Assembly (NCBI RefSeq): GCF_036021035.1
Contig: NZ_CP107930.1
Span: forward strand, 3,100,001-3,164,000
Reading direction: 5' to 3'
Length of the DNA stretch: 64,000 nt
From: Kineococcus sp. NBC_00420
GTDB taxonomy: Bacteria > Actinomycetota > Actinomycetes > Actinomycetales > Kineococcaceae
A program made the position numbers and the translations under genes. How positions within the stretch are numbered: the first letter of the stretch is position 1; the number at the start of each line of letters is the position of its first letter. Shown piece after piece: positions 1-64,000 of the stretch. The notes beneath the pieces are model-generated. The model ran no database searches and was not told the DNA's origin. It worked only from the letters and a program-made list of their open reading frames with translations.

Positions 1-2
1 GC

Positions 3-779
3 GAGGTCGGGCTGCCGCCCGGTGTCCGTCGTCGCGCGCCGGGGTTGCGGCGGGAGGAGGTCGCCGCGTTGGCGGGCATGTCCACCGACTACTACGCCCG
101 CATCGAGCAGCAGCGCGGCCCGCAGCCCTCGGACCAGGTGGTGGCCGCGATCGCCCGGGCGCTGCGCTTCGACCTCGACGAGCGCGACCACCTGTTCCGC
201 CTCGCCGGGCACCGGCCGCCCGTGCGGTTGCGCCGCGAGGAGCACATCGCCCCCGGGTTGATGCGGGTGCTGGACCGCCTCGACGACACCCCGGCGATGA
301 TCGTCTCCGACCTGGCCGAGACCCTGGTGCAGAACCGGCTCGCGATCGCCCTCCTCGGCGACCAGCGCCACCACGCGGGACCGGCGCGCAGCCAGTTCCA
401 CCGGTGGTTCACGGATCCGGAGGAACGCACGCACTACCCGGAGGACGACCACGAACGGCAGACCCGGCTGCAGGCCGCCGGGTTGAGGGCGGCGTTGTCC
501 CTGTCGTCGGACGCCCGGGCGCGCGAGGTCCTCGAGGACCTCCTGCGGCGCAGCGCGGAGTTCCGCGAGGTCTGGGAACGCCACGAGGTGGAGGAGAAGA
601 CGGGAACCCGGAAACGTCTCGTCCACCCGCAGCTGGGGGTCCTCGAGGTCGACTGCCAGAGCCTGTGGACCGAGAACCGCGCGCAGGCCCTGCTGGTGTT
701 CACCGGCGTCCCCGGTACGGAGGCGCAGGAGAAGCTCGACCTGCTGCAGGTCATCGGGACGCAGCAGTTCGCCCGGTGA
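3..779 (+). CDS. MmyB-type XRE regulator (5' end outside window)
   Basis: This is a DNA-binding transcriptional regulator of the MmyB family. The open frame already runs at the first base, so the true start lies upstream. The visible 258 residues begin in the helix-turn-helix (LRREEVAALAGMSTDYYARIEQ). A C-terminal ligand-binding part typical of MmyB proteins follows (LVQNRLAIALLG, then HPQLGVLEVDCQSLW). Family members usually sit beside and control an SDR or other oxidoreductase gene, but the relevant neighbour is not visible here. Its last 29 bases overlap the convergent DUF389 gene. A paralogue lies at 44531-45328. Confidence 0.85.
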   Translation, partial: EVGLPPGVRRRAPGLRREEVAALAGMSTDYYARIEQQRGPQPSDQVVAAIARALRFDLDERDHLFRLAGHRPPVRLRREEHIAPGLMRVLDRLDDTPAMIVSDLAETLVQNRLAIALLGDQRHHAGPARSQFHRWFTDPEERTHYPEDDHERQTRLQAAGLRAALSLSSDARAREVLEDLLRRSAEFREVWERHEVEEKTGTRKRLVHPQLGVLEVDCQSLWTENRAQALLVFTGVPGTEAQEKLDLLQVIGTQQFAR

Positions 780-1710
780 CCCCCCGACGGACCCGCAGCC
801 ACAGGTGGTGCTGCACCCGCAGCGTCACCACCGCGGCCAGCAGGATGCAGACGAGGTTCAGCACGAGTTGCCCCAGCGCGCCGAGCGCCGTCCCGTACTG
901 ACCGGTCACGACGCCCGCGGCGAAGTCGGCCGCCGCGGGAACCGTCGTCACGCTGATGAACACCCCCACCAGCGGTCCCGCCTTCGCCGACGTCAGGGAC
1001 AGGGTTCCCGCGATCCCCGCCAGCACGGCGACGATGACGCTGAACGCGTCCGGGGAGGCGACGAACGACGTGAGCGGCCGGCGCCCGTCGAGGAACTCCT
1101 GCGGCACCAGCCCGACGAGTCCGAGCACGAACACCGCGGCCGCCGTGACCACCACGGCCAGCGGGAAACCCAGCGCGAGGGCCCGCACCGGTCCGGCGAC
1201 GAGGTCGCGACGGCGCCGCACGATCGCCACGGCCAGGGCCGCGAGCGGGCCGAACTCCGGACCGAGGACCATCGCCCCGACGATGAGCACCTGCGAATCG
1301 GTCAGCAGGCCGACCGCGGCGATCAGCGTGGCGAGCACCAGGAACGCGTAGTACGAGGCGGAGCCGGTGGCCCCGCCGTCGGCGGCGTTCTCGACCTGCT
1401 CCCAGATCAGCGCGTCGTCACCCGCGCCGGGCGCCGCCTCCTCGGCCTCCTGGATGCGGCGGCCGAGGGCCGTGTCGACGGTCTCGAGCACGATCGACCC
1501 GGACTCCTCCAGGCCCAGCGCCTGCAAACCGTCGACCACGGCGTCCACCGCCTCGCGGGCGACGTCGGCCTCCAGCAGGTCACCGGGTGGGAGCAGGCAG
1601 GCGCCGACGTGCCGGACGACGTTGGTCACCCCCGCGTCGGCGCGCAGGACCTCGAGGGCCGCGGACGTGGTGGCCGGCGGGCAGATCAGCCGCAGGTGGA
1701 GGACGCTCAC
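751..1710 (-). CDS. DUF389 membrane protein
   Basis: A 319-residue integral membrane protein of the DUF389 family; its molecular function is not established. The N-terminal ~110 residues are soluble and ACT-like (LHLRLICPP, then VLRADAGVTNVVRHVG). They are followed by about six hydrophobic segments with the characteristic LIAAVGLLTDSQVLIVGAMV stretch. The GTG start lacks a strong ribosome-binding site. The gene stands alone, converging on the MmyB-type regulator and divergent from the guanidinium exporter. Confidence 0.85.
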   Translation of the reverse strand: MSVLHLRLICPPATTSAALEVLRADAGVTNVVRHVGACLLPPGDLLEADVAREAVDAVVDGLQALGLEESGSIVLETVDTALGRRIQEAEEAAPGAGDDALIWEQVENAADGGATGSASYYAFLVLATLIAAVGLLTDSQVLIVGAMVLGPEFGPLAALAVAIVRRRRDLVAGPVRALALGFPLAVVVTAAAVFVLGLVGLVPQEFLDGRRPLTSFVASPDAFSVIVAVLAGIAGTLSLTSAKAGPLVGVFISVTTVPAAADFAAGVVTGQYGTALGALGQLVLNLVCILLAAVVTLRVQHHLWLRVRRGVTGRTAASR

Positions 1711-1791
1711 CCCGCCATGCTGCCGCAGCGCGCGGACTTGACCCCGGAGAGCGGGTGGGAGAACCTCGGAGGAGCGCCCGTCACCCGGGCG

Positions 1792-1834
1792 CCCGGACGA
1801 GCCCGCCGTACCCGGTCACGCGACAAGACGGCGG
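1792..1834 (+). ncRNA. guanidine-III (ykkC-III type) riboswitch
   Basis: The segment closely matches the guanidine-III riboswitch as I remember it. CCGGACGAG (1793-1801) is followed by GCCGTACCCGG (1805-1815) and, after a short linker, ACAAGACGGCG (1823-1833). Stem P1 pairs CCGG 1793-1796 with CCGG 1812-1815. The pseudoknot helix pairs CGCCGT 1804-1809 with ACGGCG 1828-1833. It ends about 5 nt before the GAGG ribosome-binding site of the Gdx/SugE gene, so translational control by guanidinium is the natural reading. The element and the gene function support each other. The match was made by eye. Confidence 0.88.
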
Positions 1835-1847
1835 ACGTGAGGTTCTC

Positions 1848-2162
1848 GTGTCCTGGATCGTGCTCGTCGTCTCCGGTGTGCTGGAAGCGGTCTGGGCCAC
1901 CGCCCTGGGCCGCTCGGCCGGGTTCTCCCGCCTCGCGCCGACCCTCGTGTTCGCCGTCGCGCTGCTCGCCAGCACGGCCGGTCTGGCGTTCGCGATGCGC
2001 TCCATCCCCACCGGGACGGCCTACGCCGTCTGGGTCGGGATCGGCGCCGCGCTGACCGTCGGCTACGCGATGGCGACCGGGGCCGAGGCCGCGTCGCTGG
2101 CGAAGGTGGCGCTGCTGCTGGGCATCGTCGGCTGCGTGATCGGCCTGAAACTCCTGCACTGA
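1848..2162 (+). CDS. sugE: SMR-family guanidinium exporter (Gdx/SugE)
   Basis: A 104-residue small multidrug resistance protein with four transmembrane helices, expected to work as an antiparallel dimer exchanging guanidinium for protons. The first helix carries the essential glutamate in GVLEAVWATAL. The IPTGTAYAVWVGIG loop matches the Gdx subtype rather than EmrE. The GTG at 1848 was chosen because GAGG lies five bases upstream and the protein then begins like other Gdx proteins (VSWIVLVVSG). The guanidine-III riboswitch directly upstream strongly supports guanidinium as the substrate. Confidence 0.92.
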   Translation: MSWIVLVVSGVLEAVWATALGRSAGFSRLAPTLVFAVALLASTAGLAFAMRSIPTGTAYAVWVGIGAALTVGYAMATGAEAASLAKVALLLGIVGCVIGLKLLH

Positions 2163-2190
2163 CCCCTGCCGGTCGTCAGCCGAGGCGGGT

Positions 2191-2730
2191 TCAGTCGAGG
2201 TGCGGGAGGTGGGCGGCGTAGGCGGCCCGCAGTTCGCGCAGGCGCAGGTCGTTCGCGGTGCCCCAGGCGGCCCAGTCGACGCTCCCGCCGTCGAGCGCGA
2301 TCGCGAGCTGGTCGAGGTGCAGGTGCCAGGCGGCCAGCGACATCGGCACCCACTCGTCGTCGCCCTCGACGATGTTCGTCAGGCGCAACCGGGTGCGGGC
2401 CCGGAGGGCACCGACGTCGAGGGGTTCCAGTTCCCACCGCAGCCGGCCGTGCTCGGAGTTCGTGTGCTCCAGCAGGTTCGGGGCGTCCATGTCGACGATC
2501 TCGCCCGGCCACCACTCGAGCTCACCGGGAGGGCCCGTCAGCCACTCCAGCGAGAACTCACCACCGACCTGCAGGTCGGTCCGCAGGTCGGCCCACCACA
2601 GCCGGGTCAGGGCCGGGACGGTCAGGGCGGTCCACAGCGCGGCGACCGGGTGGTCGTAGTCACGGGCCAGGCGCAGGGTGGCGCGGTCTCCGCCGTGCAG
2701 GATCGCGTCGCCGATCGGTTCGATGCTCAC
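2191..2730 (-). CDS. SRPBCC / AHSA1-like domain protein
   Basis: A 179-residue soluble protein of the START-like SRPBCC fold (Aha1 C-terminal homology). It shows the usual opening YDHPVAALWTALTVPALTRLWWADLRTD cut short here: the AALWTALT and LWWAD motifs come first, then GGEFSLEW and a C-terminal amphipathic helix. Such proteins bind hydrophobic ligands, but no substrate can be named. I chose the GTG at 2730, preceded by GAGG; an upstream GTG at 2748 would add six residues without a ribosome-binding site. It converges on the Gdx gene. Confidence 0.75.
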   Translation of the reverse strand: MSIEPIGDAILHGGDRATLRLARDYDHPVAALWTALTVPALTRLWWADLRTDLQVGGEFSLEWLTGPPGELEWWPGEIVDMDAPNLLEHTNSEHGRLRWELEPLDVGALRARTRLRLTNIVEGDDEWVPMSLAAWHLHLDQLAIALDGGSVDWAAWGTANDLRLRELRAAYAAHLPHLD

Positions 2731-2766
2731 CCCACCATCCTCGCGCACGGCGCCGTCCGCGGTCCG

Positions 2767-3960
2767 CTACCGGTGCTCGTCGTGGCGCGGGACGAGGGGC
2801 AACGCCGCCAGCGGGGCGAGGGCGACGAGCGCCATCGTCGAGGGGTACCCGACGGCGGTGACCAGCGCGCCGACCCCCGGCCCGACGGCGGAGGCGGCGA
2901 GGAACTGCCCGGTGTTCTGCAGCCCGAGGGCCTTGCCGGACCAGCGCGGTCCGGCGGCCTCGGCGACGGAGGTGAACGCGAGACCGTTGTCCGCGACGCT
3001 GACCGTCGAGGCCACCACGAGCACCGCGGCGATCGCCACCGGCCAGTGCGCGTACCCGACGGCGGCCAGCAGGGCCAGGACGACGACCCCGGACACCGCG
3101 ACCCAGCGCAGGACGCGGACCCGGCTGCCGACCCGGTCGCTGAGGACCCCGACGACGATCCGGCCCAGTGCGCCGACGAACTGCGCTCCGCCGACCACGA
3201 CCCCGGCGAGCGTCTGGTCCCAGTCGAGCCCGACGGTGAGCCACACCAGGCCGAAGGTCGACAGGGTGAACTGCGGCAGGACGAGCAGGACGGACACCAG
3301 GTGGATCCGCAGCAGGAAGTGGTTGCGGCGGTAAGGGTTCTGCGAGGCGGCGGCGTCGGTCATCGGTGCGCGCGGCGGGTTGCGGATCCCCGCCGCGCAC
3401 ACGACCGCCAGCACGGCCAGGACCCCGGCACCGAGCAGCAGCGGGGCGCCGATCCCCGCGGAACCCGCCAGCGGCGGCACGACGAGCGCCGCCACGGCCA
3501 TCCCCAGGGGCTGGGACATCTGTCGCAGACCCATCGCGAGGCCGCGACGTTCGCGCGGGAACCAGCCGACGACGACGCGTCCGCTGGCGGCGTTCGTGCT
3601 GGCCGCGGCGGCTCCGCCGAACCCCAGGGCGAGCCCGAGGGGGAGGAGACCGGACGTGCTCGCCGCGACCGCGGCACACACCGCCGTGAGGGCCAGGCCG
3701 CCGGCGATGACCCAGCGTTCCCCGACCCGGTCGGCCAGGGCGCCCCACGCGACCAGGGTCAGGACCATGCCCAGGGTCGGCGCGGCGGCCAGGGTCCCGG
3801 CCTGCGTCAGCGGCAACCCGCGCTGCAGGTGGAGGAGGGGGATCAGGTACACCGGCGTGCTCACGAGGAGGGTCCCGGCCGCCTGCGCCGCGATCCCGAG
3901 GGTGAGCATCCGCCACGCGGCCGCGGGAACGCGGGGCGCTGCGGTGTACGTTTGTGGCAT
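2767..3960 (-). CDS. MFS transporter
   Basis: A 397-residue major facilitator with twelve predicted helices and a central loop near residue 205 (the NPYRRNHF region). The MFS loop 2-3 motif appears as GALADRVGERWV and its second-half counterpart as GVLSDRVGSRVRV. The substrate is unknown. The ATG at 3960 is preceded by TACCGT at six bases, so the mRNA is probably leaderless. A palindrome over this promoter and start codon points to control by the divergent GntR regulator. Confidence 0.85.
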   Translation of the reverse strand: MPQTYTAAPRVPAAAWRMLTLGIAAQAAGTLLVSTPVYLIPLLHLQRGLPLTQAGTLAAAPTLGMVLTLVAWGALADRVGERWVIAGGLALTAVCAAVAASTSGLLPLGLALGFGGAAAASTNAASGRVVVGWFPRERRGLAMGLRQMSQPLGMAVAALVVPPLAGSAGIGAPLLLGAGVLAVLAVVCAAGIRNPPRAPMTDAAASQNPYRRNHFLLRIHLVSVLLVLPQFTLSTFGLVWLTVGLDWDQTLAGVVVGGAQFVGALGRIVVGVLSDRVGSRVRVLRWVAVSGVVVLALLAAVGYAHWPVAIAAVLVVASTVSVADNGLAFTSVAEAAGPRWSGKALGLQNTGQFLAASAVGPGVGALVTAVGYPSTMALVALAPLAALPLVPRHDEHR

Positions 3961-3978
3961 ACCAAAACGGTATCCCAC
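3954..3978. promoter_or_regulatory. Inverted-repeat operator between MFS and GntR genes
   Basis: Arms GTGGCATACC (3954-3963) and GGTATCCCAC (3969-3978) are complementary at nine of ten positions across an AAAAC spacer. The site covers the MFS -10 (TACCGT on the minus strand) and its ATG. It ends just before the GntR ribosome-binding site. FCD-type GntR proteins bind short palindromes in such divergent promoters, so autoregulation plus repression of the transporter is inferred. Confidence 0.6.
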
Positions 3979-3989
3979 GAGGAGGCGAC

Positions 3990-4670
3990 GTGTCGGACGG
4001 TCCCTACGAGACCCTGCGGGCCGCCGTCCTGGGGTTCGAGTTCGTGCCCGGCGAGAAGCTCAGCGAACGCGGTCTCGAGGAGTTCCTCGGCGCGTCCCGC
4101 ACCCCGATCCGCGCCGCCCTGGTCCGGCTCGAGAACGAGGGCCTGACCGGGCGGGTGGGCCGCGGCTGGCGGGTCGCACCCATCGACCTCGCCGAGGTCC
4201 GGGCCGTCACCGAGCACCGCGAGGTCGTCGAGACCGGGGCGCTGGCCCTCGCCGTCGAACGCGCCACGCCCGCTGAACTCGCCGCGGTGCGGGCGCTCCT
4301 CGAGGCGGAACCCGTGGCCGACGACGAGGAGAGCGGCCTGCGGGGCGGCAGCGACTTCCACCTCGCGCTGGTGCGGTTGTCCCGCAACCCCTTCCTGGTG
4401 GAAGCCCTCAACGGGACGCTGACCCGGCTGGCCCGCACCCGCTGGCTGGAGGTGCGGACCGCGGCGTCGCGCGAACAGGCCCGGGCCGAGCACCGGGGGA
4501 TCCTCGACGCCGTCGAGGCCCGCGACGCCGACCGGGCCGCGGAACTGCTCCGCGCCCACAGCCGGGGGACGGCGGAGCGGTTGCTCGCCCACCTGGCGCA
4601 GGAGCGGCGCCGGTTGCGCGGGCGGGGTTTCTCGATCGTCGAGAGTTCGACGGCACCGCCCGCGCTGTGA
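3990..4670 (+). CDS. GntR-family regulator, FCD type
   Basis: A 226-residue regulator with an N-terminal winged helix (residues ~5-65, including LSERGLEEFLGASRTPIRAA) and a C-terminal helical FCD ligand domain (DFHLALVRLSRNP, then EHRGILDAVEARD) of the kind that binds organic acids through histidines and a metal. GTG at 3990 is preceded by AGGAGG at 3980-3985. The gene diverges from the MFS transporter across a palindromic operator, so the transporter is its probable target. Confidence 0.9.
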   Translation: MSDGPYETLRAAVLGFEFVPGEKLSERGLEEFLGASRTPIRAALVRLENEGLTGRVGRGWRVAPIDLAEVRAVTEHREVVETGALALAVERATPAELAAVRALLEAEPVADDEESGLRGGSDFHLALVRLSRNPFLVEALNGTLTRLARTRWLEVRTAASREQARAEHRGILDAVEARDADRAAELLRAHSRGTAERLLAHLAQERRRLRGRGFSIVESSTAPPAL

Positions 4671-4686
4671 GCGGCGGTGAGCGTCC

Positions 4687-5115
4687 TCAGTCGGGCTGCA
4701 TGCTGCTGGGGATCCGGTCCCGGTCGTAGGTGATCGTCGAGTAGCCGTGCGGCGCAGGCAGTCCGTCGGCGCCGAGGTTCACGAACACGATCTTCTCGAT
4801 GGTCAGGATGCTCTGCCGGGTGATCATGTTGCGGACCTCGGCGCGCATCGTCAGCGAGGTGCGACCGAAGGCCGTCGCGCGCAGACCCATCTCCACGAGG
4901 TCGCCCTGCTGCGCGGAGGAGACGAAGTTGATCTCGGAGATGTACTTCGTGACGACGCTGCCGTTGCCGAGCTGGAGGATCGCGTAGATCGCGGCCTCCT
5001 CGTCGATCCAGCGGAGCAGGCTGCCGCCGAAGAGGGTGCCGTTGGCGTTGAGGTCCTCGGGGCGGACCCACTTGCGCGTCCGGAAGATGATCTCTTCCCC
5101 GTCATGTCCTGACAT
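4687..5115 (-). CDS. Hotdog-fold acyl-CoA thioesterase
   Basis: A 142-residue hotdog thioesterase of the YciA/BACH type, expected to hydrolyse acyl-CoA. It shows the motif NANGTLFGGSLLRWIDEEAA (residues ~24-43) with the conserved Asp in the central helix, then VTKYISEINFVSSAQQGD. The ATG at 5115 lies six bases after TAAGCT and has no Shine-Dalgarno sequence, so it is probably leaderless. The end is close to the convergent GntR gene. Confidence 0.85.
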   Translation of the reverse strand: MSGHDGEEIIFRTRKWVRPEDLNANGTLFGGSLLRWIDEEAAIYAILQLGNGSVVTKYISEINFVSSAQQGDLVEMGLRATAFGRTSLTMRAEVRNMITRQSILTIEKIVFVNLGADGLPAPHGYSTITYDRDRIPSSMQPD

Positions 5116-5124
5116 GAAGACAGC

Positions 5125-5715
5125 TTAGTGGGCTGTTCCGTCGACGAGGAGGAGCTGGATCGCGTCGTCGACGAGGGCGTCGCCGAGCTCCTGGGGGATC
5201 CGGTGGGAGGCGATCAGGGAGGCGACGCCCTGCAGGGTCGCGACGAAGAGGAGCTTCGTCCGCTGCCGGTCGGGTCCGCGGAAGCGGCCGGCCCGCAGGT
5301 CGGCGTCGAACAACGCGTCGAAGGTCGAGAAGAACGCCGCGGCGGCTTCCCGGACGCTCTCCGCGGCGTCTGCGCCCTTGGTGGAGAACATCAGCTCGAG
5401 CAGTCCGGCGTCGGTGACGGCGAAGCCGACGTAGGCCGCCGCCACGCTGCGCAGACGGTTGACCAGGTCGACGGGGTGGGCGGCGCCCGCCGTGGCGACG
5501 TCGTGGGTCAGTCGCACGAAGCCGCGTTCGGCGAGAGCGACCAGCAGGGCCTGACGGTCGATGAAGTGACTGCGCGGTGCGCCGTGACTGACGCCGGCCT
5601 GCCGGGCCAGCTCGCGCAGGGAGAGGTCCTCGACGCTGCCCTCGCGCAGGGTCCGTTCCGCCTGGTCCAGCAGGACCGCGCGGAGGTTCCCGTGGTGGAA
5701 GGGCTGGCGCGTCAC
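5125..5715 (-). CDS. TetR-family regulator
   Basis: A 196-residue TetR repressor. The N-terminal helix-turn-helix spans residues ~8-55 (ELARQAGVSHGAPRSHFIDR) and the C-terminal part is an all-helical ligand domain of WHG type. The GTG start has TACCCT six bases upstream and no ribosome-binding site. It diverges from the SDR gene, and a short palindrome (5754-5770) overlaps the shared promoter region. The SDR is therefore the likely regulated gene. Confidence 0.88.
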   Translation of the reverse strand: MTRQPFHHGNLRAVLLDQAERTLREGSVEDLSLRELARQAGVSHGAPRSHFIDRQALLVALAERGFVRLTHDVATAGAAHPVDLVNRLRSVAAAYVGFAVTDAGLLELMFSTKGADAAESVREAAAAFFSTFDALFDADLRAGRFRGPDRQRTKLLFVATLQGVASLIASHRIPQELGDALVDDAIQLLLVDGTAH

Positions 5716-5742
5716 GCAACCAGGGTAGCGGTGAAGTAGACG

Positions 5743-5779
5743 TTGACTATTTGACTAGACGCTGCCTAGTATCTTGTCT
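5743..5779 (+). promoter_or_regulatory. Leaderless promoter of the SDR gene with embedded TetR-type operator
   Basis: A -35 TTGACT (5743-5748), an 18-nt spacer and a -10 TAGTAT (5767-5772) end seven bases before the SDR ATG at 5780, so transcription would start at or next to the start codon. The arms ACTAG (5754-5758) and CTAGT (5766-5770) form an inverted repeat with a 7-nt centre lying between the promoter elements. This is a plausible binding site for the divergent TetR protein. Confidence 0.6.
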
Positions 5780-6646
5780 ATGCCTACATCTGCGGCGACA
5801 CCGCTCCCCGACCTCACCGGCCGCACCGCGATCGTGACCGGAGGCGGCAGCGGGATCGGCGCGGCCACGGCCCGAGCCCTCGCCGCCCGGGGCGCCCGCG
5901 TCGTGCTCGCCGTCCGGAACCGCGAGAAGGGGGAGCGGGCCGCCCGGACCATGCCCGGGCAGGTCGAGGTCCGGGACCTCGACCTGGCGGACCTGGCCTC
6001 GATCCGCTCCTTCGCCGCCGGCTGGGACGGGCCGATCGACCTGCTCGTCAACAACGCCGGGGTGTCCGTCCCCGACCTCCGGCGCACCGCCGACGGTTTC
6101 GAACTGCAGTTCGGCACCAACCACCTGGGCCCGTTCGCCCTGACGAACCTGTTGCTGCGCCACGTCTCCGGCCGGGTGGTCGCCCTCTCCTCCCAGGCCG
6201 AACGGATGGGGAGGATCGACCTCGACGACCTGGGCCTCGAGCGGACGAAGTACGTGGAGTCCCGGGTCTACGCGGCGTCGAAGCTCGCGAACCTGCTCTT
6301 CGTCACCGAACTGCAGCGCCGGTTGACCGCGGCCGGATCTCCCGTCCTCGCCGCCGCCGCGCACCCGGGCCTGGTGACGACGAGCATGACCACCGGGAGC
6401 GGCGGCGCGGTGACGAGGCTCCTGGTGCGCCTCCTGGCCCAGGACCCGGACCAGGGCGCCCTGCCCGTGCTCCTCGCCGCGACGGGAGACGTTCCTCCGG
6501 CCGCCTTCACCGGTCCCGAGCGGTTCGCGCACATGCGTGGCGGCGCGATGCTGATCGGACGGTCCCGGCAGTCGAAGGACCCCGTCCTGGCGAGCCGGTT
6601 GTGGTCGGCGTCCGAGGAGCTCACCGGAATCGGTTTCGGTCTCTGA
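5780..6646 (+). CDS. Short-chain dehydrogenase (retinol dehydrogenase-like)
   Basis: A 288-residue classical SDR resembling retinol dehydrogenase/WWOX-type enzymes. It has the dinucleotide-binding TGGGSGIG (residues ~20-27), NNAG (residues ~91-94), the N of TNHLGPFAL, catalytic Ser in VVALSSQ and the YAASK motif. NADP preference is suggested by R after the second strand (AVRNREKGE). The substrate is unknown. Expression is probably controlled by the adjacent TetR gene. Confidence 0.88.
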   Translation: MPTSAATPLPDLTGRTAIVTGGGSGIGAATARALAARGARVVLAVRNREKGERAARTMPGQVEVRDLDLADLASIRSFAAGWDGPIDLLVNNAGVSVPDLRRTADGFELQFGTNHLGPFALTNLLLRHVSGRVVALSSQAERMGRIDLDDLGLERTKYVESRVYAASKLANLLFVTELQRRLTAAGSPVLAAAAHPGLVTTSMTTGSGGAVTRLLVRLLAQDPDQGALPVLLAATGDVPPAAFTGPERFAHMRGGAMLIGRSRQSKDPVLASRLWSASEELTGIGFGL

Positions 6647-6722
6647 CCCGCCCGAGGCCGTGAGCACACTTCCTCGTGCGGAAGTTCACGCGCTCGGTCT
6701 CCATCCGTTCTGACCCGAGGGC

Positions 6723-6756
6723 GCGGTGGCGGGGCCGCGCACGGCCCCGCCACCGC
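6723..6756. terminator. Bidirectional hairpin terminator
   Basis: A perfect 15-bp stem (GCGGTGGCGGGGCCG paired with its complement) closes a CGCA loop between two convergent genes. No T-tract follows on either side, as is common for actinobacterial terminators. Confidence 0.8.
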
Positions 6757-6758
6757 TG

Positions 6759-7940
6759 TCAGCAGGCCGGTTCGACCGCCACCCGGGCGCCGGTGTCGAC
6801 GTAGGTGTTGCCGCTGACGCGCAGCCGGCCGGGGGCGATGACGCCGCCGTACTTGCTGCCGTGACCGAAGCGGTTGTCGCGGAAGACGACGCTGGAGTCG
6901 ATGTTCGCGCTGCACTTCACGTTCACGGAGAACGTGCCGCCGTCGAGGTAGTTCTTCTCGAACACGACGTCGCGCAGCCGCTTGGTCCCCGTCTCGGTGC
7001 CCAGCTGCACCGCGGAGTTCAGGAAGTCGTCGTCGCCCGCGGTCCGCGGGTCCAGGGTGTTGTGACGCACCAGGATCCGCTCACCGCTGGTGGACTGCAG
7101 GGCGTCGGTGTGGACGCCGTCGTGGCGCACCAGGGCGTGGATCCAGCTGTCGACCACGGTCACGTCGTAGCCCAGGCGCGGACCGTCCTGGGTGCCGCGC
7201 ACCTCGACGCGGCGCAGGGTGTAGTCGCTCCAGCCGATGGCGTTCTCGGTGCCGCCGTCGCCGCCGTCGATCTCGGAGTCCTCCATGACGAAGCCCTCGG
7301 CGTCGGTCAGCGCCACCGCCAGCTGGCGGCCGTCGGTGCAGGTGACGCGGGACCGGCGCACCACGACGTCGGCGGCGCGGACGGTGAGGCAGCCCATGTC
7401 GAGGCCGCTGAGGACCGTGCCGGGCTCGGTGACCACCACGTCTCCGGTGCGGGTGAGGGTGGTGCCGGCGGGGACGCCGGTGGAGTCGGCGTTGGGCCAG
7501 CCGGCCGGGATGGCCGTCCGCGTCGCCGGCACCACGCGCAGGACCTTGAACACGGTCTGGGCGAGGTACTTGCCCTTGTAGAGCTTCGCGACGAGCGTGA
7601 CCGAGCCGCTGCGGCCGCCGAGGTCCACGGTGGTGCGGGCCCGGTAGGTGCCACCGGCCGCCGTGCCGGCGCCGAGGGTCCCGACCGGGGTGGTGCCGAC
7701 GACGTAGGTGCCGCGGTCGAAGGCCACGGGGGTGACGAGCTCGATCTCGACGTCCGTGGCCGGGATGCGGGCGTTGTTGACGGTGGTGCCGTCGTAGTTC
7801 ATCACGGGCGCGACGGAGGCCTGGGCGGCCGGCGCGACACCGGCGCCCGCGGCCAGCGCGGCCAGGACGGCGGCGGTGGCCAGCAGGGCGCGGGGACGGC
7901 GGGGGCGGCGGGGGGTGGGGGTGGTGGCGGGCTGAGACAC
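6759..7940 (-). CDS. Secreted right-handed parallel beta-helix protein
   Basis: A 393-residue exported protein. The N-terminus is basic (PTPRRPRRPR), followed by a hydrophobic stretch (ALLATAAVLAALAAGAG) and a likely cleavage after AQA. A beta-sandwich-like segment follows. From residue ~150 onward the sequence has the repetitive short-strand pattern of right-handed beta-helix proteins such as polysaccharide lyases (VVVRRSRVTC, LRRVEVRGTQ, ILVRHNTLDP, VVFRDNRFGH). No catalytic residues can be assigned. The GTG at 7940 has GGAGG upstream. Confidence 0.72.
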   Translation of the reverse strand: MSQPATTPTPRRPRRPRALLATAAVLAALAAGAGVAPAAQASVAPVMNYDGTTVNNARIPATDVEIELVTPVAFDRGTYVVGTTPVGTLGAGTAAGGTYRARTTVDLGGRSGSVTLVAKLYKGKYLAQTVFKVLRVVPATRTAIPAGWPNADSTGVPAGTTLTRTGDVVVTEPGTVLSGLDMGCLTVRAADVVVRRSRVTCTDGRQLAVALTDAEGFVMEDSEIDGGDGGTENAIGWSDYTLRRVEVRGTQDGPRLGYDVTVVDSWIHALVRHDGVHTDALQSTSGERILVRHNTLDPRTAGDDDFLNSAVQLGTETGTKRLRDVVFEKNYLDGGTFSVNVKCSANIDSSVVFRDNRFGHGSKYGGVIAPGRLRVSGNTYVDTGARVAVEPAC

Positions 7941-7964
7941 GGGGGATCCTCCGGGGGGTGAGGG

Positions 7965-8083
7965 GTGGTTCGTCGCTCCCTCTGGACATCGGGCCGGGCT
8001 TGAGAGCACTGGCTGCGCCGGTGGGGTGCCGGCGAACGGGTGACGTCCTGCAACGGAGCGCCGGGAGGCTACCCGGGACGTCC
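7965..8083 (-). promoter_or_regulatory. Possible structured leader of the beta-helix gene
   Basis: Within this segment three nested or adjacent pairings are visible. GCTCCC (7975-7980) pairs with GAGAGC (8002-8007). GCCGG (8017-8021) pairs with CCGGC (8029-8033). A CCGGG/CCCGG hairpin (8061-8076) is flanked by complementary GACGTC arms (8042-8047 and 8077-8082). The spacing to the start codon fits a long 5' leader. I could not match it to a riboswitch class I know, and GC-rich DNA forms hairpins easily. Confidence 0.3.
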
Positions 8084-8189
8084 GACGCGACCTGTTCGCC
8101 GTGAGTTCACCGCCCGATCACCGGGCCGTCGACCGACGCGGGGCGGCCCGGGGTTGCATGCCGGCGTGCACCTGACCCCTGACCTCGGC

Positions 8190-9047
8190 ATGACCGTTCG
8201 TGACGACGAGGACGAGCCCGAACTGCTGACGCCCGACGGCAGCGTCGTGGACACCTGGCGCGAGGACTACCCCTACGACGAGCGCCTCGGCCGCCCCGAG
8301 TACGACGCCGAGAAGCGGTTGCTCCAGATCGAGCTGCTCAAGCTCCAGCGCTGGCTCAAGGAGTCCGGCGAGCGCATCGTCGTGCTCTGCGAGGGACGTG
8401 ACGCGGCGGGCAAGGGCGGCACCATCAAGCGCTTCATGGAGCACCTCAACCCGCGCGGGGCCCGCGTCGTGGCGCTCGAGAAGCCGAGCGAGCGCGAGTC
8501 CACCCAGTGGTACTTCCAGCGCTACGTCCAGCACCTGCCGGCCGCCGGGGAGTTCGTCCTGTTCGACCGCTCCTGGTACAACCGCGCCGGGGTCGAGCGG
8601 GTCATGGGGTTCGCCTCGGCCGCGGAGTACGACCGGTTCGTGACCCAGGCCCCGCTGTTCGAGCGGATGCTCGTCGACGACGGGATCCACCTGGTGAAGT
8701 TCTGGTTCTCGGTGACCCGGGCCGAGCAGCGCACCCGCTTCCTCATCCGCCAGATCGACCCGGTCCGCCAGTGGAAGCTGTCGCCGATGGACCTCGCGAG
8801 CCTGGACCGCTGGGACGACTACACCGCGGCCAAGGAGGCGATGTTCTCCACCACGGACACCGACTTCGCCCCGTGGACGGTGGTGAAGACCAACGACAAG
8901 AAGCGCGCCCGGCTCGCCGCCATGCGCCACGTGCTGGCGATGTTCGACTACGACGACAAGGACGCCGAGGTCGTCGGCGTGCCGGACCCGCTGCTCGTCG
9001 TGCACGCGCGGACGATCCTCGAGACGGACCGCCGCCCCGCCGCCTGA
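8190..9047 (+). CDS. ppk2: Polyphosphate kinase 2
   Basis: A 285-residue PPK2-family kinase transferring phosphate between polyphosphate and nucleotides. It contains the Walker A motif EGRDAAGKGG (residues ~68-77), the lid region and the Walker B segment FDRSWYNRAGVERVMGF (residues ~125-141), all single-domain class I features; class I enzymes mostly phosphorylate nucleoside diphosphates. The ATG at 8190 matches the usual N-terminus; a GTG at 8166 is possible. Neither start has a clear ribosome-binding site. The phosphate transporter lies just downstream. Confidence 0.92.
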   Translation: MTVRDDEDEPELLTPDGSVVDTWREDYPYDERLGRPEYDAEKRLLQIELLKLQRWLKESGERIVVLCEGRDAAGKGGTIKRFMEHLNPRGARVVALEKPSERESTQWYFQRYVQHLPAAGEFVLFDRSWYNRAGVERVMGFASAAEYDRFVTQAPLFERMLVDDGIHLVKFWFSVTRAEQRTRFLIRQIDPVRQWKLSPMDLASLDRWDDYTAAKEAMFSTTDTDFAPWTVVKTNDKKRARLAAMRHVLAMFDYDDKDAEVVGVPDPLLVVHARTILETDRRPAA

Positions 9048-9144
9048 AGCCACCGGACCGGTGCACGGAGTCGCGCTCACGGGGGTCGCCACGACCACCG
9101 CGGGTGCGTCGCCGTGACCGTCCGTCCTGCTGGAAGGCCGGGTT

Positions 9145-9175
9145 CCCGACGCGGGATGAACGCCGCGTGAACTCT
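9145..9175 (-). promoter_or_regulatory. PHO-box-like direct repeats before the phosphate transporter
   Basis: Read on the minus strand, two adjacent 11-nt units begin GTTCACGC (ending near 9164) and GTTCATCC, with a weaker third. This matches the GTTCACC direct-repeat unit of PhoP boxes in Streptomyces. The repeats end about 20 bases before the transporter start. Phosphate control of the downstream operon is inferred from repeat spacing and gene function. Confidence 0.45.
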
Positions 9176-9192
9176 CCCGCCGGAGGGCCGAA

Positions 9193-10452
9193 GTGGCTTC
9201 TCGCGGGTCCTGCGGAGGGGCAGCCTTTCCCCTCGTGGAGACAGCAACGCTCATCCTCGTGCTGGTCGTCGTGGTGGCGCTCACCTTCGACTTCACCAAC
9301 GGCTTCCACGACACGGCCAACGCGATGGCCACGTCCATCGCCACCGGAGCTCTGCCACCCAAGGTGGCTGTGGGCCTCTCCGGCATCCTCAACCTCGTCG
9401 GGGCGTTCCTGTCCGTCGAGGTCGCCCTCACCGTCTCGAACGCGGTCGTCAAGATCCAGGACAAGAGCGGTGCCCCCAAACCCGAACTGCTCGACGGCGG
9501 GGGCTCGGCGCTCCTGCTGATCGTCCTCGCCGGCCTCGTCGGCGCGATCGCCTGGAACCTGCTGACCTGGCTGATCGGTCTGCCGTCCAGCTCCTCGCAC
9601 GCCCTCTTCGGCGGCCTGATCGGCGCGACCGTCGCCGGCCTCGGCTGGGCGGGCGTGAACTGGAACGGCGACGGCACCAAGATCGACGGCGTCGTGGGCA
9701 AGGTCATCATCCCCGCGGTCGCGTCGCCGATCCTGGCCGCGATCGTCGCGACCGTCGGCACCTTCGTCGTCCACAAGGTCATCTCGGGCGTCGCTCAGCG
9801 CTTCACCGACCAGGGGTTCCGCTGGGGCCAGATCGGCTCCGCCTCGCTGGTGTCGCTGGCGCACGGCACGAACGACGCGCAGAAGACGATGGGGGTCATC
9901 ACCCTCGGGCTGATCGCCTCCGGCCACTGGTCCAGCACCGAGTCCATCCCGTTCTGGGTCAAGGTCGCCTGCGCCCTCGCCATCGCCTCCGGGACCTACC
10001 TCGGCGGCTGGCGGATCATCCGCACCCTGGGCAAGGGCCTCATCGAGATCACCCCGCCGCAGGGCATGGCTGCCGAGACCGCGTCCGGCGCGGTCATCCT
10101 GATCTCCAGCCACCTGGGCTTCGCGCTCTCCACGACCCACGTGACGACCGGCTCGGTGCTCGGCGCCGGCGTCGGCAAGCCCGGTGCCGTCGTGCGCTGG
10201 CGGGTCGCCGGCCGCATGGTCATCGCCTGGGTGACGACCATCCCGGCCGCCGGGATCGTCGGGGCCCTCATGTGGTGGATCGGCCACGCGCTGGGCGGCG
10301 GCGCCGTCGGCGCGATCGTCATCACCGCGATCCTGGTCGCCTTCACGCTCGTCGTGATGCGCCACTCGCGCAAGAACCCGGTGCACGCCGGCAACGTCAA
10401 CGACGAGTGGGAAGCGAGCGAGGGTGCCGACCGCACCCCCGCCGCGGTCTGA
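9193..10452 (+). CDS. pit: PiT-family inorganic phosphate transporter
   Basis: A 419-residue low-affinity phosphate permease with about ten helices. It carries both PiT signatures, GFHDTANAMATS near the N-terminus and GTNDAQKTMGV in the second half, plus the GLPSSSSHAL motif. GGAGGG lies five bases before the GTG at 9193, which favours that start; the family more often begins at the GTG at 9235. Together with PPK2 upstream and a small membrane protein downstream it forms a phosphate-handling cluster. Confidence 0.92.
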   Translation: MASRGSCGGAAFPLVETATLILVLVVVVALTFDFTNGFHDTANAMATSIATGALPPKVAVGLSGILNLVGAFLSVEVALTVSNAVVKIQDKSGAPKPELLDGGGSALLLIVLAGLVGAIAWNLLTWLIGLPSSSSHALFGGLIGATVAGLGWAGVNWNGDGTKIDGVVGKVIIPAVASPILAAIVATVGTFVVHKVISGVAQRFTDQGFRWGQIGSASLVSLAHGTNDAQKTMGVITLGLIASGHWSSTESIPFWVKVACALAIASGTYLGGWRIIRTLGKGLIEITPPQGMAAETASGAVILISSHLGFALSTTHVTTGSVLGAGVGKPGAVVRWRVAGRMVIAWVTTIPAAGIVGALMWWIGHALGGGAVGAIVITAILVAFTLVVMRHSRKNPVHAGNVNDEWEASEGADRTPAAV

Positions 10453-10465
10453 GGGGAACAACGAC

Positions 10466-10765
10466 ATGGTCCAGAACCTGACCCTCGTCGGCGACGCGCT
10501 GTGGAAGATCCTCCTCGTCGCCCTCGTCCTGGGCGCCGGCCTGCCGGTGCTCTTCTCCGCCGGTGTGCGCTCGCTGGCCTACGGGGCGGGTGGCTCGGCC
10601 GAGACCAGCCACGCACCCGGACACCCGATCGGGAAGGTCCTCGCGGTCGTCTGCTTCGCGATCGTGATCCTGGCCGTCGCGCTCGGCATCACGTTCATCG
10701 TGGCCAGCGGGTTCGGCAAGGCGCTCAGCTTCGAGCACGTCTTCCCGACCATCGTCGACAAGTGA
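10466..10765 (+). CDS. Small membrane protein downstream of pit
   Basis: A 99-residue protein with two hydrophobic helices (LVALVLGAGLPVLFSAGV and VLAVVCFAIVILAVALGITF). The ATG at 10466 follows a GAGGGG ribosome-binding site 13 bases after the transporter stop. I do not recognise a named family, but the position in the operon suggests an accessory role in phosphate transport. The two helices with a short cytoplasmic or external loop would fit a regulatory or stabilising subunit. Confidence 0.7.
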   Translation: MVQNLTLVGDALWKILLVALVLGAGLPVLFSAGVRSLAYGAGGSAETSHAPGHPIGKVLAVVCFAIVILAVALGITFIVASGFGKALSFEHVFPTIVDK

Positions 10766-10775
10766 CGGGACAGCC

Positions 10776-11090
10776 ATGACCTCCAGCTCCACCAACCTCG
10801 CGACCCGCGTCGTCGACTGGCTGCGCGCCGGGTACCCGGGCGGCGTCCCGCGCCAGGACTACGTGGCCCTGCTCGGCCTGCTGCGCCGCAAGCTCACCGA
10901 CGAGGAGGTCCACTCCATCGCCGCCGAGATCGTCGGTCTCGCCCGGCAGGGCGAGGTCATCACCGTCTCCGACGTGGAGCGCCTCATCAACGAGGCCACC
11001 CTCGACGAACCGGCGACCGCCGACGTCGCCCGGGTGTCCTCGCACCTGGCCGCCGGTGGCTGGCCGCTCGCGGACTACCCCCGCGACTGA
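10776..11090 (+). CDS. DUF3349-like protein
   Basis: A 104-residue soluble, helical protein resembling DUF3349. The pattern GYPGGVPRQDYVALLGLLRR, then LTDEEVHSIAAEI and VERLINEATLDEP, is typical of that actinobacterial family, whose function is unknown. It starts ten bases after the small membrane protein and ends before a strong terminator, so it closes the phosphate operon. Confidence 0.72.
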   Translation: MTSSSTNLATRVVDWLRAGYPGGVPRQDYVALLGLLRRKLTDEEVHSIAAEIVGLARQGEVITVSDVERLINEATLDEPATADVARVSSHLAAGGWPLADYPRD

Positions 11091-11105
11091 ACGACTCCGC
11101 CCCCG

Positions 11106-11136
11106 ACGCCGCACCCCCTCGACGGGGGTGCGGCGT
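11106..11136 (+). terminator. Hairpin terminator after the phosphate operon
   Basis: A perfect 13-bp stem (ACGCCGCACCCCC and its complement) with the loop TCGAC lies 15 bases after the stop of the DUF3349-like gene. It is followed by TTCGTCGTCC. Confidence 0.8.
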
Positions 11137-11152
11137 TCGTCGTCCAGCGCAC

Positions 11153-11204
11153 GGTCCCACGGCGCGGTCCCACCGCACGGGCCCACCGCACGGGCCCACC
11201 CACA
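11153..11204. repeat. Four tandem 13-bp repeats
   Basis: Four consecutive 13-base units with consensus GGKCCCACCGCAC occupy the gap between the terminator and the next gene. Neighbouring units differ at one to four positions, so the array looks old. No role is visible. Confidence 0.75.
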
Positions 11205-11264
11205 CGGACCCGGCGCGGGCACCCGGTGTTTGCCCCGACGTGATCTCCCAGGCACACTCCCGCC

Positions 11265-11609
11265 GTGACCCCCACGCGCGACACCGGGACCGTGCTCAAC
11301 GACTGGTTCGAAGGGCTCGACGTCGAGGACACCGATGAGGCCTTCTTCTGCCTCCGGACGGGCGCCTACTCCCGCAAGCTGCTGACGTCGCTGCGGCGGG
11401 TGCTGGCCCCCGCCACCGCCACCCGGCACGGGCTCGACGACCCGCACACCGCCGCCCCGGGCGATCCGCTGAGCGCCAGCGTCCAGACGTTCCTGCGCCA
11501 GCACCTGCTGGCCGGGGAGACCGCCGACCTCTGCGCGGTCCAGCACCCGTTGCCCCTCCAGCGGCGGCGGACGACGGCCCTGCGCGACGTGCGAGGCTGC
11601 CGTCCGTGA
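11265..11609 (+). CDS. Hypothetical protein coupled to crcB
   Basis: A 114-residue protein of unknown family, rich in acidic residues at the N-terminus (DWFEGLDVEDTDEAFFCL). Codon use is normal for the region. The gene overlaps the first crcB gene by four bases (GTGA), which implies translational coupling. The GTG start has no ribosome-binding site but follows CACACT at six bases, with TTTGCC 18 bases further up, consistent with leaderless transcription. A role in fluoride resistance would be a guess from position only. Confidence 0.6.
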   Translation: MTPTRDTGTVLNDWFEGLDVEDTDEAFFCLRTGAYSRKLLTSLRRVLAPATATRHGLDDPHTAAPGDPLSASVQTFLRQHLLAGETADLCAVQHPLPLQRRRTTALRDVRGCRP

Positions 11610-12019
11610 GCACGCCCGAGGCGCCGCCGCACCGTGATCCGCGGCTCCTCGTGCTCGTCGGCGCCGGCGGCGCGGTGGGGACCGTGGCCCGCTGGGCCGT
11701 CTCGGCCGGCGTTCCCGTCGTGTCCGGGTGGCCGCTCGCGACGCTCACGGTGAACCTCCTCGGGTCCTTCGCGCTGGGCCTGCTGCTGGAGTCCCTGCTG
11801 CGACGGGGACCGGAGACCGCCGCGCTGCGTCGCCGGCGCCTCGGGCTCGGGACGGGGTTCTGCGGCGGGTTCACGACGTGCTCCAGCTTCGCCGTCGAAC
11901 TGGACCGCCTGGTCAGCGGGGGGCACCCGGCGACCGCCCTCGGCTACGCCGCCGTCAGCCTGCTCGGCGGCCTGGTCGCCGTCGTGCTCGGCATCGCCTG
12001 CGCGGTGCGGACCCGGTGA
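11606..12019 (+). CDS. crcB1: Fluoride channel subunit FluC/CrcB (first copy)
   Basis: A 137-residue CrcB/Fluc fluoride channel subunit with four hydrophobic helices. It has the conserved Asn of TVNLLGSFALG and the [12 protein letters not shown] break that coordinates the central sodium ion and lines the fluoride pore. It overlaps both neighbours by four bases, and a second Fluc subunit follows. Tandem copies usually assemble as an antiparallel heterodimer. Confidence 0.92.
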   Translation: MSTPEAPPHRDPRLLVLVGAGGAVGTVARWAVSAGVPVVSGWPLATLTVNLLGSFALGLLLESLLRRGPETAALRRRRLGLGTGFCGGFTTCSSFAVELDRLVSGGHPATALGYAAVSLLGGLVAVVLGIACAVRTR

Positions 12020-12378
12020 TCCTGCTCCTCGCCCTGGCCGGCGGTCTCGGCGCCGCGGCGCGGTTCGCCCTCGACGGGGAACTGCGCGCCCGGCGTCCCT
12101 CGGAGTTCCCGTGGCCGATCCTGCTCGTCAACGTGCTGGGTTCGCTCCTGCTCGGGTTCCTCACCGGTCTCGTCCTCGACGGCGCGGACGAGCGGTGGCA
12201 CCTCGTCCTCGGCGTCGGGTTCTGCGGCGGCTTCACGACGTTCAGCACCGCGATGGTCGACACCGTCCGGCTGGCGCAGCGGGGGGCGGTGCGCTCGGCG
12301 ACGCTGAACCTCGTCGGGACCCTGGCGACCACCGTCGTCGCGGCCGCCTTCGGGTGGGGACTGGCCGTCCTCCTGTAA
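12016..12378 (+). CDS. crcB2: Fluoride channel subunit FluC/CrcB (second copy)
   Basis: A 120-residue second Fluc subunit with the same hallmarks, [11 protein letters not shown] and [12 protein letters not shown]. The GTG at 12016 overlaps the stop of crcB1. The two proteins differ in length and charge distribution, as expected if they insert in opposite orientations and pair with each other. I saw no fluoride riboswitch upstream of the operon. Confidence 0.92.
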
Positions 12379-12384
12379 CCTCGA

Positions 12385-12463
12385 CCCCAGGTGTGCCGGG
12401 AAGTCTGGTCGGCGGTCCCGTCAGGGATCTCGCCCCTCATCGATCCCGGAAGCAGGTCGCTCC
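12385..12463 (+). promoter_or_regulatory. Structured leader upstream of nhaA with alternative pairings
   Basis: GGGATC (12424-12429) can pair either with TCCC (12416-12419, GTCA loop) or with GATCCC (12442-12447), and these pairings exclude each other. GCCG/CGGC (12395-12413) could form a further stem. A short motif GGAAG-N(2-3)-GGTCG occurs twice (12399-12411 and 12448-12459), the second copy close to the start codon. This layout is compatible with an ion-sensing riboswitch, but I cannot assign a class. Confidence 0.4.
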
Positions 12464-13777
12464 GTGCCCACCCCGCCCCCCACCGCTCGCCGTCTCCTCT
12501 TCCCCCGCGGTTCGTGGGAGGAACGCACCCGCCTCACCGACGTGCTGCGCAAGGAGACCACCGGCGGGGTCCTGCTGCTGGTGCTGACCGTCGTCGCGCT
12601 GGTCTGGGCGAACCTCCCCGGCGGCAGCTACGAGGACGTGCGGCAGTTCCACCTCGGGCCCGCGGCCCTGCACCTGAACCTCTCGATCGAGCACTGGGCC
12701 GCCGACGGCCTGCTGGCGATCTTCTTCTTCGTCACCGGCCTCGAACTCAAGAAGGAGTTCGTCGCCGGCGACCTGCGCAGCCCCCGCGCGGCGGCCCTGC
12801 CGATCGCGGCGGCGCTCGGCGGGATGGCCGTGCCCGCCCTGCTGTTCGTGCTCGTCAACGTGCTGCACCCCGACGCCCCCGAAGGGGCACTGGTCGGCTG
12901 GGCCACCCCGACCGCCACCGACATCGCGTTCGCGCTCGGGATCCTGGCCGTCGTCGGTTCGCACCTGCCGTCGGGGTTGCGGACGTTCCTGCTGACCCTC
13001 GCGGTCGTGGACGACCTGCTGGGCATCACCGTCATCGCGATCTTCTACACCGAGCAGGTGAACTGGCTGCCGCTGCTGCTGGCCCTGGTGACGCTCGTGG
13101 CCTTCACCGTCGCGGTGCAGCTCCGGGTCCGGGCGTGGTGGCTGCTCGTCCCCCTCGCCCTCGCGACCTGGGGCCTGGTCCACGCCTCGGGGATCCACGC
13201 CACGGTCGCGGGGGTCCTGCTGGGGCTCGTGGTCCCGGTGCTGCGCAGCGAGAAGAACGGTGGCCCGGACGCCGGGCCGGGTCTCTCCGAGCACTTCGAG
13301 CACGTCTGGCGACCCCTGTCGACGGGGTTCGCGGTGCCGGTCTTCGCCCTGTTCTCCGCCGGGGTCGCCATCGGCGGCGCCTCGGGTTTCGCCGCCGCGA
13401 TGAAGGACTCCGTGGCCCTCGGCGTGATCGCCGGCCTCGTGCTGGGCAAACCGATCGGCATCGTCGCCACCACCTGGATCGTCTCGAAGGTGACGAAGGC
13501 CGAGCTCGACGAGAACCTGCGCTGGATCGACGTCCTGGGCATGGCGATGCTGGCCGGGATGGGGTTCACGGTCTCGCTGCTCATCGGGTCGCTCGCCTTC
13601 GGGGAGGGCACCGCAGCCGGTGAGCACGTGACGCTCGGGGTACTCGTCGGGTCGGCCGCCTCGGCGGTCCTCGCGGCCGTCGTGCTCTCCACCCGCAACC
13701 GCGTGTACCGCCGGATCGAGATCGAGGAGGGTGTCGACGCCGACGGGAACGGCATCCCGGACGTCTACGAACGCTGA
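12464..13777 (+). CDS. nhaA: Na+/H+ antiporter NhaA
   Basis: A 437-residue NhaA-type electrogenic sodium/proton exchanger. It retains the ion-site aspartates: D153 in TATDIAFA and the adjacent pair D183-D184 in [10 protein letters not shown]. Trp and Lys/Glu clusters near the cytoplasmic funnel ([14 protein letters not shown]) are conserved. The C-terminus carries a cytoplasmic tail with [12 protein letters not shown], which fits a calcium-binding loop. The GTG at 12464 has only a weak AGG upstream, inside the structured leader. Confidence 0.93.
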
Positions 13778-13786
13778 CCGCCGGGA

Positions 13787-13810
13787 GCGGGTGGACCGGA
13801 TCACACCCGC
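13787..13810 (+). terminator. Hairpin after nhaA
   Basis: GCGGGTG (13787-13793) and CACCCGC (13804-13810) form a perfect 7-bp stem with a 10-nt loop, ten bases past the nhaA stop codon. It is followed by CCCGTCTTG. Confidence 0.5.
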
Positions 13811-13887
13811 CCCGTCTTGACGTCCGCCCGCGGCCGCCGCGATCGTGCAGGGATGCGCCACGGATCCCGGCCGTGCTGAGGAGTGCG

Positions 13888-14523
13888 GTGCTCGACACCG
13901 CGGACCTGCAGGACCAGGCGTGCGCGCTCTACCGCGACGTGCTGGGCCACGGTGAACCCGGGATGGAACTCAACCCGCGGCTGCTCTCGGCGCTGGTGCG
14001 CAACGGGGGTTCCGCCGTGGGCCTGGTCGAGGGGGAGCGCCTGGTCGCGTTCGCCTACGGCGTGCACGCCCACGACGCGGACGGCGACTACCACTACTCC
14101 CAGAGCGCCGCCGTCGCCCCCGACCACCAGGGTCTGGGGCTCGGCCGGCGGCTCAAGCAGGCCCAGGCCGACGTCGTCCGGACGGGCGGGGTGACGACGA
14201 TGCGCTGGGCCTACGACCCGGTGCTGGGCCGCAACGCCCACTTCAACCTCGACGTCCTCGGCGCGCGGGCGCGCTGGTTCGTCGACGACTTCTACTTCCG
14301 CCCCGGCACGGACCGGGTGGTCGTCGAGTGGGACCTGCGCGGCCCGCCCCGTCCCGCGCCCGTCGTCGAGGAACTGCACCTCCCCTCCGGTCCCGTGACG
14401 GCCGCGGTCCGGACCGACCTGCGGCGGGGTTTCCGCGCGCTGCTGGACGCCGGGTACGTGGCCGTCAGCTGCGGCCGGGCCGAGCACGGCGGATCGGTCT
14501 ACGGTTTCGGGCGTCCCCGATGA
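13888..14523 (+). CDS. GNAT acyltransferase of the COG3375 type (putative amino-acid succinyltransferase)
   Basis: A 211-residue GNAT protein with the acetyl-CoA-binding motif VAPDHQGLGLGRRLKQ (residues ~77-92) and MRWAYDPVLGRNAHFNLDVLG cut at motif ends. This pattern is typical of the COG3375 group, which lies beside N-succinylamino-acid racemases. In Geobacillus the equivalent enzyme succinylates D-amino acids, so the same is inferred here. The GTG at 13888 was chosen because GAGGAG sits five bases upstream. Confidence 0.75.
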   Translation: MLDTADLQDQACALYRDVLGHGEPGMELNPRLLSALVRNGGSAVGLVEGERLVAFAYGVHAHDADGDYHYSQSAAVAPDHQGLGLGRRLKQAQADVVRTGGVTTMRWAYDPVLGRNAHFNLDVLGARARWFVDDFYFRPGTDRVVVEWDLRGPPRPAPVVEELHLPSGPVTAAVRTDLRRGFRALLDAGYVAVSCGRAEHGGSVYGFGRPR

Positions 14524-14585
14524 GAACCACCTGCCTGAGAAGAACCACCTGCCTGACGAGAACCACCTGCCTGACGAGAACCACC
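14523..14585. repeat. Tandem 18-bp repeat, 3.5 copies
   Basis: Three full copies of an 18-base unit (AGAACCACCTGCCTGA plus two variable bases) and a half copy fill the gap between the acyltransferase and racemase genes. They end just before the GAGGAG ribosome-binding site of the racemase gene. The first copy overlaps the acyltransferase stop codon. The near identity of the copies suggests recent slippage. Confidence 0.9.
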
Positions 14586-14596
14586 GAGGAGCGAGC

Positions 14597-15715
14597 GTGA
14601 AGATCGTCCGTGCCGACCTGCACCAGGTGCGCCTGCCGCTGGTCCACGAGTTCCAGACCAGCTCGCACCGCAAGGGCTTCCTCGAACACCTGCTGGTGGA
14701 ACTGACCGACGAGGACGGCCGCACCGGGTGGGGTGAGATCGCCTGCCCCAGCGACCCGTTCTTCGCCCCCGACACCGTCGCGACGAGCTGGCACGTGGCG
14801 ACGACCTACCTGCTGCCCGCCGTCGTCGGACGTTCCGTCTCCTCCGCCCCGGAGGTCTCGGGCGCCTACGCCAAGGTGCGCGGACACCAGTTCGCGAAGG
14901 CCGGGGTGGACGTCGCGGCGTGGTCGTTGTGGTCGGCCCGCCAGGGGGTTCCGCTGTCCGCGGCGCTCGGGGGCACGCGGTCCTCGGTCGTCGCAGGGGT
15001 TTCGCTCGGCATCGAGAAGACCATCGACGACCTGCTCGAGCAGGTGCACCACCACCACGTCGGGTCCGGGTACCCGCGGGTCAAGCTGAAGATCCAGCCC
15101 GGGTGGGACGTCGAACCGGTCCACGCCGTGCGCGCCGCGTTCGGCGACGACCTGCTGCTGCACGTCGACGCCAACGGCGCCTACTCCGACTCCCCGGAAC
15201 ACCTGACGGCGTTGCGGGCCCTCGACGGGTTCGGGCTGACGATGATCGAGCAGCCGTTCGCGCCGCGGGCGTTCACGACGTCGGCGGAGTTCCAGCGTTC
15301 GGTCCGGACGCCCGTCTGCCTGGACGAGTCGATCGACACCGTCGACGACCTGCGGACCGCGCAGGCCCTGGGGTCGGGCCGGGTGCTGAACGTCAAGGTG
15401 TCGCGGATGGGCGGTCTGAGCACCGCGCTGGCGGCGCACGACCTCGCCGTCGAGTTCGGCTGGCCGGCCTGGGTCGGGGGGATGCACGAGTTCGGGGTGG
15501 GGCGCGCCGCGAACGTCGCGCTCTCCAGCCTCTCGGGTTTCACGATGCCCTCCGACGTGTCGGCGTCGGAGAAGTACTACGCCCGCGACGTGACGACGCC
15601 CATCACCGCCGTCGGCGGGATCGTGGCGGTCTCCGCCCTCCCGGGGCTGGGCGTCGAGGTGGACCGGGAGTTCCTGGTGCAGAACCGGGTCCGGGCCGAG
15701 GGTTTCACCGCGTGA
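14597..15715 (+). CDS. N-succinylamino-acid racemase / o-succinylbenzoate synthase-like enzyme
   Basis: A 372-residue enolase-superfamily enzyme of the MenC/NSAR group. The general acid/base lysines are K165 (VKLKIQPG) and K267 (NVKVSRMGG). The metal ligands are D191 (DANGAY), E218 (EQPF) and D243 (CLDES). The adjacent COG3375 acyltransferase favours NSAR activity (racemising N-succinyl amino acids in D- to L-amino-acid conversion) over menaquinone synthesis. The usual desuccinylase gene is not present nearby. Confidence 0.82.
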   Translation: MKIVRADLHQVRLPLVHEFQTSSHRKGFLEHLLVELTDEDGRTGWGEIACPSDPFFAPDTVATSWHVATTYLLPAVVGRSVSSAPEVSGAYAKVRGHQFAKAGVDVAAWSLWSARQGVPLSAALGGTRSSVVAGVSLGIEKTIDDLLEQVHHHHVGSGYPRVKLKIQPGWDVEPVHAVRAAFGDDLLLHVDANGAYSDSPEHLTALRALDGFGLTMIEQPFAPRAFTTSAEFQRSVRTPVCLDESIDTVDDLRTAQALGSGRVLNVKVSRMGGLSTALAAHDLAVEFGWPAWVGGMHEFGVGRAANVALSSLSGFTMPSDVSASEKYYARDVTTPITAVGGIVAVSALPGLGVEVDREFLVQNRVRAEGFTA

Positions 15716-15734
15716 GTCGCCGCCCGGGTCGGGA

Positions 15735-16745
15735 TCAACCGGTGGTGAGGACCATCCGGAAGCGGGCCTGACCGGAGTGCATCCGGTCGAAGGCCTCGGC
15801 TGCCCCGGCGAGCGGACGCTCCTCGACCAGGCCGCGGATCCCCTGGTCGACGGCGAAGCGGAGGTTGTCCTCGTTCTCGATGGCGCGGCCGGTGAGGGAA
15901 CCCTCGAGGACGGCGTCACCGAAGATCAGACTCAGCGCGGGGACCGCGATGGGCTGGCTGCCGGCGCCGACGACCATCAGGTGGCCGCCGTGGGCCAGGC
16001 CTCCCAGCAGGGCCGAGGTCGAGTCGCCGGCCGCGGCGGTGGCGACGATGACCCGGGCCCCGCCCAGCCGCTGGAGCCCGGCCGCCACGTCGTCGGCCAC
16101 CGCGTCGAGGTAGTACCGCGCCCCGAACGACCGCGCCTGCTCCTCCTTGGCCCTGCCCCTGGCGATCGCGACGACCCGCAACCCCATGCGCGCGGCGTAC
16201 TGGAGGCCCAGGTGCCCGAGCCCGCCGATCCCCTGGACCGCCACGAGGTCCCCGGCCCGCACCCCGGCCTTGAGCAGCGCGTTGTAGACGGTGAACCCGG
16301 CGCACAGCAGGGGCGCGGCCTCGGCGGAGGTCAGCTCGTCGGGAACCGCCACCAGGCCGCTGGCCCGCGCGTAGGCCACCTCGGCGTAGCCGCCGTCGAC
16401 GCTCGAGCCGGTGAGGGGCTGGTCGGCGCAGGCGACGAAGTTCCCGCGGCGGCAGGCGTCGCACACCCCGCAGTGCCCACCGAGGTACCCCACGCCGACC
16501 CGCTGGCCCAGGGACCAGCCGGAGACGCCGTCACCCAGGGCGTCGACGACGCCGACCACCTCGTGACCCGGAACGCGGGAGGGTTCGTGCGGTGCGTGCG
16601 GCTGCACGGTGAACACGTCGGTGTGGCAGATGCCGCACGCCTGGACCCTCAGGCGGACGTGCCCGGGGGCCGGGTCGACCAGCGGTCGGGTCGAGGGGGC
16701 CAGCGTTCCGTCCGGCGTGACGTGGAGGACGGCGTAGGTGCTCAC
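15735..16745 (-). CDS. Zinc-dependent alcohol dehydrogenase
   Basis: A 336-residue medium-chain dehydrogenase (AdhP/AdhT-like). Catalytic zinc ligands are visible in ACGICHTD and VPGHEVVG; the structural-zinc cysteines are in CGVCDACRRGNFVAC. The Rossmann motif is GIGGLGHLGLQYA. These are the residues expected for NAD-dependent oxidation of primary alcohols. GGAG lies upstream of the GTG start. It converges on the racemase gene and is not obviously part of an operon. Confidence 0.9.
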   Translation of the reverse strand: MSTYAVLHVTPDGTLAPSTRPLVDPAPGHVRLRVQACGICHTDVFTVQPHAPHEPSRVPGHEVVGVVDALGDGVSGWSLGQRVGVGYLGGHCGVCDACRRGNFVACADQPLTGSSVDGGYAEVAYARASGLVAVPDELTSAEAAPLLCAGFTVYNALLKAGVRAGDLVAVQGIGGLGHLGLQYAARMGLRVVAIARGRAKEEQARSFGARYYLDAVADDVAAGLQRLGGARVIVATAAAGDSTSALLGGLAHGGHLMVVGAGSQPIAVPALSLIFGDAVLEGSLTGRAIENEDNLRFAVDQGIRGLVEERPLAGAAEAFDRMHSGQARFRMVLTTG

Positions 16746-16795
16746 GGGCGCTCCACCACGGTCGCTCGTCCCGCTCGCGTCGAACGGCTGCCCGC

Positions 16796-17038
16796 TCAGA
16801 GGTCGCGGGTCTCGGTGCGGCGCGTCGTGGCGTTGCGGGTGGGGTCGGTGCTCGTCACGCTCGTCGTCCGCTGGGTCCGGGGCCGGAACAGCGCGAACTC
16901 GAGGACGATCCCGAGGACACCGACCACCATGAGGATCACCCCGACCGTCTTGAGGTCGACTCCGCTGAAGGAGACGGTCACGGCGAAGGCGAGGATCGCT
17001 CCGACCGCGAGGAGGAAGATGCTGGTTCCCAGGCGCAT
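16796..17038 (-). CDS. Small two-helix membrane protein (DUF6458-like)
   Basis: An 80-residue protein with two hydrophobic helices (SIFLLAVGAILAFAVTV and TVGVILMVVGVLGIVLEFALF) and a hydrophilic tail rich in Thr and Arg. The arrangement MRLGTSIFLLAVGAIL resembles DUF6458 proteins of actinobacteria, which have no known function. The ATG at 17038 was chosen as the first residue of the conserved part. It sits just upstream of the alcohol dehydrogenase in the same direction. Confidence 0.7.
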   Translation of the reverse strand: MRLGTSIFLLAVGAILAFAVTVSFSGVDLKTVGVILMVVGVLGIVLEFALFRPRTQRTTSVTSTDPTRNATTRRTETRDL

Positions 17039-17119
17039 CCGTCGAGCGTCCCGCGTCCGCCGTCGAAGCGCACCCCGGGAGCCCTGGTCGCGCCCGGCGC
17101 GTCGGCGTAGCGTCACGCC

Positions 17120-17485
17120 ATGGGCAGCACGGACCCGGTCGACACCAACCCTGGTTCCTACGCCGTCGTCTTCGAGAACGACCGCGTCCGCGTCCTGGAG
17201 TACCGCGACGTCCCGGGTCACCGCTCCGTGCCCCACGAGCACCCCGACAGCGTCATGGTCACCCTCAGCTCGTTCCGGCGCCGCCTGATCGCCGGGGACC
17301 GCCAGGTCGACGTCGAGCTCCCGAGCGGGGCCGTCCGGTGGCTGGGCGCCCAGGGCCATTCCGGGGAGAACACCGGGGACACCGAGACGCACTGCCTCTT
17401 CGTGGAGCTCAAGGAACCCGCCCCCGTCCCGCGCGAGGGTGCGCCCCCGCTCGGACCCAGCGGTGACGCCGCCGCGCGCGTCTGA
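17120..17485 (+). CDS. Small cupin-like protein
   Basis: A 121-residue soluble protein with a cupin-like pattern: VVFENDRVRVLEYRDVPG, then VPHEHPDSVMVTLSSF and a later HSGENTGDTETHCLFVELKE. This fits a single beta-barrel that may bind a metal through HEH. The function is unknown. TAGCGT lies six bases before the ATG and no ribosome-binding site is present, consistent with a leaderless mRNA. It precedes the sigma-factor locus, but nothing in the sequence ties it to that locus. Confidence 0.7.
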   Translation: MGSTDPVDTNPGSYAVVFENDRVRVLEYRDVPGHRSVPHEHPDSVMVTLSSFRRRLIAGDRQVDVELPSGAVRWLGAQGHSGENTGDTETHCLFVELKEPAPVPREGAPPLGPSGDAAARV

Positions 17486-17501
17486 CCGAGGGGGCCCGCT
17501 G

Positions 17502-17531
17502 GAGGCAACCTCGCGGGGCGCTGCGTCGTCT
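17502..17531 (+). promoter_or_regulatory. ECF-type promoter of the sigma-factor gene
   Basis: GAGGCAAC (17502-17509) is followed by a 17-nt spacer and CGTCT (17527-17531), which ends eight bases before the GTG at 17540. AAC in the -35 and CGTC in the -10 are typical of ECF promoters. The same motif with identical spacing precedes the exported protein at 18519, suggesting autoregulation and a leaderless transcript. Confidence 0.62.
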
Positions 17532-17539
17532 GGAGAGGT

Positions 17540-18046
17540 GTGGGGGGTTCGTTCGAGGAGTTCGTGAGCACCGGCAGCGACCGGCTGCTCGGCTTCGCGC
17601 TGCTCCTGACCGGCGACCGCGGCCACGCGGAGGACCTCCTGCAGGACGTGCTCGAGCGGATGTACGTGCGCTGGCGCCGCATCGACGACCCGCACGCCTA
17701 CGCCCGCACGGCGCTGGCCCGCAAGGTCACCGACCGGTGGCGGGCGCGGGCCCGTCGACCGCGCGAGGTCGTCTTCGAGGACCACCACGACGACCCCGTG
17801 GCCGACGGTGCCGCGGAACGGGCCGAACGGTCCCGGGTCGTCGAGGCGCTGCGGAACCTGCCGCCGCGGCAGCGCGCCGTCATCGTCCTGCGCTACTTCG
17901 AGGACTGGTCGGAGGAGCAGATCGCCGACCAGCTCGACGTCTCGCGCGGGACGGTCAAGAGCCAGGCCTCCAAGGGACTGGCCGCACTGCGTCAACGCAT
18001 GCAGGAGAGGAACGAGGAGGTGGGCGCACGGTGGACGAAGGGCTGA
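17540..18046 (+). CDS. SigE-family ECF RNA polymerase sigma factor
   Basis: A 168-residue ECF sigma factor of the actinobacterial SigE family. Region 2 (residues ~15-75: LTGDRGHAEDLLQDVLERMY and the following helix) recognises the -10, and region 4 (LPPRQRAVIVLRYFEDWSEE, then VSRGTVKSQASKGLAAL) recognises the -35. GTG at 17540 has no ribosome-binding site but is placed exactly as the downstream ATG at 18519 relative to a shared promoter motif, which supports this start. It overlaps the next gene by 16 bases. Confidence 0.92.
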   Translation: MGGSFEEFVSTGSDRLLGFALLLTGDRGHAEDLLQDVLERMYVRWRRIDDPHAYARTALARKVTDRWRARARRPREVVFEDHHDDPVADGAAERAERSRVVEALRNLPPRQRAVIVLRYFEDWSEEQIADQLDVSRGTVKSQASKGLAALRQRMQERNEEVGARWTKG

Positions 18047-18477
18047 GCGGCTGGGAGGACCGGCTGCGGCGCGAGCTCGACGCGTCGGTCCGCGACGTCC
18101 GGACGGGTGACGACCTCGTCGTGCGGACGCGAGAAGGGGGTCGGCGACGGGTGCGGCGCCGGCGCGCGCTGGTGACGTTGCCCGCGGCGGTCGTCGTGGC
18201 GGGGGGTGCGGTGTGGGCGGGCCGCCAGGCCGCGCCCCAGCCGGTGGCCCCGGCGAGCAGCCCGATCACGGCCGCCCCGACGCCGCTCGTGGTGGCGACG
18301 GTGCCACCCGTCCTGACGATGGGTGAGGACGCTGCCCGTGACGTGTTCTTCGGCGCCGGCTACACCTACGACGACGCGGTGGAACTCGGGGGGTTGTGGA
18401 ACACCGACGACTGGCAGGCCAAGGCCCTCGGTGGGCAGGCCCTGCAGAACGGTCAGGCCCTTCCGATCTCCCGCTGA
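18031..18477 (+). CDS. Single-pass membrane protein in anti-sigma position, with one GYTYDDA module
   Basis: A 148-residue protein with a short cytoplasmic part (residues 1-45), one transmembrane helix (ALVTLPAAVVVAGGAVWAG, ~46-64), a Pro/Ala linker and an outer module (~100-148). The module contains AGYTYDDAVELG, then W, AK, GG and LPIS landmarks. The position behind, and overlap with, the sigma gene suggests an anti-sigma factor, but no ZAS or other known anti-sigma motif is seen. The module is repeated twice in the next gene. Confidence 0.72.
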   Translation: MDEGLSGWEDRLRRELDASVRDVRTGDDLVVRTREGGRRRVRRRRALVTLPAAVVVAGGAVWAGRQAAPQPVAPASSPITAAPTPLVVATVPPVLTMGEDAARDVFFGAGYTYDDAVELGGLWNTDDWQAKALGGQALQNGQALPISR

Positions 18478-18480
18478 TCC

Positions 18481-18510
18481 GAGGCAACGCGACGAGTGCG
18501 TGAGGCGTCT
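18481..18510 (+). promoter_or_regulatory. ECF-type promoter of the exported GYTYDDA protein
   Basis: GAGGCAAC (18481-18488), a 17-nt spacer and CGTCT (18506-18510) reproduce the motif upstream of the sigma gene. In both cases the -10 begins 13 bases before the start codon. The predicted transcript is leaderless or has a leader of only a base or two. Confidence 0.62.
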
Positions 18511-18518
18511 TCCAGGGC

Positions 18519-19085
18519 ATGAGCGACAACGACACCCGGATCACCCGGACCCCGGCGAACCGGCGCGCAGCGCGGATCGTCACGGCGACCATCGTCGCGG
18601 GCGGCATCGCCCTCGCCGGCGGGACCGCCTACGCCAACGCGGACCCCGAGCAGGCCCCGGCCGCCCCCGCAGCGGCTCCCGCGGTCCCCGTCACCCACGT
18701 CGACCCCGTCCCCGCGCCGAGCACCGACCCCGACCAGGCCTCGCGCGAGGTGTTCTTCGCGGCGGGCTACACCTACGACGACGCCGTCGTCCTCGGTGCG
18801 CAGTGGTCGCAGGACCCGTGGGAGGCGAAGGTCACCGGCGGCGAGAAGCTCACCGCCGGTGAGGCCCTGCCGATCGCCCCCGGCAGTTCCCCGACGGCTC
18901 CGAGCGACCCCGGGACCGGGGTCGGTGACGACGAGTCCGCGGCCGTCGACGCGTTCTTCGCGGCCGGGTACACCTACGACGACGCCGTTGCCCTCGGTAC
19001 CGTCTGGAACGTGGACCCCTGGGAGGCGAAGGTCACCGGCGGCGGGAAGCTGCTCGCGGGCGAGACCCTGCCGGTCGCACCCTGA
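18519..19085 (+). CDS. Exported or membrane-anchored protein with two GYTYDDA modules
   Basis: A 188-residue protein with an N-terminal hydrophobic helix (IVTATIVAGGIALAGGTAYA, ~20-39) that may be a signal peptide or an anchor, a Pro/Ala-rich linker and two copies of a ~48-residue module (~71-120 and ~138-187). Each module has FFAAGYTYDDAV, LG, W, DPWEAKVTGG, L, G and LP in fixed order. The module also occurs once in the upstream protein. I do not recognise the domain. The promoter matches that of the sigma gene. Confidence 0.75.
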   Translation: MSDNDTRITRTPANRRAARIVTATIVAGGIALAGGTAYANADPEQAPAAPAAAPAVPVTHVDPVPAPSTDPDQASREVFFAAGYTYDDAVVLGAQWSQDPWEAKVTGGEKLTAGEALPIAPGSSPTAPSDPGTGVGDDESAAVDAFFAAGYTYDDAVALGTVWNVDPWEAKVTGGGKLLAGETLPVAP

Positions 19086-19086
19086 C

Positions 19087-20058
19087 GTGAGCACGAGCCT
19101 GCCGCGCGCCGGTTTCGAGGTCGAGCTGCTCGCCCCCGTCGGGGTGAGCCGGCTCGACCTCGCGCAGGAGATGGCTTCCCGCGCAGGCGGATCGGTGCGT
19201 CGCCGGTTCCACGTCGACACCGAGGCGTCGTCGGCGCCGGGGGTGTCGACGTTCTGGCACCTGACCCCCGCCTTCGACGTCCTCGACGCCGGGGGCGGGG
19301 CGGTGTGCTCCCTCGTCGACGACACGACGATCGTCGCCGACCTCGACGCCCGGGCACCCTCGAAACCCGGGTGGTACCGGATCCTCAGCGACGACCCGCG
19401 GCTGCTGCGCCTCGTGGAACGTCACGCCGACCCGGCGGAGGGGATCGGATCGGTGCTGGACCCCGTCGCGGAACTGTTCGGCGTCCGGGTCCGGGACGCC
19501 GGGGTCGTGCGCAGGCTCGACGACTCCGCGGGGGCGACGATCGCGCTGGCGGCGCCGCTGCCGGGGGAGCGGGAACGTCCCTGCGAGGTCGTGACCCCGC
19601 CGTGGGTGGACGACCACGCCCGGCGACTCGAGGAACTGCTGGAACCCGCCCGCGACCTGGGGTTCACCGTTCCGGCCGAGGCGGCCGTCCACGTGAACCT
19701 CGACGCCGGACCGTTCCGGGACGTCGGGCGGTTCCGGCACGTCGTGTCGACGTTCGGGGAACGTCGCGAGGAACTCCGGGGACTGTTCGCGACGAACCCG
19801 CGCTGCACCCGGCTCGCGCCGCTGCCCGTGGAACTCGTGGAACTCGTCCGACGGGACTGGCCGGACTGGGGTTCGCTGCGCACCGCCGCGGCCGCCACGG
19901 GCGTGAGCAAGTTCAGCGACGTGAACCTGACGCGGGTGCTGGGCGTGCGTCCGGGCCCCGACGTCCTCGAGGTGCGGATCCTGCCCGGGGCCATCGACGG
20001 GGCGTCGATCGGTGGGCGGTTCGTTCAGCTGGTGGAGTTGTTGCGCTCGACGAGGTAG
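19087..20058 (+). CDS. Amidoligase-family enzyme
   Basis: A 323-residue protein resembling the ATP-dependent amidoligase family related to glutamine synthetase. The opening GFEVELLAPVGVSRLDLA and the HVDTEASS and VDDTTIVADLD segments correspond to the metal-binding beta-strands. VHVNLDAGPF and LEVRILPG correspond to later catalytic strands. Known relatives are thought to form peptide-like bonds; no substrate is known. The usual partner amidotransferase is absent. The 3' end overlaps a small convergent gene. Confidence 0.7.
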   Translation: MSTSLPRAGFEVELLAPVGVSRLDLAQEMASRAGGSVRRRFHVDTEASSAPGVSTFWHLTPAFDVLDAGGGAVCSLVDDTTIVADLDARAPSKPGWYRILSDDPRLLRLVERHADPAEGIGSVLDPVAELFGVRVRDAGVVRRLDDSAGATIALAAPLPGERERPCEVVTPPWVDDHARRLEELLEPARDLGFTVPAEAAVHVNLDAGPFRDVGRFRHVVSTFGERREELRGLFATNPRCTRLAPLPVELVELVRRDWPDWGSLRTAAAATGVSKFSDVNLTRVLGVRPGPDVLEVRILPGAIDGASIGGRFVQLVELLRSTR

Positions 20059-20279
20059 GTGTGGCCGCCGCGGGTCACGCGCTCCCAGCCGTCGAAGCCG
20101 GCGCTGGCCTCCTCCGGGGTGCGCGGCCCGCGCTGCGGCCCCTCCTCCTGCGACACCTGGGCCGGGCCGGTGAAGTTGAAGACCGCGTCGAGGAAGAGGT
20201 CGAAGAGGCGGTTCCGGGACCGGGGGCGCTGCAGGGAACGTGGGGTCCGCGTCGGGTCCGGCGACGATACTTCGTGCAT
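20025..20279 (-). CDS. Small hypothetical protein convergent with the amidoligase
   Basis: An 84-residue protein without a recognised domain; it has basic patches and ends in GGHTYLVERNNSTS. TACACT lies eight bases before the ATG without a ribosome-binding site, which suggests a leaderless transcript. Its last 34 bases overlap the amidoligase gene on the opposite strand. Functional association with the amidoligase, for example as a peptide substrate, is speculation. Confidence 0.55.
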   Translation of the reverse strand: MHEVSSPDPTRTPRSLQRPRSRNRLFDLFLDAVFNFTGPAQVSQEEGPQRGPRTPEEASAGFDGWERVTRGGHTYLVERNNSTS

Positions 20280-20365
20280 GAATCGTTAGTGTACGCGTGA
20301 TCGGCGACCCCGTCGAGGTGACGCTCACCATGCCCATGCCCATGACCACGATGCGGTCACCGGAC

Positions 20366-20392
20366 GCCTCCTTGCCGGAACGGCAAGGAGGC
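20366..20392. promoter_or_regulatory. 27-bp perfect palindrome upstream of the methyltransferase
   Basis: Arms GCCTCCTTGCCG (20366-20377) and its exact complement (20381-20392) flank GAA. The central 15 bases, TTGCCGGAACGGCAA, also occur at 29320-29334 between the TrxR-like gene and the XRE-cupin gene. A regulator site is more likely than a terminator because it lies between two divergent starts. Confidence 0.65.
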
Positions 20393-20427
20393 TCGACCGC
20401 GGCAGCCCGACCGCGGACGATCGGTCC

Positions 20428-21072
20428 ATGCCCCACTTCGACCTCACCGCCCGCGACGCCCGTGAACTCTGGGAGGGCATGTACTCCTCCGGCCACGGGC
20501 ACGTCTGGAGCGGAGAACCCAACGCCGCGCTCGTCGACGCCGTCGCCGACCTCACCCCGGGCACGGCCCTGGACCTCGGCTGCGGGGAGGGCGGTGACGT
20601 CCTGCACCTGGCCCGCCTCGGCTGGCGGGTCACCGGCGTCGACGTCTCCGACACCGCGATCGAGCGGGCCCGCGCGCACGCCGCGCAGGCAGGGGTCGAG
20701 GCGCACTTCGAACGCCACGACCTCGGCCAGACCTTCCCCGCGGGGGAGTTCGACCTGGTGACGGCGTCCTTCCTGCACTCCTTCGCCTTCCTCGACCGGA
20801 TCGACGTGCTGCGCCGCGCGGCGCAGGCGGTGGCGCCGGGGGGTTCGCTGCTCGTCCTCGGTCACCACACCGTCCCGCCGGCCCAGCTCGAGCGCTGGCG
20901 CGACGACGGCGTCGTCATCGACCTGCCCTCGCCCGCGGAACTGCGCGAACGGCTCGCGCCGGCGGGGGAGTGGCGCGTCGGGCGGGAGGAGACGACCGAA
21001 CGGAGGATCACGTTCGAGGACGGCAGTACCTTCGTCGGAGCCGACGGTGTCCTGCGCCTGGACCGCAGCTGA
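20428..21072 (+). CDS. Class I SAM-dependent methyltransferase
   Basis: A 214-residue methyltransferase with motif I ALDLGCGEGGDVLHLA (residues ~49-64), the acidic end of strand 2 in VTGVDVSD and motif IV-like FDLVTASFLHS. The N-terminal YSSGHGHVWSGEPNAAL stretch resembles TehB-like and thiopurine methyltransferase-type enzymes that act on small molecules. A 27-bp palindrome upstream suggests it is regulated, possibly by the XRE-cupin protein encoded at 29355. Confidence 0.85.
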   Translation: MPHFDLTARDARELWEGMYSSGHGHVWSGEPNAALVDAVADLTPGTALDLGCGEGGDVLHLARLGWRVTGVDVSDTAIERARAHAAQAGVEAHFERHDLGQTFPAGEFDLVTASFLHSFAFLDRIDVLRRAAQAVAPGGSLLVLGHHTVPPAQLERWRDDGVVIDLPSPAELRERLAPAGEWRVGREETTERRITFEDGSTFVGADGVLRLDRS

Positions 21073-21120
21073 CCTGCGGGAATGCGGGTCCGTTCACCCT
21101 GGCGTGGTAATTCTTGGCCC

Positions 21121-22695
21121 ATGCCGTCCCCGCGCCTGGCCCTCACCCGCACCTACCTCGCGCCGAACTCCGAGCAGGCTCCCGGCGCCGGTGAGCTGCC
21201 CGGCGTCGCCGACGTCGGCCCCCTCGTCGACGTCGTCAGCGAGGAGACGCACTACGACACGGCCGACCTCGCGCTGGCCGCGGCCGGCGTCTCGGTGCGG
21301 CGCCAGACGGCCGAGCGCACCAGCCCCGCGCCCCGCGGCTGGGTCCTCGAGGTGCCCGGCCGGGGCCCCCGCACCCACGAGGTCCGCCACGCCCTGGGTC
21401 GGGCCGTCCGCACCGCACCCGCTGCGCTGCAACGTCTCACCTGGGCCGCGGCCCGTGGACGTGCCCTCGGTCCCGTCCTGGCGCTGACCACCAGCGCGAA
21501 CCAGCGCGACCTGCTCGACGCCGACGGCCTCGTCGTCGCCCGCCTGACCACGCGCGCCGTCTCCGCCCGGGCGCTCGCGCCCGAGGACGCCGCCGCGCAG
21601 ACCTGGTCGGAGTGGCAGGTCGAGGTCGTCGACGGCCGCCGCGACCTGCTCGACGCCATCACCGACGCCTGGGAGGCCCTCGGCGCCGAGGAGTCCGACC
21701 GCACCGCGCAGCTGCGCACCGTCCTCGACGGCCCGGACGACGACGAGGGCGACGACGCCGTCTCGGTCGACGACAGCGCCGGCGCGGCCGTCCTCGCCCG
21801 CCTCGCGCAGGACGTCGGCTGGCTGCTGACCCAGGACCCCCTGGCCCGCATCGACGCCCCCGACGCCGTCCGCTCGCTGCGGGTGGCCGCCCGCCGCCTG
21901 CACAACGTGCTCAGCACCTTCGCCCCGCTCTTCACCGAGGACGCCACCGACGCGCTGCGCGCCGACCTCGCCTGGATCACCGAGGTCACCCGACCCTCCC
22001 GCGACCTCGAGGTCCTCGCCGAGCAGCTGCTCGAGGACCTCGACGAGGAGGCCGCGGGCCACGTCGCCGGGACCGGCACCGGCGACCCCGCCGTCGTCGC
22101 CGACCGCGTCCGCGCCATCCTCACCGAACGGGCCGACGCCGCCCACGCCGCGGTGCTCGAGGCGCTGGACTCCCAGCGCTACCGCGACCTCGTCGCCGCC
22201 CTCGAGGCGTTCGTCGCCGACCCGCCGACGGTCAAGCCCGCCCGCCGCGACGCCCGCAAGGTCCTGCTGCCGCTGGTCTCCGAGGCCCACCGCGCGGTCC
22301 GCGACGCGTACCGCGACGTCGACCTCGACGACCACAGCGAGATCGACCACGACGTCGACCACGCCACCGCCGACGACGCCGCGGCGCTCACCCGCCTGCG
22401 GGTCGCCGCCGCCGCCGCGCGCGACGCGGCCGCCGTCGTCGCGCCCCACGTCGGGGAACCGGCCGAGGAGTACGTCGACGTCGTCAAGGAACTCCTCGAC
22501 GTCCTCGACGAGCACGCCGAGACCGTCGTCGCCCGCGAGTTCCTCGCCGGTCTCGTCGACGACTTCGGCTCCGGCGCGTTCGTCCTCGGGCGCCTCCACG
22601 CCCTCGACGAGGTCCGCTCGGCCGTCGCGTTCCACGACGTCGAGAGCGCGTGGGACGCCGCCAACCGCAAGAAGCTCCGCCGCTTCATGAAGTGA
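21121..22695 (+). CDS. CYTH and CHAD domain protein
   Basis: A 524-residue acidic protein. The N-terminal part (~1-200) has a CYTH-type triphosphate-binding fold (YDTADLALAAAGVSVRRQT, then GWVLEVPG). The C-terminal part (~245-520) is a helical CHAD domain with conserved basic motifs VRSLRVAARRLHNVL and RKVLLPLV, plus a terminal ANRKKLRRFMK. CHAD domains bind polyphosphate, so this may be a polyphosphate-associated protein, in line with ppk2 and pit 12 kb away. TAATTC lies seven bases before the ATG, suggesting a leaderless start. Confidence 0.87.
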   Translation: MPSPRLALTRTYLAPNSEQAPGAGELPGVADVGPLVDVVSEETHYDTADLALAAAGVSVRRQTAERTSPAPRGWVLEVPGRGPRTHEVRHALGRAVRTAPAALQRLTWAAARGRALGPVLALTTSANQRDLLDADGLVVARLTTRAVSARALAPEDAAAQTWSEWQVEVVDGRRDLLDAITDAWEALGAEESDRTAQLRTVLDGPDDDEGDDAVSVDDSAGAAVLARLAQDVGWLLTQDPLARIDAPDAVRSLRVAARRLHNVLSTFAPLFTEDATDALRADLAWITEVTRPSRDLEVLAEQLLEDLDEEAAGHVAGTGTGDPAVVADRVRAILTERADAAHAAVLEALDSQRYRDLVAALEAFVADPPTVKPARRDARKVLLPLVSEAHRAVRDAYRDVDLDDHSEIDHDVDHATADDAAALTRLRVAAAAARDAAAVVAPHVGEPAEEYVDVVKELLDVLDEHAETVVAREFLAGLVDDFGSGAFVLGRLHALDEVRSAVAFHDVESAWDAANRKKLRRFMK

Positions 22696-22703
22696 CGCGT
22701 TCA

Positions 22704-22735
22704 CCCCGGTCCCCCTCCACGACGGGGGTCCGGGG
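22704..22735 (+). terminator. Hairpin terminator after the CYTH-CHAD gene
   Basis: CCCCGGTCCCCC (22704-22715) and GGGGGTCCGGGG (22724-22735) pair at eleven of twelve positions across an 8-nt loop, nine bases past the stop. Confidence 0.7.
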
Positions 22736-22773
22736 AGGGGGCCGGCGGCCGGGCGGGTGGCTAGGGTCGGGGG

Positions 22774-23388
22774 GTGAGCGAGTCCCCCACGACCCCGTCC
22801 GCCGAGTTCTCCACCCCCGTGACGCTGACCGGGTCACGCGTGGTGCTGGAACCGCTGAGCCACGAGCACGCGGACGGGCTGCGCGCCGTCGTCACCGAGG
22901 GCGACCTGCACCGGACCTGGTACACCCACATCCCCGCGCCCGACGCCGTCGAGGCCGAGATCGACCGGCGGCTCGGGTTGCAGGCCCGGGGCGAGATGGC
23001 GCCGTGGGCCGTCCGCCGTCTCGACACCGGCGAGGTGTGCGGGGCCACGACGTTCATGGCCGTGCGGCCCGCGGCGCGCAAGCTCGAGATCGGGTCCACG
23101 TTCTACGCGAAGAGCGCGCAACGCACCGGTATCAACACCGAGACCAAGTTGCTGCTGCTCACCCGGGCCTTCGAGGAACTGCGCTGCATCGCCGTCGAGT
23201 TCCGCACGCACTGGCACAACCACCAGTCCCGCGCCGCGATCGCCCGCCTCGGCGCGAAGCAGGACGGTGTGCTGCGCAACAACGACATCTGGCCCGACGG
23301 TTCCTACCGCGACACCGTGGTGTTCTCGATCCTCGACCAGGAGTGGCCCGCCGCCCGCACCGACCTGCGGTACCGGTTGCAGCGATGA
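22774..23388 (+). CDS. GNAT acetyltransferase (RimJ/RimL type)
   Basis: A 204-residue GNAT protein similar to the RimJ/RimL and DUF-type N-acetyltransferases. LEIGSTFYAKSAQRTGINTE and the downstream HNHQSRAAIARLGAKQDGVL follow the standard acetyl-CoA-binding arrangement, but the RxxGxG loop is replaced by QRTGIN. The substrate is unknown. TAGGGT lies six bases upstream of the GTG. The gene overlaps the ABC ATPase by four bases and so is the first gene of that operon. Confidence 0.8.
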   Translation: MSESPTTPSAEFSTPVTLTGSRVVLEPLSHEHADGLRAVVTEGDLHRTWYTHIPAPDAVEAEIDRRLGLQARGEMAPWAVRRLDTGEVCGATTFMAVRPAARKLEIGSTFYAKSAQRTGINTETKLLLLTRAFEELRCIAVEFRTHWHNHQSRAAIARLGAKQDGVLRNNDIWPDGSYRDTVVFSILDQEWPAARTDLRYRLQR

Positions 23389-24155
23389 CCGCGCCGGAGC
23401 ACGGGGCGCCGGCGCTCTCCCTGCGCGGGCTCACGAAGCGGTTCGGCGCCAAGGTGGCCGTCGCCGGGATCGACCTCGACGTGCCCGCGGGTTCCTTCTA
23501 CGGGGTCGTCGGCCCCAACGGTGCCGGCAAGACGACGACGCTGTCGATGGCGACCGGGTTGCTGCGACCCGACGCCGGGCGGGCGTTCGTCCTCGGCCAG
23601 GACCTCTGGGCCGACCCGATCGGCGGCAAACGCCTCCTCGGTGTGCTGCCCGACGGCGTCCGGTTGTTCGACCGCCTCACCGGCCTGGAACTCGTCCGCT
23701 ACGCCGGGTTGCTGCGAGCCATGCCCCGCGACGTCGTCGAGTCGCGGGCGCGTGAACTCCTCGACGCGCTGGGGTTGTCCGAGGCGGGGAACACCCTCGT
23801 CGTCGACTACTCCGCCGGGATGACGAAGAAGGTCGCCCTGGCCTGCGCGCTCGTCCACGCCCCCCGGCTGCTCGTCCTCGACGAACCCTTCGAGGCGGTC
23901 GACCCGGTGAGCGGGTCGACGATCCGCTCGATCCTCTCCGCCTACGTCGGGGGCGGCGGGACGGTCGTGCTCTCCAGCCACGTCATGGACCTCGTCGAAC
24001 GACTGTGCGACCACGTCGCCGTCATCGCCGCCGGCCAGGTCCTCGCCGCGGGGGAACTGTCCACCGTCCGCGGCGGAGGGACCCTCGAGGAACGTTTCGT
24101 CGACCTCGTCGGCGGCGGGCGCGACGTGTCCGGGACCCTGGACTGGCTGCGGTGA
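23385..24155 (+). CDS. ABC transporter ATP-binding protein
   Basis: A 256-residue ABC ATPase with Walker A GPNGAGKTTT, a degenerate signature YSAGMTKKVALA in place of LSGGQ, Walker B LLVLDEPFEAVD and the H-loop VVLSSHVMD. The degenerate signature is common in exporters of the ABC-2 type. It overlaps the preceding GNAT gene and the following permease gene by four bases each, implying co-translation. Confidence 0.9.
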   Translation: MTAPEHGAPALSLRGLTKRFGAKVAVAGIDLDVPAGSFYGVVGPNGAGKTTTLSMATGLLRPDAGRAFVLGQDLWADPIGGKRLLGVLPDGVRLFDRLTGLELVRYAGLLRAMPRDVVESRARELLDALGLSEAGNTLVVDYSAGMTKKVALACALVHAPRLLVLDEPFEAVDPVSGSTIRSILSAYVGGGGTVVLSSHVMDLVERLCDHVAVIAAGQVLAAGELSTVRGGGTLEERFVDLVGGGRDVSGTLDWLR

Positions 24156-25744
24156 CCGCGCCACCGCTGCGGACCCTCGTCGGTCTCAAGCTCCTGCTGC
24201 TGCGCAACGGGTTCCGCCGCAGCAGCTGGCAACTCGTGGCGTTCGTCCTCGGGGCGGTCTGGGCGCTCGTGCTCGTCCTGTCGCTGGGCGGGGGGCTGGT
24301 CGCGCTGCGGTTCAGCCCGATGGACCTCGCGGGGCCCGTCGTCGTCGGCGGCGGAACCCTGGCCGTCCTCGGGTGGGCGTTCCTGCCGCTGGTCGCCTTC
24401 GGCGTCGACGAGACCCTCGACCCCGGCCGGTTCGCGACCTTCGGGGTCCCGCGCCGTGCCCTCGTCCCCGGGTTGCTCCTCGGCGGCCTCGTCGGGATCC
24501 CCGGGGTGGCGACGGCCCTGCTCGCGGTGGCCGTCGTCGTGTCCTTCTCCCGGTCCGTCCCCGCGGTCCCGTTCTGCCTGGTCGCCCTCGCCGTGGGCGT
24601 CCTCACCGCCGTCGCGGCCTCGCGCACCACGACGACCGTCGCCGCCGCCGTCCTGCGCGGACGCCGCACCCGCGACGCGCTCGCGGTGCTCGGCGGGGTC
24701 CTCGCCGTCGGCATCGGACCGGGGTTCAACGTCGCCCTGCAACGCGCCGGCGACGTCGTGCAGCTGGGACGCGACATCGCCGGGGTCGCCGGCTGGACCC
24801 CACCCGGCTTCGCCTTCGCCGCCGCGGCCGACGCCGCCGACGGCCGCTGGGGCACGGCGCTGCTGCGGTTCCTGCTCGCGCTCCTCGTCCTCGCCGGGCT
24901 GCTCTGGGCCTGGACCGCCGCCCTCGGACCCGCCGGCACCGGGCCGACCGGTCGGGGCGACACCGGGGGCGCACGCGTCGACACCCGCACCCACCCCGTC
25001 CTGGACCGGCTGCCCGCCAGTCCCGCCGTCGCCGTCGCCGTGCGCTGCAGCCGCTACTGGCGCCGCGACCCCCGCTACCTGCTCAGCGCCGCGTCGCTGC
25101 TGGTGATCCCGCTCCTCGTCGTCGTGCTGCCCGCCTCCCAGGGCCGCGGCTTCGGCGCCTGGTTGCTCGTCGCCGGCCCCGCGCTCGCCTTCGTGATGGG
25201 CTGGTCGCTGCACAACGACGTCGCCTACGACCACTCCGCCTTCGCCCTGCACGTCGCCGCCGGGGTCCGCGGCCGCGACGACCGGGCCGGTCGCGTCCTC
25301 GCCGCGGCGCTGTGGCAGGTCCCGGTGGCCCTCGTCGTCGCCGTGGCCGGTGCGGTGCTCAGCGACCACGCCGACCTCGTGCCCGCCGTCCTCGGCGCGA
25401 CCCTCGGGCTGCTCGGGGCCGGTCTCGGCGTCTCCAGCGTCGCGAGCGCCCTCGCCCCCTACCCCGCGCCGCCGCCCGGGGCGAACCCCTTCCAGCAGCC
25501 CCGCGGCGCCGGGGCCGCCGCCGTGCTCGCCCAGCTCGCGACGTCCGGTCTCACCACCGCCCTCGCGCTGCCCGCGCTGGTCCCGGCCGTCCTCGCCCTC
25601 GTCGGCCCGGCCTGGGCCGGCTGGATCGCGCTGCCCGTCGGGATCGTCCTCTGCGGGCTGTGGACGTGGCTGGGCATCACCCAGGGCGGGGCCGTGCTGG
25701 ACCGCCGGGCCCCGGAGGTCCTGGCCCGCGTCAGCGGCTCGTGA
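24152..25744 (+). CDS. ABC-2-like integral membrane permease
   Basis: A 530-residue protein with about twelve hydrophobic helices in two halves separated by a hydrophilic loop (around residues 265-300). It lacks any nucleotide-binding motif and sits directly behind the ATPase gene with a 4-bp overlap, so it is taken to be the membrane component of the same exporter. The sequence matches the general pattern of actinobacterial ABC-2 permeases such as LVGLKLLLLRNGFR at the N-terminus. The substrate is unknown. Confidence 0.82.
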   Translation: MTAPPLRTLVGLKLLLLRNGFRRSSWQLVAFVLGAVWALVLVLSLGGGLVALRFSPMDLAGPVVVGGGTLAVLGWAFLPLVAFGVDETLDPGRFATFGVPRRALVPGLLLGGLVGIPGVATALLAVAVVVSFSRSVPAVPFCLVALAVGVLTAVAASRTTTTVAAAVLRGRRTRDALAVLGGVLAVGIGPGFNVALQRAGDVVQLGRDIAGVAGWTPPGFAFAAAADAADGRWGTALLRFLLALLVLAGLLWAWTAALGPAGTGPTGRGDTGGARVDTRTHPVLDRLPASPAVAVAVRCSRYWRRDPRYLLSAASLLVIPLLVVVLPASQGRGFGAWLLVAGPALAFVMGWSLHNDVAYDHSAFALHVAAGVRGRDDRAGRVLAAALWQVPVALVVAVAGAVLSDHADLVPAVLGATLGLLGAGLGVSSVASALAPYPAPPPGANPFQQPRGAGAAAVLAQLATSGLTTALALPALVPAVLALVGPAWAGWIALPVGIVLCGLWTWLGITQGGAVLDRRAPEVLARVSGS

Positions 25745-26487
25745 TCGCCTGGGGGGAGGTCCTCCCCGTCGGGCTCGCCCTCGTCCTGCTCGCGGGCACC
25801 GCCGTCGGGGTCGGGCACCTCGGCGGCCTCCGGCAGGGGCGCGACGTCGTCGTGGTCGTGGCCCGCGCCGTCGTGCAGATCGTCCTCGTCGGACTCGTCC
25901 TCGGACTGGTCCTGCGGACCCCGTTCCTCGCCCCGCTCTACCTGGCGCTCGCCCTCGGCGTCGCGTCCTGGACGTCCGCGCGGCGGCTGGCCTCCGCCCG
26001 GGTCTGGCCCGTGACGGCGCTCGCGATCGGGTCGGGGGCGGTGGTCTCGGCGGTGGTCGTCGTGGGCACCGGGGCCCTGCAGTGGCACGTCCTGCAGGTC
26101 CTGCCCTTCACGGCGCAGCTCATCGGCGGGGCCATGAGCGCGACGACGCTGGCGGGACGCCGGATGCTCGACGACGTCGACGCGGACTGGGCGAGCGTCG
26201 AGGGGTGGCTGGCGATCGGGGCCACCCCGGCGCAGGCCGTCGCGCCGCTGGGCCGGACGGCCGCGGCGCGGGCGCTGGCCCCCGCGCTGGACCAGACCCG
26301 GACGGTCGGTCTGGTGACGCTGCCCGGGGCGTTCGTCGGGCTGCTGCTGGGCGGGGCCGGCCCGCTCGAAGCGGCCCGCGTGCAGTTGCTGGTGCTGGTG
26401 GGGCTGATCGCTGCGGAGACGATCGCCGTGGTGGTCGTCACGACCGGTCTGGGGCGCCGGCTGGAGTTCCGGCCGGAACGTTCGTGA
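25741..26487 (+). CDS. FetB/YbbM-like ABC permease
   Basis: A 248-residue membrane protein of the UPF0014/FetB family, which in enterobacteria exports iron with the ATPase FetA. Characteristic segments are ARAVVQIVLVGLVLG, FTAQLIGGAMSATTLAGRRM and VGLVTLPGAFVGLLLGG. GTG at 25741 overlaps the previous stop by four bases. No separate FetA is present; whether it shares the operon's ATPase is unknown. Confidence 0.85.
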   Translation: MIAWGEVLPVGLALVLLAGTAVGVGHLGGLRQGRDVVVVVARAVVQIVLVGLVLGLVLRTPFLAPLYLALALGVASWTSARRLASARVWPVTALAIGSGAVVSAVVVVGTGALQWHVLQVLPFTAQLIGGAMSATTLAGRRMLDDVDADWASVEGWLAIGATPAQAVAPLGRTAAARALAPALDQTRTVGLVTLPGAFVGLLLGGAGPLEAARVQLLVLVGLIAAETIAVVVVTTGLGRRLEFRPERS

Positions 26488-26517
26488 GGCGCTCCACGAA
26501 CCACCCCGGGAACGGCG

Positions 26518-26552
26518 CAGGGCCCTCCCACGGCGTGCGTGGAAGGGCCCTG
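26518..26552 (-). terminator. Hairpin terminator after the cold-shock gene
   Basis: A 15-bp stem with one mismatch (CAGGGCCCT and CCACG with their complements) and a 5-nt loop lies 20 bases past the cspA stop. It could also serve the convergent FetB gene. Confidence 0.8.
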
Positions 26553-26572
26553 AACTTGTGGTCGAGAGGGTC

Positions 26573-26776
26573 TCAGAGAACCCGCACGTCCTCGGCCTGC
26601 GGACCCTTCTGGCCCTGCGTCACCTCGAACTCCACGCGGGCGTTCTCCTCCAGCGAGCGGTAGCCGTTGCCACCGATGGCGGAGTAGTGCACGAAGACGT
26701 CGGGGCCGCCGCCGTCCTGTTCGATGAAGCCGAAGCCCTTCTCAGCGTTGAACCACTTGACGGTGCCCTGGGCCAT
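26573..26776 (-). CDS. cspA: Cold-shock protein
   Basis: A 67-residue CspA-type single-strand nucleic-acid-binding protein. RNP1 is KGFGFIEQ and RNP2 is DVFVHYSAI, on a five-stranded barrel. The ATG at 26776 follows GGAG by five bases. A promoter around 26937-26966 (minus strand: -35 TTGCGC, -10 TTAGCT) predicts a 5' leader of about 155 nt with two hairpins, similar to the long leaders that regulate cspA genes. Confidence 0.95.
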
Positions 26777-26966
26777 TTGTTCTCCAACACGTTCCGGTCG
26801 ATCAAGCCCCGCGACGACCGCGGGACTCGGGCTGAGGGGGAACGTCACGCCGGACCTGTGGTCCGGGCGACGCCCGCAGGCACTCCGCGGGCGTACGAAA
26901 CGATCGAGGAGCTGCGGTGACCTGCAGCCGTGGGGAAGCTAACACGCAAGGTGCGAGTCTGCGCAA
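26777..26966 (-). promoter_or_regulatory. cspA promoter and long 5' leader
   Basis: On the minus strand -35 TTGCGC (26961-26966) and -10 TTAGCT (26937-26942) are separated by 18 bases. The resulting leader of about 155 nt includes a CCGGACC/GGTCCGG hairpin (loop TGT) and a CCCGC/GCGGG hairpin, both of which could act in temperature-dependent control. Confidence 0.5.
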
Positions 26967-27043
26967 GACCTCCACGCCACCCGATCGCGGCCGGTCGCGA
27001 CCCGCGACCCCGCGCCTGCGCGGTCCTGGCCCCCTGCCGTGGG

Positions 27044-28261
27044 TCAGAGCGCGTCGACGGCCAGCACGACGGACGCCGCCGACCAGCCGAGCGGGGCGGG
27101 TCCGGCCGGTGAACCGTCGGCGAGGACCTTCTCGGGGATCGCGCCCCAGCCGGTCCGGTGCGAGTTCAACCAGTCGAGCCAGGCGCGGGCCTGGGCCGGC
27201 CGGCCACTGCTCGCCGCGGCGTAGGCGACGAGGGCGGTCTCGGGCGTCCAGGAGATCCCGTCCTGCTTCCACCCCGACCCCGGGGCCAACCCGCCGGCCG
27301 GACGCAGCGCCGCCACCTGGTAGGCGTCGAACGCCGCCAGCACAGGACGTTCGGCCCGCGCCGTGAACGGCGGCAGCAGGAACGTCACCGCCGCGTCGAC
27401 CCCGCCGGAGGGTTCGTCGGGTTCGGCGTAGCGGGCGAAGCCGGCCGGTGCGAAGTGCGCGCGGACGGCGGCGTCCAGCCGGTTCGCGCACCGGTCGACC
27501 GACAGGGCGCGGGTTCGTTCCCCGAGCCGGGAGTACACCGCCGCCGCGGCGTGCAGACCCGCCGCCAGCGGGGCGGCCGTTCCGAGGGTGAGCAGGCTCT
27601 CGCGACGTTCCCAGTAGTCGGAGGAGGGGTCCGGCAACCGTTCCCCGTCGTCGGTCCGACCCAGGACGAACTCCGTCGCCGCGTCGAGGACGGGCCGCAA
27701 CGCCTGCGCCCGCTCCCGCGCCGAACCGGGCGACGGGTCGGCGTCGAGGACCTCGCGCAGGGCCCACAGCGTCCATCCCGCGCCGTCGTCCTGGCGTCGC
27801 CGACCGTCGGGGGTTCCCTCCCCGTCCAGCAGGTAGCGGGCCTCGAACCCGCCGTCGTCCAGTTGCACGTCGGCGAGGAAGTGCAGGACGCGGGTCGCGT
27901 CGTCGGTGTGGCCCGTGCGGGCGAAGGCCACGGCCGCGAACGCCGAGTCCCGCGGCCACGCGTAGTTCCAGCTCCGGGCCGGCCCGGCCGCGACGGCCCC
28001 GCTGCCGGCGGTGAGGGCGCGCAGGTCCAGCAGACCCTGTCGCACCATCTCGGCGTAGGTTCCGTCGGCGCCCGGCACGACCCCCTCGGCCAGCCAGGCC
28101 GCGTCGGCCTCCGGGTCCGGGGTGTGCCAGGACGCCTCGGTCAGCAACCGGGGCGGGGGAGCGGCCTCGGTCCGTTCCGGCACGACCATCGACCCCACGC
28201 CGGCGGTGAGGACGAGCGTCGTCCCGCCCGCGGCCAGCAACCACCGTCGACGCACACCCAC
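27044..28261 (-). CDS. Exported GH15-like (alpha/alpha)6-barrel hydrolase
   Basis: A 405-residue protein with an N-terminal basic stretch MGVRRRWLLAAGGTTLVLTAG that looks like a signal peptide, possibly Tat. The remainder has the helical repeat pattern of glucoamylase-type (GH15) enzymes. SWNYAWPRDSAFAAVAFARTG is the sugar-binding W-x-R-D segment, and DGAGWTLWALRE and DGISWTPETALVAYA follow. Substrate and catalytic acids are not certain. A purine-rich GGAGGG lies upstream of the GTG. Confidence 0.75.
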   Translation of the reverse strand: MGVRRRWLLAAGGTTLVLTAGVGSMVVPERTEAAPPPRLLTEASWHTPDPEADAAWLAEGVVPGADGTYAEMVRQGLLDLRALTAGSGAVAAGPARSWNYAWPRDSAFAAVAFARTGHTDDATRVLHFLADVQLDDGGFEARYLLDGEGTPDGRRRQDDGAGWTLWALREVLDADPSPGSARERAQALRPVLDAATEFVLGRTDDGERLPDPSSDYWERRESLLTLGTAAPLAAGLHAAAAVYSRLGERTRALSVDRCANRLDAAVRAHFAPAGFARYAEPDEPSGGVDAAVTFLLPPFTARAERPVLAAFDAYQVAALRPAGGLAPGSGWKQDGISWTPETALVAYAAASSGRPAQARAWLDWLNSHRTGWGAIPEKVLADGSPAGPAPLGWSAASVVLAVDAL

Positions 28262-28309
28262 CCCCTCCGCCCGGACCCGGTCCTCCGACCGTAACGCGTC
28301 GACGCCGGG

Positions 28310-29278
28310 TCAGGAGGTGGTTCGGAAGCGGGCGACCGCGGCGGCGGTCTCCTCGGCGATCAGCCCCGCGTTCACGGCGGCCCCCGCCACCAGTCCGGCC
28401 CCCGCGGCCGTGACGACCTGGGCCATCGGATCGGTGACGTTGCCCGCCAGGTGCAGACCGGGGATCGACGTCGCGCCCCCCGGGCCGGAGGGGTAGTGCT
28501 CCCCGATCTCGACGTCGCCCACCACGACGGGTTCCCGGGCCAGGCCGAGGGCGTCGAGGACGGGGGAGTCGACCCGGACCGGGGCGGCGACCACGAGGAC
28601 CCGGCGCGGCACGACCGTCCCGTCCGCGAGGCGGACCCCGGAGATCGCGTCGTCGGTGCTGACGACCTCGACGACCTCGCCCTCGACGATCCGCACCCCG
28701 CGGGCCAGGAGTTCCTCACGACGCTCCGCGGGGAGCTCGGGAGCGGTGTGCTGGAAGAACACGACGTCGTCGCTCCACTGCCGGAACAACCACGCCCCGT
28801 GGCTGGAGAGGGCGTTGGTGGCGACGACCCCGAGGGCCTGGTCGGCGACCTCGAACCCGTGGCAGTAGGGGCAGTGCACCACGTCGCGACCCCACCGCTC
28901 CCGCAACCCCGGCACGGGTGGGAGCTCGTCGGACAGACCCGAGGCGACGACGAGCCGGGCGGCGTCGACGCCGCCCGCGGTGGTCTCCACCCGGAAGCGC
29001 CCGTCCCGCCGGCTCGCCCCGGTGGCGCGGGCCGCGAGGAACTCCCCGCCGTAGCGCCGGACCTCCTCCCGGCCCAGGCGTTGCAGTTCCAGGGGGCCGA
29101 TCCCGTCCCGGGTCAGGAAGTTGTGCACGCCGTGGGCCGGGGCGTTGCGGGGTTCGCCGGCGTCGACGAGGAGGACGCGGCGGCGGGCGCGGCCGAGGGC
29201 GGTGGCGGCGCTCAGACCGGCGGCCCCACCGCCGACCACGACGACGTCGTAGGAGTTCCGGGTCACGCTCTGGGTCAT
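28310..29278 (-). CDS. Thioredoxin reductase-like FAD oxidoreductase
   Basis: A 322-residue flavoprotein with the FAD-binding GGGAAGLSAATALGRARRRV motif (residues ~17-36), a redox CPYC pair (VHCPYCHGFE, ~138-147) and a C-terminal FAD segment with GLHLAGNVTDP. This is the pattern of thioredoxin reductase-like disulfide reductases, but no thioredoxin gene adjoins it. The NADPH-binding segment is present but not typical. It diverges from the XRE-cupin gene, and the shared palindrome implies regulation by it. Confidence 0.86.
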   Translation of the reverse strand: MTQSVTRNSYDVVVVGGGAAGLSAATALGRARRRVLLVDAGEPRNAPAHGVHNFLTRDGIGPLELQRLGREEVRRYGGEFLAARATGASRRDGRFRVETTAGGVDAARLVVASGLSDELPPVPGLRERWGRDVVHCPYCHGFEVADQALGVVATNALSSHGAWLFRQWSDDVVFFQHTAPELPAERREELLARGVRIVEGEVVEVVSTDDAISGVRLADGTVVPRRVLVVAAPVRVDSPVLDALGLAREPVVVGDVEIGEHYPSGPGGATSIPGLHLAGNVTDPMAQVVTAAGAGLVAGAAVNAGLIAEETAAAVARFRTTS

Positions 29279-29319
29279 GGGGCCAGCGTCGGCTCGGGCC
29301 GGGGGGAACTCCAGCGGTG

Positions 29320-29334
29320 TTGCCGGAACGGCAA
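29320..29334. promoter_or_regulatory. 15-bp palindrome between TrxR-like and XRE-cupin genes
   Basis: TTGCCGGAACGGCAA is a perfect palindrome around GAA. Its core is identical to the centre of the 27-bp palindrome at 20366-20392. It lies 20 bases from the XRE-cupin start, the position expected for an autoregulatory operator. Confidence 0.65.
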
Positions 29335-29354
29335 CTCGCGTGTTCTCGTGGGGT

Positions 29355-29927
29355 GTGGACGTCCGGGAGCTCATCGACGGGGTCGGGCCCCGGTTGCGCC
29401 GGCTGCGCACCGACCGGGACGAGACCCTGGCGGCGGTGAGCGCGGCGACGGGGATCTCGGTCAGCACGTTGTCCCGGCTGGAGTCCGGGGGGCGCAGGGC
29501 CACGCTGGAACTCCTGCTGCCGTTGGCCGGCCACCACGACGTCACCCTCGACGAACTCGTCCGGCCCGCCCGGAAGGCGAGCAGGAAGGCGGTCGTGCGG
29601 CAGGGGGTGACGTACCTGCCGCTGTCCACCGCGCCCGGCGGGTTGCGCGCCTACAAGGTCGTCCTCGACCCCGGGGCGGGCGAGGAGAGCGAGGAGCAGG
29701 GGGTGCACGAGGGGTACGAGTGGGTCTACGTGATGTCCGGCCGGTTGCGGATGCGGCTGGGCAGCGACGACTTCGAGATCACCTCGGGGGAGGCGGCGGA
29801 GTTCGACACCCGCCTGCCGCACCGCATCAGCAACCCCGGAACCCGCCCGACCGAGGTCCTCGCCGTGTTCGGGGTGCAGGGCGAGCGGATGCACGTCCGG
29901 GCCAAGCCGAAGGTCAGGTCGCGGTGA
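29355..29927 (+). CDS. XRE-cupin transcriptional regulator
   Basis: A 190-residue regulator. The N-terminal HTH (~10-62) contains LAAVSAATGISVSTLSRLES, and a cupin domain follows (~105-185; EGYEWVYVMSGRLRMRLG, then DTRLPHRISNPG). Members of this group sense small metabolites and often control adjacent catabolic or redox genes. It faces the FAD oxidoreductase across a palindromic site; the same site upstream of the methyltransferase at 20428 suggests a second target. Confidence 0.9.
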   Translation: MDVRELIDGVGPRLRRLRTDRDETLAAVSAATGISVSTLSRLESGGRRATLELLLPLAGHHDVTLDELVRPARKASRKAVVRQGVTYLPLSTAPGGLRAYKVVLDPGAGEESEEQGVHEGYEWVYVMSGRLRMRLGSDDFEITSGEAAEFDTRLPHRISNPGTRPTEVLAVFGVQGERMHVRAKPKVRSR

Positions 29928-30501
29928 GTTCGCGCAGCACGATCCGGCTCAGCGCCCGGTCGGCGTAGAGCAGGCGGACGGCGTCGCGGTCGGGGTTCCC
30001 CGCGTCCGGTCCGGTCCACACCAGGTCCAGCCCCGCGCGCTCGGCGGCGGCCCTCGACTTCCCGTTGTGCTCCAGCAGGTAGGCCGTGACGGCCATGTCG
30101 GGTCGGACCCGGTGCGCCGCAGCGACGGCCGCGCGGATGACCTCCTGGGCGAAACCCCGGCCCCAGACGTCGCGGGCCAGTCGGTACCCGAGGTTCCAGG
30201 CCAGCCCGAGCCGGAGGTCGCACCCGCCGGTACCGACGAGACGGCCCTCGGCGTCGCGGGCGACCCAGCTGCCCAACCCGATGACCTCCCAGCTCTGCCC
30301 GACGTGCTCGAGGAGTTCCGCGGTCGTGCCCGGGTGGGTGTGCCGGCGGCTGGGGAAGTGCTCCCACACGGCCGGGTCGGAGCACAACCGGAACACGTCC
30401 TCGACGTCGTCCGCGGTGGGCCGGCTCAGCGTCAACCGGTCGGTGCGCACCCGTTCCAGGTTCTCCGGGGTCTCGGGGGCCGCGCGAGGGTCGAGGGTCA
30501 C
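29914..30501 (-). CDS. GNAT acetyltransferase (RimJ/RimL type)
   Basis: A 195-residue GNAT protein with the opening RTDRLTLSRPTADDVEDVFR, the acetyl-CoA loop RLARDVWGRGFAQEV (RxxxxGxG variant) and HNGKSRAAAERAGLDLVW. This is the typical RimJ-like arrangement and would acetylate a protein N-terminus or small amine. The GTG at 30501 was taken because the frame upstream is a Pro-Pro-Ala repeat encoded by a tandem array. The 3' end overlaps the XRE-cupin gene by 14 bases. Confidence 0.78.
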   Translation of the reverse strand: MTLDPRAAPETPENLERVRTDRLTLSRPTADDVEDVFRLCSDPAVWEHFPSRRHTHPGTTAELLEHVGQSWEVIGLGSWVARDAEGRLVGTGGCDLRLGLAWNLGYRLARDVWGRGFAQEVIRAAVAAAHRVRPDMAVTAYLLEHNGKSRAAAERAGLDLVWTGPDAGNPDRDAVRLLYADRALSRIVLRELTAT

Positions 30502-30514
30502 GTCGGACAGCGTC

Positions 30515-30559
30515 GCAGGTGGCGCAGGTGGCGCAGGTGGCGCAGGTGGCGCAGGTGGG
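30515..30559. repeat. Five tandem 9-bp repeats
   Basis: Five copies of GCAGGTGGC (the last with one change) lie directly upstream of the GNAT start. On the minus strand the unit reads Pro-Pro-Ala in frame with the GNAT gene, so copy number could alter its leader or N-terminus. Confidence 0.9.
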
Positions 30560-30563
30560 CACG

Positions 30564-30588
30564 CAACCGCCGGAAGCTCCTGCGCGTC
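30564..30588 (+). promoter_or_regulatory. Possible ECF-type promoter of the lipoprotein gene
   Basis: CAAC (30564-30567), 17 bases and CGTC (30585-30588) match the core of the two promoters at 17502 and 18481, but the GAGG extension is missing. One or two such matches are expected by chance in this window, so the assignment is weak. Confidence 0.25.
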
Positions 30589-30627
30589 CGAGAGGTTGTC
30601 CGGAACAGGACACAGGAGAGGAAGACC

Positions 30628-31449
30628 ATGAACTCCGCAACGACCGCCCGACGCCCCGCGATCGTGGTGGTGGGTGGGGCGGCCCTCGCCCTGCTCGCCG
30701 CCTGCTCGACGGGGAGTGGCGCGGCCACCAGCAGCACCAGCACCAGCAGCACCGCTGCGGCGTCGCCGACCGCCACGGCCCCGACGTCCACGGCCCCGAC
30801 GCCCATGACGATGACCCCGATGAGCCCCGAGACCCCGGTGGACGCACCCCCGGCCGCATCCTCGGGCGTCCCCGCGGGTGCCGGGACGGCGACGACGGTC
30901 GACCTCGACGGTGACGGCGCCCCCGACACCCTCTGGTTGGCCCAGGTCGACGGGAAGCGTGAACTCGGGGTGGTGACGACCTCGCACGGCGCGACGTCGG
31001 TGGAGTTCACCAGCGCCGCACCGCAGTCCGCCACCGCCTCGGCCGCCGTGCTCGCCTCGGGCGCACCGGTGGTGTTCCTCGACACCGGGCGGTCGGTGCA
31101 GTTGTACGACTACCGCGTCGAGGGTTCCGCGCTCGTCCCGGTGAACGGGGTCACGGGTGGGCAGTACTCGTTCAGCCTCGGGTTCACCGACTACGGGACC
31201 GGGTTGACCTGCGAGCAGCAGGCCGACGGGTTGCACCTGTTCGGGGAGAACGCCACGTCGGGAACCGGTGGCACCTGGACGGTGGAACGCACGGAGGTCA
31301 CCGTGAGCGCCGAGCACTCGATCGCCGAGAACGGGGCGAAGACCACGGTCGCCACCGGTCTGGTGCAGGACGACCCGCGGGTCCAGGCCGCCCACGGCAC
31401 CACCTGCGGCGACGTCACGGCCGCGCAGGTGGCGTCGGAACCGGTGTGA
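30628..31449 (+). CDS. Putative lipoprotein with a VCBS/FG-GAP-like segment
   Basis: A 273-residue exported protein. The signal peptide ends with the lipobox LLAAC (Cys ~26), followed by a Ser/Thr/Ala/Pro-rich linker to ~85 and a globular part beginning VDLDGDGAPDTLWLA, a loop seen in FG-GAP/VCBS and EF-hand-like calcium-binding repeats. The rest has no recognised domain. AGGAGAGG lies upstream of the ATG. Confidence 0.75.
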   Translation: MNSATTARRPAIVVVGGAALALLAACSTGSGAATSSTSTSSTAAASPTATAPTSTAPTPMTMTPMSPETPVDAPPAASSGVPAGAGTATTVDLDGDGAPDTLWLAQVDGKRELGVVTTSHGATSVEFTSAAPQSATASAAVLASGAPVVFLDTGRSVQLYDYRVEGSALVPVNGVTGGQYSFSLGFTDYGTGLTCEQQADGLHLFGENATSGTGGTWTVERTEVTVSAEHSIAENGAKTTVATGLVQDDPRVQAAHGTTCGDVTAAQVASEPV

Positions 31450-31461
31450 CCGGGTTCCCCC

Positions 31462-32232
31462 TCAGGACGACTCGGAGTGCGGCGCTCCCACGATCGGGAG
31501 CGCCGCCCCGGTGGCGTCCAGGTGCAGTTCCCCCGCGACGACCGCATCGGCCAGCACCGTCAGCGGTACCCCGGTGCGGCGGGCCCGGTGACGCAACCGG
31601 ACGAAGGCGTCCGCGACGCCGATCCCCGCCCGCGCGGCGAGGACGCCCTTGGCCTGCTCGATGACGATCCGGCTCTGCAACGTGTTCTGCAGCTGTTCCG
31701 ACAGCAGCGTCCGCTCGCGCAGCGAGCGCTCGTTGATCAGCCCGATCGTGGCGACGTCGGCCAGCGCCTGGCCGAGGGCGACGGCGGTGTCGGCCAACGG
31801 TTCCCCGGCGTCGGAGAAGAGGTTCAGCGCACCGATCACGCGTCCGCGCAACCGCAGCGGCAGGGACGTCGCGCGCACGACACCGGTCTCGGCGGCGGCC
31901 GCGGCGAACGTCGGCCAGCGCACCGCGGCAGTGGCCATGTCGAGGTTGACGATGGGGTCGCCGGTGGCGAAGGTCGCGACGCAGGGACCTTCGTGGGTCT
32001 CCAGTTCGAGCAGTTCCAGGTCGTGGGTGGTGCGCGACGTGCTGGCCACCACCTGCAGCCGCCCGCTCTCGTCGGAGAGCACGATCCCCGAGGAACTCAC
32101 CGCCAGCAGCTCCACGCACCGGTCGGTGAGGAGGTGCAGGAAGTCGACCACGTCGAAGTCGTCGACCAGGGTGCTCGCCAGTTCGACGAAGACCTCCGAG
32201 ATGCGCTGTCCGGTCACGTCGTCGTCTTCCAC
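31462..32232 (-). CDS. GAF-ANTAR regulator (first)
   Basis: A 256-residue signalling protein. The N-terminal GAF domain (~25-160) has the ETHEGPCVATFATGDPI segment, and the C-terminal ANTAR domain (~165-220) has QLQNTLQSRIVIEQAKGVLA. ANTAR domains bind paired RNA hairpins to antiterminate transcription. The GTG at 32232 has GGGGGA upstream. A paralogue lies immediately upstream at 32280-33059, and both run on the minus strand. Confidence 0.88.
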   Translation of the reverse strand: MEDDDVTGQRISEVFVELASTLVDDFDVVDFLHLLTDRCVELLAVSSSGIVLSDESGRLQVVASTSRTTHDLELLELETHEGPCVATFATGDPIVNLDMATAAVRWPTFAAAAAETGVVRATSLPLRLRGRVIGALNLFSDAGEPLADTAVALGQALADVATIGLINERSLRERTLLSEQLQNTLQSRIVIEQAKGVLAARAGIGVADAFVRLRHRARRTGVPLTVLADAVVAGELHLDATGAALPIVGAPHSESS

Positions 32233-32279
32233 AGGTCGTCCCCCTGACTGCTCGTCCCAGTGTCCTCCCGTTCCGGGAG

Positions 32280-33059
32280 TCACGTCGGTCTCCCGAAGTA
32301 CAGCCGCCCCGCGACGACGTCGTGGGCCACCTCGTCGACCGTGCGCTGGTCGGTCCACGCCCGGGCCCGGAGCAGCACCAGCGCCTCGACGATCCCGACC
32401 CCCGCGGTCACGCTCACCATGCCCGTCGCCTGGTGCACCACGGCCCGGTCGTGGGCCAGGGGCATCGTCCACGGGCCGAGCTGGGGGAACGCACCGACCG
32501 GCGCGTCCCCGTCCTGCTCGGCGAGTCCCGGGCGCCTCGCGATCGGCTGCCGGGCCTGCAGGTGCAGCAGCACGGCGGTCGCCGTCGCGGTGAAGGCCAG
32601 GGCCTCGGCGACGTCGTCGTCCGCCAACGGCCCGGTGCGGTCGCGGTAGAGGTCGAGGGCCCCGATCCGGATCGCGCCCACCCGCAGCGGGAACGCGAAG
32701 ACGGCCTCGGCGCCCAGTGCGAGGGCCTCGGCGCTGAACACGGGCCACCGGGCACCGCCCACCAGCGCGTCGGCACTGGCCAGCTCCGGCACCAGCACCG
32801 GACGACCGGTGCGGGAGGCCTCGACGCAGGGCCCTTCGCCCAGGGTGAACTGCAGGTCGTCCAGCGCCACCGCCACCCCGTCGGAGGCCGCCACCAGGCC
32901 GGCGGGGTAGTCGGTGCCGGTCATGAGGGTCAGGCCGACCCCGGTCACCGGCAGGGCCCGCGAGCACAGGTCGACGAGCACGGACGGCATGTCCGCGAGC
33001 CTCGCCCCGTCACGACCCAGCTCCAGGAGGATCGCGCGGACGCGGTCGGCGGCCGTCAC
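32280..33059 (-). CDS. GAF-ANTAR regulator (second)
   Basis: A 259-residue paralogue of the preceding protein. The GAF domain (~20-165) shows LGEGPCVEASRTGRPVLVPE. The C-terminal ANTAR domain (~190-250) shows HQATGMVSVTAGVGIVEALV and RTVDEVAHDVVAGRL. It and the downstream paralogue are 47 bases apart and probably cotranscribed; they may act as a pair sensing the same or related signals. Confidence 0.87.
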   Translation of the reverse strand: MTAADRVRAILLELGRDGARLADMPSVLVDLCSRALPVTGVGLTLMTGTDYPAGLVAASDGVAVALDDLQFTLGEGPCVEASRTGRPVLVPELASADALVGGARWPVFSAEALALGAEAVFAFPLRVGAIRIGALDLYRDRTGPLADDDVAEALAFTATATAVLLHLQARQPIARRPGLAEQDGDAPVGAFPQLGPWTMPLAHDRAVVHQATGMVSVTAGVGIVEALVLLRARAWTDQRTVDEVAHDVVAGRLYFGRPT

Positions 33060-33217
33060 CGGCGGGTCGGGCCGCGCCGTGCGCTGTTCGTCCTCGTGCT
33101 TCCCACGGTGTCACCCCGCTGTCGGTCTCGTGCGAGCCGTCGGACCGGGATGCCGAGGAGGATCGTCGGACCCCATCTGACCACGCGACGCCCCGGCGAC
33201 GGTAGGTGCCCCTCCGC

Positions 33218-35176
33218 TCACTCGTCGCGACGGGCCAGTTCGGCCAGGTGGGCGTTGTACGCGGCGAGGTCGACGTCGCCGTCCCGGTCACCCTTGCGGT
33301 CGGTGCGTCGCGCCTCCCGCTCGTCCGAACGGGCCCACGCGATGGCCAGCCCGACCGCGAGCACGGCCGTGGGGATGTCGCCCGCACCCCACGCGACCCC
33401 GCCGCCGGTGTGCTGGTCCGCCAGCAGGGCCGCGTCGTCGGTGTTCCCGAGCGCGTGCCACCAGGCCGGGGCGAGCACCTCCGAACCCGACATCAGGGCC
33501 ACCCCGAAGAACGCGTGGAACGAGAGCGTGACGAGCAGCAGCACCAGCCGCAACGGGTACGGCGGGCGGTGCGGGCCCGGGTCGCGGCCGATGAGGACCC
33601 AGCAGAACAGGTACCCCGTCAGCAGGAAGTGCGCCGTCATCACCATGTGCCCGGTGTGGGTGAGCAGGGCCTGCTGGAACAACCCGGTGTAGTAGAACGC
33701 GTAGAGGCTCCCGGCGAACAGCACCCCGGCGACGACCGGGTTCCCGAGCAGGCGCAGCAGGGGCGACCTGGTGAGGACGAGGGCCCACTCCCGCAGACCG
33801 CGGGAACCGTCACGGCGCGCCGTCGCGGCCCGCAACGTCAACGTCACCGGTGCCCCGAGGACGAGCAACGGCGGGACGACCATCGTCAGTCCCATGTGCT
33901 GGGCCATGTGCGCGGAGAAGGTGAGCTTCCCGTACAGCGCGGGCGCGCCGCTGGTCAGGTACACGAGCAGCGCGCACCCCAGCACCCAGGAGATCGTGGA
34001 CCCCACCGGCCAGCGGTCGCCGCGTCGGCGCAACCGCACGACCCCCGCGAGGTAGAAGCCCGCCAGGCAGGCCGCGACGAGGGCCCAGAACAGGCTCAGG
34101 TGCCACTCGGTGAACAACCGGACCGGGGAGAACGCCGGCGGAGCCGGGAAACCCAGCAGGGCCTCGAGCTGCGCACCGGGACCGGTCGCGGTCTGCGGGA
34201 CGGGCGGTGCGCTGCGGGACAGGGCCACCGATGCGCCGAACGTCACCGCCATCAGCACCACCTCCGTCGCCGCCAGCCGGGCGAAGGCGCGCGAGCCGTC
34301 GCCCAGGCGGGGCAGGACCCGGGCCCGCTGGCGCCACCCCGCGATCCCCAGCAGCACCAGGGCGACCGACTTCACGACGACGAGGAGTCCGTAGCGGGTC
34401 GCGATCGCGTCCCAGCTGCCGACCCGCAACCACGCGTTCACGACCCCGGAGGCGGCGACGACCACGAAGCACGCACCCGCCAGGGCGGAGAACCGTCCGG
34501 CGACGGTCCGCAGGTGCTCCCCGAGGCCGCGGTGCACCAGGAGCAGCGCGGCCAACCCGCCCGCCCAGACGCACACCCCGAGCAGGTGCAGGACGAGACC
34601 GTCGACGGCGAGGGAGTGGTCGTTGGTCCCCGACGCGTGGCCCGCGAGGCCGAGCGGCAGCAGGGCCGCGAGGGAGAGCGCGGCGAGGATCCCGACGGTG
34701 GTGAGGCTGCGGGCCAGCCAGCACCCGATCGCGAGGAGGACCACCGCGAGCGCCGAGACGGCCAGCGAGCGCCCGAGGTCGAGCTCGGTGAGGAAGAACC
34801 AGAACTGGGCGCCGAACCCGGGGCTGCCCAGGGGGATCCCGGCCACGTCGGCGTAGGTGAGCACGAGGGTCGCGACGGCCGCCGCGCACCACGTCGTCGC
34901 GGCGATCGCGGCGTGGCGCAGGGCCGTCGTGCGGACCGTCCGGGCCGGGCCGGTGACGTCCTTGCCGCCGGGCAGCGCGGTCGCGGTGAGGACGAGCAAC
35001 CCGATCGTGAGGGCGGCCGCGAGGTCGTGCACGGTGCGGGCCAGGGGGAGGGCGTAGCGGACGAGCGGTCCGGGGTCGAGCAGGTCGGTCGCGGCGAGCG
35101 AGCCGGTCAGGGTGAGGCCGCCGAGGACGGCGAGGAGGGCAGCGGGAACGGACAGGACGAGCAATCTTCGGGGCAC
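33218..35176 (-). CDS. CopD-CtaG fusion membrane protein
   Basis: A 652-residue polytopic protein. The N-terminal half (~1-300) resembles copper resistance protein CopD (WAGGLAALLLVH) and the C-terminal half (~340-600) resembles the caa3-type oxidase assembly factor CtaG (THTGHMVMTAHFLLTGYLF, FSAHMAQHMGLTMVVPPLL and WWHALGNTDDAALLADQHTGGGVAWGAG ends). Histidine- and methionine-rich motifs suggest copper delivery. GTG at 35176 follows GGAG. Confidence 0.88.
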   Translation of the reverse strand: MPRRLLVLSVPAALLAVLGGLTLTGSLAATDLLDPGPLVRYALPLARTVHDLAAALTIGLLVLTATALPGGKDVTGPARTVRTTALRHAAIAATTWCAAAVATLVLTYADVAGIPLGSPGFGAQFWFFLTELDLGRSLAVSALAVVLLAIGCWLARSLTTVGILAALSLAALLPLGLAGHASGTNDHSLAVDGLVLHLLGVCVWAGGLAALLLVHRGLGEHLRTVAGRFSALAGACFVVVAASGVVNAWLRVGSWDAIATRYGLLVVVKSVALVLLGIAGWRQRARVLPRLGDGSRAFARLAATEVVLMAVTFGASVALSRSAPPVPQTATGPGAQLEALLGFPAPPAFSPVRLFTEWHLSLFWALVAACLAGFYLAGVVRLRRRGDRWPVGSTISWVLGCALLVYLTSGAPALYGKLTFSAHMAQHMGLTMVVPPLLVLGAPVTLTLRAATARRDGSRGLREWALVLTRSPLLRLLGNPVVAGVLFAGSLYAFYYTGLFQQALLTHTGHMVMTAHFLLTGYLFCWVLIGRDPGPHRPPYPLRLVLLLVTLSFHAFFGVALMSGSEVLAPAWWHALGNTDDAALLADQHTGGGVAWGAGDIPTAVLAVGLAIAWARSDEREARRTDRKGDRDGDVDLAAYNAHLAELARRDE

Positions 35177-35190
35177 GGGGTCTCCGGTGG

Positions 35191-35222
35191 GGTGGTCGCG
35201 GCGCGGGCAGGCGCGGACCACC
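35191..35222 (-). terminator. Hairpin between two minus-strand membrane genes
   Basis: GGTGGTCGCG (35191-35200) and CGCGGACCACC (35212-35222) form a 10-bp stem with one bulge and an 11-nt loop. It lies between the stop at 35231 and the CopD-CtaG start, where it could attenuate read-through. Confidence 0.5.
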
Positions 35223-35230
35223 GGGAGTTC

Positions 35231-35818
35231 TCAGGTGGCCGCGCGTACCCGGGCCGGCGGACCCCGCCGGACGGGGACGGCGACGTCGACGATCCGGGGC
35301 CGCGTCGGCAGCGGTTCCGGGGGCCGCGGCAGCCGGGGGGCCACGGGGAGGTTCAGCCGGGCCACGACGGGCAGGACGGGGTTCAGTCGGTCCGCGAGCG
35401 CCCACAGGACCTGTTCGCCGCGGGCCAGCAGCAGGCCGGTGACCAGCGTCGCCAGGACGTGCGCGATGAGCATCCCCGAGGTCGGGTCGTGGTGCACCGC
35501 AGTCGAACAGGCGTCGATGCTCTGGTGGTGACCGGTGCCCGACGTCGAGCAGTGCGCGTCCGTGGCGAGCACCGCGAAACCCTGGTGCAGCAGGAACTGG
35601 CCGGCGCCCAGGACACCGAGGACGAGCGGGGTGGAGAGGCGTCGCCGGGTCAGCAGGACCGCGACGCAGGCCGTCGGGACGGTGAGGGCGGACAACGCCC
35701 ACAGCGACGGCAGCATCCCGCCCGCGGCGGCGTGCGCGCTCGCGGCGAGGACGACGGTGACCGCGGTCAGCGCGAGCGCACGGGCCGGCCGCCACGCGCC
35801 ACGAGCCGGGGAGTCCAC
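35231..35818 (-). CDS. Membrane protein upstream of CopD-CtaG
   Basis: A 195-residue protein with four or five hydrophobic helices and His/Cys-containing loops (DAHCSTSGTGHHQSIDACST). The Cys/His pairs could bind a metal, and together with the adjacent CopD-CtaG gene this suggests copper handling; this is inference only. No family is recognised. GTG at 35818 has no ribosome-binding site. Confidence 0.65.
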   Translation of the reverse strand: MDSPARGAWRPARALALTAVTVVLAASAHAAAGGMLPSLWALSALTVPTACVAVLLTRRRLSTPLVLGVLGAGQFLLHQGFAVLATDAHCSTSGTGHHQSIDACSTAVHHDPTSGMLIAHVLATLVTGLLLARGEQVLWALADRLNPVLPVVARLNLPVAPRLPRPPEPLPTRPRIVDVAVPVRRGPPARVRAAT

Positions 35819-35995
35819 GGTGGCAGGGTAGGTGGAGCGGTCGGGGACGTGGGACCCGGACGGGCGGGACGGTGCTCGCGCGGGTGCGGGAGGACGACGA
35901 CGTCGAGGCCGTCGAGACCCCCGGTCGACGCCGCCTGCCGCTGACCCTCGTCTCGTGATCCCGCCGGGAATCCCTGCACGATCGCGGCTGCTTGT

Positions 35996-36010
35996 CGGGA
36001 ATGGTTGTCG
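35996..36010. promoter_or_regulatory. Possible Zur-type box upstream of rpmG2-rpmJ2
   Basis: CGGGAATGGTTGTCG shares GGGAAYGGTT with the box at 48283-48297 before the metal-import operon. Only ten of fifteen bases agree. The functional link (zinc-free ribosomal proteins and a metal importer) makes Zur regulation plausible, but the box is too degenerate to be called alone. Confidence 0.35.
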
Positions 36011-36097
36011 GTAGTGGTGACGTTCCAGGGAGCGTGGGAAACCGCTGCGGCACCGAGTCCGCGGCGGTGCAGTCCGAGCACGAGGGGAGCGCCTCCG

Positions 36098-36265
36098 ATG
36101 GCGAAGTCCGCCGACGTCCGTCCGGTGATCGAGCTGAGGTCGACCGCGGGGACCGGGTTCACCTACGTGACCCGCAAGAACCGCCGCAACGACCCCGACC
36201 GGATGGTCGTGCGCAAGTACGACCCCGTCCTGCGCGAGCACGTCGACTTCCGCGAGGAACGCTGA
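36098..36265 (+). CDS. rpmG: 50S ribosomal protein L33, zinc-free paralogue
   Basis: A 55-residue L33 protein with typical core residues ([23 protein letters not shown]) but no cysteines, so it lacks the zinc ribbon of the C+ form. Such C- paralogues replace zinc-bearing L33 in ribosomes when zinc is scarce. The ATG at 36098 was chosen from the family start [11 protein letters not shown]. rpmJ of the same C- type follows 50 bases downstream. Confidence 0.93.
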
Positions 36266-36316
36266 CGAACGGGGAAGACCCGAGGGTGTCGGAATCGAAT
36301 CGATGAGGAGTCGCTC

Positions 36317-36439
36317 GTGAAGGTCATCAGGTCGCTCAGGTCGTTGAAGCAGAAGGACGGGTCCATCGTCGTGCGCCGGCACGGCCGGGTGTTCGTCCTC
36401 AACAAGCGGAACCCGCACTGGAAGGCCCGCCAGGGCTGA
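36317..36439 (+). CDS. rpmJ: 50S ribosomal protein L36, zinc-free paralogue
   Basis: A 40-residue L36 protein lacking the Cys-Cys-Cys-His zinc site of the standard form. It begins [15 protein letters not shown] and ends [12 protein letters not shown], which matches known C- L36 paralogues. GAGGAG lies seven bases upstream of the GTG. With rpmG it forms a zinc-sparing ribosomal pair, normally repressed by Zur. Confidence 0.93.
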
Positions 36440-36445
36440 CGTCGG

Positions 36446-36940
36446 GTGAGCGTGCCCCACCATGTCCGCATGGGTGCTGGAGAGCTGCAGGTCCGCGCCG
36501 AGTCCCCGGGCGGACCGGTGGGGCACGCGGTGCGGGCGCGGTTCTGGGCCGAGGCCGCGGCGGTCACGGGGCTCGCGCTGGGTGACGGCCCACCGGCGAG
36601 CGACCTCGTCGACCTCGTCGCGCCGTCCGGGGCGTTCGTCGTCGCCGTGCGCGACGGCGAACCCCTCGGCTGCGTCGGCGTGCGGGAACTGACGGGCGGG
36701 GAGGTCGAGGTGAAGCGCCTCTTCGTCGTCCCCGCTGCCCGCGGGCTCGGAGTGGGACGCCGGCTGCTGGGCTGGTGCGCGGACTGGGCCCGCGAGCGCG
36801 GGGCGGGCCGGCTGGTGCTGGACACCCACGGTGCGCTGACGGCGGCGCGGGCGCTCTACCTCTCGGTCGGGTTCGTCGAGGTCGAGCGGTACAACGACAA
36901 CCCGCACGCCCAGCACTGGTACGCCCTGACCCTCGCCTGA
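36446..36940 (+). CDS. GNAT acetyltransferase
   Basis: A 164-residue GNAT protein with the acetyl-CoA loop ARGLGVGRRLLGWC and a C-terminal ALTAARALYLSVGFVEVERY element. Its start is uncertain: GTG at 36446 begins six bases after rpmJ, while ATG at 36470 would also give a complete domain. The substrate is unknown. The short distance to rpmJ suggests cotranscription but no functional link is evident. Confidence 0.8.
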   Translation: MSVPHHVRMGAGELQVRAESPGGPVGHAVRARFWAEAAAVTGLALGDGPPASDLVDLVAPSGAFVVAVRDGEPLGCVGVRELTGGEVEVKRLFVVPAARGLGVGRRLLGWCADWARERGAGRLVLDTHGALTAARALYLSVGFVEVERYNDNPHAQHWYALTLA

Positions 36941-37021
36941 CCCCCGTTCTTCAGGATCGCCTCGCACCGGTCGACAGGTCCACCAGGACCGCACGACCCG
37001 CACGACCCCGAGGAGCGCCCG

Positions 37022-37531
37022 TTGATCGACCACGCCGTCCTGACCGGCCCGGGCACCCGTCGCCACGTCCCCCGCCTCCTCGCCCTGGGGTCGATCGCCG
37101 TCGTCGCGGTCGGGTTGACCACGCAGGTGCTCCTGGCGGCCACGGACCGCGCGACGCCGCCCGCCCCGGAGGAACCGCGGGCGGCCTTCGCCGTGCTCGA
37201 CGCCCCGCAGGCGAGCCGCGACGTCGTGGCCTTCGAGAAGCTGCGCTACAGCGTCGACCCGGCGACGACCCGCTACCTCGGGGTGGGACCGCTCGGCACC
37301 TACTACCTCGGCGTGAGCCTCACCGGGGACGCGTGCCTGATCACCACCGCGGTGGTCGACGGCAGCCTGGCCGCCGACGCGGGCTGCGCCTCGCTCACCT
37401 CCGGCACGCGGGGGGTCGTGCTCGAGGCCAGGGGCCCCGGACCCGAGGAGGTCGCGCTCGTGGCCGACGGGTACGACGTGCCCTCGGGGTGGCACGCCGT
37501 CAGCGAGAACTTCGTCGTCCGCGACGCCTGA
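37022..37531 (+). CDS. Membrane-anchored extracytoplasmic protein
   Basis: A 169-residue protein with one N-terminal hydrophobic helix (LLALGSIAVVAVGLTTQVLL, ~19-39) followed by a ~125-residue extracytoplasmic domain. Two cysteines (DACLI and AGCAS) could form a disulfide bond. I do not recognise the domain. It starts with TTG, preceded by GAGGAG at 7 bases; the start is supported by that ribosome-binding site. Confidence 0.65.
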   Translation: MIDHAVLTGPGTRRHVPRLLALGSIAVVAVGLTTQVLLAATDRATPPAPEEPRAAFAVLDAPQASRDVVAFEKLRYSVDPATTRYLGVGPLGTYYLGVSLTGDACLITTAVVDGSLAADAGCASLTSGTRGVVLEARGPGPEEVALVADGYDVPSGWHAVSENFVVRDA

Positions 37532-37612
37532 CCGGGGATCCCCCGGCCGCGAGCCCCCGACGCCGTGGATCGTCCCTGTGCCCGGGGTCGAGAGCGACCT
37601 AGCGTCGCAGCC

Positions 37613-38083
37613 ATGGACCTCACCACCACCCCCCTCACCACCGCGACCCTCGACCCCGCCCTCGCCGTCGCCGAACTCGAACGGCGCCTCGCGCTGGGCA
37701 CCGACCCCTCCGACGTGCACGCTGCCGTGGAGTCCGGAGCCAGCGGTCTCGTCGTCGTCGACAGCCGCTCGGAGCAGGCCTGGGCCCAGGGGCACGTTCC
37801 CGGCGCGCTGCACCTGCCCACCGCCCTCATCGCCCCGCGGGCAACGGATCTGGTCCCGACGGGCACGGTCGTCGTCACCTACTGCTGGGGTCCCGGCTGC
37901 AACGGCGCGACCCGGGCCGCGCTGGCGTTCGCGCGGCTGGGGTTCGCCGTCCGGGAGATGTGGGGCGGGATCGAGTACTGGACCCGCGAGGGCTTCGGGG
38001 TCGAGGTCGACGGGGTCGTCACCGCCGGCGTCCCCGATCCGCTCACCGCGCCGCTCGGGCGGGGTGCGGCCTGCGGGTGCTAG
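37613..38083 (+). CDS. Rhodanese-like protein
   Basis: A 156-residue single-domain rhodanese. It contains VVVDSRSEQAWAQGHVPGAL and the active-site loop TYCWGPGCNGATRAALAF with the catalytic Cys and the flanking Cys-Asn. This is the pattern of sulfur-transferase or related thiol-binding proteins. TAGCGT lies seven bases before the ATG and no ribosome-binding site is present, so it is probably leaderless. It precedes an SDR and a molybdopterin oxidoreductase in one direction. Confidence 0.85.
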   Translation: MDLTTTPLTTATLDPALAVAELERRLALGTDPSDVHAAVESGASGLVVVDSRSEQAWAQGHVPGALHLPTALIAPRATDLVPTGTVVVTYCWGPGCNGATRAALAFARLGFAVREMWGGIEYWTREGFGVEVDGVVTAGVPDPLTAPLGRGAACGC

Positions 38084-38092
38084 GAAGTCCCC

Positions 38093-38872
38093 GTGCGCAT
38101 CGATCTCACGGGGAAGTCGGCGTTGGTCACCGGGTCGAGCCAGGGCATCGGCCTGGCGATCGCCACCGGACTGGCCGGCTGCGGGGCCTCCGTCGTCCTC
38201 ACCGGCCGCAACCCCGAGCGCCTCGAGGCCGCGGCGGCCGGGATCGACGGCGAGGTCCGCTGGGTGGCCGGTGACATCACCACCGACGTCGGCCACGCCG
38301 CGCTCGTCGAGGCCGTACCGGCGGTGGACGTCCTGGTCAACAACCTCGGCGTCTTCGGCTCGGCCGACCCGCTGCAGATCGACGACGACGAGTGGCGACG
38401 CTACTTCGAGACCAACGTCCTCACGGGTGTCCGCCTGACCCGGCACCACCTGCCCGGGATGATCGCGAACGGTTGGGGTCGTGTCCTGTACGTCTCGAGC
38501 GACTCCGCCGTCGCCGTCCCGGCTGAGATGATCCACTACGGGATGACGAAGACCGCTCTCCTCGCGGTGCACCGCGGTTTCGCCAAGGCCGCCGCGGGCA
38601 CGGGGGTGACCGTGAACAGCGTCCTCGCCGGCCCCACCCACACCGGCGGCGTCGAGGACTTCGTCCGTGAGCTCGTCCCCGGGGACCTGCCGTGGGAGGA
38701 GGCGCAACGGCGGTTCATGACGGAGTTCCGGCCCCAGTCGCTGCTGCAGCGGCTCATCGAACCCGAGGAGATCGCGAACATGGTCTGCTACCTGGCCTCA
38801 CCGCTCGCCTCCGCCACGACGGGGGCGGCCCTCCGGGTCGACGGCGGCTACGTCGACGCGATCCTGCCGTGA
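38093..38872 (+). CDS. Short-chain dehydrogenase
   Basis: A 259-residue SDR with TGSSQGIG, NNLG (a variant of NNAG), catalytic Ser in YVSSDS and HYGMTK in place of the usual YxxxK spacing, which keeps Tyr and Lys. The C-terminal LRVDGGYVDAILP resembles oxidoreductases that act on small ketones. AGGAAG precedes the GTG. It overlaps the next gene by four bases and so is cotranscribed. Confidence 0.86.
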   Translation: MRIDLTGKSALVTGSSQGIGLAIATGLAGCGASVVLTGRNPERLEAAAAGIDGEVRWVAGDITTDVGHAALVEAVPAVDVLVNNLGVFGSADPLQIDDDEWRRYFETNVLTGVRLTRHHLPGMIANGWGRVLYVSSDSAVAVPAEMIHYGMTKTALLAVHRGFAKAAAGTGVTVNSVLAGPTHTGGVEDFVRELVPGDLPWEEAQRRFMTEFRPQSLLQRLIEPEEIANMVCYLASPLASATTGAALRVDGGYVDAILP

Positions 38873-39489
38873 ACCCCGACGACGGGTTCGAGGTTCCCCG
38901 CGTCACCCGGGGTTTCACCGGCCGGCCCCGCGAACGCGCGGAACTCCTGCCGCCCGGCCAGTACCGGACCGACGACTTCCCGGTCCTCTCGGCCGGGCCG
39001 ACGCCGCGCCTCGACCCCGAGGACTGGCGGTTCACCCTCACCGAGGAGTCCGGCAGTTCCCACCACTGGGACTGGAACGGGCTGCGCCGCCTGCCGCGCG
39101 AGACGGTCCGGACCGACCTGCACTGCGTCACCCGGTGGTCGAAGTTCGGCACGGACTGGACGGGGTACTCCCTCGACGCGTTCTTCGCGAACGTCACCAC
39201 GTCCGCGCGGTTCGCGTTCGTGACCAGCTACGGCGGGTACACCACGAACCTCCCCGTCGCCGACCTGCTCGGGGGGCGCGCCTGGATCGTCACCGGGTAC
39301 GGCGGGAAACCCCTGGAACCCGTCCACGGCGGCCCGGCACGACTCCTCGTCCCGCACCTGTACCTGTGGAAGTCCGCGAAGTGGGTCCGTTCGATCACGT
39401 TGTCGGACACCGAGGACCTGGGTTTCTGGGAACGCGTCGGCTACCACGCCTACGGCGACCCGTGGCGCGAGCAGCGGTACTCGCTGTGA
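38869..39489 (+). CDS. Sulfite-oxidase-like molybdopterin enzyme
   Basis: A 206-residue single-domain enzyme of the sulfite oxidase/YedY family. The Mo-cofactor Cys is in DLHCVTRWSKFGTDWTG, and the LVPHLYLWKSAKWVRSITLS and TSYGGYTTNLP segments contact the pterin. No heme domain or Tat signal is present. GTG at 38869 overlaps the SDR stop. The adjacent flavoreductase gene could supply or accept electrons. Confidence 0.87.
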   Translation: MNPDDGFEVPRVTRGFTGRPRERAELLPPGQYRTDDFPVLSAGPTPRLDPEDWRFTLTEESGSSHHWDWNGLRRLPRETVRTDLHCVTRWSKFGTDWTGYSLDAFFANVTTSARFAFVTSYGGYTTNLPVADLLGGRAWIVTGYGGKPLEPVHGGPARLLVPHLYLWKSAKWVRSITLSDTEDLGFWERVGYHAYGDPWREQRYSL

Positions 39490-40193
39490 ACGGCTGGCGT
39501 CCCGCGCGGGTCCTCGCGGTCCGCCCGGAGAGTGCGAGCGCGCGGGCCCTCGTGCTGCAGGTCCCGTCCTGGCCGGGGCACCTCGCCGGTCAGCACCTCG
39601 ACGTGCGGCTCACGGCGCCGGACGGGCACCAGGCGGTCCGGTCGTACTCGATCGCGTCGGCGGCGCGGCGCCCCGGGCCGGCCGAGGTCGAGATCGGCGT
39701 GGAACTGGCGGTCGACGGGGAGGTCTCCTCGTTCCTCACCGGCGAGGTGCGCGCCGGTGACGTCCTCGAGGTCACCGGGCCGCTGGGGGGCTGGTTCGTC
39801 TGGCGTCCCGGCGACCCCGCCCCGGTGCAGCTCATCGGCGGGGGTTCCGGTGTCGTCCCGCTGGTCTCGGTCGTGCGCACGCACGCCGGGGTCCCTGACG
39901 CCCCGGAACTCCGGATGCTGGCCTCGGTGCGTTCACCGGCCGTCGCGATGTACGCCGCGGAACTCGCCGCGTTCGACGTCGTGTGGACCCGGGAGGTCCC
40001 GCCCGGGTCGACGCGTCCACCGGGGCGCCTCGACGCGGAACTCCTGGCCGCCACCACCGTCCCCGCCGCGTCGTCGCCGACGTGTCTGGTGTGCGGGCCG
40101 ACGCCGTTCGTCGAGCACGTCGCGGAACTCCTCGTGGAACTCGGCCACGACGAGGCGCGGATCCGCACCGAACGGTTCGGCTCCGCCCGCTGA
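39486..40193 (+). CDS. FAD-dependent ferredoxin reductase-like protein
   Basis: A 235-residue FNR-type flavoprotein with an FAD-binding RSYSIAS motif (residues ~51-57), a nicotinamide-binding GGGSGVVPLVS segment and a CLVCGPTPFVEHV end. There is no 2Fe-2S domain. It overlaps the molybdopterin gene by four bases; the pair probably transfers electrons between NAD(P)H and the Mo centre. The true reaction is unknown. Confidence 0.86.
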   Translation: MNGWRPARVLAVRPESASARALVLQVPSWPGHLAGQHLDVRLTAPDGHQAVRSYSIASAARRPGPAEVEIGVELAVDGEVSSFLTGEVRAGDVLEVTGPLGGWFVWRPGDPAPVQLIGGGSGVVPLVSVVRTHAGVPDAPELRMLASVRSPAVAMYAAELAAFDVVWTREVPPGSTRPPGRLDAELLAATTVPAASSPTCLVCGPTPFVEHVAELLVELGHDEARIRTERFGSAR

Positions 40194-40213
40194 ACGGCGG
40201 CGGACGCGCCGGG

Positions 40214-41869
40214 TCACCCCCCGGGGGTCCCGCCCCCGGCTGCGACGGGCAGGACGGGCACCGGGAGCGCGGCGGGGTCCCGTCCCCCGACGACCTCGCG
40301 CAGGACGTGGACGAGGGTGTGGTCGTCGCGCCGGCCCGGGTTCCGGGCGTGGCGCAGGGCGTCCGCGGCCACCGCGTCGATGAGCCGGGCCGGGTCCTGG
40401 CGCGGGGTCCGCCCGATCGCCGCCAGCAGGCCGTCCAGACCGAACTCCACGCCGTCGGGCGAGCGGCTCTCCAGGACCCCGTCGGTGAAGGTCAGGAGGC
40501 TGTCGCCCGTCCCGAACGGGTGCTCCACCTCCTCCCACACCTCCCCGGCGACGATCGAGGACAGCAGGGGTCCGGTGGGGGGCAGTTCCTCGAAGCGCAC
40601 CCCGGTGCCCGCCTCGTCCCCGGCGGGGAGCAGCAGCGCCGGGGGGTGCCCGGCGTTGGCGTGGACCAGGGTGCCGGTCCCGGTGTCGACGACGCACACG
40701 AAGACCGTGGCGAACAGCTCCGCCGGGACGTCGCGCAGCTCGGCGCAGACGGCGGTCAGCGCCGCGCCCGGGTGGGCGTGGGTGCGCAGGGCGGTGGCCA
40801 GGGAGTGCTTGAGGCGCAGCGCGAAGACGGCGCTGTAGGGGCCGTGGCCCGCGACGTCGCCGACGACGACGCCCAGGCGCCCCGTCGCGACCTGGACGGT
40901 GTCGTACCAGTCGCCGGCCAGGACGCCCTCGGCCGCGTCGAGGCGGGCCGTGATCCGCACGCCCTCCACCCGGCCGGGGGAGGGCAGCAGCGCCTGCCGC
41001 ACGGCCCGCACCGCGCGGTCCTCCTGGTCGAGGGCGCCGAGGGCCTGCCGGGTCCGGTCCAGGTCGGCGAGGAGGCGGTCGCGCATGGCGGCCACGTCAC
41101 CGGCCAGCTCCCGCACCTCCGACGCGCCCTCCGCCCGCAGCTGCGCCGACAGGTCACCGTCGGCGACCCGGCGGGTGGCCTCCGCCAGGCGCCGCAGGGG
41201 CTGCGTCACCTGGCGCACCGTGACGAGGGAGCCGAGGCCCAGCAGCAGGGCGAGCGCGGCCAGCCCGCCCGCGGTGCTCACGACCAGGCGGGTCTGCAGC
41301 CGGTGGGTCTCGCGCTGGCTCGCCTCCTGGAGCCCCTCCAGCTGGGCGTCCAGCGTCTCGCCGGCGCTGCGGACGTCGTCGAACAGGGTCTTGCCGAGCA
41401 TGGTCGTGCCGATGCTGCTGGGGCCGGTGCGTTCGCCTCTCCCCACCGCCGCGATCTGCTCCCGGGCGTAGGCGTCCCACTCGGCGTGGGCCTGCTCCAG
41501 GACCTCCAGCTGCGCCGCGTCACCGCCGACCGCCCGCAGACCCTCGCGCAGCTCGCGCCGCACCCCGGGCAGCTGCCGCTGGGCCAGCTCGTAGGGGGCG
41601 AGGAGCTCCACCTCACCGGTGAGGAGGTAGCCGCGCAGGCCGGTCTCCTGCTCGACGTACTGCCGCTGCAGGTCGGAGGTCGCCTGCCGGGCCCGCGTCT
41701 CCCGGGTGAGCTGCTGCTGCGCGGTGCCGAGCTGCTGGGCGGTGACGACGACGAGACCGCCCCCCAGGACGAGGACGAGGAGGGCCAGCAGGCTCGCCCC
41801 GCTGAGACGTCGTGTGAGGGAGACCCGGCCCGCGCTCTCGCGCGCGGACCACCACGGTGCGACCCCCAT
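40214..41869 (-). CDS. CHASE3-HAMP-SpoIIE-type phosphatase
   Basis: A 551-residue membrane protein. Two transmembrane helices flank a CHASE3-like helical sensor (~35-190), a HAMP linker follows (~225-280) and the C-terminal PP2C/SpoIIE domain contains GDWYDTVQV, VGDVAGHG and DGVLESRSPDGVEFG with the acidic metal-binding residues. It would dephosphorylate an anti-sigma antagonist. The ATG at 41869 is the first plausible start. It diverges from an HATPase regulator that could be its partner. Confidence 0.87.
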   Translation of the reverse strand: MGVAPWWSARESAGRVSLTRRLSGASLLALLVLVLGGGLVVVTAQQLGTAQQQLTRETRARQATSDLQRQYVEQETGLRGYLLTGEVELLAPYELAQRQLPGVRRELREGLRAVGGDAAQLEVLEQAHAEWDAYAREQIAAVGRGERTGPSSIGTTMLGKTLFDDVRSAGETLDAQLEGLQEASQRETHRLQTRLVVSTAGGLAALALLLGLGSLVTVRQVTQPLRRLAEATRRVADGDLSAQLRAEGASEVRELAGDVAAMRDRLLADLDRTRQALGALDQEDRAVRAVRQALLPSPGRVEGVRITARLDAAEGVLAGDWYDTVQVATGRLGVVVGDVAGHGPYSAVFALRLKHSLATALRTHAHPGAALTAVCAELRDVPAELFATVFVCVVDTGTGTLVHANAGHPPALLLPAGDEAGTGVRFEELPPTGPLLSSIVAGEVWEEVEHPFGTGDSLLTFTDGVLESRSPDGVEFGLDGLLAAIGRTPRQDPARLIDAVAADALRHARNPGRRDDHTLVHVLREVVGGRDPAALPVPVLPVAAGGGTPGG

Positions 41870-41978
41870 GCCAGCACTGAAGCACAGGATCGTCCCGGGA
41901 GGGTGACGGTCGTGGTCACTGCTCGATCTGGTGTGCTGACGCAGGGTAGTTTTCGTCGAGACGGGAAGGCGGGGATCG

Positions 41979-42935
41979 GTGGACGAGGACGCACGGGTCG
42001 AGCTCCCGGCGGAGGCCGGCAGCGCCGGTCGGGCCCGCCGGCACCTCCGGCGCACCCTGACCGGCCCGTCCACCGTCGGCGTCCCCGAGGCCGTCGCCGC
42101 CGACGCCGAGGTGTGCCTGAGCGAACTGGTGACCAACGCGCTGCTGCACGCGGGCACGGGCGTCTCCGTCCGGGTCCGGCTCACCCCCTCCGTCCTGCGC
42201 CTGGAGGTCGGCGACGGGTCGCCGGTCGTCCCGCAGTGGGTGCCCCGCAGCCTCACCGCCTCCACCGGCCGCGGGCTCCCGCTCATCACCGCGCTCAGCA
42301 CCGCGCGCGGCGGCGAGGTCCACCCCGACGGCCGGGGGAAGACGGTCTGGTGCGAGCTGCTCCTCACCGGCGCCGACCACGGCGAGGTGGGGCTGGAGGT
42401 CGACCTCGCCCTGCAGGACGAGATCGACGCCCTGCTCGCGGCGGACTGGGAGTCGTTGCCCGACCCCGACCCCGTCCTCAGCGCCCCGGGCGGCCTCCGG
42501 CTGCTGCGCTACCCGCTGCGCCGTGGGGTGCGCCTGCGCGAGCACCGCGAGGCGGTGCTGCGCGAGCTGCGACTCCTCAGCCTCACCCACGCCATCACCG
42601 ACCCCGGCACCGCCGCCCGCGCCGACGCGGTCGGCGACCAGCTCGCCGAGCAGTACGCGGGGCACCTGCGCCCGGCGCAGGCCCGGGTCCTGCAGGCCCT
42701 GGCCGCGGGCGAGGACAGCGCCGACCTCGACTACCCCCGCCTGCCCGACCACCCGGGGATCCTCGAGCGCTGGCGGCGCAACGAGCAGGAGCTCGACCGC
42801 CTCATCGCCGCCACCGGCGTCGCGGTGCTGGCGGCCCCGGCGGAGCTGCGGGAACTCGCGGACTGGATGCTGGTGGAGTTCGAGCGCCAGGTCACCGGCG
42901 GGGAACCCCGGCCCTGGCCCGGCCCCCTCGACTGA
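41979..42935 (+). CDS. HATPase (anti-sigma type) with extra C-terminal domain
   Basis: A 318-residue protein. The N-terminal ~130 residues form an RsbW-like HATPase with N-box ELVTNALLHAG and a later STGRGLPLIT ATP-lid segment. Residues ~140-318 form an additional, mainly helical domain I do not recognise. In partner-switching systems such kinases phosphorylate STAS antagonists that a SpoIIE phosphatase dephosphorylates. The divergent SpoIIE gene fits, but no STAS gene is present here. Confidence 0.8.
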   Translation: MDEDARVELPAEAGSAGRARRHLRRTLTGPSTVGVPEAVAADAEVCLSELVTNALLHAGTGVSVRVRLTPSVLRLEVGDGSPVVPQWVPRSLTASTGRGLPLITALSTARGGEVHPDGRGKTVWCELLLTGADHGEVGLEVDLALQDEIDALLAADWESLPDPDPVLSAPGGLRLLRYPLRRGVRLREHREAVLRELRLLSLTHAITDPGTAARADAVGDQLAEQYAGHLRPAQARVLQALAAGEDSADLDYPRLPDHPGILERWRRNEQELDRLIAATGVAVLAAPAELRELADWMLVEFERQVTGGEPRPWPGPLD

Positions 42936-42952
42936 CGATCCCGCCGTCGGGC

Positions 42953-43585
42953 CTACAGCGTCCGCGCCAGCTCCTGCGCCGCGGCCGTCGCGGCCTCCAG
43001 CTCGGCGACGCTGCGGTCCTTGAGCCCGGCGAGGTCGGGCAGCCGATCGGCCAGCGTCGCGCTGGTCTGGACGACGTGCACGGTCATCCCCAGGGAGTTG
43101 CCGAGGATGATCTGCAGGACCGGGACGCCGTGGTCCCAGTCCTCGGTGGGGCTGCCCGCGTCGTAGGTCCCGCCGCGGCTGCTGACCACGACGGCGTGAC
43201 GCCCGGCGAGCGGCTGCGAGCCCTCGCCGGCCAGGGCGCCGGGGACGTGCATGTGGTCCAGCCACACCTTCAACGTCGAGGGCACCGTGTAGTTGTAGAG
43301 CGGCGCCCCGACGACCACGACGTCCGCGGCGAGGATCTCGGCCTGCAGCGTCGCGGTGAGCGCGTCCTGCTCGGCGGGGACGTCGGCGGTGGGGAGGCGG
43401 TCCGCGGCCGGCCAGTGCTGCTCGTTGGTCGCGAAGTGCGGCAGCTGGTCGCGGTGCAGGTCGCGGTGGGTGACGGTGTGCCCGGCGCCCCGTGCCGTCC
43501 ACGCGTCGGCGAACGCCGCCGTGATGGCCCGCGATCGCGACGTCGCGAGGTCGGCGGAGGAGTCGAGGTGCAACAGGTGCGGCAT
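42953..43585 (-). CDS. azoR: FMN-dependent NADH azoreductase
   Basis: A 210-residue flavodoxin-fold protein of the AzoR family with the FMN-binding HLDSSADLATSRSRAIT segment, PLYNYTVPSTLKVWLDHM and SSRGGTYDAG. It reduces quinones and azo compounds using NADH. TAGCCT lies seven bases before the ATG on the minus strand with no ribosome-binding site, suggesting a leaderless mRNA. The 3' end almost abuts the convergent HATPase gene. Confidence 0.9.
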   Translation of the reverse strand: MPHLLHLDSSADLATSRSRAITAAFADAWTARGAGHTVTHRDLHRDQLPHFATNEQHWPAADRLPTADVPAEQDALTATLQAEILAADVVVVGAPLYNYTVPSTLKVWLDHMHVPGALAGEGSQPLAGRHAVVVSSRGGTYDAGSPTEDWDHGVPVLQIILGNSLGMTVHVVQTSATLADRLPDLAGLKDRSVAELEAATAAAQELARTL

Positions 43586-43681
43586 GGACGGGAGGCTACT
43601 CAGTGGCGTGGCCCCCTTCCCGGCCGACCCGATCGACGATCTCGTCGGTGAACCCCGCGAGATCACCGATCGGGGGAGGAG

Positions 43682-44428
43682 TCATCCCTGGGCGGTGGGG
43701 AGGACGACGAGTTCCGCGACGTTCACCCGGGCCGGGAGGGCGCTGGCCCAGGCGATCGCGTCGGCGATGTCGCCGGCGGGGATGGAGTCGAGGTTCTCGC
43801 GGAACTGCGCGAGACCCGCGCGACCGTCCGGGTCGAGCATCCCCGACCCGAGGTCGGAACTCGTCAGGCCGGGTTCGATCGTGCGGACCCGCACGCCCCG
43901 CGGGCCGAGTTCCAGGCGCAGACCGCGGGACAGCGCGGCCACGGCCGCCTTGGTGGCGGAGTACACCGCGTAGGTCGGGAAGTAGCTCGACGCCGCGACC
44001 GACCCGACGAGCACCAGGTCCGCTCGGCCCGGGGTCGCGAGCAGGTCGCTGACGAACGCTCGGGCGGTGTCGATGAGACCCGTGACGTTGGTGTCCAGCA
44101 TGGCGGTCCACTCGCCGCGGTCGGCGGTGGCGAAGGGGGCGGCGAGCATGAGACCCGCGTTGGCGACGACGAGGTCGGGAGCGCCGAGCGCGGAACGGAC
44201 CTGGTCGGCGACGGCGGCGAGGTGCTCAGGGCCCGCGGTGACGTCGGCGACGACCGCGAGGCCACCGATCTCGGCGGCCACCCGGTCGAGTTCGTCCTTG
44301 CGTCGGCCGAGCACCGCGAGCCGGGCGCCGTCGGCGGCGAGGCGGCGGGCGGTCGCCTCGCCGATCCCGCCGGAGGCTCCGGTGACGACGGCGACGCGAC
44401 CGGCGAGGGGTTGTGCGTGAGGTGTCAT
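43682..44428 (-). CDS. Short-chain dehydrogenase divergent from MmyB regulator
   Basis: A 248-residue SDR with TGASGGIG, NAGLM, Ser in GSVAAS and YSATK. It resembles serine 3-dehydrogenase/YdfG-type enzymes (DTNVTGLIDTARAF, PGLTSSDLG). The ATG at 44428 opens next to the MmyB-type regulator with about 100 bases between them, including a symmetric site, so it is the probable regulated gene, as is usual for this family pair. Confidence 0.87.
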   Translation of the reverse strand: MTPHAQPLAGRVAVVTGASGGIGEATARRLAADGARLAVLGRRKDELDRVAAEIGGLAVVADVTAGPEHLAAVADQVRSALGAPDLVVANAGLMLAAPFATADRGEWTAMLDTNVTGLIDTARAFVSDLLATPGRADLVLVGSVAASSYFPTYAVYSATKAAVAALSRGLRLELGPRGVRVRTIEPGLTSSDLGSGMLDPDGRAGLAQFRENLDSIPAGDIADAIAWASALPARVNVAELVVLPTAQG

Positions 44429-44465
44429 GGTCCGAGGTTCGGGCTGTGGGGGAGGGCGTTCCAGA

Positions 44466-44507
44466 CCGTGTCGAGAGGGGTAGTCGCAGGGGCACCCCAC
44501 GACACGG
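44466..44507. promoter_or_regulatory. Symmetric region between SDR and MmyB regulator
   Basis: CCGTGTCG (44466-44473) and CGACACGG (44500-44507) are perfect inverted repeats flanking a GGGG and CCCC pair. The site sits in the divergent promoter region, where the MmyB regulator is likely to bind. A hairpin role is less likely because both transcripts start outside it. Confidence 0.45.
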
Positions 44508-44530
44508 GGTCGCGGCCTACCGTTGCCGGC

Positions 44531-45328
44531 GTGAGCGAGAACCTGCTCGGGGACTTCCTGCGGGCCCGGCGCGAACTGGTGCGACCGGGCGAGGTCGGGC
44601 TGCCGGAGAACTCCCGGCGTCGCGTGCCGGGGTTGCGCCGCGAGGAGGTCGCGATGCTCGCGGGGGTCAGCGCGGAGTACTACGTCCGCCTCGAACGGGG
44701 ACGCGACCGGCACCCCTCGGCCCAGGTGCTGCACGCGCTCGCGGGAGTTCTCGCCCTCGACGACGAGTCGCGCGACTACCTCGCCTCGCTCGCCGGGGCG
44801 CCACCGCTGACACGCCCCGCCGGGCCGGAGACGGTCAGCGCGACCATCCGAGGTTTCGTCGAGAGCGCCCCCGCGCCGGCGTTCGTGCTGGGGAGGTTCA
44901 TGGACGTCCTGGCCGCCAACGGTGCCGCCCGTCGGCTGCACGGGGACATGCCGGGCAACGTCCTGCGGCACATGTTCCTCGACCCGGATGCGCGGGAGCT
45001 CTACCCCGACTGGGCCGACGTCGCGGCCGAGAGCGTCGGGTCGTTGCGCGGGGCCGTCGTCCAGCACCTCGACGACCCGCGGCTGGCCCGGCTGGTGGGG
45101 GAGCTGTCGCTCAAGAGCGCCGAGTTCGCGACGCTGTGGGCCCAGCACGGGGTCCGCTCGAAGGCGGCCGGGACGAAGCGGATCGCGGTGCGGGACCGCG
45201 GGATCGTCACCGTCGGCTGGGAGGCGTTGCAGGTCGCGAGTGCGCCCGGCCAGGTCATCGTGACCTACCACGCGGAACCCGGCAGCCGCTCGGAACGGGT
45301 GCTGCTGGAACTCGCCGAACGGTCCTGA
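44531..45328 (+). CDS. MmyB-type XRE regulator
   Basis: A 265-residue regulator with HTH (LRREEVAMLAGVSAEYYVRLE) and a C-terminal MmyB ligand domain (DVLAANGAARRLHG, HYADARELYPDW-like segment, TVGWEALQVASAPGQ). The family binds fatty-acid-like ligands and regulates divergently placed SDR genes. TACCGT lies seven bases before the GTG, with no ribosome-binding site. Paralogous to the truncated regulator at the window start. Confidence 0.92.
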   Translation: MSENLLGDFLRARRELVRPGEVGLPENSRRRVPGLRREEVAMLAGVSAEYYVRLERGRDRHPSAQVLHALAGVLALDDESRDYLASLAGAPPLTRPAGPETVSATIRGFVESAPAPAFVLGRFMDVLAANGAARRLHGDMPGNVLRHMFLDPDARELYPDWADVAAESVGSLRGAVVQHLDDPRLARLVGELSLKSAEFATLWAQHGVRSKAAGTKRIAVRDRGIVTVGWEALQVASAPGQVIVTYHAEPGSRSERVLLELAERS

Positions 45329-45416
45329 TCCCCCGCTCGGGTGTCCGACCTCCGTCGCCCCACGAGGCTCCCTCCGGCCGTCCCGAACGGGGCGGATCGT
45401 GCCGGAGGATGGGGCC

Positions 45417-45599
45417 GTGCCCCGACGCCCCCGCCCCGGTCGACGCCCCGCGACCGGCTCGGTCGTCCTCTGCGCCGTGGTGGCGCTGCTCTGCTGGGCC
45501 GGAGCCGTGCTCGAGGGCGGTGTCCTGCCCTGGGTCCTGGCGTTCACCGCCGCCACGGTCGCCGTCGTCGCGGCGTTCTCGGGTCGTCGCCGCGTCTGA
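45417..45599 (+). CDS. Small two-helix membrane protein
   Basis: A 60-residue protein with a basic N-terminus (RRPRPGRRP) and two hydrophobic helices (SVVLCAVVALLCWAGAVLEG and VLPWVLAFTAATVAVVAAF). GGAGG lies eight to nine bases before the GTG at 45417. The family is unknown. Its stop codon lies inside a 22-bp direct repeat shared with the end of the convergent permease gene. Confidence 0.6.
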   Translation: MPRRPRPGRRPATGSVVLCAVVALLCWAGAVLEGGVLPWVLAFTAATVAVVAAFSGRRRV

Positions 45600-45634
45600 C
45601 CTCAGACGAAGCCGCCGCGTCCGACCTCAGACGA
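45588..45634. repeat. 22-bp direct repeat across two convergent gene ends
   Basis: Two 22-base copies, beginning CGCCGCGTC and ending CTCAGACGA, differ at one position and are spaced by three bases (45588-45609, 45613-45634). Copy 1 covers the stop of the small membrane gene and copy 2 covers the last codons and stop of the metal permease gene, so a short local duplication created or altered one of these ends. Confidence 0.85.
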
Positions 45635-46535
45635 TCTCGGCGACGACCGGACGCGGAGGTTCCGGCCGGTCGGCCGGGCGGCGCAGCCGCGCGACCAGCC
45701 GGCACACGAGGTAGATGACGAACGACACCGTCGTCACGTAGGGGCTGATCGGGATCGACGACCCGACGGCCAGCAGCAGACCGCCGACCATGGCGACGAG
45801 CGCGAACACCGTGGACAGCACCGGTACCACGAACGGGGACGCGCTCACCCGCATTGCCGCGGCGGCCGGCGTCACCAGCAGCGCCAGGACCAGCAGGGCA
45901 CCGACGATCTGCACGCTCATCGCCACGGACAGGCCGAGGACCAGCATGAAGACCGGGGACAGCGCCCGCACCGGGACTCCCCGCGCCGCCGCCACGTCCG
46001 GGTCGAGGCTGGCGAAGAGCAGCGGACGCCACAGCAGCGCGAGGGCCACCACGACGACCGCGGCGATGACCGCGAGCGAGAACAGCTGCGGGTTGTCGAC
46101 GGCGACGATCTGGCCCGTCAGCAGGCCGAACTTGTTCGCGGCCCGCCCCTGGTAGAGGGCCAGGAACAGCACCCCGAGCCCGAGGCCGAAGGGCATGAGG
46201 ACCCCGATGGCGGAGTTGTGCTCCCGTGCCCGGGCCCCCAGGACCCCGAACAGGACGGCCGCGAGCACCGACCCCACGAGCGAGCCCGCGACGACGTTCA
46301 CGCCGAGCAGCAGCGCGGCGGCCCCGCCGGCGAAGCTCAGTTCCGCGATGCCGTGCACGGCGAACGGCAGGTCGCGCGCGACGATGAACATCCCGATCAG
46401 CCCGCCGACCAGACCGAGCAGCGCGCCCGCCCACAACGAGTTGTGGACCAGGGCCAGCAGCTCCCCGTAGTCGGAGAAGTCGATGACCTTGTCCCAGGCG
46501 ATGGCGCTGGCGGTGCTGCTGACGGCGGTGCTCAC
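45627..46535 (-). CDS. znuB: Metal ABC transporter permease (ZnuB type)
   Basis: A 302-residue permease of the zinc/manganese family with about eight helices, including HGIAELSFAGGAAALLLGVN and MQIVGALLVLALLVTPAAAA-like segment (SVQIVGALLVLALLVTPAAA). GTG at 46535 overlaps the ATPase gene stop by four bases. Operon order is binding protein, ATPase, permease. Zinc is favoured by the Zur-like box upstream of the operon, but manganese cannot be ruled out. Confidence 0.88.
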   Translation of the reverse strand: MSTAVSSTASAIAWDKVIDFSDYGELLALVHNSLWAGALLGLVGGLIGMFIVARDLPFAVHGIAELSFAGGAAALLLGVNVVAGSLVGSVLAAVLFGVLGARAREHNSAIGVLMPFGLGLGVLFLALYQGRAANKFGLLTGQIVAVDNPQLFSLAVIAAVVVVALALLWRPLLFASLDPDVAAARGVPVRALSPVFMLVLGLSVAMSVQIVGALLVLALLVTPAAAAMRVSASPFVVPVLSTVFALVAMVGGLLLAVGSSIPISPYVTTVSFVIYLVCRLVARLRRPADRPEPPRPVVAEIV

Positions 46536-47353
46536 GATGCTTCCTGGTGGTCGTGCGAGTGCGGGTGCTCGCTGGGGGCGGCGCCGCCGGCGACGAGGAG
46601 CCGGCCGTTGGAGCGCAGCACCTCCACGGGGGAGCCGTAGAGCTCGGAGAGCGTCGCCGAGGTCATGACCTGCTCCGGCGTCCCGATCCGGAACCGGCCG
46701 TTGGCCAGGTAGAGCACCCGGTCGGCGTAGGGCAGGACGGGGTTCACGTCGTGGGTGACGAAGAGGACGGCCGCGCCGGTGCGGGTGCGGCACTCGTCGA
46801 CCAGCGCGCTGACGGCGCCGGCGTGGTGCAGGTCGAGGGAGAGCAGCGGTTCGTCGGCGAGCAGCAGGGCCGGTTCGCCGACGATGCTCTGCGCGACCCG
46901 CAGCCGCTGCTGCTCCCCACCGGAGAGCCGGCCGACGGGGGAGTCGGCGTAGCCGGTCGCGCCGACGGCCTCGAGGACCCGGTCGACCCGGGCGTTCGCG
47001 CGGCGGGAGGGGAGCAGGGGCCCCCAGCGGTGGCCGTCGAGGCCGAGGCGGACGAAGTCGCGGGCGCGCAGCGGGGTGCTCGGGTCGAGTCCCTTCTGCT
47101 GCGGGACGTAGCCGATGCGGCGGTCGCCGCGCCGGACGGGCCGGCCGGCGACCTCGACGGTCCCGGCCGCGAGCGCCTGCTGACCGAGGACGACCTTCAG
47201 CAGGCTCGACTTCCCGGCGCCGTTGGCGCCGAGGACGGCGACGAACTCGCCGGGGGCGATCTCCAGGTCCAGCCCCGACCACAGCCGGCGCGAGCCGTAC
47301 TGCAGGGACGCGCCCGCGAGCCGCAGCGCAGGGACACCGGCGCGCTCCGTCAC
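46532..47353 (-). CDS. znuC: Metal ABC transporter ATPase (ZnuC type)
   Basis: A 273-residue ABC ATPase with Walker A GANGAGKSS, signature LSGGEQQRLRVAQ, Walker B LLLADEPLLSLD and the H-loop FVTHDVNPV. The C-terminus ends EHPHSHDHQEAS, a histidine-rich tail that may bind zinc. The GTG overlaps the binding-protein stop by four bases. Confidence 0.9.
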   Translation of the reverse strand: MTERAGVPALRLAGASLQYGSRRLWSGLDLEIAPGEFVAVLGANGAGKSSLLKVVLGQQALAAGTVEVAGRPVRRGDRRIGYVPQQKGLDPSTPLRARDFVRLGLDGHRWGPLLPSRRANARVDRVLEAVGATGYADSPVGRLSGGEQQRLRVAQSIVGEPALLLADEPLLSLDLHHAGAVSALVDECRTRTGAAVLFVTHDVNPVLPYADRVLYLANGRFRIGTPEQVMTSATLSELYGSPVEVLRSNGRLLVAGGAAPSEHPHSHDHQEAS

Positions 47354-48264
47354 TGCGTCAGGGCCGTCGCGATCGCGTCGACGTTCGCGGTCATCCACGT
47401 CGTGTAGTCCTTGCCCTCGGGGAGCGTCTCGGTGACCGGCACCACAGCGATGCCGTTGTCCTTCGCAGCCTTCAGGACCTGCTCGGTCTGCGGGCCGGTG
47501 GTCTGCTCGTTGTAGACCAGCGCCCGCACCTGGTGCTGCGTGAACAGGGACAGTGTCTCCTGCAGCACGTCGACCGGGACGTCGGTCTCCTCCTCGATGG
47601 CCTCGGAGAACTCCACGGGCGTGACGTTCTTCGCGCCGAGCGCCTCCAGCAGGTAGCCGGGGACGGGTTCGGTGATCGCGACGGGCCGGCCGTCCGTGGT
47701 CGCCTTGTCGGCCTGGATCTTCTGCTCGAGGGTGTCGAGGCCGCCCTCGAAGGTCTTCAGGTTGGTCGTGAAGGTGCTCGCGTCGTCCGGGGCGGCCTTG
47801 GCGAACTCGGCCTCCAGGGCCTGCGCGACCTTGCGCACGGTCTCGACGTCGTACCAGACGTGCTCGTTGAGCTCCCCGCCCGCGGGGGCGGTCCGGCCCG
47901 AGATGTCGACGGCGTTCAGGACGACGGCCTTGGTGTCGGCGGCCTTGAGCATGGTGTCGACGAAGTCGTCGTAGCCGCCGCCGTTCTCGATCACGACGTC
48001 GGCCTTGGACAGCTCCAGCTGGGTGCGGGTGTTGGCCTCGTAGCTGTGCGGGTCGGCGCTGGGGTCGTCGATGATCGAGGTGACGGTGCCCTCGTCGCCC
48101 AGGATCGACTCGGCGATGGAGCCGTAGACGTTGGTGGAGGCGACGACGCTCAGGCCGGTGTCGTCGCTCGCGGCGGAGGTGCTCTTGCTACCACCGCAGG
48201 CGGCGAGGGCGAGCGATGCGGTGAGGGTGGCGGCGAGGACGAGGGACGAGCGGCGCGAGGGCAT
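47350..48264 (-). CDS. znuA: Metal ABC transporter binding lipoprotein (ZnuA type)
   Basis: A 304-residue lipoprotein with lipobox LALAAC (Cys ~23) and metal-site histidines and acids as in TroA/ZnuA proteins (DPHSYEAN, ELNEHVWYDVE, VEFSEAIEEE). It captures the metal outside the membrane and delivers it to ZnuB. The sequence lacks the long His loop of many ZnuA proteins. The start has TGGGAACGGTTCGCA 19 bases upstream, a candidate Zur box. Confidence 0.9.
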   Translation of the reverse strand: MPSRRSSLVLAATLTASLALAACGGSKSTSAASDDTGLSVVASTNVYGSIAESILGDEGTVTSIIDDPSADPHSYEANTRTQLELSKADVVIENGGGYDDFVDTMLKAADTKAVVLNAVDISGRTAPAGGELNEHVWYDVETVRKVAQALEAEFAKAAPDDASTFTTNLKTFEGGLDTLEQKIQADKATTDGRPVAITEPVPGYLLEALGAKNVTPVEFSEAIEEETDVPVDVLQETLSLFTQHQVRALVYNEQTTGPQTEQVLKAAKDNGIAVVPVTETLPEGKDYTTWMTANVDAIATALTQ

Positions 48265-48282
48265 CCGACAGCTTCCTGACGA

Positions 48283-48297
48283 TGGGAACGGTTCGCA
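48283..48297. promoter_or_regulatory. Candidate Zur box of the znu operon
   Basis: TGGGAACGGTTCGCA is a 7-1-7 inverted repeat with six of seven complementary pairs and resembles the TGA-AAT-ATT-TCA pattern of actinobacterial Zur boxes. It sits just before the znuA start. A related site precedes rpmG and rpmJ. Confidence 0.5.
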
Positions 48298-48312
48298 GTA
48301 ACTGTAGAGGAT

Positions 48313-48755
48313 GAGTCGGCCGGGATCTACGCGCTGGTGGGGACCCTGACCGCGGCCTCCTACGCCGAGCTCGTCACGAAGTACCCGAAGGCCGGCGGTT
48401 CCGCGGTCTTCACCCAGCGCGCCTTCGGCCGGCCCGTCGTGTCGTTCCTGGTGGGCTTCTCGATGCTCGCGGCCGGTGTCACCAGCTCGAAACCCTCGCC
48501 GCCACGGTCGTCCTGCTGCTGATCGTCTTCACCTCGACCAACCTCGCCGTCCTGGTGCTGCGCAAGGACGAGCCGGGGCACCGGCACTTCCGCACCCCGA
48601 CCGTCCTGCCCGTCCTGGGCATCGTGTCCTGCGTCGTGCTGCTCACCCGGCAGGAGGCGGGGGTGTGGCTGCGCGCGGGCCTGCTGCTCGTCGTCGGGGT
48701 CGTCCTGCACCTGGTGACCCGGCGCTCCTCCCGCCCGACGACCGTCGAGGTGTGA
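48313..48755 (+). pseudogene. Remnant of an APC-family amino-acid permease
   Basis: Two blocks of permease sequence remain. The first (ESAGIYALVGTL, then TAASYAELVTKYPKAGGSAV and FLVGFSMLAAG) corresponds to the region around helices 1-3 with an internal deletion. The second (TVVLLLIVFTSTNLAVLVLR, then FRTPTVLPVLGIVSCVVLL) corresponds to the last helices. The frame changes near 48480-48490, and the bulk of the middle (about 250 residues) is gone. There is no usable start codon or N-terminus. Confidence 0.82.
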
Positions 48756-48798
48756 CGTCCGTGGAGTTGCAGGACCTCCGCGCGGGTACGGTGCGCGG

Positions 48799-49098
48799 GT
48801 GAGGCACTGGGGCGGTTCCGGGGACTACGTCGAGGGTGAACGGGTGTTCGCCCCGCCCGCGGGGAGCTTCGACCCCGACTGGGTCGCGGGCCTGGTCCTG
48901 GACCGGCTGGGGGCCGCCGCGGCCGTGTCCCGTCCCGCCCTCGCCGTCGCGGCGCAGGCCGACTGGACCCGCCGCGCGACGGGCGGCGACGAGGACGCCC
49001 GGGTGCGGGCCCTGACGGCGGACGGGCTCCCCGAGCCCACCGCCCTCGCCCTGGTCCGCGCCGCGGAGGACTTCGTCACCGCCTACGGCGTCGAGTGA
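48799..49098 (+). CDS. Hypothetical protein
   Basis: A 99-residue soluble protein without a recognised domain; it is Ala-rich and helical with an acidic C-terminus. TACGGT lies six bases before the GTG and there is no ribosome-binding site, a leaderless pattern. The stop region overlaps the convergent envelope gene by 16 bases. Codon use supports a real gene. Confidence 0.55.
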   Translation: MRHWGGSGDYVEGERVFAPPAGSFDPDWVAGLVLDRLGAAAAVSRPALAVAAQADWTRRATGGDEDARVRALTADGLPEPTALALVRAAEDFVTAYGVE

Positions 49099-51386
49099 GC
49101 GCGCTCCGGTCCTAGGGGCCCGGCCGGCTCGCCCGGGTCGTCCGCCAGCACCCGGGTGCAGCAGGCGATGATCAGCGGGACGGCCAGCATCGCGCCCACC
49201 GCGGGGACCGCGGCGCCGGAGTCGTTCACCGCGAACCCGATGACCAGCAGGACCAGCAGGCAGGTCAGGCCGGGCTTGAGGACCGGGTGGCGGTCGTAGG
49301 CGCGCTGCAGGACCGAGACGCCCAGCACCTTCGGCCGGACCAGGACGAAGGCGATGAACACCGCCGCGAGGGCCAGGACGAGGCTCAGCAGCCAGTTGGA
49401 GTACAGGATCCGCAGGTTCTGCGCGCCCTTGCGCTCCACCACCTGCCACGCGCCGCCGTCGACGAGGGTCTGGACGAAGCGGCCCAGGTGGGTCTGGTCG
49501 TCGGTGGGTCGCAGCCAGTCCGCGATCGAGATCCCCGCGAGGACGACGACGGTCGCCCCCAGGATGACCACGACGCGCTGCCAGGTGATCCGCACCCCGG
49601 CGACGACGAGGGCGAGGAAGCCGAACGCGGGCAGGATCGCCGGCGGGCCCCCGAAGTCGCTGCCGAGGACGCCGTCCACGAACGTCGTGAGCAGCCCCAG
49701 CACCGCCACGGCCACGACCGCCCAGCGACGGCGACCGGTGCGGACGAGGAAGTCGGCGAGGGCGACGGTGAACAGCAGCGACCCCGTCGCGAACAACGCG
49801 AACTGCTGGTTCCCCAGGCCGTAGAAGCGGCCCGCGACGACGGGCTGCAGGCCGTTGAGGCTGGAGGTGATGAGCCGCGAACCGGTCGCGCAGTCGACCG
49901 CGAGCACCCCCGCCGTCACCAGCCCGACGACGCCGAGCGGCCCGAGGGCGTGCCGGCGCCACGGCCCGAGCAGCGCCACCGCCGTGATCACCGCGACGTA
50001 GAGGGCGACGGCCCCGCTGACTGCGAGCAGGTGGCTGCCGGTGGAGTCCCCGGCGCGCCACCACGGGATCGTGTTGGCCAGGAACGTCGAGGCGCAGACC
50101 GCGCCGAACACCACGGTGAGGACCCGCAGCCAGGCGAGCACCCGGCGCCGGCCCCGGTGCCCGCCCCAGGCCTTGCGCAGGGCGAGCGTGGCGACGGCGT
50201 ACAGGACGATCTGGGCGGCCCCCCAGACGGTGAAGAACGGTCCGACGAGCGGCTGCACGGCCTGCGCGGCCTGGTCGAGGTCGCGCACCTTCTCCTCGCG
50301 GTCGGCCACCGACCTCTGCGCGTCGGTGCTGGTGACCGGGGCGCCGACGAGCCCGGGCGTGCCGTGGTCGCTGCCCAGGGCCAGCGAGAGGACGGTCGGG
50401 GTGAGGTCGGTGGTCTGCACGATCGCGGTCTGGCGGGTCGAGCGGGAGCCGAGCAGGCCCTCGTAGGTCCCCGACCCGGGCTGCGGGCCCGTCGCGGCGC
50501 CGAACTGCAGGTGCGCGGTCCGGCCCGCGTCGCCGAGGGAGACGGCGAGGACGGTCGTGGCGTCGGCGCCGGTGGAGGCGGCGACCGCCTGCTGGACCGC
50601 GGCCACGACGTCGTCGACGGCCTTCACCTGGTCGGCGCGGGACAGGGCGGGGGCGCTCTCCCGGGCGGGCAGGTCGGCGGCGTCGCGGACCGTGCCGGCG
50701 TCGACCACGACGACCTGGGTTCCGTCCTCGAGGGCGCTCTGGACGTAGCCCGCCACGACCTCCGGCTGGGCGCCTGAGGGGGCGTACTTGCCGGCGGTGA
50801 GGGTCCCGTCGCTGACCGCAGCCCCGTTGGACGTGACGTAGTTCGCGATCGTCCCGTCCTCCTGCGCGAGCGCGACCCCGGCGCCCGGACCGATCGCGAG
50901 GGTCCGCGTCCCGGCGTCCGCGAGCGCCTGCCCGAGCGTCCCGGGGACGGCGCTGAAGGTGCCGGCGTCGGCGGTGCGGCGGTAGTCGGCGAAGTCGGGC
51001 TGCACCGTCGTGGTGCCCGTCGCGGTGGGCTCGGCGACGGGCTCGCACGCGGCGCTCGCGTGCTGCTGCGACGTCCCGTCGAAGCCGGTCGCGCGCCGCC
51101 CGGCCGAGAGCCCGAGCCAGCCGTCGACGGGGCAGGCGGCGGTGAAGACGCTGCGCACGGCGACGGTCCCGATCGCGCCGGAGCTCATCGAGGCCAGCGC
51201 GGGCGTGGCGCTCGTGGAGACGTCGGACCAGCGGACCCCGGAGAACCCGACCACGACCAGCGGCGCACGCTCCTCGGCGGCCTGCGCCGGCAGCGCGCCG
51301 ACGACCAGCCCGGCCAGGATCACCAGGACCCCGATCAGGGCGGTGGCGGCGGGTGGTCGGCGGACGATCAGGGACGGCACCGTCAC
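49083..51386 (-). CDS. Large envelope membrane protein with alkaline-phosphatase-like domain
   Basis: A 767-residue protein. A signal peptide (ALIGVLVILAGLVVGALPAQAA) is followed by an extracytoplasmic domain to ~380 with alkaline-phosphatase-superfamily features (LVVVGFSGVRWSDVSTSATP, VVVVDAGTV, SDHGTPGLVGAPV). About ten helices follow (~390-740). The metal-site residues are incomplete by eye, so enzymatic activity is uncertain. It is probably an actinobacterial cell-envelope protein. Confidence 0.68.
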   Translation of the reverse strand: MTVPSLIVRRPPAATALIGVLVILAGLVVGALPAQAAEERAPLVVVGFSGVRWSDVSTSATPALASMSSGAIGTVAVRSVFTAACPVDGWLGLSAGRRATGFDGTSQQHASAACEPVAEPTATGTTTVQPDFADYRRTADAGTFSAVPGTLGQALADAGTRTLAIGPGAGVALAQEDGTIANYVTSNGAAVSDGTLTAGKYAPSGAQPEVVAGYVQSALEDGTQVVVVDAGTVRDAADLPARESAPALSRADQVKAVDDVVAAVQQAVAASTGADATTVLAVSLGDAGRTAHLQFGAATGPQPGSGTYEGLLGSRSTRQTAIVQTTDLTPTVLSLALGSDHGTPGLVGAPVTSTDAQRSVADREEKVRDLDQAAQAVQPLVGPFFTVWGAAQIVLYAVATLALRKAWGGHRGRRRVLAWLRVLTVVFGAVCASTFLANTIPWWRAGDSTGSHLLAVSGAVALYVAVITAVALLGPWRRHALGPLGVVGLVTAGVLAVDCATGSRLITSSLNGLQPVVAGRFYGLGNQQFALFATGSLLFTVALADFLVRTGRRRWAVVAVAVLGLLTTFVDGVLGSDFGGPPAILPAFGFLALVVAGVRITWQRVVVILGATVVVLAGISIADWLRPTDDQTHLGRFVQTLVDGGAWQVVERKGAQNLRILYSNWLLSLVLALAAVFIAFVLVRPKVLGVSVLQRAYDRHPVLKPGLTCLLVLLVIGFAVNDSGAAVPAVGAMLAVPLIIACCTRVLADDPGEPAGPLGPERAHSTP

Positions 51387-51440
51387 AGGCTAGGGGCGTC
51401 GGTGGTCGGGACCTGTGCGTCGCTGGGGGAGGATCGGGGC

Positions 51441-52694
51441 GTGCTGAGCGAGGCGACCCCGCGGAACGGTGCTGCGCTGTGGCGGTGGGTCGGGGTGCTC
51501 GTCCTGCTCGTCGCGGCCGCGCCCATCGTCCACCGCTACCTGATCGCCTACCCCGACGACCAGTGGCAGGTCGACCTCGAGGTGTACCGGGAGGCCGGGC
51601 GGTCGCTGCTGCTGGGGCGTCCGGTCTACACCTTCGAGACCGAGGTCCCGCAGCTGCTGCCGTTCACCTACCCGACGTTCTCGGCGGTGCTGTCGATCCC
51701 GTTGGCGCTGCTGCCCTGGGCCGTGGCGGGGTGGGTGTGGACGGGTGTCCAGCTCGGGCTGCTCTACGCGATCGTGGGGATGGCGTTCCGGCCGCTGCTG
51801 GTGCGGGCCGGTCGCTTCACGGGGCTCGCGCACGGGGTCGTCGCGGCGCTGTGCGTGTGGATCTCCCCGGTGGGGGAGAACATCCGCTTCGGTCAGGTCA
51901 ACGCGATCCTGGTGACGCTGTGCCTGCTCGACCTCGTGAAGGGGACCGACGGGCTGCGGGTGGGCCGGTTCACGATCCGCTGGCCGCGCGGGGCGCTGGT
52001 CGGGATCGCGGTCGCGATCAAGCTGACCCCGGGGGTCTTCCTCGTCCACTTCGTCGTGACGAGGCAGTGGCGGGAGCTGCGCAACGCGGTGCTGGCCGCG
52101 GTCGGGGTGACGGTCGCGACGTTCTTCGTGGCCCCCGAGGGGTCGTTGGAGTTCTGGACGTCGGCGTTGCTGAACTCCGACCGGCTCGGGCCGAACGCGG
52201 GGTCGTCGAACCAGTCGCTGCGCGGGTTCGTGCTGCGCCTCTACCTCTCCGACGGGGCGAGCACGGCGGTGTGGGGTCTCCTGGCGCTGGTGGCCGCGGT
52301 CGCGGGGTACTCCCTGGCCCGGGCGATGCACCGGCGCGGTTCGCTGGTCGGGGAGGTCGCGGCCTGCGGGATGGTCGCGATCCTCGTCTCGCCGGTGTCG
52401 TGGCTGCACCACCTGCTGTGGGGGGTCGTCGTGCTCGGCGCGGTCGTCGGGGACGGCCGGGTCCGGCGGCGGGCGGTGGCCGCTGCGGTCGGTCTGCTGC
52501 TGCTGTGGATCGCGTGGCCGTGGTGGGGGGCGAACCTGCTGGCCTCGCGCAGCGTGCCGACGCCGGTGGCCCGTCTCGTGCAGAACGGGGACCTCTGGTG
52601 GGCCTGTCTGTCACTGCCGGTGATGTGGCTGTTGGTGGCGCGACACGCCGAACGTCAATCACAGGTAGTGACGGATCGGTCGCATAGCGTTTAG
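51441..52694 (+). CDS. GT87-type polyprenol-dependent mannosyltransferase
   Basis: A 417-residue polytopic protein (about ten helices) with the pattern of DUF2029/GT87 alpha-mannosyltransferases: a lumenal DLEVYREAGRSLLLGRPVYT segment near the N-terminus, FTYPTFSAVLSIPLAL, and FGQVNAILVTLCLLDLV in the middle. Such enzymes elongate lipomannan-like envelope glycans. GGAGG lies nine bases before the GTG. It diverges from the large envelope protein. Confidence 0.82.
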   Translation: MLSEATPRNGAALWRWVGVLVLLVAAAPIVHRYLIAYPDDQWQVDLEVYREAGRSLLLGRPVYTFETEVPQLLPFTYPTFSAVLSIPLALLPWAVAGWVWTGVQLGLLYAIVGMAFRPLLVRAGRFTGLAHGVVAALCVWISPVGENIRFGQVNAILVTLCLLDLVKGTDGLRVGRFTIRWPRGALVGIAVAIKLTPGVFLVHFVVTRQWRELRNAVLAAVGVTVATFFVAPEGSLEFWTSALLNSDRLGPNAGSSNQSLRGFVLRLYLSDGASTAVWGLLALVAAVAGYSLARAMHRRGSLVGEVAACGMVAILVSPVSWLHHLLWGVVVLGAVVGDGRVRRRAVAAAVGLLLLWIAWPWWGANLLASRSVPTPVARLVQNGDLWWACLSLPVMWLLVARHAERQSQVVTDRSHSV

Positions 52695-52776
52695 GTTACG
52701 AACCCTTGGGGCAAGACACGTCCACGTGACGAGCACGTGGCGTCACGTCGAGCACCACACACCTAGGGGGGATTCC

Positions 52777-53082
52777 GTGAGCGAGACGAGTCGAGGCCTG
52801 CGGCCGACGATCGACGCTTGGGAGTGGCAGCTCCTGGGTTCCTGCCGCGAGGCTGATCCAGAGCTCTTCTTCCACCCGGAGCTGGAGCGGGGAGCCGCCC
52901 GCCAGCACCGCGACGCAGCGGCGCTCGCCGTCTGCGCCGAATGCCCGGTCCTGCGCCAGTGCCGGCAGCACGTCCTCACCCACCGTGAGAACTACGGGGT
53001 CTGGGGCGGCCTGACCGAGGACCAGCGGGACACGATCTGGAGCGAACGCACCGAGCGCCGCAAGCTGCGCAAGGCGGGCTGA
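52777..53082 (+). CDS. WhiB-family regulator, WhiD/WhiB3 type
   Basis: A 101-residue iron-sulfur regulator. Four cluster cysteines (SCREAD, VCAECP, QC) and the GVWGGL turn are present. The surrounding WEWQLLGSC, LFFHPELERG and ENYGVWGGLTEDQRD match the WhiD/WhiB3 branch, which controls sporulation- or redox-related genes. GTG at 52777 is preceded by a GGGGGG purine tract at five bases. Confidence 0.93.
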   Translation: MSETSRGLRPTIDAWEWQLLGSCREADPELFFHPELERGAARQHRDAAALAVCAECPVLRQCRQHVLTHRENYGVWGGLTEDQRDTIWSERTERRKLRKAG

Positions 53083-53137
53083 CCCCGCGGCGTCGAGCCC
53101 TCCAGCGCCGGGGGGCGAGACGCTACTGTGCAGCACC

Positions 53138-54082
53138 GTGCTGCGCTACGCGTTCTTCGGTCCCGTCGGGACCTTCTCCGAAGCGGCCCTGCGGACCGTC
53201 GTCGCCGACGTCCCCGCGGTCGCGATGCCCAGCGTCGACGCGACGATCGAGGCGGTCCGCAGCGGGGCCGCCGACGTCGGCTGCGTGCCGATCGAGAACT
53301 CCGTCGAGGGTGGCGTGCCCGCCACCCTCGACGGCCTCGCCGTCGGTGACCCGCTGGTCGTCGTCGCGGAGGTCGTCCTCGCCGTCTCCTTCGTGCTGGC
53401 GGTCAAGCCGGGGGTGCGCCTCGAGGACGTCCGTCGGGTGAGCACGCACTCCCACGCCCACGCCCAGGTGCGCAAGTGGCTGCACACCCACCTGCCCGAC
53501 GCCCTCTACGTCCCGGCGACGTCGACGGCCGCGTCCGCGCAGGCGCTGGCCGACGAACTCGCGGGCGGGGAGCCCGCCGGGTTCGAGGGCGCCATCTGCG
53601 CGCCCTTCGCCGCGGAGAGCCTCGGGCTCGACGTGCTCGCCGAGCGGATCGAGGACCGCGACGGCGCCCAGACCCGCTTCGTCCTGCTCTCCCGCCCGGG
53701 CGTGGGCGAGCTGCCCGCCCCGACGGGCCAGGACAAGACGTCCCTCGTGGTCTTCCTGCGCGAGGAACGCCCGGGTGCGCTCGTCGAGGCCCTCGAGCAG
53801 TTCGTCACCCGCGGGATCAACCTCACCCGGATCGAGTCGCGTCCCTCCGGTGACGCGCTCGGTCGGTACTGCTTCTCCATCGACTGCGACGGCCACGTCA
53901 CCGACGCCCGCGTCGGGGAGGCCCTCATGGGGTTGCACCGCGTCTGCGAGCAGGTCCGCTTCCTCGGCAGCTACCCGCGCTCCGACGGGGGTCGCACCGT
54001 CGTCGGCGACGGTCCGAGCGAGGAGGACTTCACCACGGCCCAGGGGTGGCTGGAACGACTGCGGGCCGGTGCCGGGGCCTGA
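53138..54082 (+). CDS. pheA: Prephenate dehydratase
   Basis: A 314-residue monofunctional prephenate dehydratase with a C-terminal ACT domain. The catalytic domain contains PVGTFSEAAL and TRFVLLSRPG, and the ACT domain contains ERPGALVEALEQF and the ESRP motif that binds phenylalanine for feedback inhibition. It converts prephenate to phenylpyruvate. TACTGT lies eight bases before the GTG, consistent with leaderless transcription. Confidence 0.95.
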   Translation: MLRYAFFGPVGTFSEAALRTVVADVPAVAMPSVDATIEAVRSGAADVGCVPIENSVEGGVPATLDGLAVGDPLVVVAEVVLAVSFVLAVKPGVRLEDVRRVSTHSHAHAQVRKWLHTHLPDALYVPATSTAASAQALADELAGGEPAGFEGAICAPFAAESLGLDVLAERIEDRDGAQTRFVLLSRPGVGELPAPTGQDKTSLVVFLREERPGALVEALEQFVTRGINLTRIESRPSGDALGRYCFSIDCDGHVTDARVGEALMGLHRVCEQVRFLGSYPRSDGGRTVVGDGPSEEDFTTAQGWLERLRAGAGA

Positions 54083-54142
54083 GCGCCCCCCACCCCGGTC
54101 GGTCACGGGCGGGTCCCGGACCACCGCTCACCCGGTCGGCGC

Positions 54143-57022
54143 ATGGAGTCCGCGACGGGCCGCCCCGATGTCCAGAAGGTGATCAGCCAGCCGCCCGCGC
54201 GCGCCCTCGACCTCGGCGCCGACGGGCCCGAGCGGCGCGTGGTCGCCGTCGGGTACCTGCTGACCAGCCTCGTCAGCGCCTCCGTCGCGCTGCTGCCCGT
54301 CTGGCCCGGCGTGCACGACGGTCCGGTCCTCGTCGTCGCCGCGCTCGGGGTGCTCAGCGGGCTCGGGCTGCTGCTGGTGCCCGCCTGGCCGATGGCCGGT
54401 CCCCGCACCGCCATCGTCGGCGCGGCCCTGTGCACCTCCGTCGGCGTCTACGCCGCCGACGGCTCGCCCGGGGTCGGCGTCCTCGTCGCCCTCTACTGCG
54501 CCACCGCCTCGCACATCCCCTTCCTGCGCTCGGGACGGGCCCTCGTCGCCGCCACCGCGCTGCCGTTCGTGCTGCTGCCCACCGCGCTCCTCGCCTCCGG
54601 GCACCCCGGCCAGGTGCTCGGCTGGCTGCTGGTGCTGCCCGTCACGACCGTCGTCCCCGTCCTCGGCGTGCGCTCGCTGCTGCGGCTGGCCGCCCGGCGC
54701 GCCCGCCACGACGGCGGCTCCGACCTGCTCAACCGCACCGGCCTGCTCGAGAGCTGCGCCCGACGGCTGCAGGAGGACGACGGCCTCGACGGGCGGGCGA
54801 CGGTGAGCGTCGTCCACGTCGACGACCTGCGCGACCTGCGCCTGGCCCTGGGGCCCGCCGCCGCCGAGGAGGTCCTGGCCGAGTGCGCACGCCGCGCCGC
54901 TGCGCTGCCCGGGGCGGTCGTCGCCCGCATCGACCTGGACTCCCTGGCCGTCGTGCGTCCCGCCGACCCCGGCGCTGCCGCCACGACGGGCGCCGAGGCG
55001 GGTCGCGACCTGAGCGAGGTGCTGCTCGCCCCCGTCGTCCTGGCCGGAGCCGGCCCGGGCCGGGGCCTGCAGGTGCGCCCCGACGTCTCGATCGGCGTGG
55101 CCTGCGCCCCCGAGCACGGCCGCGCCATCGAGGACCTGCTCGCCCTGGCCGACGTGGCCGCCGTGCGCGCCGCGGCCGACCAGCAGCGCGTCGCCGTCAG
55201 CGGCGGCGAGGCCGTCTTCGACGCCGACGCCCTGCGCCTGCACGCCGAGCTGCCCGCCGCGGTCGAAGCGGGCCAGCTGCGGGTGCACTACCAGCGCCTG
55301 GTCACCGCCGGTACCGGCCGGACCGTCGGCGTGGAGGCCCTCGTGCGCTGGCAGCACCCCGAACGCGGGCTGCTCGGCCCGGGCGCGTTCATCCCCCTCG
55401 CCGAACGCAGCCAGGCCATCGTCGGCCTCACCCGCTGGGTGCTGCGCACCGCCGTCGCCCAGTGCGCCGCCTGGCGCGCCGCCGGCCGCGACGTCGGGGT
55501 GTCGGTCAACGTCTCCCCGGTCGTGCTCGCCGACCCCACCCTGGTCGAGGACGTGCGCCGGCTGATCGCCGAGCACGGGCTGGAGCGCGGCGTCCTGACC
55601 CTGGAGGTCACCGAGAGCGCGCTGCTGGCCGACCCCGCGGGTGCCGCCACCGTGCTCGCCACCCTGCGCGAGGCCGGCGCCCGCATCTCCCTGGACGACT
55701 TCGGCACCGGCTACACGTCGCTGACGATGCTGCGCCAGCTCGAGGCCGACGAGCTCAAGGTCGACCGCTCCTTCGTCGCCGCCGCCCCGCAGGCCCCCGC
55801 CGACGCCGCCATCGTCCGCACCCTGGTCGACCTCGCCCACCGGCTGTCGATGGAGGTCGTCGCCGAGGGCGTGGAGGACGCCCGCACCGCCGACCTGATC
55901 CGCGGCCTCGGCGCCGACGTCCTCCAGGGCTTCCACTTCGCCCGCCCCGTCCCGGCGGAGGAGGTCTTCGCCGCGCTCCCCGCGCCGCCCAGCGCGCTGG
56001 AGGGTGGGACCGGCGGGGAGCCGGTGCCGGCCCCCCGGGGGGTCGACGAGGGGGAGCGGGTCCGCCTCGCGCACGCCGTCCTGGCCGCCACGGTCCGTTC
56101 CCAGGGTCTGCTGCGCAGCGTGACCGCGCTGGCCGCCTCCGTCTGCGGAACGAGGTTCGCCAGCTTCAACGTCGTCACCGAGGAGCACGTGCACCTGCTG
56201 GCCCCCCACGGCCACGAGCGGGACGTCGTACCCCGCGACGGGACGCCCTGCGCGTGGACGGCCCAGCAGCGCGACGTCCTCCAGTTCGACCCCTCGACCG
56301 ACCCGCGCACCGCGGGCGGGGCCGCCGCCGCCGCCGGGGTCCAGCACTACGTCGGCGCCCCCGTCGCCGACCCCGCCGGACGGGTCCTCGGCGTCCTCTG
56401 CGCCTACGACGACCGGCCGCTGCCCCTCACCTGCCTCCAGCGCACCCAGTTGCAGGCCCTCGCGCGCCTCGTCGCCGACCACCTCGCCGGGGTCGACGCC
56501 GCCGGTCAGCTCGACCGCGTCCACGAGCTGCTGCAGACGATGGCCGAGCTGGAGGGCACCTCCGACGAGCAGCGCCTCGTGCTGGGCTTCGGGGCGGCCG
56601 TGCACGACCTGCTCGCCCCCGACTTCAGCTTCGTCGTGCGCCCCGTCTGCCCGGGCGGACGCTGGGAGCTGCTGGGCCACCGCGGTGACGTCGACCCGGC
56701 CCTGGTCGGCGCGATCGGCTTCGACGCCGACGGGCGCAGCGCCGTGGCCCGCTCGATCACCACCGGGCGCCCGGTGTGGGTGCCGGACGCGGCGACCAGC
56801 ACCGTCATCGCCGCCGAGCTGGCCCGTCGGGTCGGGGTGGGGTCGGTGCTCACCGTCCCCGTCGTCGCCGACGACGGGGTGAGCCACGTGCTGTCCTGCG
56901 TGTGGCGCGAACCGCAGCAGGAGCTCAGCCCGGTCCTGCGCGACGCCGCCGTCGCGGCCGCCACCCGCACCGCGCGCCAGCTGCTCCGGACTGCGGTCCC
57001 CGTCCCGCCGGTGCCCGCGTGA
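54143..57022 (+). CDS. EAL phosphodiesterase with degenerate GGDEF and GAF domains
   Basis: A 959-residue membrane protein with 5-6 N-terminal helices (~30-185), a degenerate GGDEF domain (~190-360; no GGDEF motif, ARIDLDSLAVV at the site), an EAL domain (~370-610, EALVRW and DDFGTGYTSL intact) and two GAF-like regions (~640-950). It would hydrolyse c-di-GMP. The next gene overlaps by four bases and encodes an intact diguanylate cyclase. The ATG has no strong ribosome-binding site. Confidence 0.9.
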   Translation: MESATGRPDVQKVISQPPARALDLGADGPERRVVAVGYLLTSLVSASVALLPVWPGVHDGPVLVVAALGVLSGLGLLLVPAWPMAGPRTAIVGAALCTSVGVYAADGSPGVGVLVALYCATASHIPFLRSGRALVAATALPFVLLPTALLASGHPGQVLGWLLVLPVTTVVPVLGVRSLLRLAARRARHDGGSDLLNRTGLLESCARRLQEDDGLDGRATVSVVHVDDLRDLRLALGPAAAEEVLAECARRAAALPGAVVARIDLDSLAVVRPADPGAAATTGAEAGRDLSEVLLAPVVLAGAGPGRGLQVRPDVSIGVACAPEHGRAIEDLLALADVAAVRAAADQQRVAVSGGEAVFDADALRLHAELPAAVEAGQLRVHYQRLVTAGTGRTVGVEALVRWQHPERGLLGPGAFIPLAERSQAIVGLTRWVLRTAVAQCAAWRAAGRDVGVSVNVSPVVLADPTLVEDVRRLIAEHGLERGVLTLEVTESALLADPAGAATVLATLREAGARISLDDFGTGYTSLTMLRQLEADELKVDRSFVAAAPQAPADAAIVRTLVDLAHRLSMEVVAEGVEDARTADLIRGLGADVLQGFHFARPVPAEEVFAALPAPPSALEGGTGGEPVPAPRGVDEGERVRLAHAVLAATVRSQGLLRSVTALAASVCGTRFASFNVVTEEHVHLLAPHGHERDVVPRDGTPCAWTAQQRDVLQFDPSTDPRTAGGAAAAAGVQHYVGAPVADPAGRVLGVLCAYDDRPLPLTCLQRTQLQALARLVADHLAGVDAAGQLDRVHELLQTMAELEGTSDEQRLVLGFGAAVHDLLAPDFSFVVRPVCPGGRWELLGHRGDVDPALVGAIGFDADGRSAVARSITTGRPVWVPDAATSTVIAAELARRVGVGSVLTVPVVADDGVSHVLSCVWREPQQELSPVLRDAAVAAATRTARQLLRTAVPVPPVPA

Positions 57023-58467
57023 GCCCCCGTCGCGGCGGGCCCGTCCTCGCCGGCGCCGGCGTCCTCGTCGTCGGGTACGTGCTGCTGCCGGGCGGGCGGG
57101 CGGAGCTGGTCGGCTACGCCGTCCTGGTCTGGTGCTCCGCGCTGGTGCTCCTCCACGCCGTCGCGACCTCCCCCGCGCTGCGTGCGTGGCGGCCGCTGGT
57201 CGCGACGCAGCTGCTCTTCGCCCTGGGGGAGAGCGTCTCCGTGGCCCAGCGCTGGGACGGTCGGGTGGCGTTCCCCACCAGCGCCGACGCGCTGTTCCTC
57301 CTCGCCCAGGTCCTGCTGTTCGTCTCGGTGCTGGGCCTGCTGCCCGCCCCGCGCGGGGGTGTGCGGGGCGGGGCGCTGCTGGACACCGTCGTCGTGACGA
57401 CCAGCACCGCCCTGCTCTTCGTCGTCTACACCGTGCTGCCCGCCTTCGCCGGCCAGGGGCACCTGGCCGCCCGCCTGGTCGCCGCCGCCTACCCGCTGTG
57501 CGACGTCGCCGTGGTGTTCCTGCTGGTGCGCGTCACCGGCTGGCGCAGCAGCCGGCCCCGCGCGTTCTGGCTGCTGGCCGCGGGTCTGAGCGCCAGCGTC
57601 GCCGCCGACGTCACCTTCGCCGTCCTCACCGCGGTGGGCCAGGACGGCGCCCCGCGGTGGGTGCGAGTGCTGTGGCTGGTGTTCTACGGCTGCGTCGCCG
57701 CCGCCGGGCGCGACCCCTCCGCGGCCGTCCTGGGCCACCCGCCGCTCGAGCGCCGCACCGAACCGGAGCTGGTGCGGCTGCCGCTGCTGGCCGTCGCCGC
57801 GCTGCTGCCGCCGGCGGCCCTCGTCGTCGAGCACCTGCTGCCGAAGGACCAGGACCACGGGCTCACGCTGGGCCTGGCCACCCTCGTCGTCGTCGCCCTG
57901 GTCCTGGTCCGCGTCGCGGACCTGCTGCGGATCCTGCGCGGGCAGGCCGTCGTCGTGGCCCGCCAGGCGGGCACCGACCCGCTGACCGGCCTGTCCAACC
58001 GCCGCGCCTGGAACGCCGAGGTCGACCACGTCTTCACCCGCGCCGGCGGCGACCCGCGCCTGCCCCTCACCGTGGCCATCGTCGACCTCGACCACTTCAA
58101 GGCCTACAACGACACCCACGGCCACGAGGGCGGCGACGACTTCCTCGTCGCGGTCGCCCGCGCCTGGCAGCGCGCCCTGCCGGGGGTGTTCCTGGCCCGC
58201 TGGGGCGGGGAGGAGTTCACGCTGCTGCTGCCCGGACTGGACGCCGACGCCGCCGTCGCCGTGCTGCGCGCCGTGCACGAGGCCGTCCCGCACGGGCAGA
58301 CCTGCTCGATCGGCGTCGCGACCTGGGACCGCTCCGAGGTCCCGCCCGCCGTCCTGGCCCGCGCCGACGCCGCGCTCTACTGGGCGAAGCGGACCGGGCG
58401 CGACCGGACGGTCGTCGCCGGGGACCACGACGGTGCCGGCGTGGACGTGCTGCCCCCCACGGGGTGA
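57019..58467 (+). CDS. GGDEF diguanylate cyclase
   Basis: A 482-residue protein with about eight N-terminal membrane helices (~5-300) and a GGDEF domain (~315-475). The active-site motif is RWGGEEF and the substrate-binding residues are conserved (DPLTGLSNRRAW, DLDHFKAYNDTHGHEGGD). No RxxD I-site is evident at the usual position. It would make c-di-GMP opposite to the adjacent EAL protein, to which it is translationally coupled. Confidence 0.92.
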   Translation: MSPRRGGPVLAGAGVLVVGYVLLPGGRAELVGYAVLVWCSALVLLHAVATSPALRAWRPLVATQLLFALGESVSVAQRWDGRVAFPTSADALFLLAQVLLFVSVLGLLPAPRGGVRGGALLDTVVVTTSTALLFVVYTVLPAFAGQGHLAARLVAAAYPLCDVAVVFLLVRVTGWRSSRPRAFWLLAAGLSASVAADVTFAVLTAVGQDGAPRWVRVLWLVFYGCVAAAGRDPSAAVLGHPPLERRTEPELVRLPLLAVAALLPPAALVVEHLLPKDQDHGLTLGLATLVVVALVLVRVADLLRILRGQAVVVARQAGTDPLTGLSNRRAWNAEVDHVFTRAGGDPRLPLTVAIVDLDHFKAYNDTHGHEGGDDFLVAVARAWQRALPGVFLARWGGEEFTLLLPGLDADAAVAVLRAVHEAVPHGQTCSIGVATWDRSEVPPAVLARADAALYWAKRTGRDRTVVAGDHDGAGVDVLPPTG

Positions 58468-58505
58468 GGCCGTACCGAGAACTCCGGCTGAGAACTCCGG
58501 GAGGT

Positions 58506-58540
58506 TTGTCACCGGTGTCACGCTCGGCCAGACTGGTGCG
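58506..58540 (+). promoter_or_regulatory. Promoter and operator of the LacI gene
   Basis: TTGTCA (58506-58511), 17 bases and CAGACT (58529-58534) end six bases before the LacI ATG. TGTCACCGGTGTCA (58507-58520) overlaps the -35; the reverse complement of this sequence occurs at 59620-59633. Autorepression and a leaderless transcript are inferred. Confidence 0.65.
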
Positions 58541-59596
58541 ATGAGCACCATGCGTGACGTCGCGCGTCAGGCGCAGGTGAGCGTCAAGACGGTTTCGCGT
58601 GTCTTCAACGACGACCCGCACGTCCTGCCGGAGACCCGTCAGCGGGTCGAGGAGGCGCTGGCGCAGCTGAACTACACGCCGAACACCCTGGCCCGCACGT
58701 TCCGCGACGGTCGCTCCCCGGTGATCGGCGTCGCCGTCCCGAACATCGCCGACCCGTTCTTCTCCTCGTTGGCCAAGGCCGTGGAGACGGTGGCGGCGGG
58801 GTACGACATGTCGGTCCTCGTGTCCAGTCTGGGGCCCGATCCCAGCAAGGAGCCGGAAGTGGTGGAAGCCTTGCTGCGCAGGCAGTTGGGGGCCCTCGTC
58901 ATGGCGCCCACGGCACCGGACCAGAGTTACCTGCGGCGGTGGTCGGAGAAGGTGGCGCTGGTCTTCGTCGACCGTCCGCCGCAGGGTCTGGACGCGGACT
59001 GCTTCATCGAGGACGACTTCGGCGGGGCGCGGGCCGCGACGCGGCACCTGCTGGAACACGGGCACGACGGGGTCGCCTTCGTGGGGAACTCCCTGGACGT
59101 CTCCACGACCGTGAACCGCCTGAGCGGTTACCGCGCCGCCCTCGCCGAGGCGGGGATCGCGTTCCGTCCCGAACTCGTCGTGAACGGCGCCACGAGCCGG
59201 GAGGGGGCGTGGGCGACCGTCGCCCGCCTCGTCGGTCTCGCCGACGCGCCGACGGCGGTGTTCTCCTCGGACGCGCAGACCAGCATGTTCCTGGTCCCCG
59301 CGCTCGCGGGGAGCCGGCTCTCGATCGCGGGGTTCGGGGACTTCCCGATGGCGTCGATGCTCTCGCCCGCTCTCACGGTCGTGGACCAGGACCCCGACGC
59401 CCTGGGACGTCTCGCGGCCGAGCGCGCCGTCCGGCGTCTGGACGGCGTGGAGGACGGGGCGCCGGTGAGCACGACGCTGCCGGTCCGCCTGCTCGAACGC
59501 AGCTCGTGCCGCCCGGTGGACCTCGAGGGCGGTCTCTTCCCCGCCTCGCGGCCCGACGGGGCGGGCACCTTGCTCTGGGTGACCCCCGGCGCCTGA
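58541..59596 (+). CDS. LacI-family regulator of a sugar operon
   Basis: A 351-residue LacI/GalR repressor. The HTH is at residues ~4-25 (MRDVARQAQVSVKTVSRVFN) and the hinge and periplasmic-binding-like core follow, including SPVIGVAVPNIADPFFSS, FVGNSLDVSTT and the ligand-contact GAPVSTTLPVRLLERSS end. Three similar operators lie near it and ahead of the ABC operon. Ligand identity is not shown, though a pentose or polyol is likely from the linked genes. Confidence 0.92.
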   Translation: MSTMRDVARQAQVSVKTVSRVFNDDPHVLPETRQRVEEALAQLNYTPNTLARTFRDGRSPVIGVAVPNIADPFFSSLAKAVETVAAGYDMSVLVSSLGPDPSKEPEVVEALLRRQLGALVMAPTAPDQSYLRRWSEKVALVFVDRPPQGLDADCFIEDDFGGARAATRHLLEHGHDGVAFVGNSLDVSTTVNRLSGYRAALAEAGIAFRPELVVNGATSREGAWATVARLVGLADAPTAVFSSDAQTSMFLVPALAGSRLSIAGFGDFPMASMLSPALTVVDQDPDALGRLAAERAVRRLDGVEDGAPVSTTLPVRLLERSSCRPVDLEGGLFPASRPDGAGTLLWVTPGA

Positions 59597-59618
59597 CGGT
59601 GAACCCCGTTCCAGGGGC

Positions 59619-59677
59619 TTGACACCGGTGACATGGCCTGGTGAACTTCCCGCACGCCGTGATGACACCGATGTCAT
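59619..59677 (+). promoter_or_regulatory. Double LacI operator and promoter of the sugar ABC operon
   Basis: Site TGACACCGGTGACA (59620-59633) overlaps a -35-like TTGACA (59619-59624), and a second palindrome ATGACACCGATGTCAT (59662-59677) lies 28 bases further on. Two spaced operators suggest DNA looping or cooperative repression. A -10 candidate is TGAACT (59642-59647). Confidence 0.65.
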
Positions 59678-59722
59678 GGCTCGCAAGCTTCCACTGCGAG
59701 CAGCACCACGAAGGAGTGCGAG

Positions 59723-60487
59723 ATGGCAGGACCACTGCTGCGGGCCACTGGTCTGGAGAAGCAGTACGGGCAGGTGAAGGCCTTGCAGGGCGCGGACTTC
59801 GAGGTGGACGCCGGTGAGGTGGTCGCCCTCATCGGCGACAACGGGGCCGGCAAGTCCACCCTCGTGCGGATGCTCTCCGGCAGCGAGCAGGCCGACGGCG
59901 GCGAGATCGAGTTCGAGGGACGGCCCGTCCGGCTGTCGACCCCGATCGAGGCGCGGGCCCTGGGCATCGAGACGGTCTTCCAGGACCTGGCCCTCGCCCC
60001 GCACCTGGACCCGATCCAGAACCTCTACCTGGGCCGCGAGGTCATGCGCGGTGGACTGCTCGGCAGGTTGGGGTTCATGGACACCCCGGCCATGCGCGAG
60101 GCGGGGAAGCGGACGTTCGCGAGCCTGGGTTCCACGGTCCGGGACTTCTCCGGGTCGATCGGGGCCATGTCCGGCGGGCAGAAGCAGTCGATCGCCGTGG
60201 CCCGGGCCGCAGCCTGGGCCAGCAAGGTGATCTTCCTCGACGAGCCCACCGCCGCCCTGGGGGTCGTGCAGACCAAGGGGGTCCTCGACCTGATCCGGCG
60301 CGTGCGCGACGAGGGGATCGGCGTGGTGTTCATCAGCCACTCGATGCCCCACGTCCTCGAGGTGTCCGACCGCGTCCAGGTCATGCGCCACGGCCGTCGC
60401 GTCGCGACCTACCAGGGATCGACCAGCAGCGTGGAGGAACTCGTGGGGGCCATGACGGGCGCCCTGGACGAGAGGGACGCCGCGTGA
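59723..60487 (+). CDS. Sugar ABC transporter ATPase (single domain)
   Basis: A 254-residue ATPase of the ribose/xylose importer type. Walker A is GDNGAGKST, the signature is MSGGQKQSIAVARA, and Walker B is VIFLDEPTAALG. Unlike RbsA it has one domain, as in FrcA/XylG-like systems. The ATG at 59723 has GGAG nearby (AAGGAGTGCGAG). GTG of the permease gene overlaps the stop. Confidence 0.9.
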   Translation: MAGPLLRATGLEKQYGQVKALQGADFEVDAGEVVALIGDNGAGKSTLVRMLSGSEQADGGEIEFEGRPVRLSTPIEARALGIETVFQDLALAPHLDPIQNLYLGREVMRGGLLGRLGFMDTPAMREAGKRTFASLGSTVRDFSGSIGAMSGGQKQSIAVARAAAWASKVIFLDEPTAALGVVQTKGVLDLIRRVRDEGIGVVFISHSMPHVLEVSDRVQVMRHGRRVATYQGSTSSVEELVGAMTGALDERDAA

Positions 60488-61596
60488 GCACCGGAACCCG
60501 CCGGGAGGCGACCCCCGTGACCACCACACCGAGCGTGACCCGTGGACCCGGGACCGAGAACAGCCACGGACGACGGCTGCGCGGGGTGTTCAAGGCCCAG
60601 GCGCTGCAGATCGTCCTCATCCTCCTCGTCATCGTCGTGGCCTTCGGGACGCTCGCCCCGCACGCGTTCCTGTCCGGCTTCAACATCCGCAGCATCGTCA
60701 TCAACACCTCGATCCTCGCCGTCCTCGGCGTCGGCATGACCTTCGTCATCATCACCGGCGGGATCGACCTCTCCGTCGGCAGCGTCCTGGTGTTCTCCGG
60801 AGTGGTGGCCAGCAAGGTCATGGTCGCGGCCGGCGGTCAGGGGTGGGGGGTCGCGTTCCTCGGGGCGCTCGTCGCCCTCGCGGCCGGTCTGTTCTGGGGA
60901 GTCGTCAACGGCGTCCTCATCGCCCGGGCGAAGGTGCCGCCGCTCATCGTCACCCTCGGGACCTTCGGTGCGGCCCTGGGTTTCGCGCAGATCATCACCG
61001 GCGGTGTCGACCTGCGCGCCGCGCCGAAGGTGCTCGTGGACACCGTGGGCTTCGGCAACGTGTTCGGCCAGGTCCCGGTGCTCTCGGTGGTCGCGGCCGT
61101 CGTAGTCGTCATCGGCGCGGTCCTGTTGCACCGCACCCGGTTCGGTCTCCACACCTTCGCGGTCGGGTCGAACGCCGAAGCCGGCCGCCGCACCGGGGTC
61201 AAGGTCGACCGCCAGACCGTCAGGGTGTACGCGCTGGCCGGGCTCCTGGCCGGGTTCGCCGGGATCCTGAACCTCTCGTTCTTCCAGTCGACCACCATCG
61301 GCGGGCAGTCCAACACGAACCTCAACGTCATCGCCGGCGTCGTCATCGGCGGGACCAGCCTCTTCGGCGGTTACGGCTCCGTCTTCGGGACCATCGTCGG
61401 CCTGTTCATCCCCACCACCCTGCAGAGCGGTTTCGTCATCGTCGGCGTCCAGCCCTTCTGGCAGCAGGTCGTGGTCGGGATCGTCCTCATCGCCGCCGTC
61501 TGGCTCGACCAGCAGCGTCGCGCCAAGGCGCGCTCCGGGGGAGCCCGCCGTTCACCCCTCGCCCGGTTCGGGCGGGGATCCTCGAAGGGAAACTGA
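60484..61596 (+). CDS. Sugar ABC transporter permease (RbsC type)
   Basis: A 370-residue permease of the BPD_transp_2 family with about ten helices. The ATPase-coupling segment is AVGSNAEAGRRTGVKVDRQTV-like, shortened here to GSNAEAGRRTGV, and FVIITGGIDLSVGSV is the family hallmark. GTG overlaps the ATPase gene by four bases, and the binding-protein gene starts one base after its stop. Confidence 0.9.
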   Translation: MSTGTRREATPVTTTPSVTRGPGTENSHGRRLRGVFKAQALQIVLILLVIVVAFGTLAPHAFLSGFNIRSIVINTSILAVLGVGMTFVIITGGIDLSVGSVLVFSGVVASKVMVAAGGQGWGVAFLGALVALAAGLFWGVVNGVLIARAKVPPLIVTLGTFGAALGFAQIITGGVDLRAAPKVLVDTVGFGNVFGQVPVLSVVAAVVVVIGAVLLHRTRFGLHTFAVGSNAEAGRRTGVKVDRQTVRVYALAGLLAGFAGILNLSFFQSTTIGGQSNTNLNVIAGVVIGGTSLFGGYGSVFGTIVGLFIPTTLQSGFVIVGVQPFWQQVVVGIVLIAAVWLDQQRRAKARSGGARRSPLARFGRGSSKGN

Positions 61597-61597
61597 A

Positions 61598-62590
61598 GTG
61601 ACCAGGAACAGCGCCGTTCTCCCCCTCAGCCTCCTCGCCGCCCTCACCCTCGGGGTGAGCGCCTGCGGGGCAGCCGAACCCGCGAGCACCGGGTCCGGGG
61701 GCAGTGGTGACTCGGCCAAGAAGATCACGTTCATCCAGGGCGTGGCCGGCGACAACTTCTACATCTCCATGCAGTGCTCAGCCGAGGCGGCCGCCAAGGC
61801 CGCCGGGGCCAGCCTGGACACCCAGGGCCCGCAGAAGTTCGACCCCACCCTGCAGACCCCGATCCTCACCTCGGCCATCGCGGCCGGACCCGACGCGATC
61901 CTCATCGCACCGACCGACGTCACCGCCATGCAGGCGCCGCTGGACCAGGCCGCGGCGGCCGGGATCAAGATCGTCCTGGTCGACACCACCCTGAGCGATC
62001 CCTCCAAGGCCGTCTCCCAGATCTCCTCCGACAACGTCGGGGGCGGCAAGGCCGCGTTCGACGCCATCAAGGAACTCGCCCCCGGTGGCGGCAAGGTCCT
62101 CGTCATCGACAACCAGCCGGGCATCAGCACCTCCGACGCCCGGACCAAGGGTTTCGACGACGCGGTGAAGTCCGACCCGTCCTACACGAACCTCGGCGTC
62201 CAGTACGCCCAGAACGACGTCGCGAAGGCCGCCCAGCTGGTCACCTCCGCGCTGCAGAAGGACCCCGACATCGTCGGCGTCTTCGCCACCAACCTGTTCG
62301 GGGCCGAGGGCGCGGCAACCGGTGTCCGCCAGGCCGACAAGCAGGGGGCCGTGAAGATCGTCGGGTTCGACGCCGGCCCCGACCAGGTCAAGGCCCTGCA
62401 GGACGGCACCATCCAGGCCCTCATCGCCCAGCAGCCGGGAACCATCGGGAAGGACGGGGTCGAGCAGGCCCTGGCGGCGCTCGACGGCGGAGCCACCGAG
62501 AAGAAGATCCAGACCGGGTTCACCATCATCACCGCCGACAACCTGAACTCCGCCGAGAGCCAGGCCGCGCTCTACAAGTCGTCCTGCTGA
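61598..62590 (+). CDS. Sugar ABC transporter binding lipoprotein (RbsB type)
   Basis: A 330-residue solute-binding lipoprotein with lipobox GVSAC (Cys ~23), then the LacI/RbsB-like fold: ITFIQGVAGDNFYISMQCSA, AILIAPTDVTAMQ, VLVIDNQPGISTSDAR and VGFDAGPDQVKALQ. It binds the transported sugar outside the membrane. A stable hairpin follows the gene and may help set a high level of this component relative to downstream enzymes. Confidence 0.9.
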   Translation: MTRNSAVLPLSLLAALTLGVSACGAAEPASTGSGGSGDSAKKITFIQGVAGDNFYISMQCSAEAAAKAAGASLDTQGPQKFDPTLQTPILTSAIAAGPDAILIAPTDVTAMQAPLDQAAAAGIKIVLVDTTLSDPSKAVSQISSDNVGGGKAAFDAIKELAPGGGKVLVIDNQPGISTSDARTKGFDDAVKSDPSYTNLGVQYAQNDVAKAAQLVTSALQKDPDIVGVFATNLFGAEGAATGVRQADKQGAVKIVGFDAGPDQVKALQDGTIQALIAQQPGTIGKDGVEQALAALDGGATEKKIQTGFTIITADNLNSAESQAALYKSSC

Positions 62591-62606
62591 CGACCCCCGA
62601 TCGCGT

Positions 62607-62638
62607 CCGGTGCGGGCCGGGAAACCGACCCGCACCGG
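62607..62638 (+). terminator. Hairpin between binding-protein and SDR genes
   Basis: CCGGTGCGGG (62607-62616) and CCCGCACCGG (62629-62638) form a perfect outer stem with an inner CGG/CCG pair closing a GAAA loop. It can act as an attenuator or an mRNA stabiliser after the binding-protein gene. Confidence 0.6.
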
Positions 62639-62666
62639 GCGCCCCACGTGTTCTGAGAGGTTCTCC

Positions 62667-63395
62667 GTGAGTGATCTGAACGGGCGTCCCGTCCTGGTGA
62701 CGGGGGCCAGCGGTGGCATCGGTGCGGCCACGGTCCGCCGACTGGTCGCCGCCGGGGCCGACGTCGTCGCCGCCGGCCGATCGGTCGAGGCGTTGGAAGC
62801 GCTGGGCGCCGAGACGGGTTCGCGCAGTCTGCCGTTCGACCTCGAGAGCGAGGACAGCGTGCGCGCGGCCCTGGAGGGCCTGGACGTCTACGGCGTCGTC
62901 AACTGCGGGGGTTTCGGCGGAGAGATCGCGACCCCGATGGACACCGACATCGACGTCTTCGACAAGGTCATCAGCGTCAACGCCCGCGGTGCGCTGCTCG
63001 TCATCAAGTACACCTCCCGCACGATGGTCGCCGCCGGTCGCGGCGGAGCCGTCGTCAACGTCTCCAGCCAGGCCTCGCTCGTGGCGTTGAGCGGTCACAT
63101 CTCCTACGGCTCGTCCAAGGCGGCCCTCGACAACATCACCCGGGTGTCGGCCCTGGAACTGGGCCGGTACGGCATCCGCGTGAACAGCGTGAACCCGACG
63201 GTCGTCATGACCCCGATGTCGGCCTGGTACTGGGGGCGCGAGGACGTCGAGAAGCCGTTCCTGGACGCGATGCCGTTGGGCCGCTGGGCGACCGAGGACG
63301 AGATCGCCGCGCCGATCGTGTTCCTGCTCAGCGACGACGCATCCATGATCACCGGGGTCTCGCTGCCCGTCGACGGCGGGTACAGCAGCCGATGA
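62667..63395 (+). CDS. SDR similar to L-xylulose/dicarbonyl reductase
   Basis: A 242-residue SDR. TGASGGIG and the Tyr/Lys pair of SYGSSK are present, and the C-terminal half (VNSVNPTVVMTPMS, PLGRWATEDEIAAPIVFLLS, SLPVDGGYSSR) matches dicarbonyl/L-xylulose reductase closely. The NNAG motif reads NCGG. It would reduce L-xylulose or a similar ketose, or oxidise xylitol. The FGGY kinase gene overlaps its stop by four bases. Confidence 0.85.
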   Translation: MSDLNGRPVLVTGASGGIGAATVRRLVAAGADVVAAGRSVEALEALGAETGSRSLPFDLESEDSVRAALEGLDVYGVVNCGGFGGEIATPMDTDIDVFDKVISVNARGALLVIKYTSRTMVAAGRGGAVVNVSSQASLVALSGHISYGSSKAALDNITRVSALELGRYGIRVNSVNPTVVMTPMSAWYWGREDVEKPFLDAMPLGRWATEDEIAAPIVFLLSDDASMITGVSLPVDGGYSSR

Positions 63396-64000
63396 ACGCA
63401 CCCGGCTCCCCCCGGCTGGTCGCCGGGATCGACCTGGGCAGCACGGGGGTGAAGGTCCTGGTCGCCGACGAGGACCTGCGACCGGTCGTCGTCCGGCAGC
63501 GGCCGACGCCGTGGCGCCAGGTCGTCGGCGGTCGCACGGAACTACCGGCCGAGACGCTGTGGGCCACCCTGCGCGAACTGCTCCGCGCGGTCGCCGACGA
63601 ACTCCCCCGGGGAGCCCGCGTCCACGCCCTGGCCGTCTCGGGGATGGGCGAGACGGGTTTCCTGGTCGACGCTGCGGGTTCCCCCGTCCGGCCGGGGATC
63701 GCGTGGTTCGACCCGCGCGGTGCGGAACAACTCGTCGCGCTCGGGGAACGCTTCGGCGCGGAGTTCCCGGCGCGGACCGGACTGCCGCTCGGCGTGCAGG
63801 TCTCGGTCGTCAAGATCGCGAACCTGGCTGCGGAGGGACTCGACCTGCGGGGCCTGCGCTGGCTCAACCTCCCCGACCACGTCGTGCACGGACTCGGCGG
63901 CAGGGTCGGGGTGGACTCCTCCCTCACCTCGCGCACCGGTCTGCTCGACCAGGACACCGGGCGCCCCTGGGAGGAACTCCTGGACCACCTCGGGGTCGGC
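63392..64000 (+). CDS. FGGY-family carbohydrate kinase (3' end outside window)
   Basis: The first 203 residues of a sugar kinase. The N-terminal ATP/phosphate-binding motif AGIDLGSTGVKVLVAD, the sugar-contacting WFDPRGAEQL and the GMGETGFLVD segment identify the xylulokinase-like FGGY group. The frame is still open at the last base. It likely phosphorylates the pentulose formed by the adjacent SDR. ATG overlaps the SDR stop by four bases. Confidence 0.9.
   Translation, partial: MNAPGSPRLVAGIDLGSTGVKVLVADEDLRPVVVRQRPTPWRQVVGGRTELPAETLWATLRELLRAVADELPRGARVHALAVSGMGETGFLVDAAGSPVRPGIAWFDPRGAEQLVALGERFGAEFPARTGLPLGVQVSVVKIANLAAEGLDLRGLRWLNLPDHVVHGLGGRVGVDSSLTSRTGLLDQDTGRPWEELLDHLGVG

Follow-up and report, generated by a model that had tools for sequence, protein, structure and literature searches.

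A repeated protein module shared by the membrane partner of a SigE-family sigma factor and an exported protein has an amidoligase as its steadiest partner

In the actinobacteria compared here, the steadiest partner of a small repeated protein module is an amidoligase and not the sigma factor encoded in the same neighbourhood. The module occurs once in a membrane protein and twice in an exported protein of the window, by which we mean the whole stretch of 64,000 nucleotides that was analysed, taken from the 5.43 Mb genome of Kineococcus sp. NBC_00420. Our best reading, to which we give a probability of about 0.4 as a whole, is that a SigE-family sigma factor, a membrane regulator, an exported multi-module protein and an amidoligase form a four-gene unit, in which the sigma/regulator pair would drive a module protein and an amidoligase acting on its modules or on what these bind, with sensing through the shared module. 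The findings suggest an undescribed surface system whose enzyme acts on the module or works with it.

The gene unit

An earlier note on this DNA, limited to 17502-19085, had listed the sigma factor, a single-pass protein with one module and an exported protein with two modules as consecutive genes. All three are at these places; the interval ends one gene short, and the amidoligase was missed. The features, all on the forward strand, are as follows.

17504..17530, +, predicted ECF-type promoter of the sigma-membrane operon, GGCAAC (-35)-N17-CGTC (-10), with the sigma start 36 bp on
17540..18046, +, SigE-family ECF sigma factor, 168 aa (TIGR02983; Pfam Sigma70_r2 and r4)
18031..18477, +, single-pass membrane protein, 148 aa, putative sigma regulator; GTG start, 16 bp overlap with the sigma gene
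18328..18471, +, outer module of the membrane protein (profile match)
18483..18509, +, second copy of the predicted ECF-type promoter, with the exported ATG 36 bp downstream
18519..19085, +, exported protein, 188 aa, two modules; N-terminus signal-peptide-like as judged from the sequence by eye
18735..18881, +, exported module 1 (profile match; three AlphaFold2 helices, block pLDDT 95-98)
18936..19082, +, exported module 2, at the extreme C-terminus (profile match; three AlphaFold2 helices when predicted alone)
19087..20058, +, amidoligase, 323 aa, GTG start (Pfam Amidoligase_2; homologues adjoin module genes elsewhere)

On inspection, the N-terminus of the exported protein shows RRAAR, a hydrophobic stretch and AYA/ANA, and a single base separates the stop codon of its gene from the GTG of the amidoligase. 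Upstream of the sigma gene, at 17120-17485 (+), lies a gene for a small protein that looks cupin-like by eye; it has no Pfam or NCBIfam match and is not among the genes common to more than a few of the compared loci.

The module

The earlier note had also proposed that the three modules share one conserved pattern and that this pattern has no named domain, and both proposals hold. A search of the genome with module 3 recovers the three modules (E 3.2e-28, 7.5e-20 and 1.3e-14), together with one extra row of 19 residues at E 0.7 that we take as chance. In an alignment of 143 modules, from which those below 25 bits were left out and doubly fetched loci removed, a tryptophan is present in all 143, followed by P (142), G (139), L (139), K (137), an acidic residue (D or E) where helix 2 begins (137) and Y (134). 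Proteins carry from one to five copies. AlphaFold2 predicts three helices per module, both for a single module (exported module 2; mean pLDDT 94.0, pTM 0.72) and for the tandem (mean pLDDT 89.8, pTM 0.54), where the module blocks reach 93-98 and the linker stays below 50.

A match to a known domain of unrelated function, which would speak against these proposals, was looked for in Pfam, NCBIfam, PDB sequences and folds, and none was found. The membrane and exported proteins of the window came near no cut-off in Pfam or NCBIfam, and for 39 module pairs the best E-values shown were 0.027 (Pfam) and 0.0038 (NCBIfam), to unrelated models and in 1-3 rows. Among PDB sequences the exported protein had no match at E <= 10 and the best for the module profile was 0.24, while fold searches of PDB and BFVD with the tandem and with the single module gave nothing at E <= 0.001; the matches to homeodomain-, UBA- and HTH-like three-helix folds were weak and fell outside this limit.

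The CW_7 wall-binding repeat (PF08230), with which the module presumably has the string AGYDY in common, was set aside: it reached E 0.07 at best, in 2 of 39 rows and short of the gathering cut-off, and no PF08230 match at E <= 0.001 was present in any of 60 genomes, the window's own included. Two PHROG families were dropped as chance or composition, namely phrog_17424 (function label none; best E 1.2e-5, 20 of 39 rows) and phrog_20474 (endolysin; E 2.1e-5, 5 of 39 rows); in the five pairs inspected singly the matched stretches cover about 14-41 residues. With one module pair, tblastn gave no match in 50,697 phage records (E <= 1) or in 72,556 plasmid records (E <= 0.1), and one viral-contig scan yielded no relative.

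The module is no accident of composition, since it recurs in 10 of the 11 Kineococcus genomes (that of the window included) and in other families. Judged from the searches made, it is a new repeated domain that no known domain fits.

Distribution and the amidoligase

After duplicates had been taken out by hand, the module was present in 42 actinobacterial genomes. It was detected in 20 of 297 genomes of an order sample, 5 of 394 of a class sample and 2 of 396 of a phylum sample (the window's genome being counted in each), and these are lower bounds because in the wide samples scoring was restricted to some of the candidates of each genome. The named scan depended on a single short peptide pattern, which limited it; its 26 loci fall in Kineococcus, Actinoplanes and genera close to it, Kineosporia, Cellulomonas, Actinotalea, Quadrisphaera, Mangrovihabitans and two metagenome assemblies.

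The enzyme of the window belongs to Pfam Amidoligase_2 (PF12224), which it matches with 43.3 bits against a cut-off of 22 and which is its only Pfam match at E <= 1. In 40 of the 42 genomes a module gene is followed by an amidoligase gene, at 0-140 bp from its last module. This holds after the exported gene where there is one and after the membrane gene in Actinoplanes-type loci, and also for all five genomes that have only the exported module protein and in which no sigma gene was found nearby. Three loci (L040, L043, L207) are without an amidoligase, and the same genomes carry one at another module locus (L039, L044 and L206). In Actinoplanes sp. M2I2 (L104) the 12 kb read contain neither a sigma gene nor an amidoligase, and in G904, an assembly that is 76% complete, there is no amidoligase in the 3 kb downstream on the module contig. 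The L104 protein (5539-6141) has two modules and looks membrane-type; it is perhaps a relic or a stand-alone form.

Presence and absence agree as well. With thresholds of E <= 1e-10 for the amidoligase and E <= 1e-4 for the modules, and the best candidates per genome scored, the order sample of 297 genomes has an amidoligase in 19 of the 20 genomes with modules and in none of the 277 without, and among 59 relatives (own genome among the rows; module E <= 1e-3) the same 13 genomes carry both. We think that module and amidoligase are gained and lost in step across families, a pattern that is hard to explain otherwise, although the genomes are related and therefore not independent.

The alignment of 38 distinct homologues, which leaves out L090 and the broken gene of L109, has 58 invariant residues, including E11, E13, E295 and R297; we take the invariant E-x-E and E-x-R to be catalytic residues of the GS type. 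Given these 58 residues the enzyme of the window is probably active. Identity of the homologues to it is 50-83%, and 41% for the one from Acidimicrobiales. In Quadrisphaera sp. INWT6 (L109, ~3850-4779; also in G868 C3) the amidoligase is in two pieces in different reading frames, which is either a broken gene or a sequencing error.

When modules, amidoligase and sigma factor were masked in 24 loci, no other ORF of at least 100 aa was common to more than 3 of the other 23. With this two-gene core and no other widely shared gene, amidoligase action on the modules would be the simplest reading. The enzyme could instead make or modify a ligand, and two explanations of this kind have to be considered. 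In one, the modules bind an envelope polymer or another extracytoplasmic ligand, a precursor of which (a wall peptide, for example) the amidoligase modifies in the cytoplasm, the membrane protein monitors the ligand, and the exported protein, made under control of this sigma factor too, forms a layer that binds or cross-links. Such an arrangement would fit with small exported modules in tandem on disordered linkers, which resemble binding repeats, with modules that lie outside the cell and an enzyme that shows no evident signal peptide, and with the cell-envelope stress regulon that the founding SigE member controls according to the accessible part of PMC6767563. The 24 loci, however, have no wall-synthesis gene or other gene widely common beside the unit, and neither fold nor sequence links the module to known wall-binding domains (CW_7 included), so that we see this explanation as possible but somewhat doubtful. 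In the other, the product of the amidoligase is a small peptide or metabolite with an amide link, which is exported and then carried or sensed by the modules. This would agree with the proposal, attributed to Iyer (2009), that amidoligases make modified peptides and metabolites, but no transporter or second biosynthetic gene is widely common in the 24 loci and we hold it to be improbable.

Sigma factor and membrane partner

The sigma factor scores 171.6 bits on TIGR02983 (SigE-fam_strep; cut-off 141.55) and is thus a SigE-family member. The membrane protein consists of cytosolic residues 1-44, a transmembrane helix at about 45-63 and one outer module. In the broad sense it qualifies by position as a putative anti-sigma factor, being encoded by a single-pass membrane gene directly downstream of and coupled to the sigma gene. 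Among the Class I anti-sigma factors the ZAS subtype carries a zinc motif. The membrane protein falls outside Class I (ASDI/ZAS), with a cytosolic part of about 44 residues and no Cys or His in the whole protein; the limit for a Class I domain, as given in the accessible part of PMC7406223, is at least 50 cytosolic residues.

This genome has 34 ECF-like genes, 9 of which are over the SigE-family cut-off, and for 7 of these 9, the one of the window included, a crude hydropathy test points to a single-pass membrane protein in the overlapping gene that follows. The sigma-membrane pair is therefore a common layout, and the module is its unusual part. A profile of the cytosolic part alone, searched against 813 ORFs, found one other sigma-coupled membrane protein at E < 0.1 (L156, 3.6e-4); an apparently strong homology of the N-terminus to other sigma-coupled membrane proteins shrank once the basic and membrane stretches were removed. 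Restraint of the sigma factor by the membrane protein is plausible from the position of its gene.

The association with sigma genes that the earlier note proposed to look for in actinobacteria does exist, a sigma gene lying directly 5' of a membrane-type module gene in 33 of the 42 module genomes; in one of the loci (L111, an Acidimicrobiales assembly) the two membrane modules are weak, at 25 and 23 bits. No sigma gene was found near the module gene in 6 of the 42. Five of these have the exported module protein only (Kineosporia A_224, Kineosporia R_H_3, G885, G025 and G691), with the contig beginning just 0.5-0.7 kb upstream of the module gene in R_H_3 and G885; the sixth is Actinoplanes sp. 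M2I2. In the remaining 3 of the 42 (G001, G904, G109) a contig end precludes a verdict, and in G001 a sigma gene sits at the end of another contig (L145).

At L046, L047/L093, L090, L096 and L212 a four-module exported protein is encoded with an amidoligase, and no sigma gene was found near. This pair is the minimal form of the system. In G811 the exported-amidoligase pair (L206) and the sigma-membrane pair (L207) are on separate contigs, so the two halves of the system can be unlinked or far apart.

Promoter motifs

In all six Kineococcus loci with the layout of the window, the exported ATG follows GGCAAC-N17-CGTC at a distance of exactly 36 bp and the sigma GTG follows a copy of it at 36-37 bp; the 75 bp in front of the membrane gene lack it. 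Of the 12 sigma loci examined in the genus, 11 have the motif 5' of the sigma gene, in some cases at greater distance; L044, which has a sigma factor of another type, does not have it, nor does K. xinjiangensis (L045), which the reference taxonomy places in another genus. Within the 64-kb window it occurs at 17504-17530 and 18483-18509 only. Shuffled versions of the window have a mean of 0.34 matches, and since 4 of 100 had two or more, the weight of the motif rests on the conservation of its position. Targets of sigma-E in Streptomyces coelicolor, in the examples given by the accessible text of PMC6767563, have a similar sequence (e.g. GGGAAC-N17-CGTCGT). The short distance from motif to start suggests leaderless transcripts.

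On this evidence the sigma factor of the window probably controls its own gene and the exported gene, and control of the exported-amidoligase pair is likely, if the motifs are active promoters. In 11 genomes the motif combined with a suitably spaced start codon occurs 81 times, against 20 for a reversed control, overlapping matches being counted. This genome has 10, two of them the sites of the window; one of three others that were read precedes a second SigE-family gene (L143/L151).

The second sigma factor (L151) is 52% identical to that of the window, with GGCAAC-N17-CGTC at L143 1294-1330 (G000:C1:423293-423329), and the membrane protein coupled to it has a different outer part. As the motif is common to both sigma genes, cross-talk between the two factors is possible.

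Other loci have other motifs, which were spotted by eye and counted afterwards. Of 17 sigma genes (Actinoplanes type, L097 and L048-L050), 14 have TGCAC and CGTC just before the start, two a TTACAC variant and one (L098) neither. At L087, L106, L109, L209 and L210, in other genera, the exported gene is preceded by yet another ECF-like motif, TCCACA-N16-CGT[CT], which the exported genes of L111, L206, L212, L093 and L046 lack.

Exported and membrane modules

The model of the earlier note was that exported modules compete with the module of the membrane protein or are sensed by it, so that the sigma factor is released. This could work through homotypic contact or a shared ligand, with feedback on the release. 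The position and overlap of the putative regulator gene are in line with this model, as is the promoter motif that sigma gene and exported gene have in common in all 6 loci of this layout. Moreover, a membrane module protein and a separate exported one coexist in 14 genomes, and their modules are more alike within a genome (best identity on average 60.6%, against 52.9% after swapping; reached in 0 of 2000 permutations), although the permutation, which swapped exported sets inside two groups of 6 and 8 genomes, ignores kinship within the groups. The membrane module is closest to an exported module of its own genome in 5 of 22 cases, from four genomes (G008, G004, Cellulomonas cellasea with both of its membrane modules, and K. 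vitellinus), but for the other 17 of the 22 another genome has a module that is at least as close.

In Actinoplanes-type loci the membrane protein carries every module, and the stretches read (about 8-12 kb each) show no exported protein apart from it; five genomes have the exported protein and no sigma gene was found near; competition is thus not the general purpose of the module. We consider the model unlikely as an explanation of the system, while competition of modules may operate in Kineococcus.

Proposed mechanism

Our preferred reading remains the one in which the sigma/regulator pair drives a module protein and an amidoligase that acts on its modules. The short cytosolic N-terminus of the membrane protein would hold the sigma factor inactive until the outer module senses a cue; the freed sigma factor would then use the GGCAAC-N17-CGTC sites to transcribe the operon it belongs to and the exported gene together with the amidoligase. 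The amidoligase, which lacks an evident signal peptide, would form an ATP-dependent amide bond on the module proteins before export. Each module offers two candidate sites for this bond, an acidic residue and a lysine that are both nearly invariant, and at the cell surface the modified modules would then act. The membrane regulator, which has this module too, would for that reason answer the same ligand or modified state as the exported effector, and output would be matched to need.

Several points weigh against this reading, besides the possibility of a ligand as the substrate. The modules as predicted by AlphaFold2 are compact and folded, whereas the cores of ligase-modified peptides are short peptides; the membrane protein is the sole module protein seen in Actinoplanes-type loci, so that effector and sensor are not separate there; and the anti-sigma role of the N-terminus is argued from position, its profile having found L156 and no other. 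A more specific version, in which the amidoligase puts an amide cross-link or an amide-linked group on each folded exported module and the regulator reads the state of the ligase product outside, seems to us rather unlikely, but would, if true, be a protein-scale counterpart of multi-core ligase-modified peptides.

Whatever the chemistry, the amidoligase group, for which we found no known substrate, gains a clear genetic partner, and the unit is a small and tractable case of an ECF sigma sensor and an exported output built on one module. If the modules are the substrate, a new post-translational modification of proteins would be tied to a transcriptional switch.

Comparison with known systems

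In SigI/RsgI systems the type of the sensor domain can match domains of the secreted products that the sigma factor controls. The biomass-sensing SigI/RsgI pairs of Clostridium thermocellum likewise have a membrane anti-sigma factor with an outer sensor domain (PMC12203970, accessible part). They differ in that SigI does not belong to the SigE family of ECF factors and in that RsgI combines an autocleaving periplasmic domain with sensors that are sugar-binding or enzyme-like; the accessible text mentions no amidoligase, whereas the window unit has one. Its sigma factor, moreover, passes TIGR02983, and no RsgI model is among the Pfam and NCBIfam matches of its membrane protein, which places the unit outside the SigI/RsgI group.

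Sigma-E of S. coelicolor is also of the SigE family and its target promoters are close to GGCAAC-N17-CGTC, but, as described in the accessible part of PMC6767563, it has no anti-sigma factor, depends on CseBC and does not have its own gene as a target. The enzyme is of the same family as other Amidoligase_2 (PF12224) proteins, from which its subfamily is set apart by the adjoining module. Multi-core graspetides (microviridin AMdnA/AMdnC; PMC5934393, abstract) likewise combine an ATP-dependent ligase with a precursor of repeated units, but theirs is an ATP-grasp ligase working on short peptide cores, where the window has an Amidoligase_2 enzyme and three-helix modules of about 45 residues, and the abstract describes no sigma regulator bearing the same unit. 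As the ligase family differs (Amidoligase_2 being the sole Pfam match), the unit is not a graspetide system.

Among the titles and abstract openings looked through, which do not cover the 2009 amidoligase survey or the 2021 ECF reclassification, no description of the module-amidoligase neighbourhood was found. Within this literature, what is of a known kind is the ECF sigma factor with a membrane regulator, and what is undescribed is the domain common to sensor and output, together with an enzyme that was not expected there. In its logic, a single sigma factor whose sensor and output carry the same domain, the unit would work like the RsgI/SigI systems without belonging to them.
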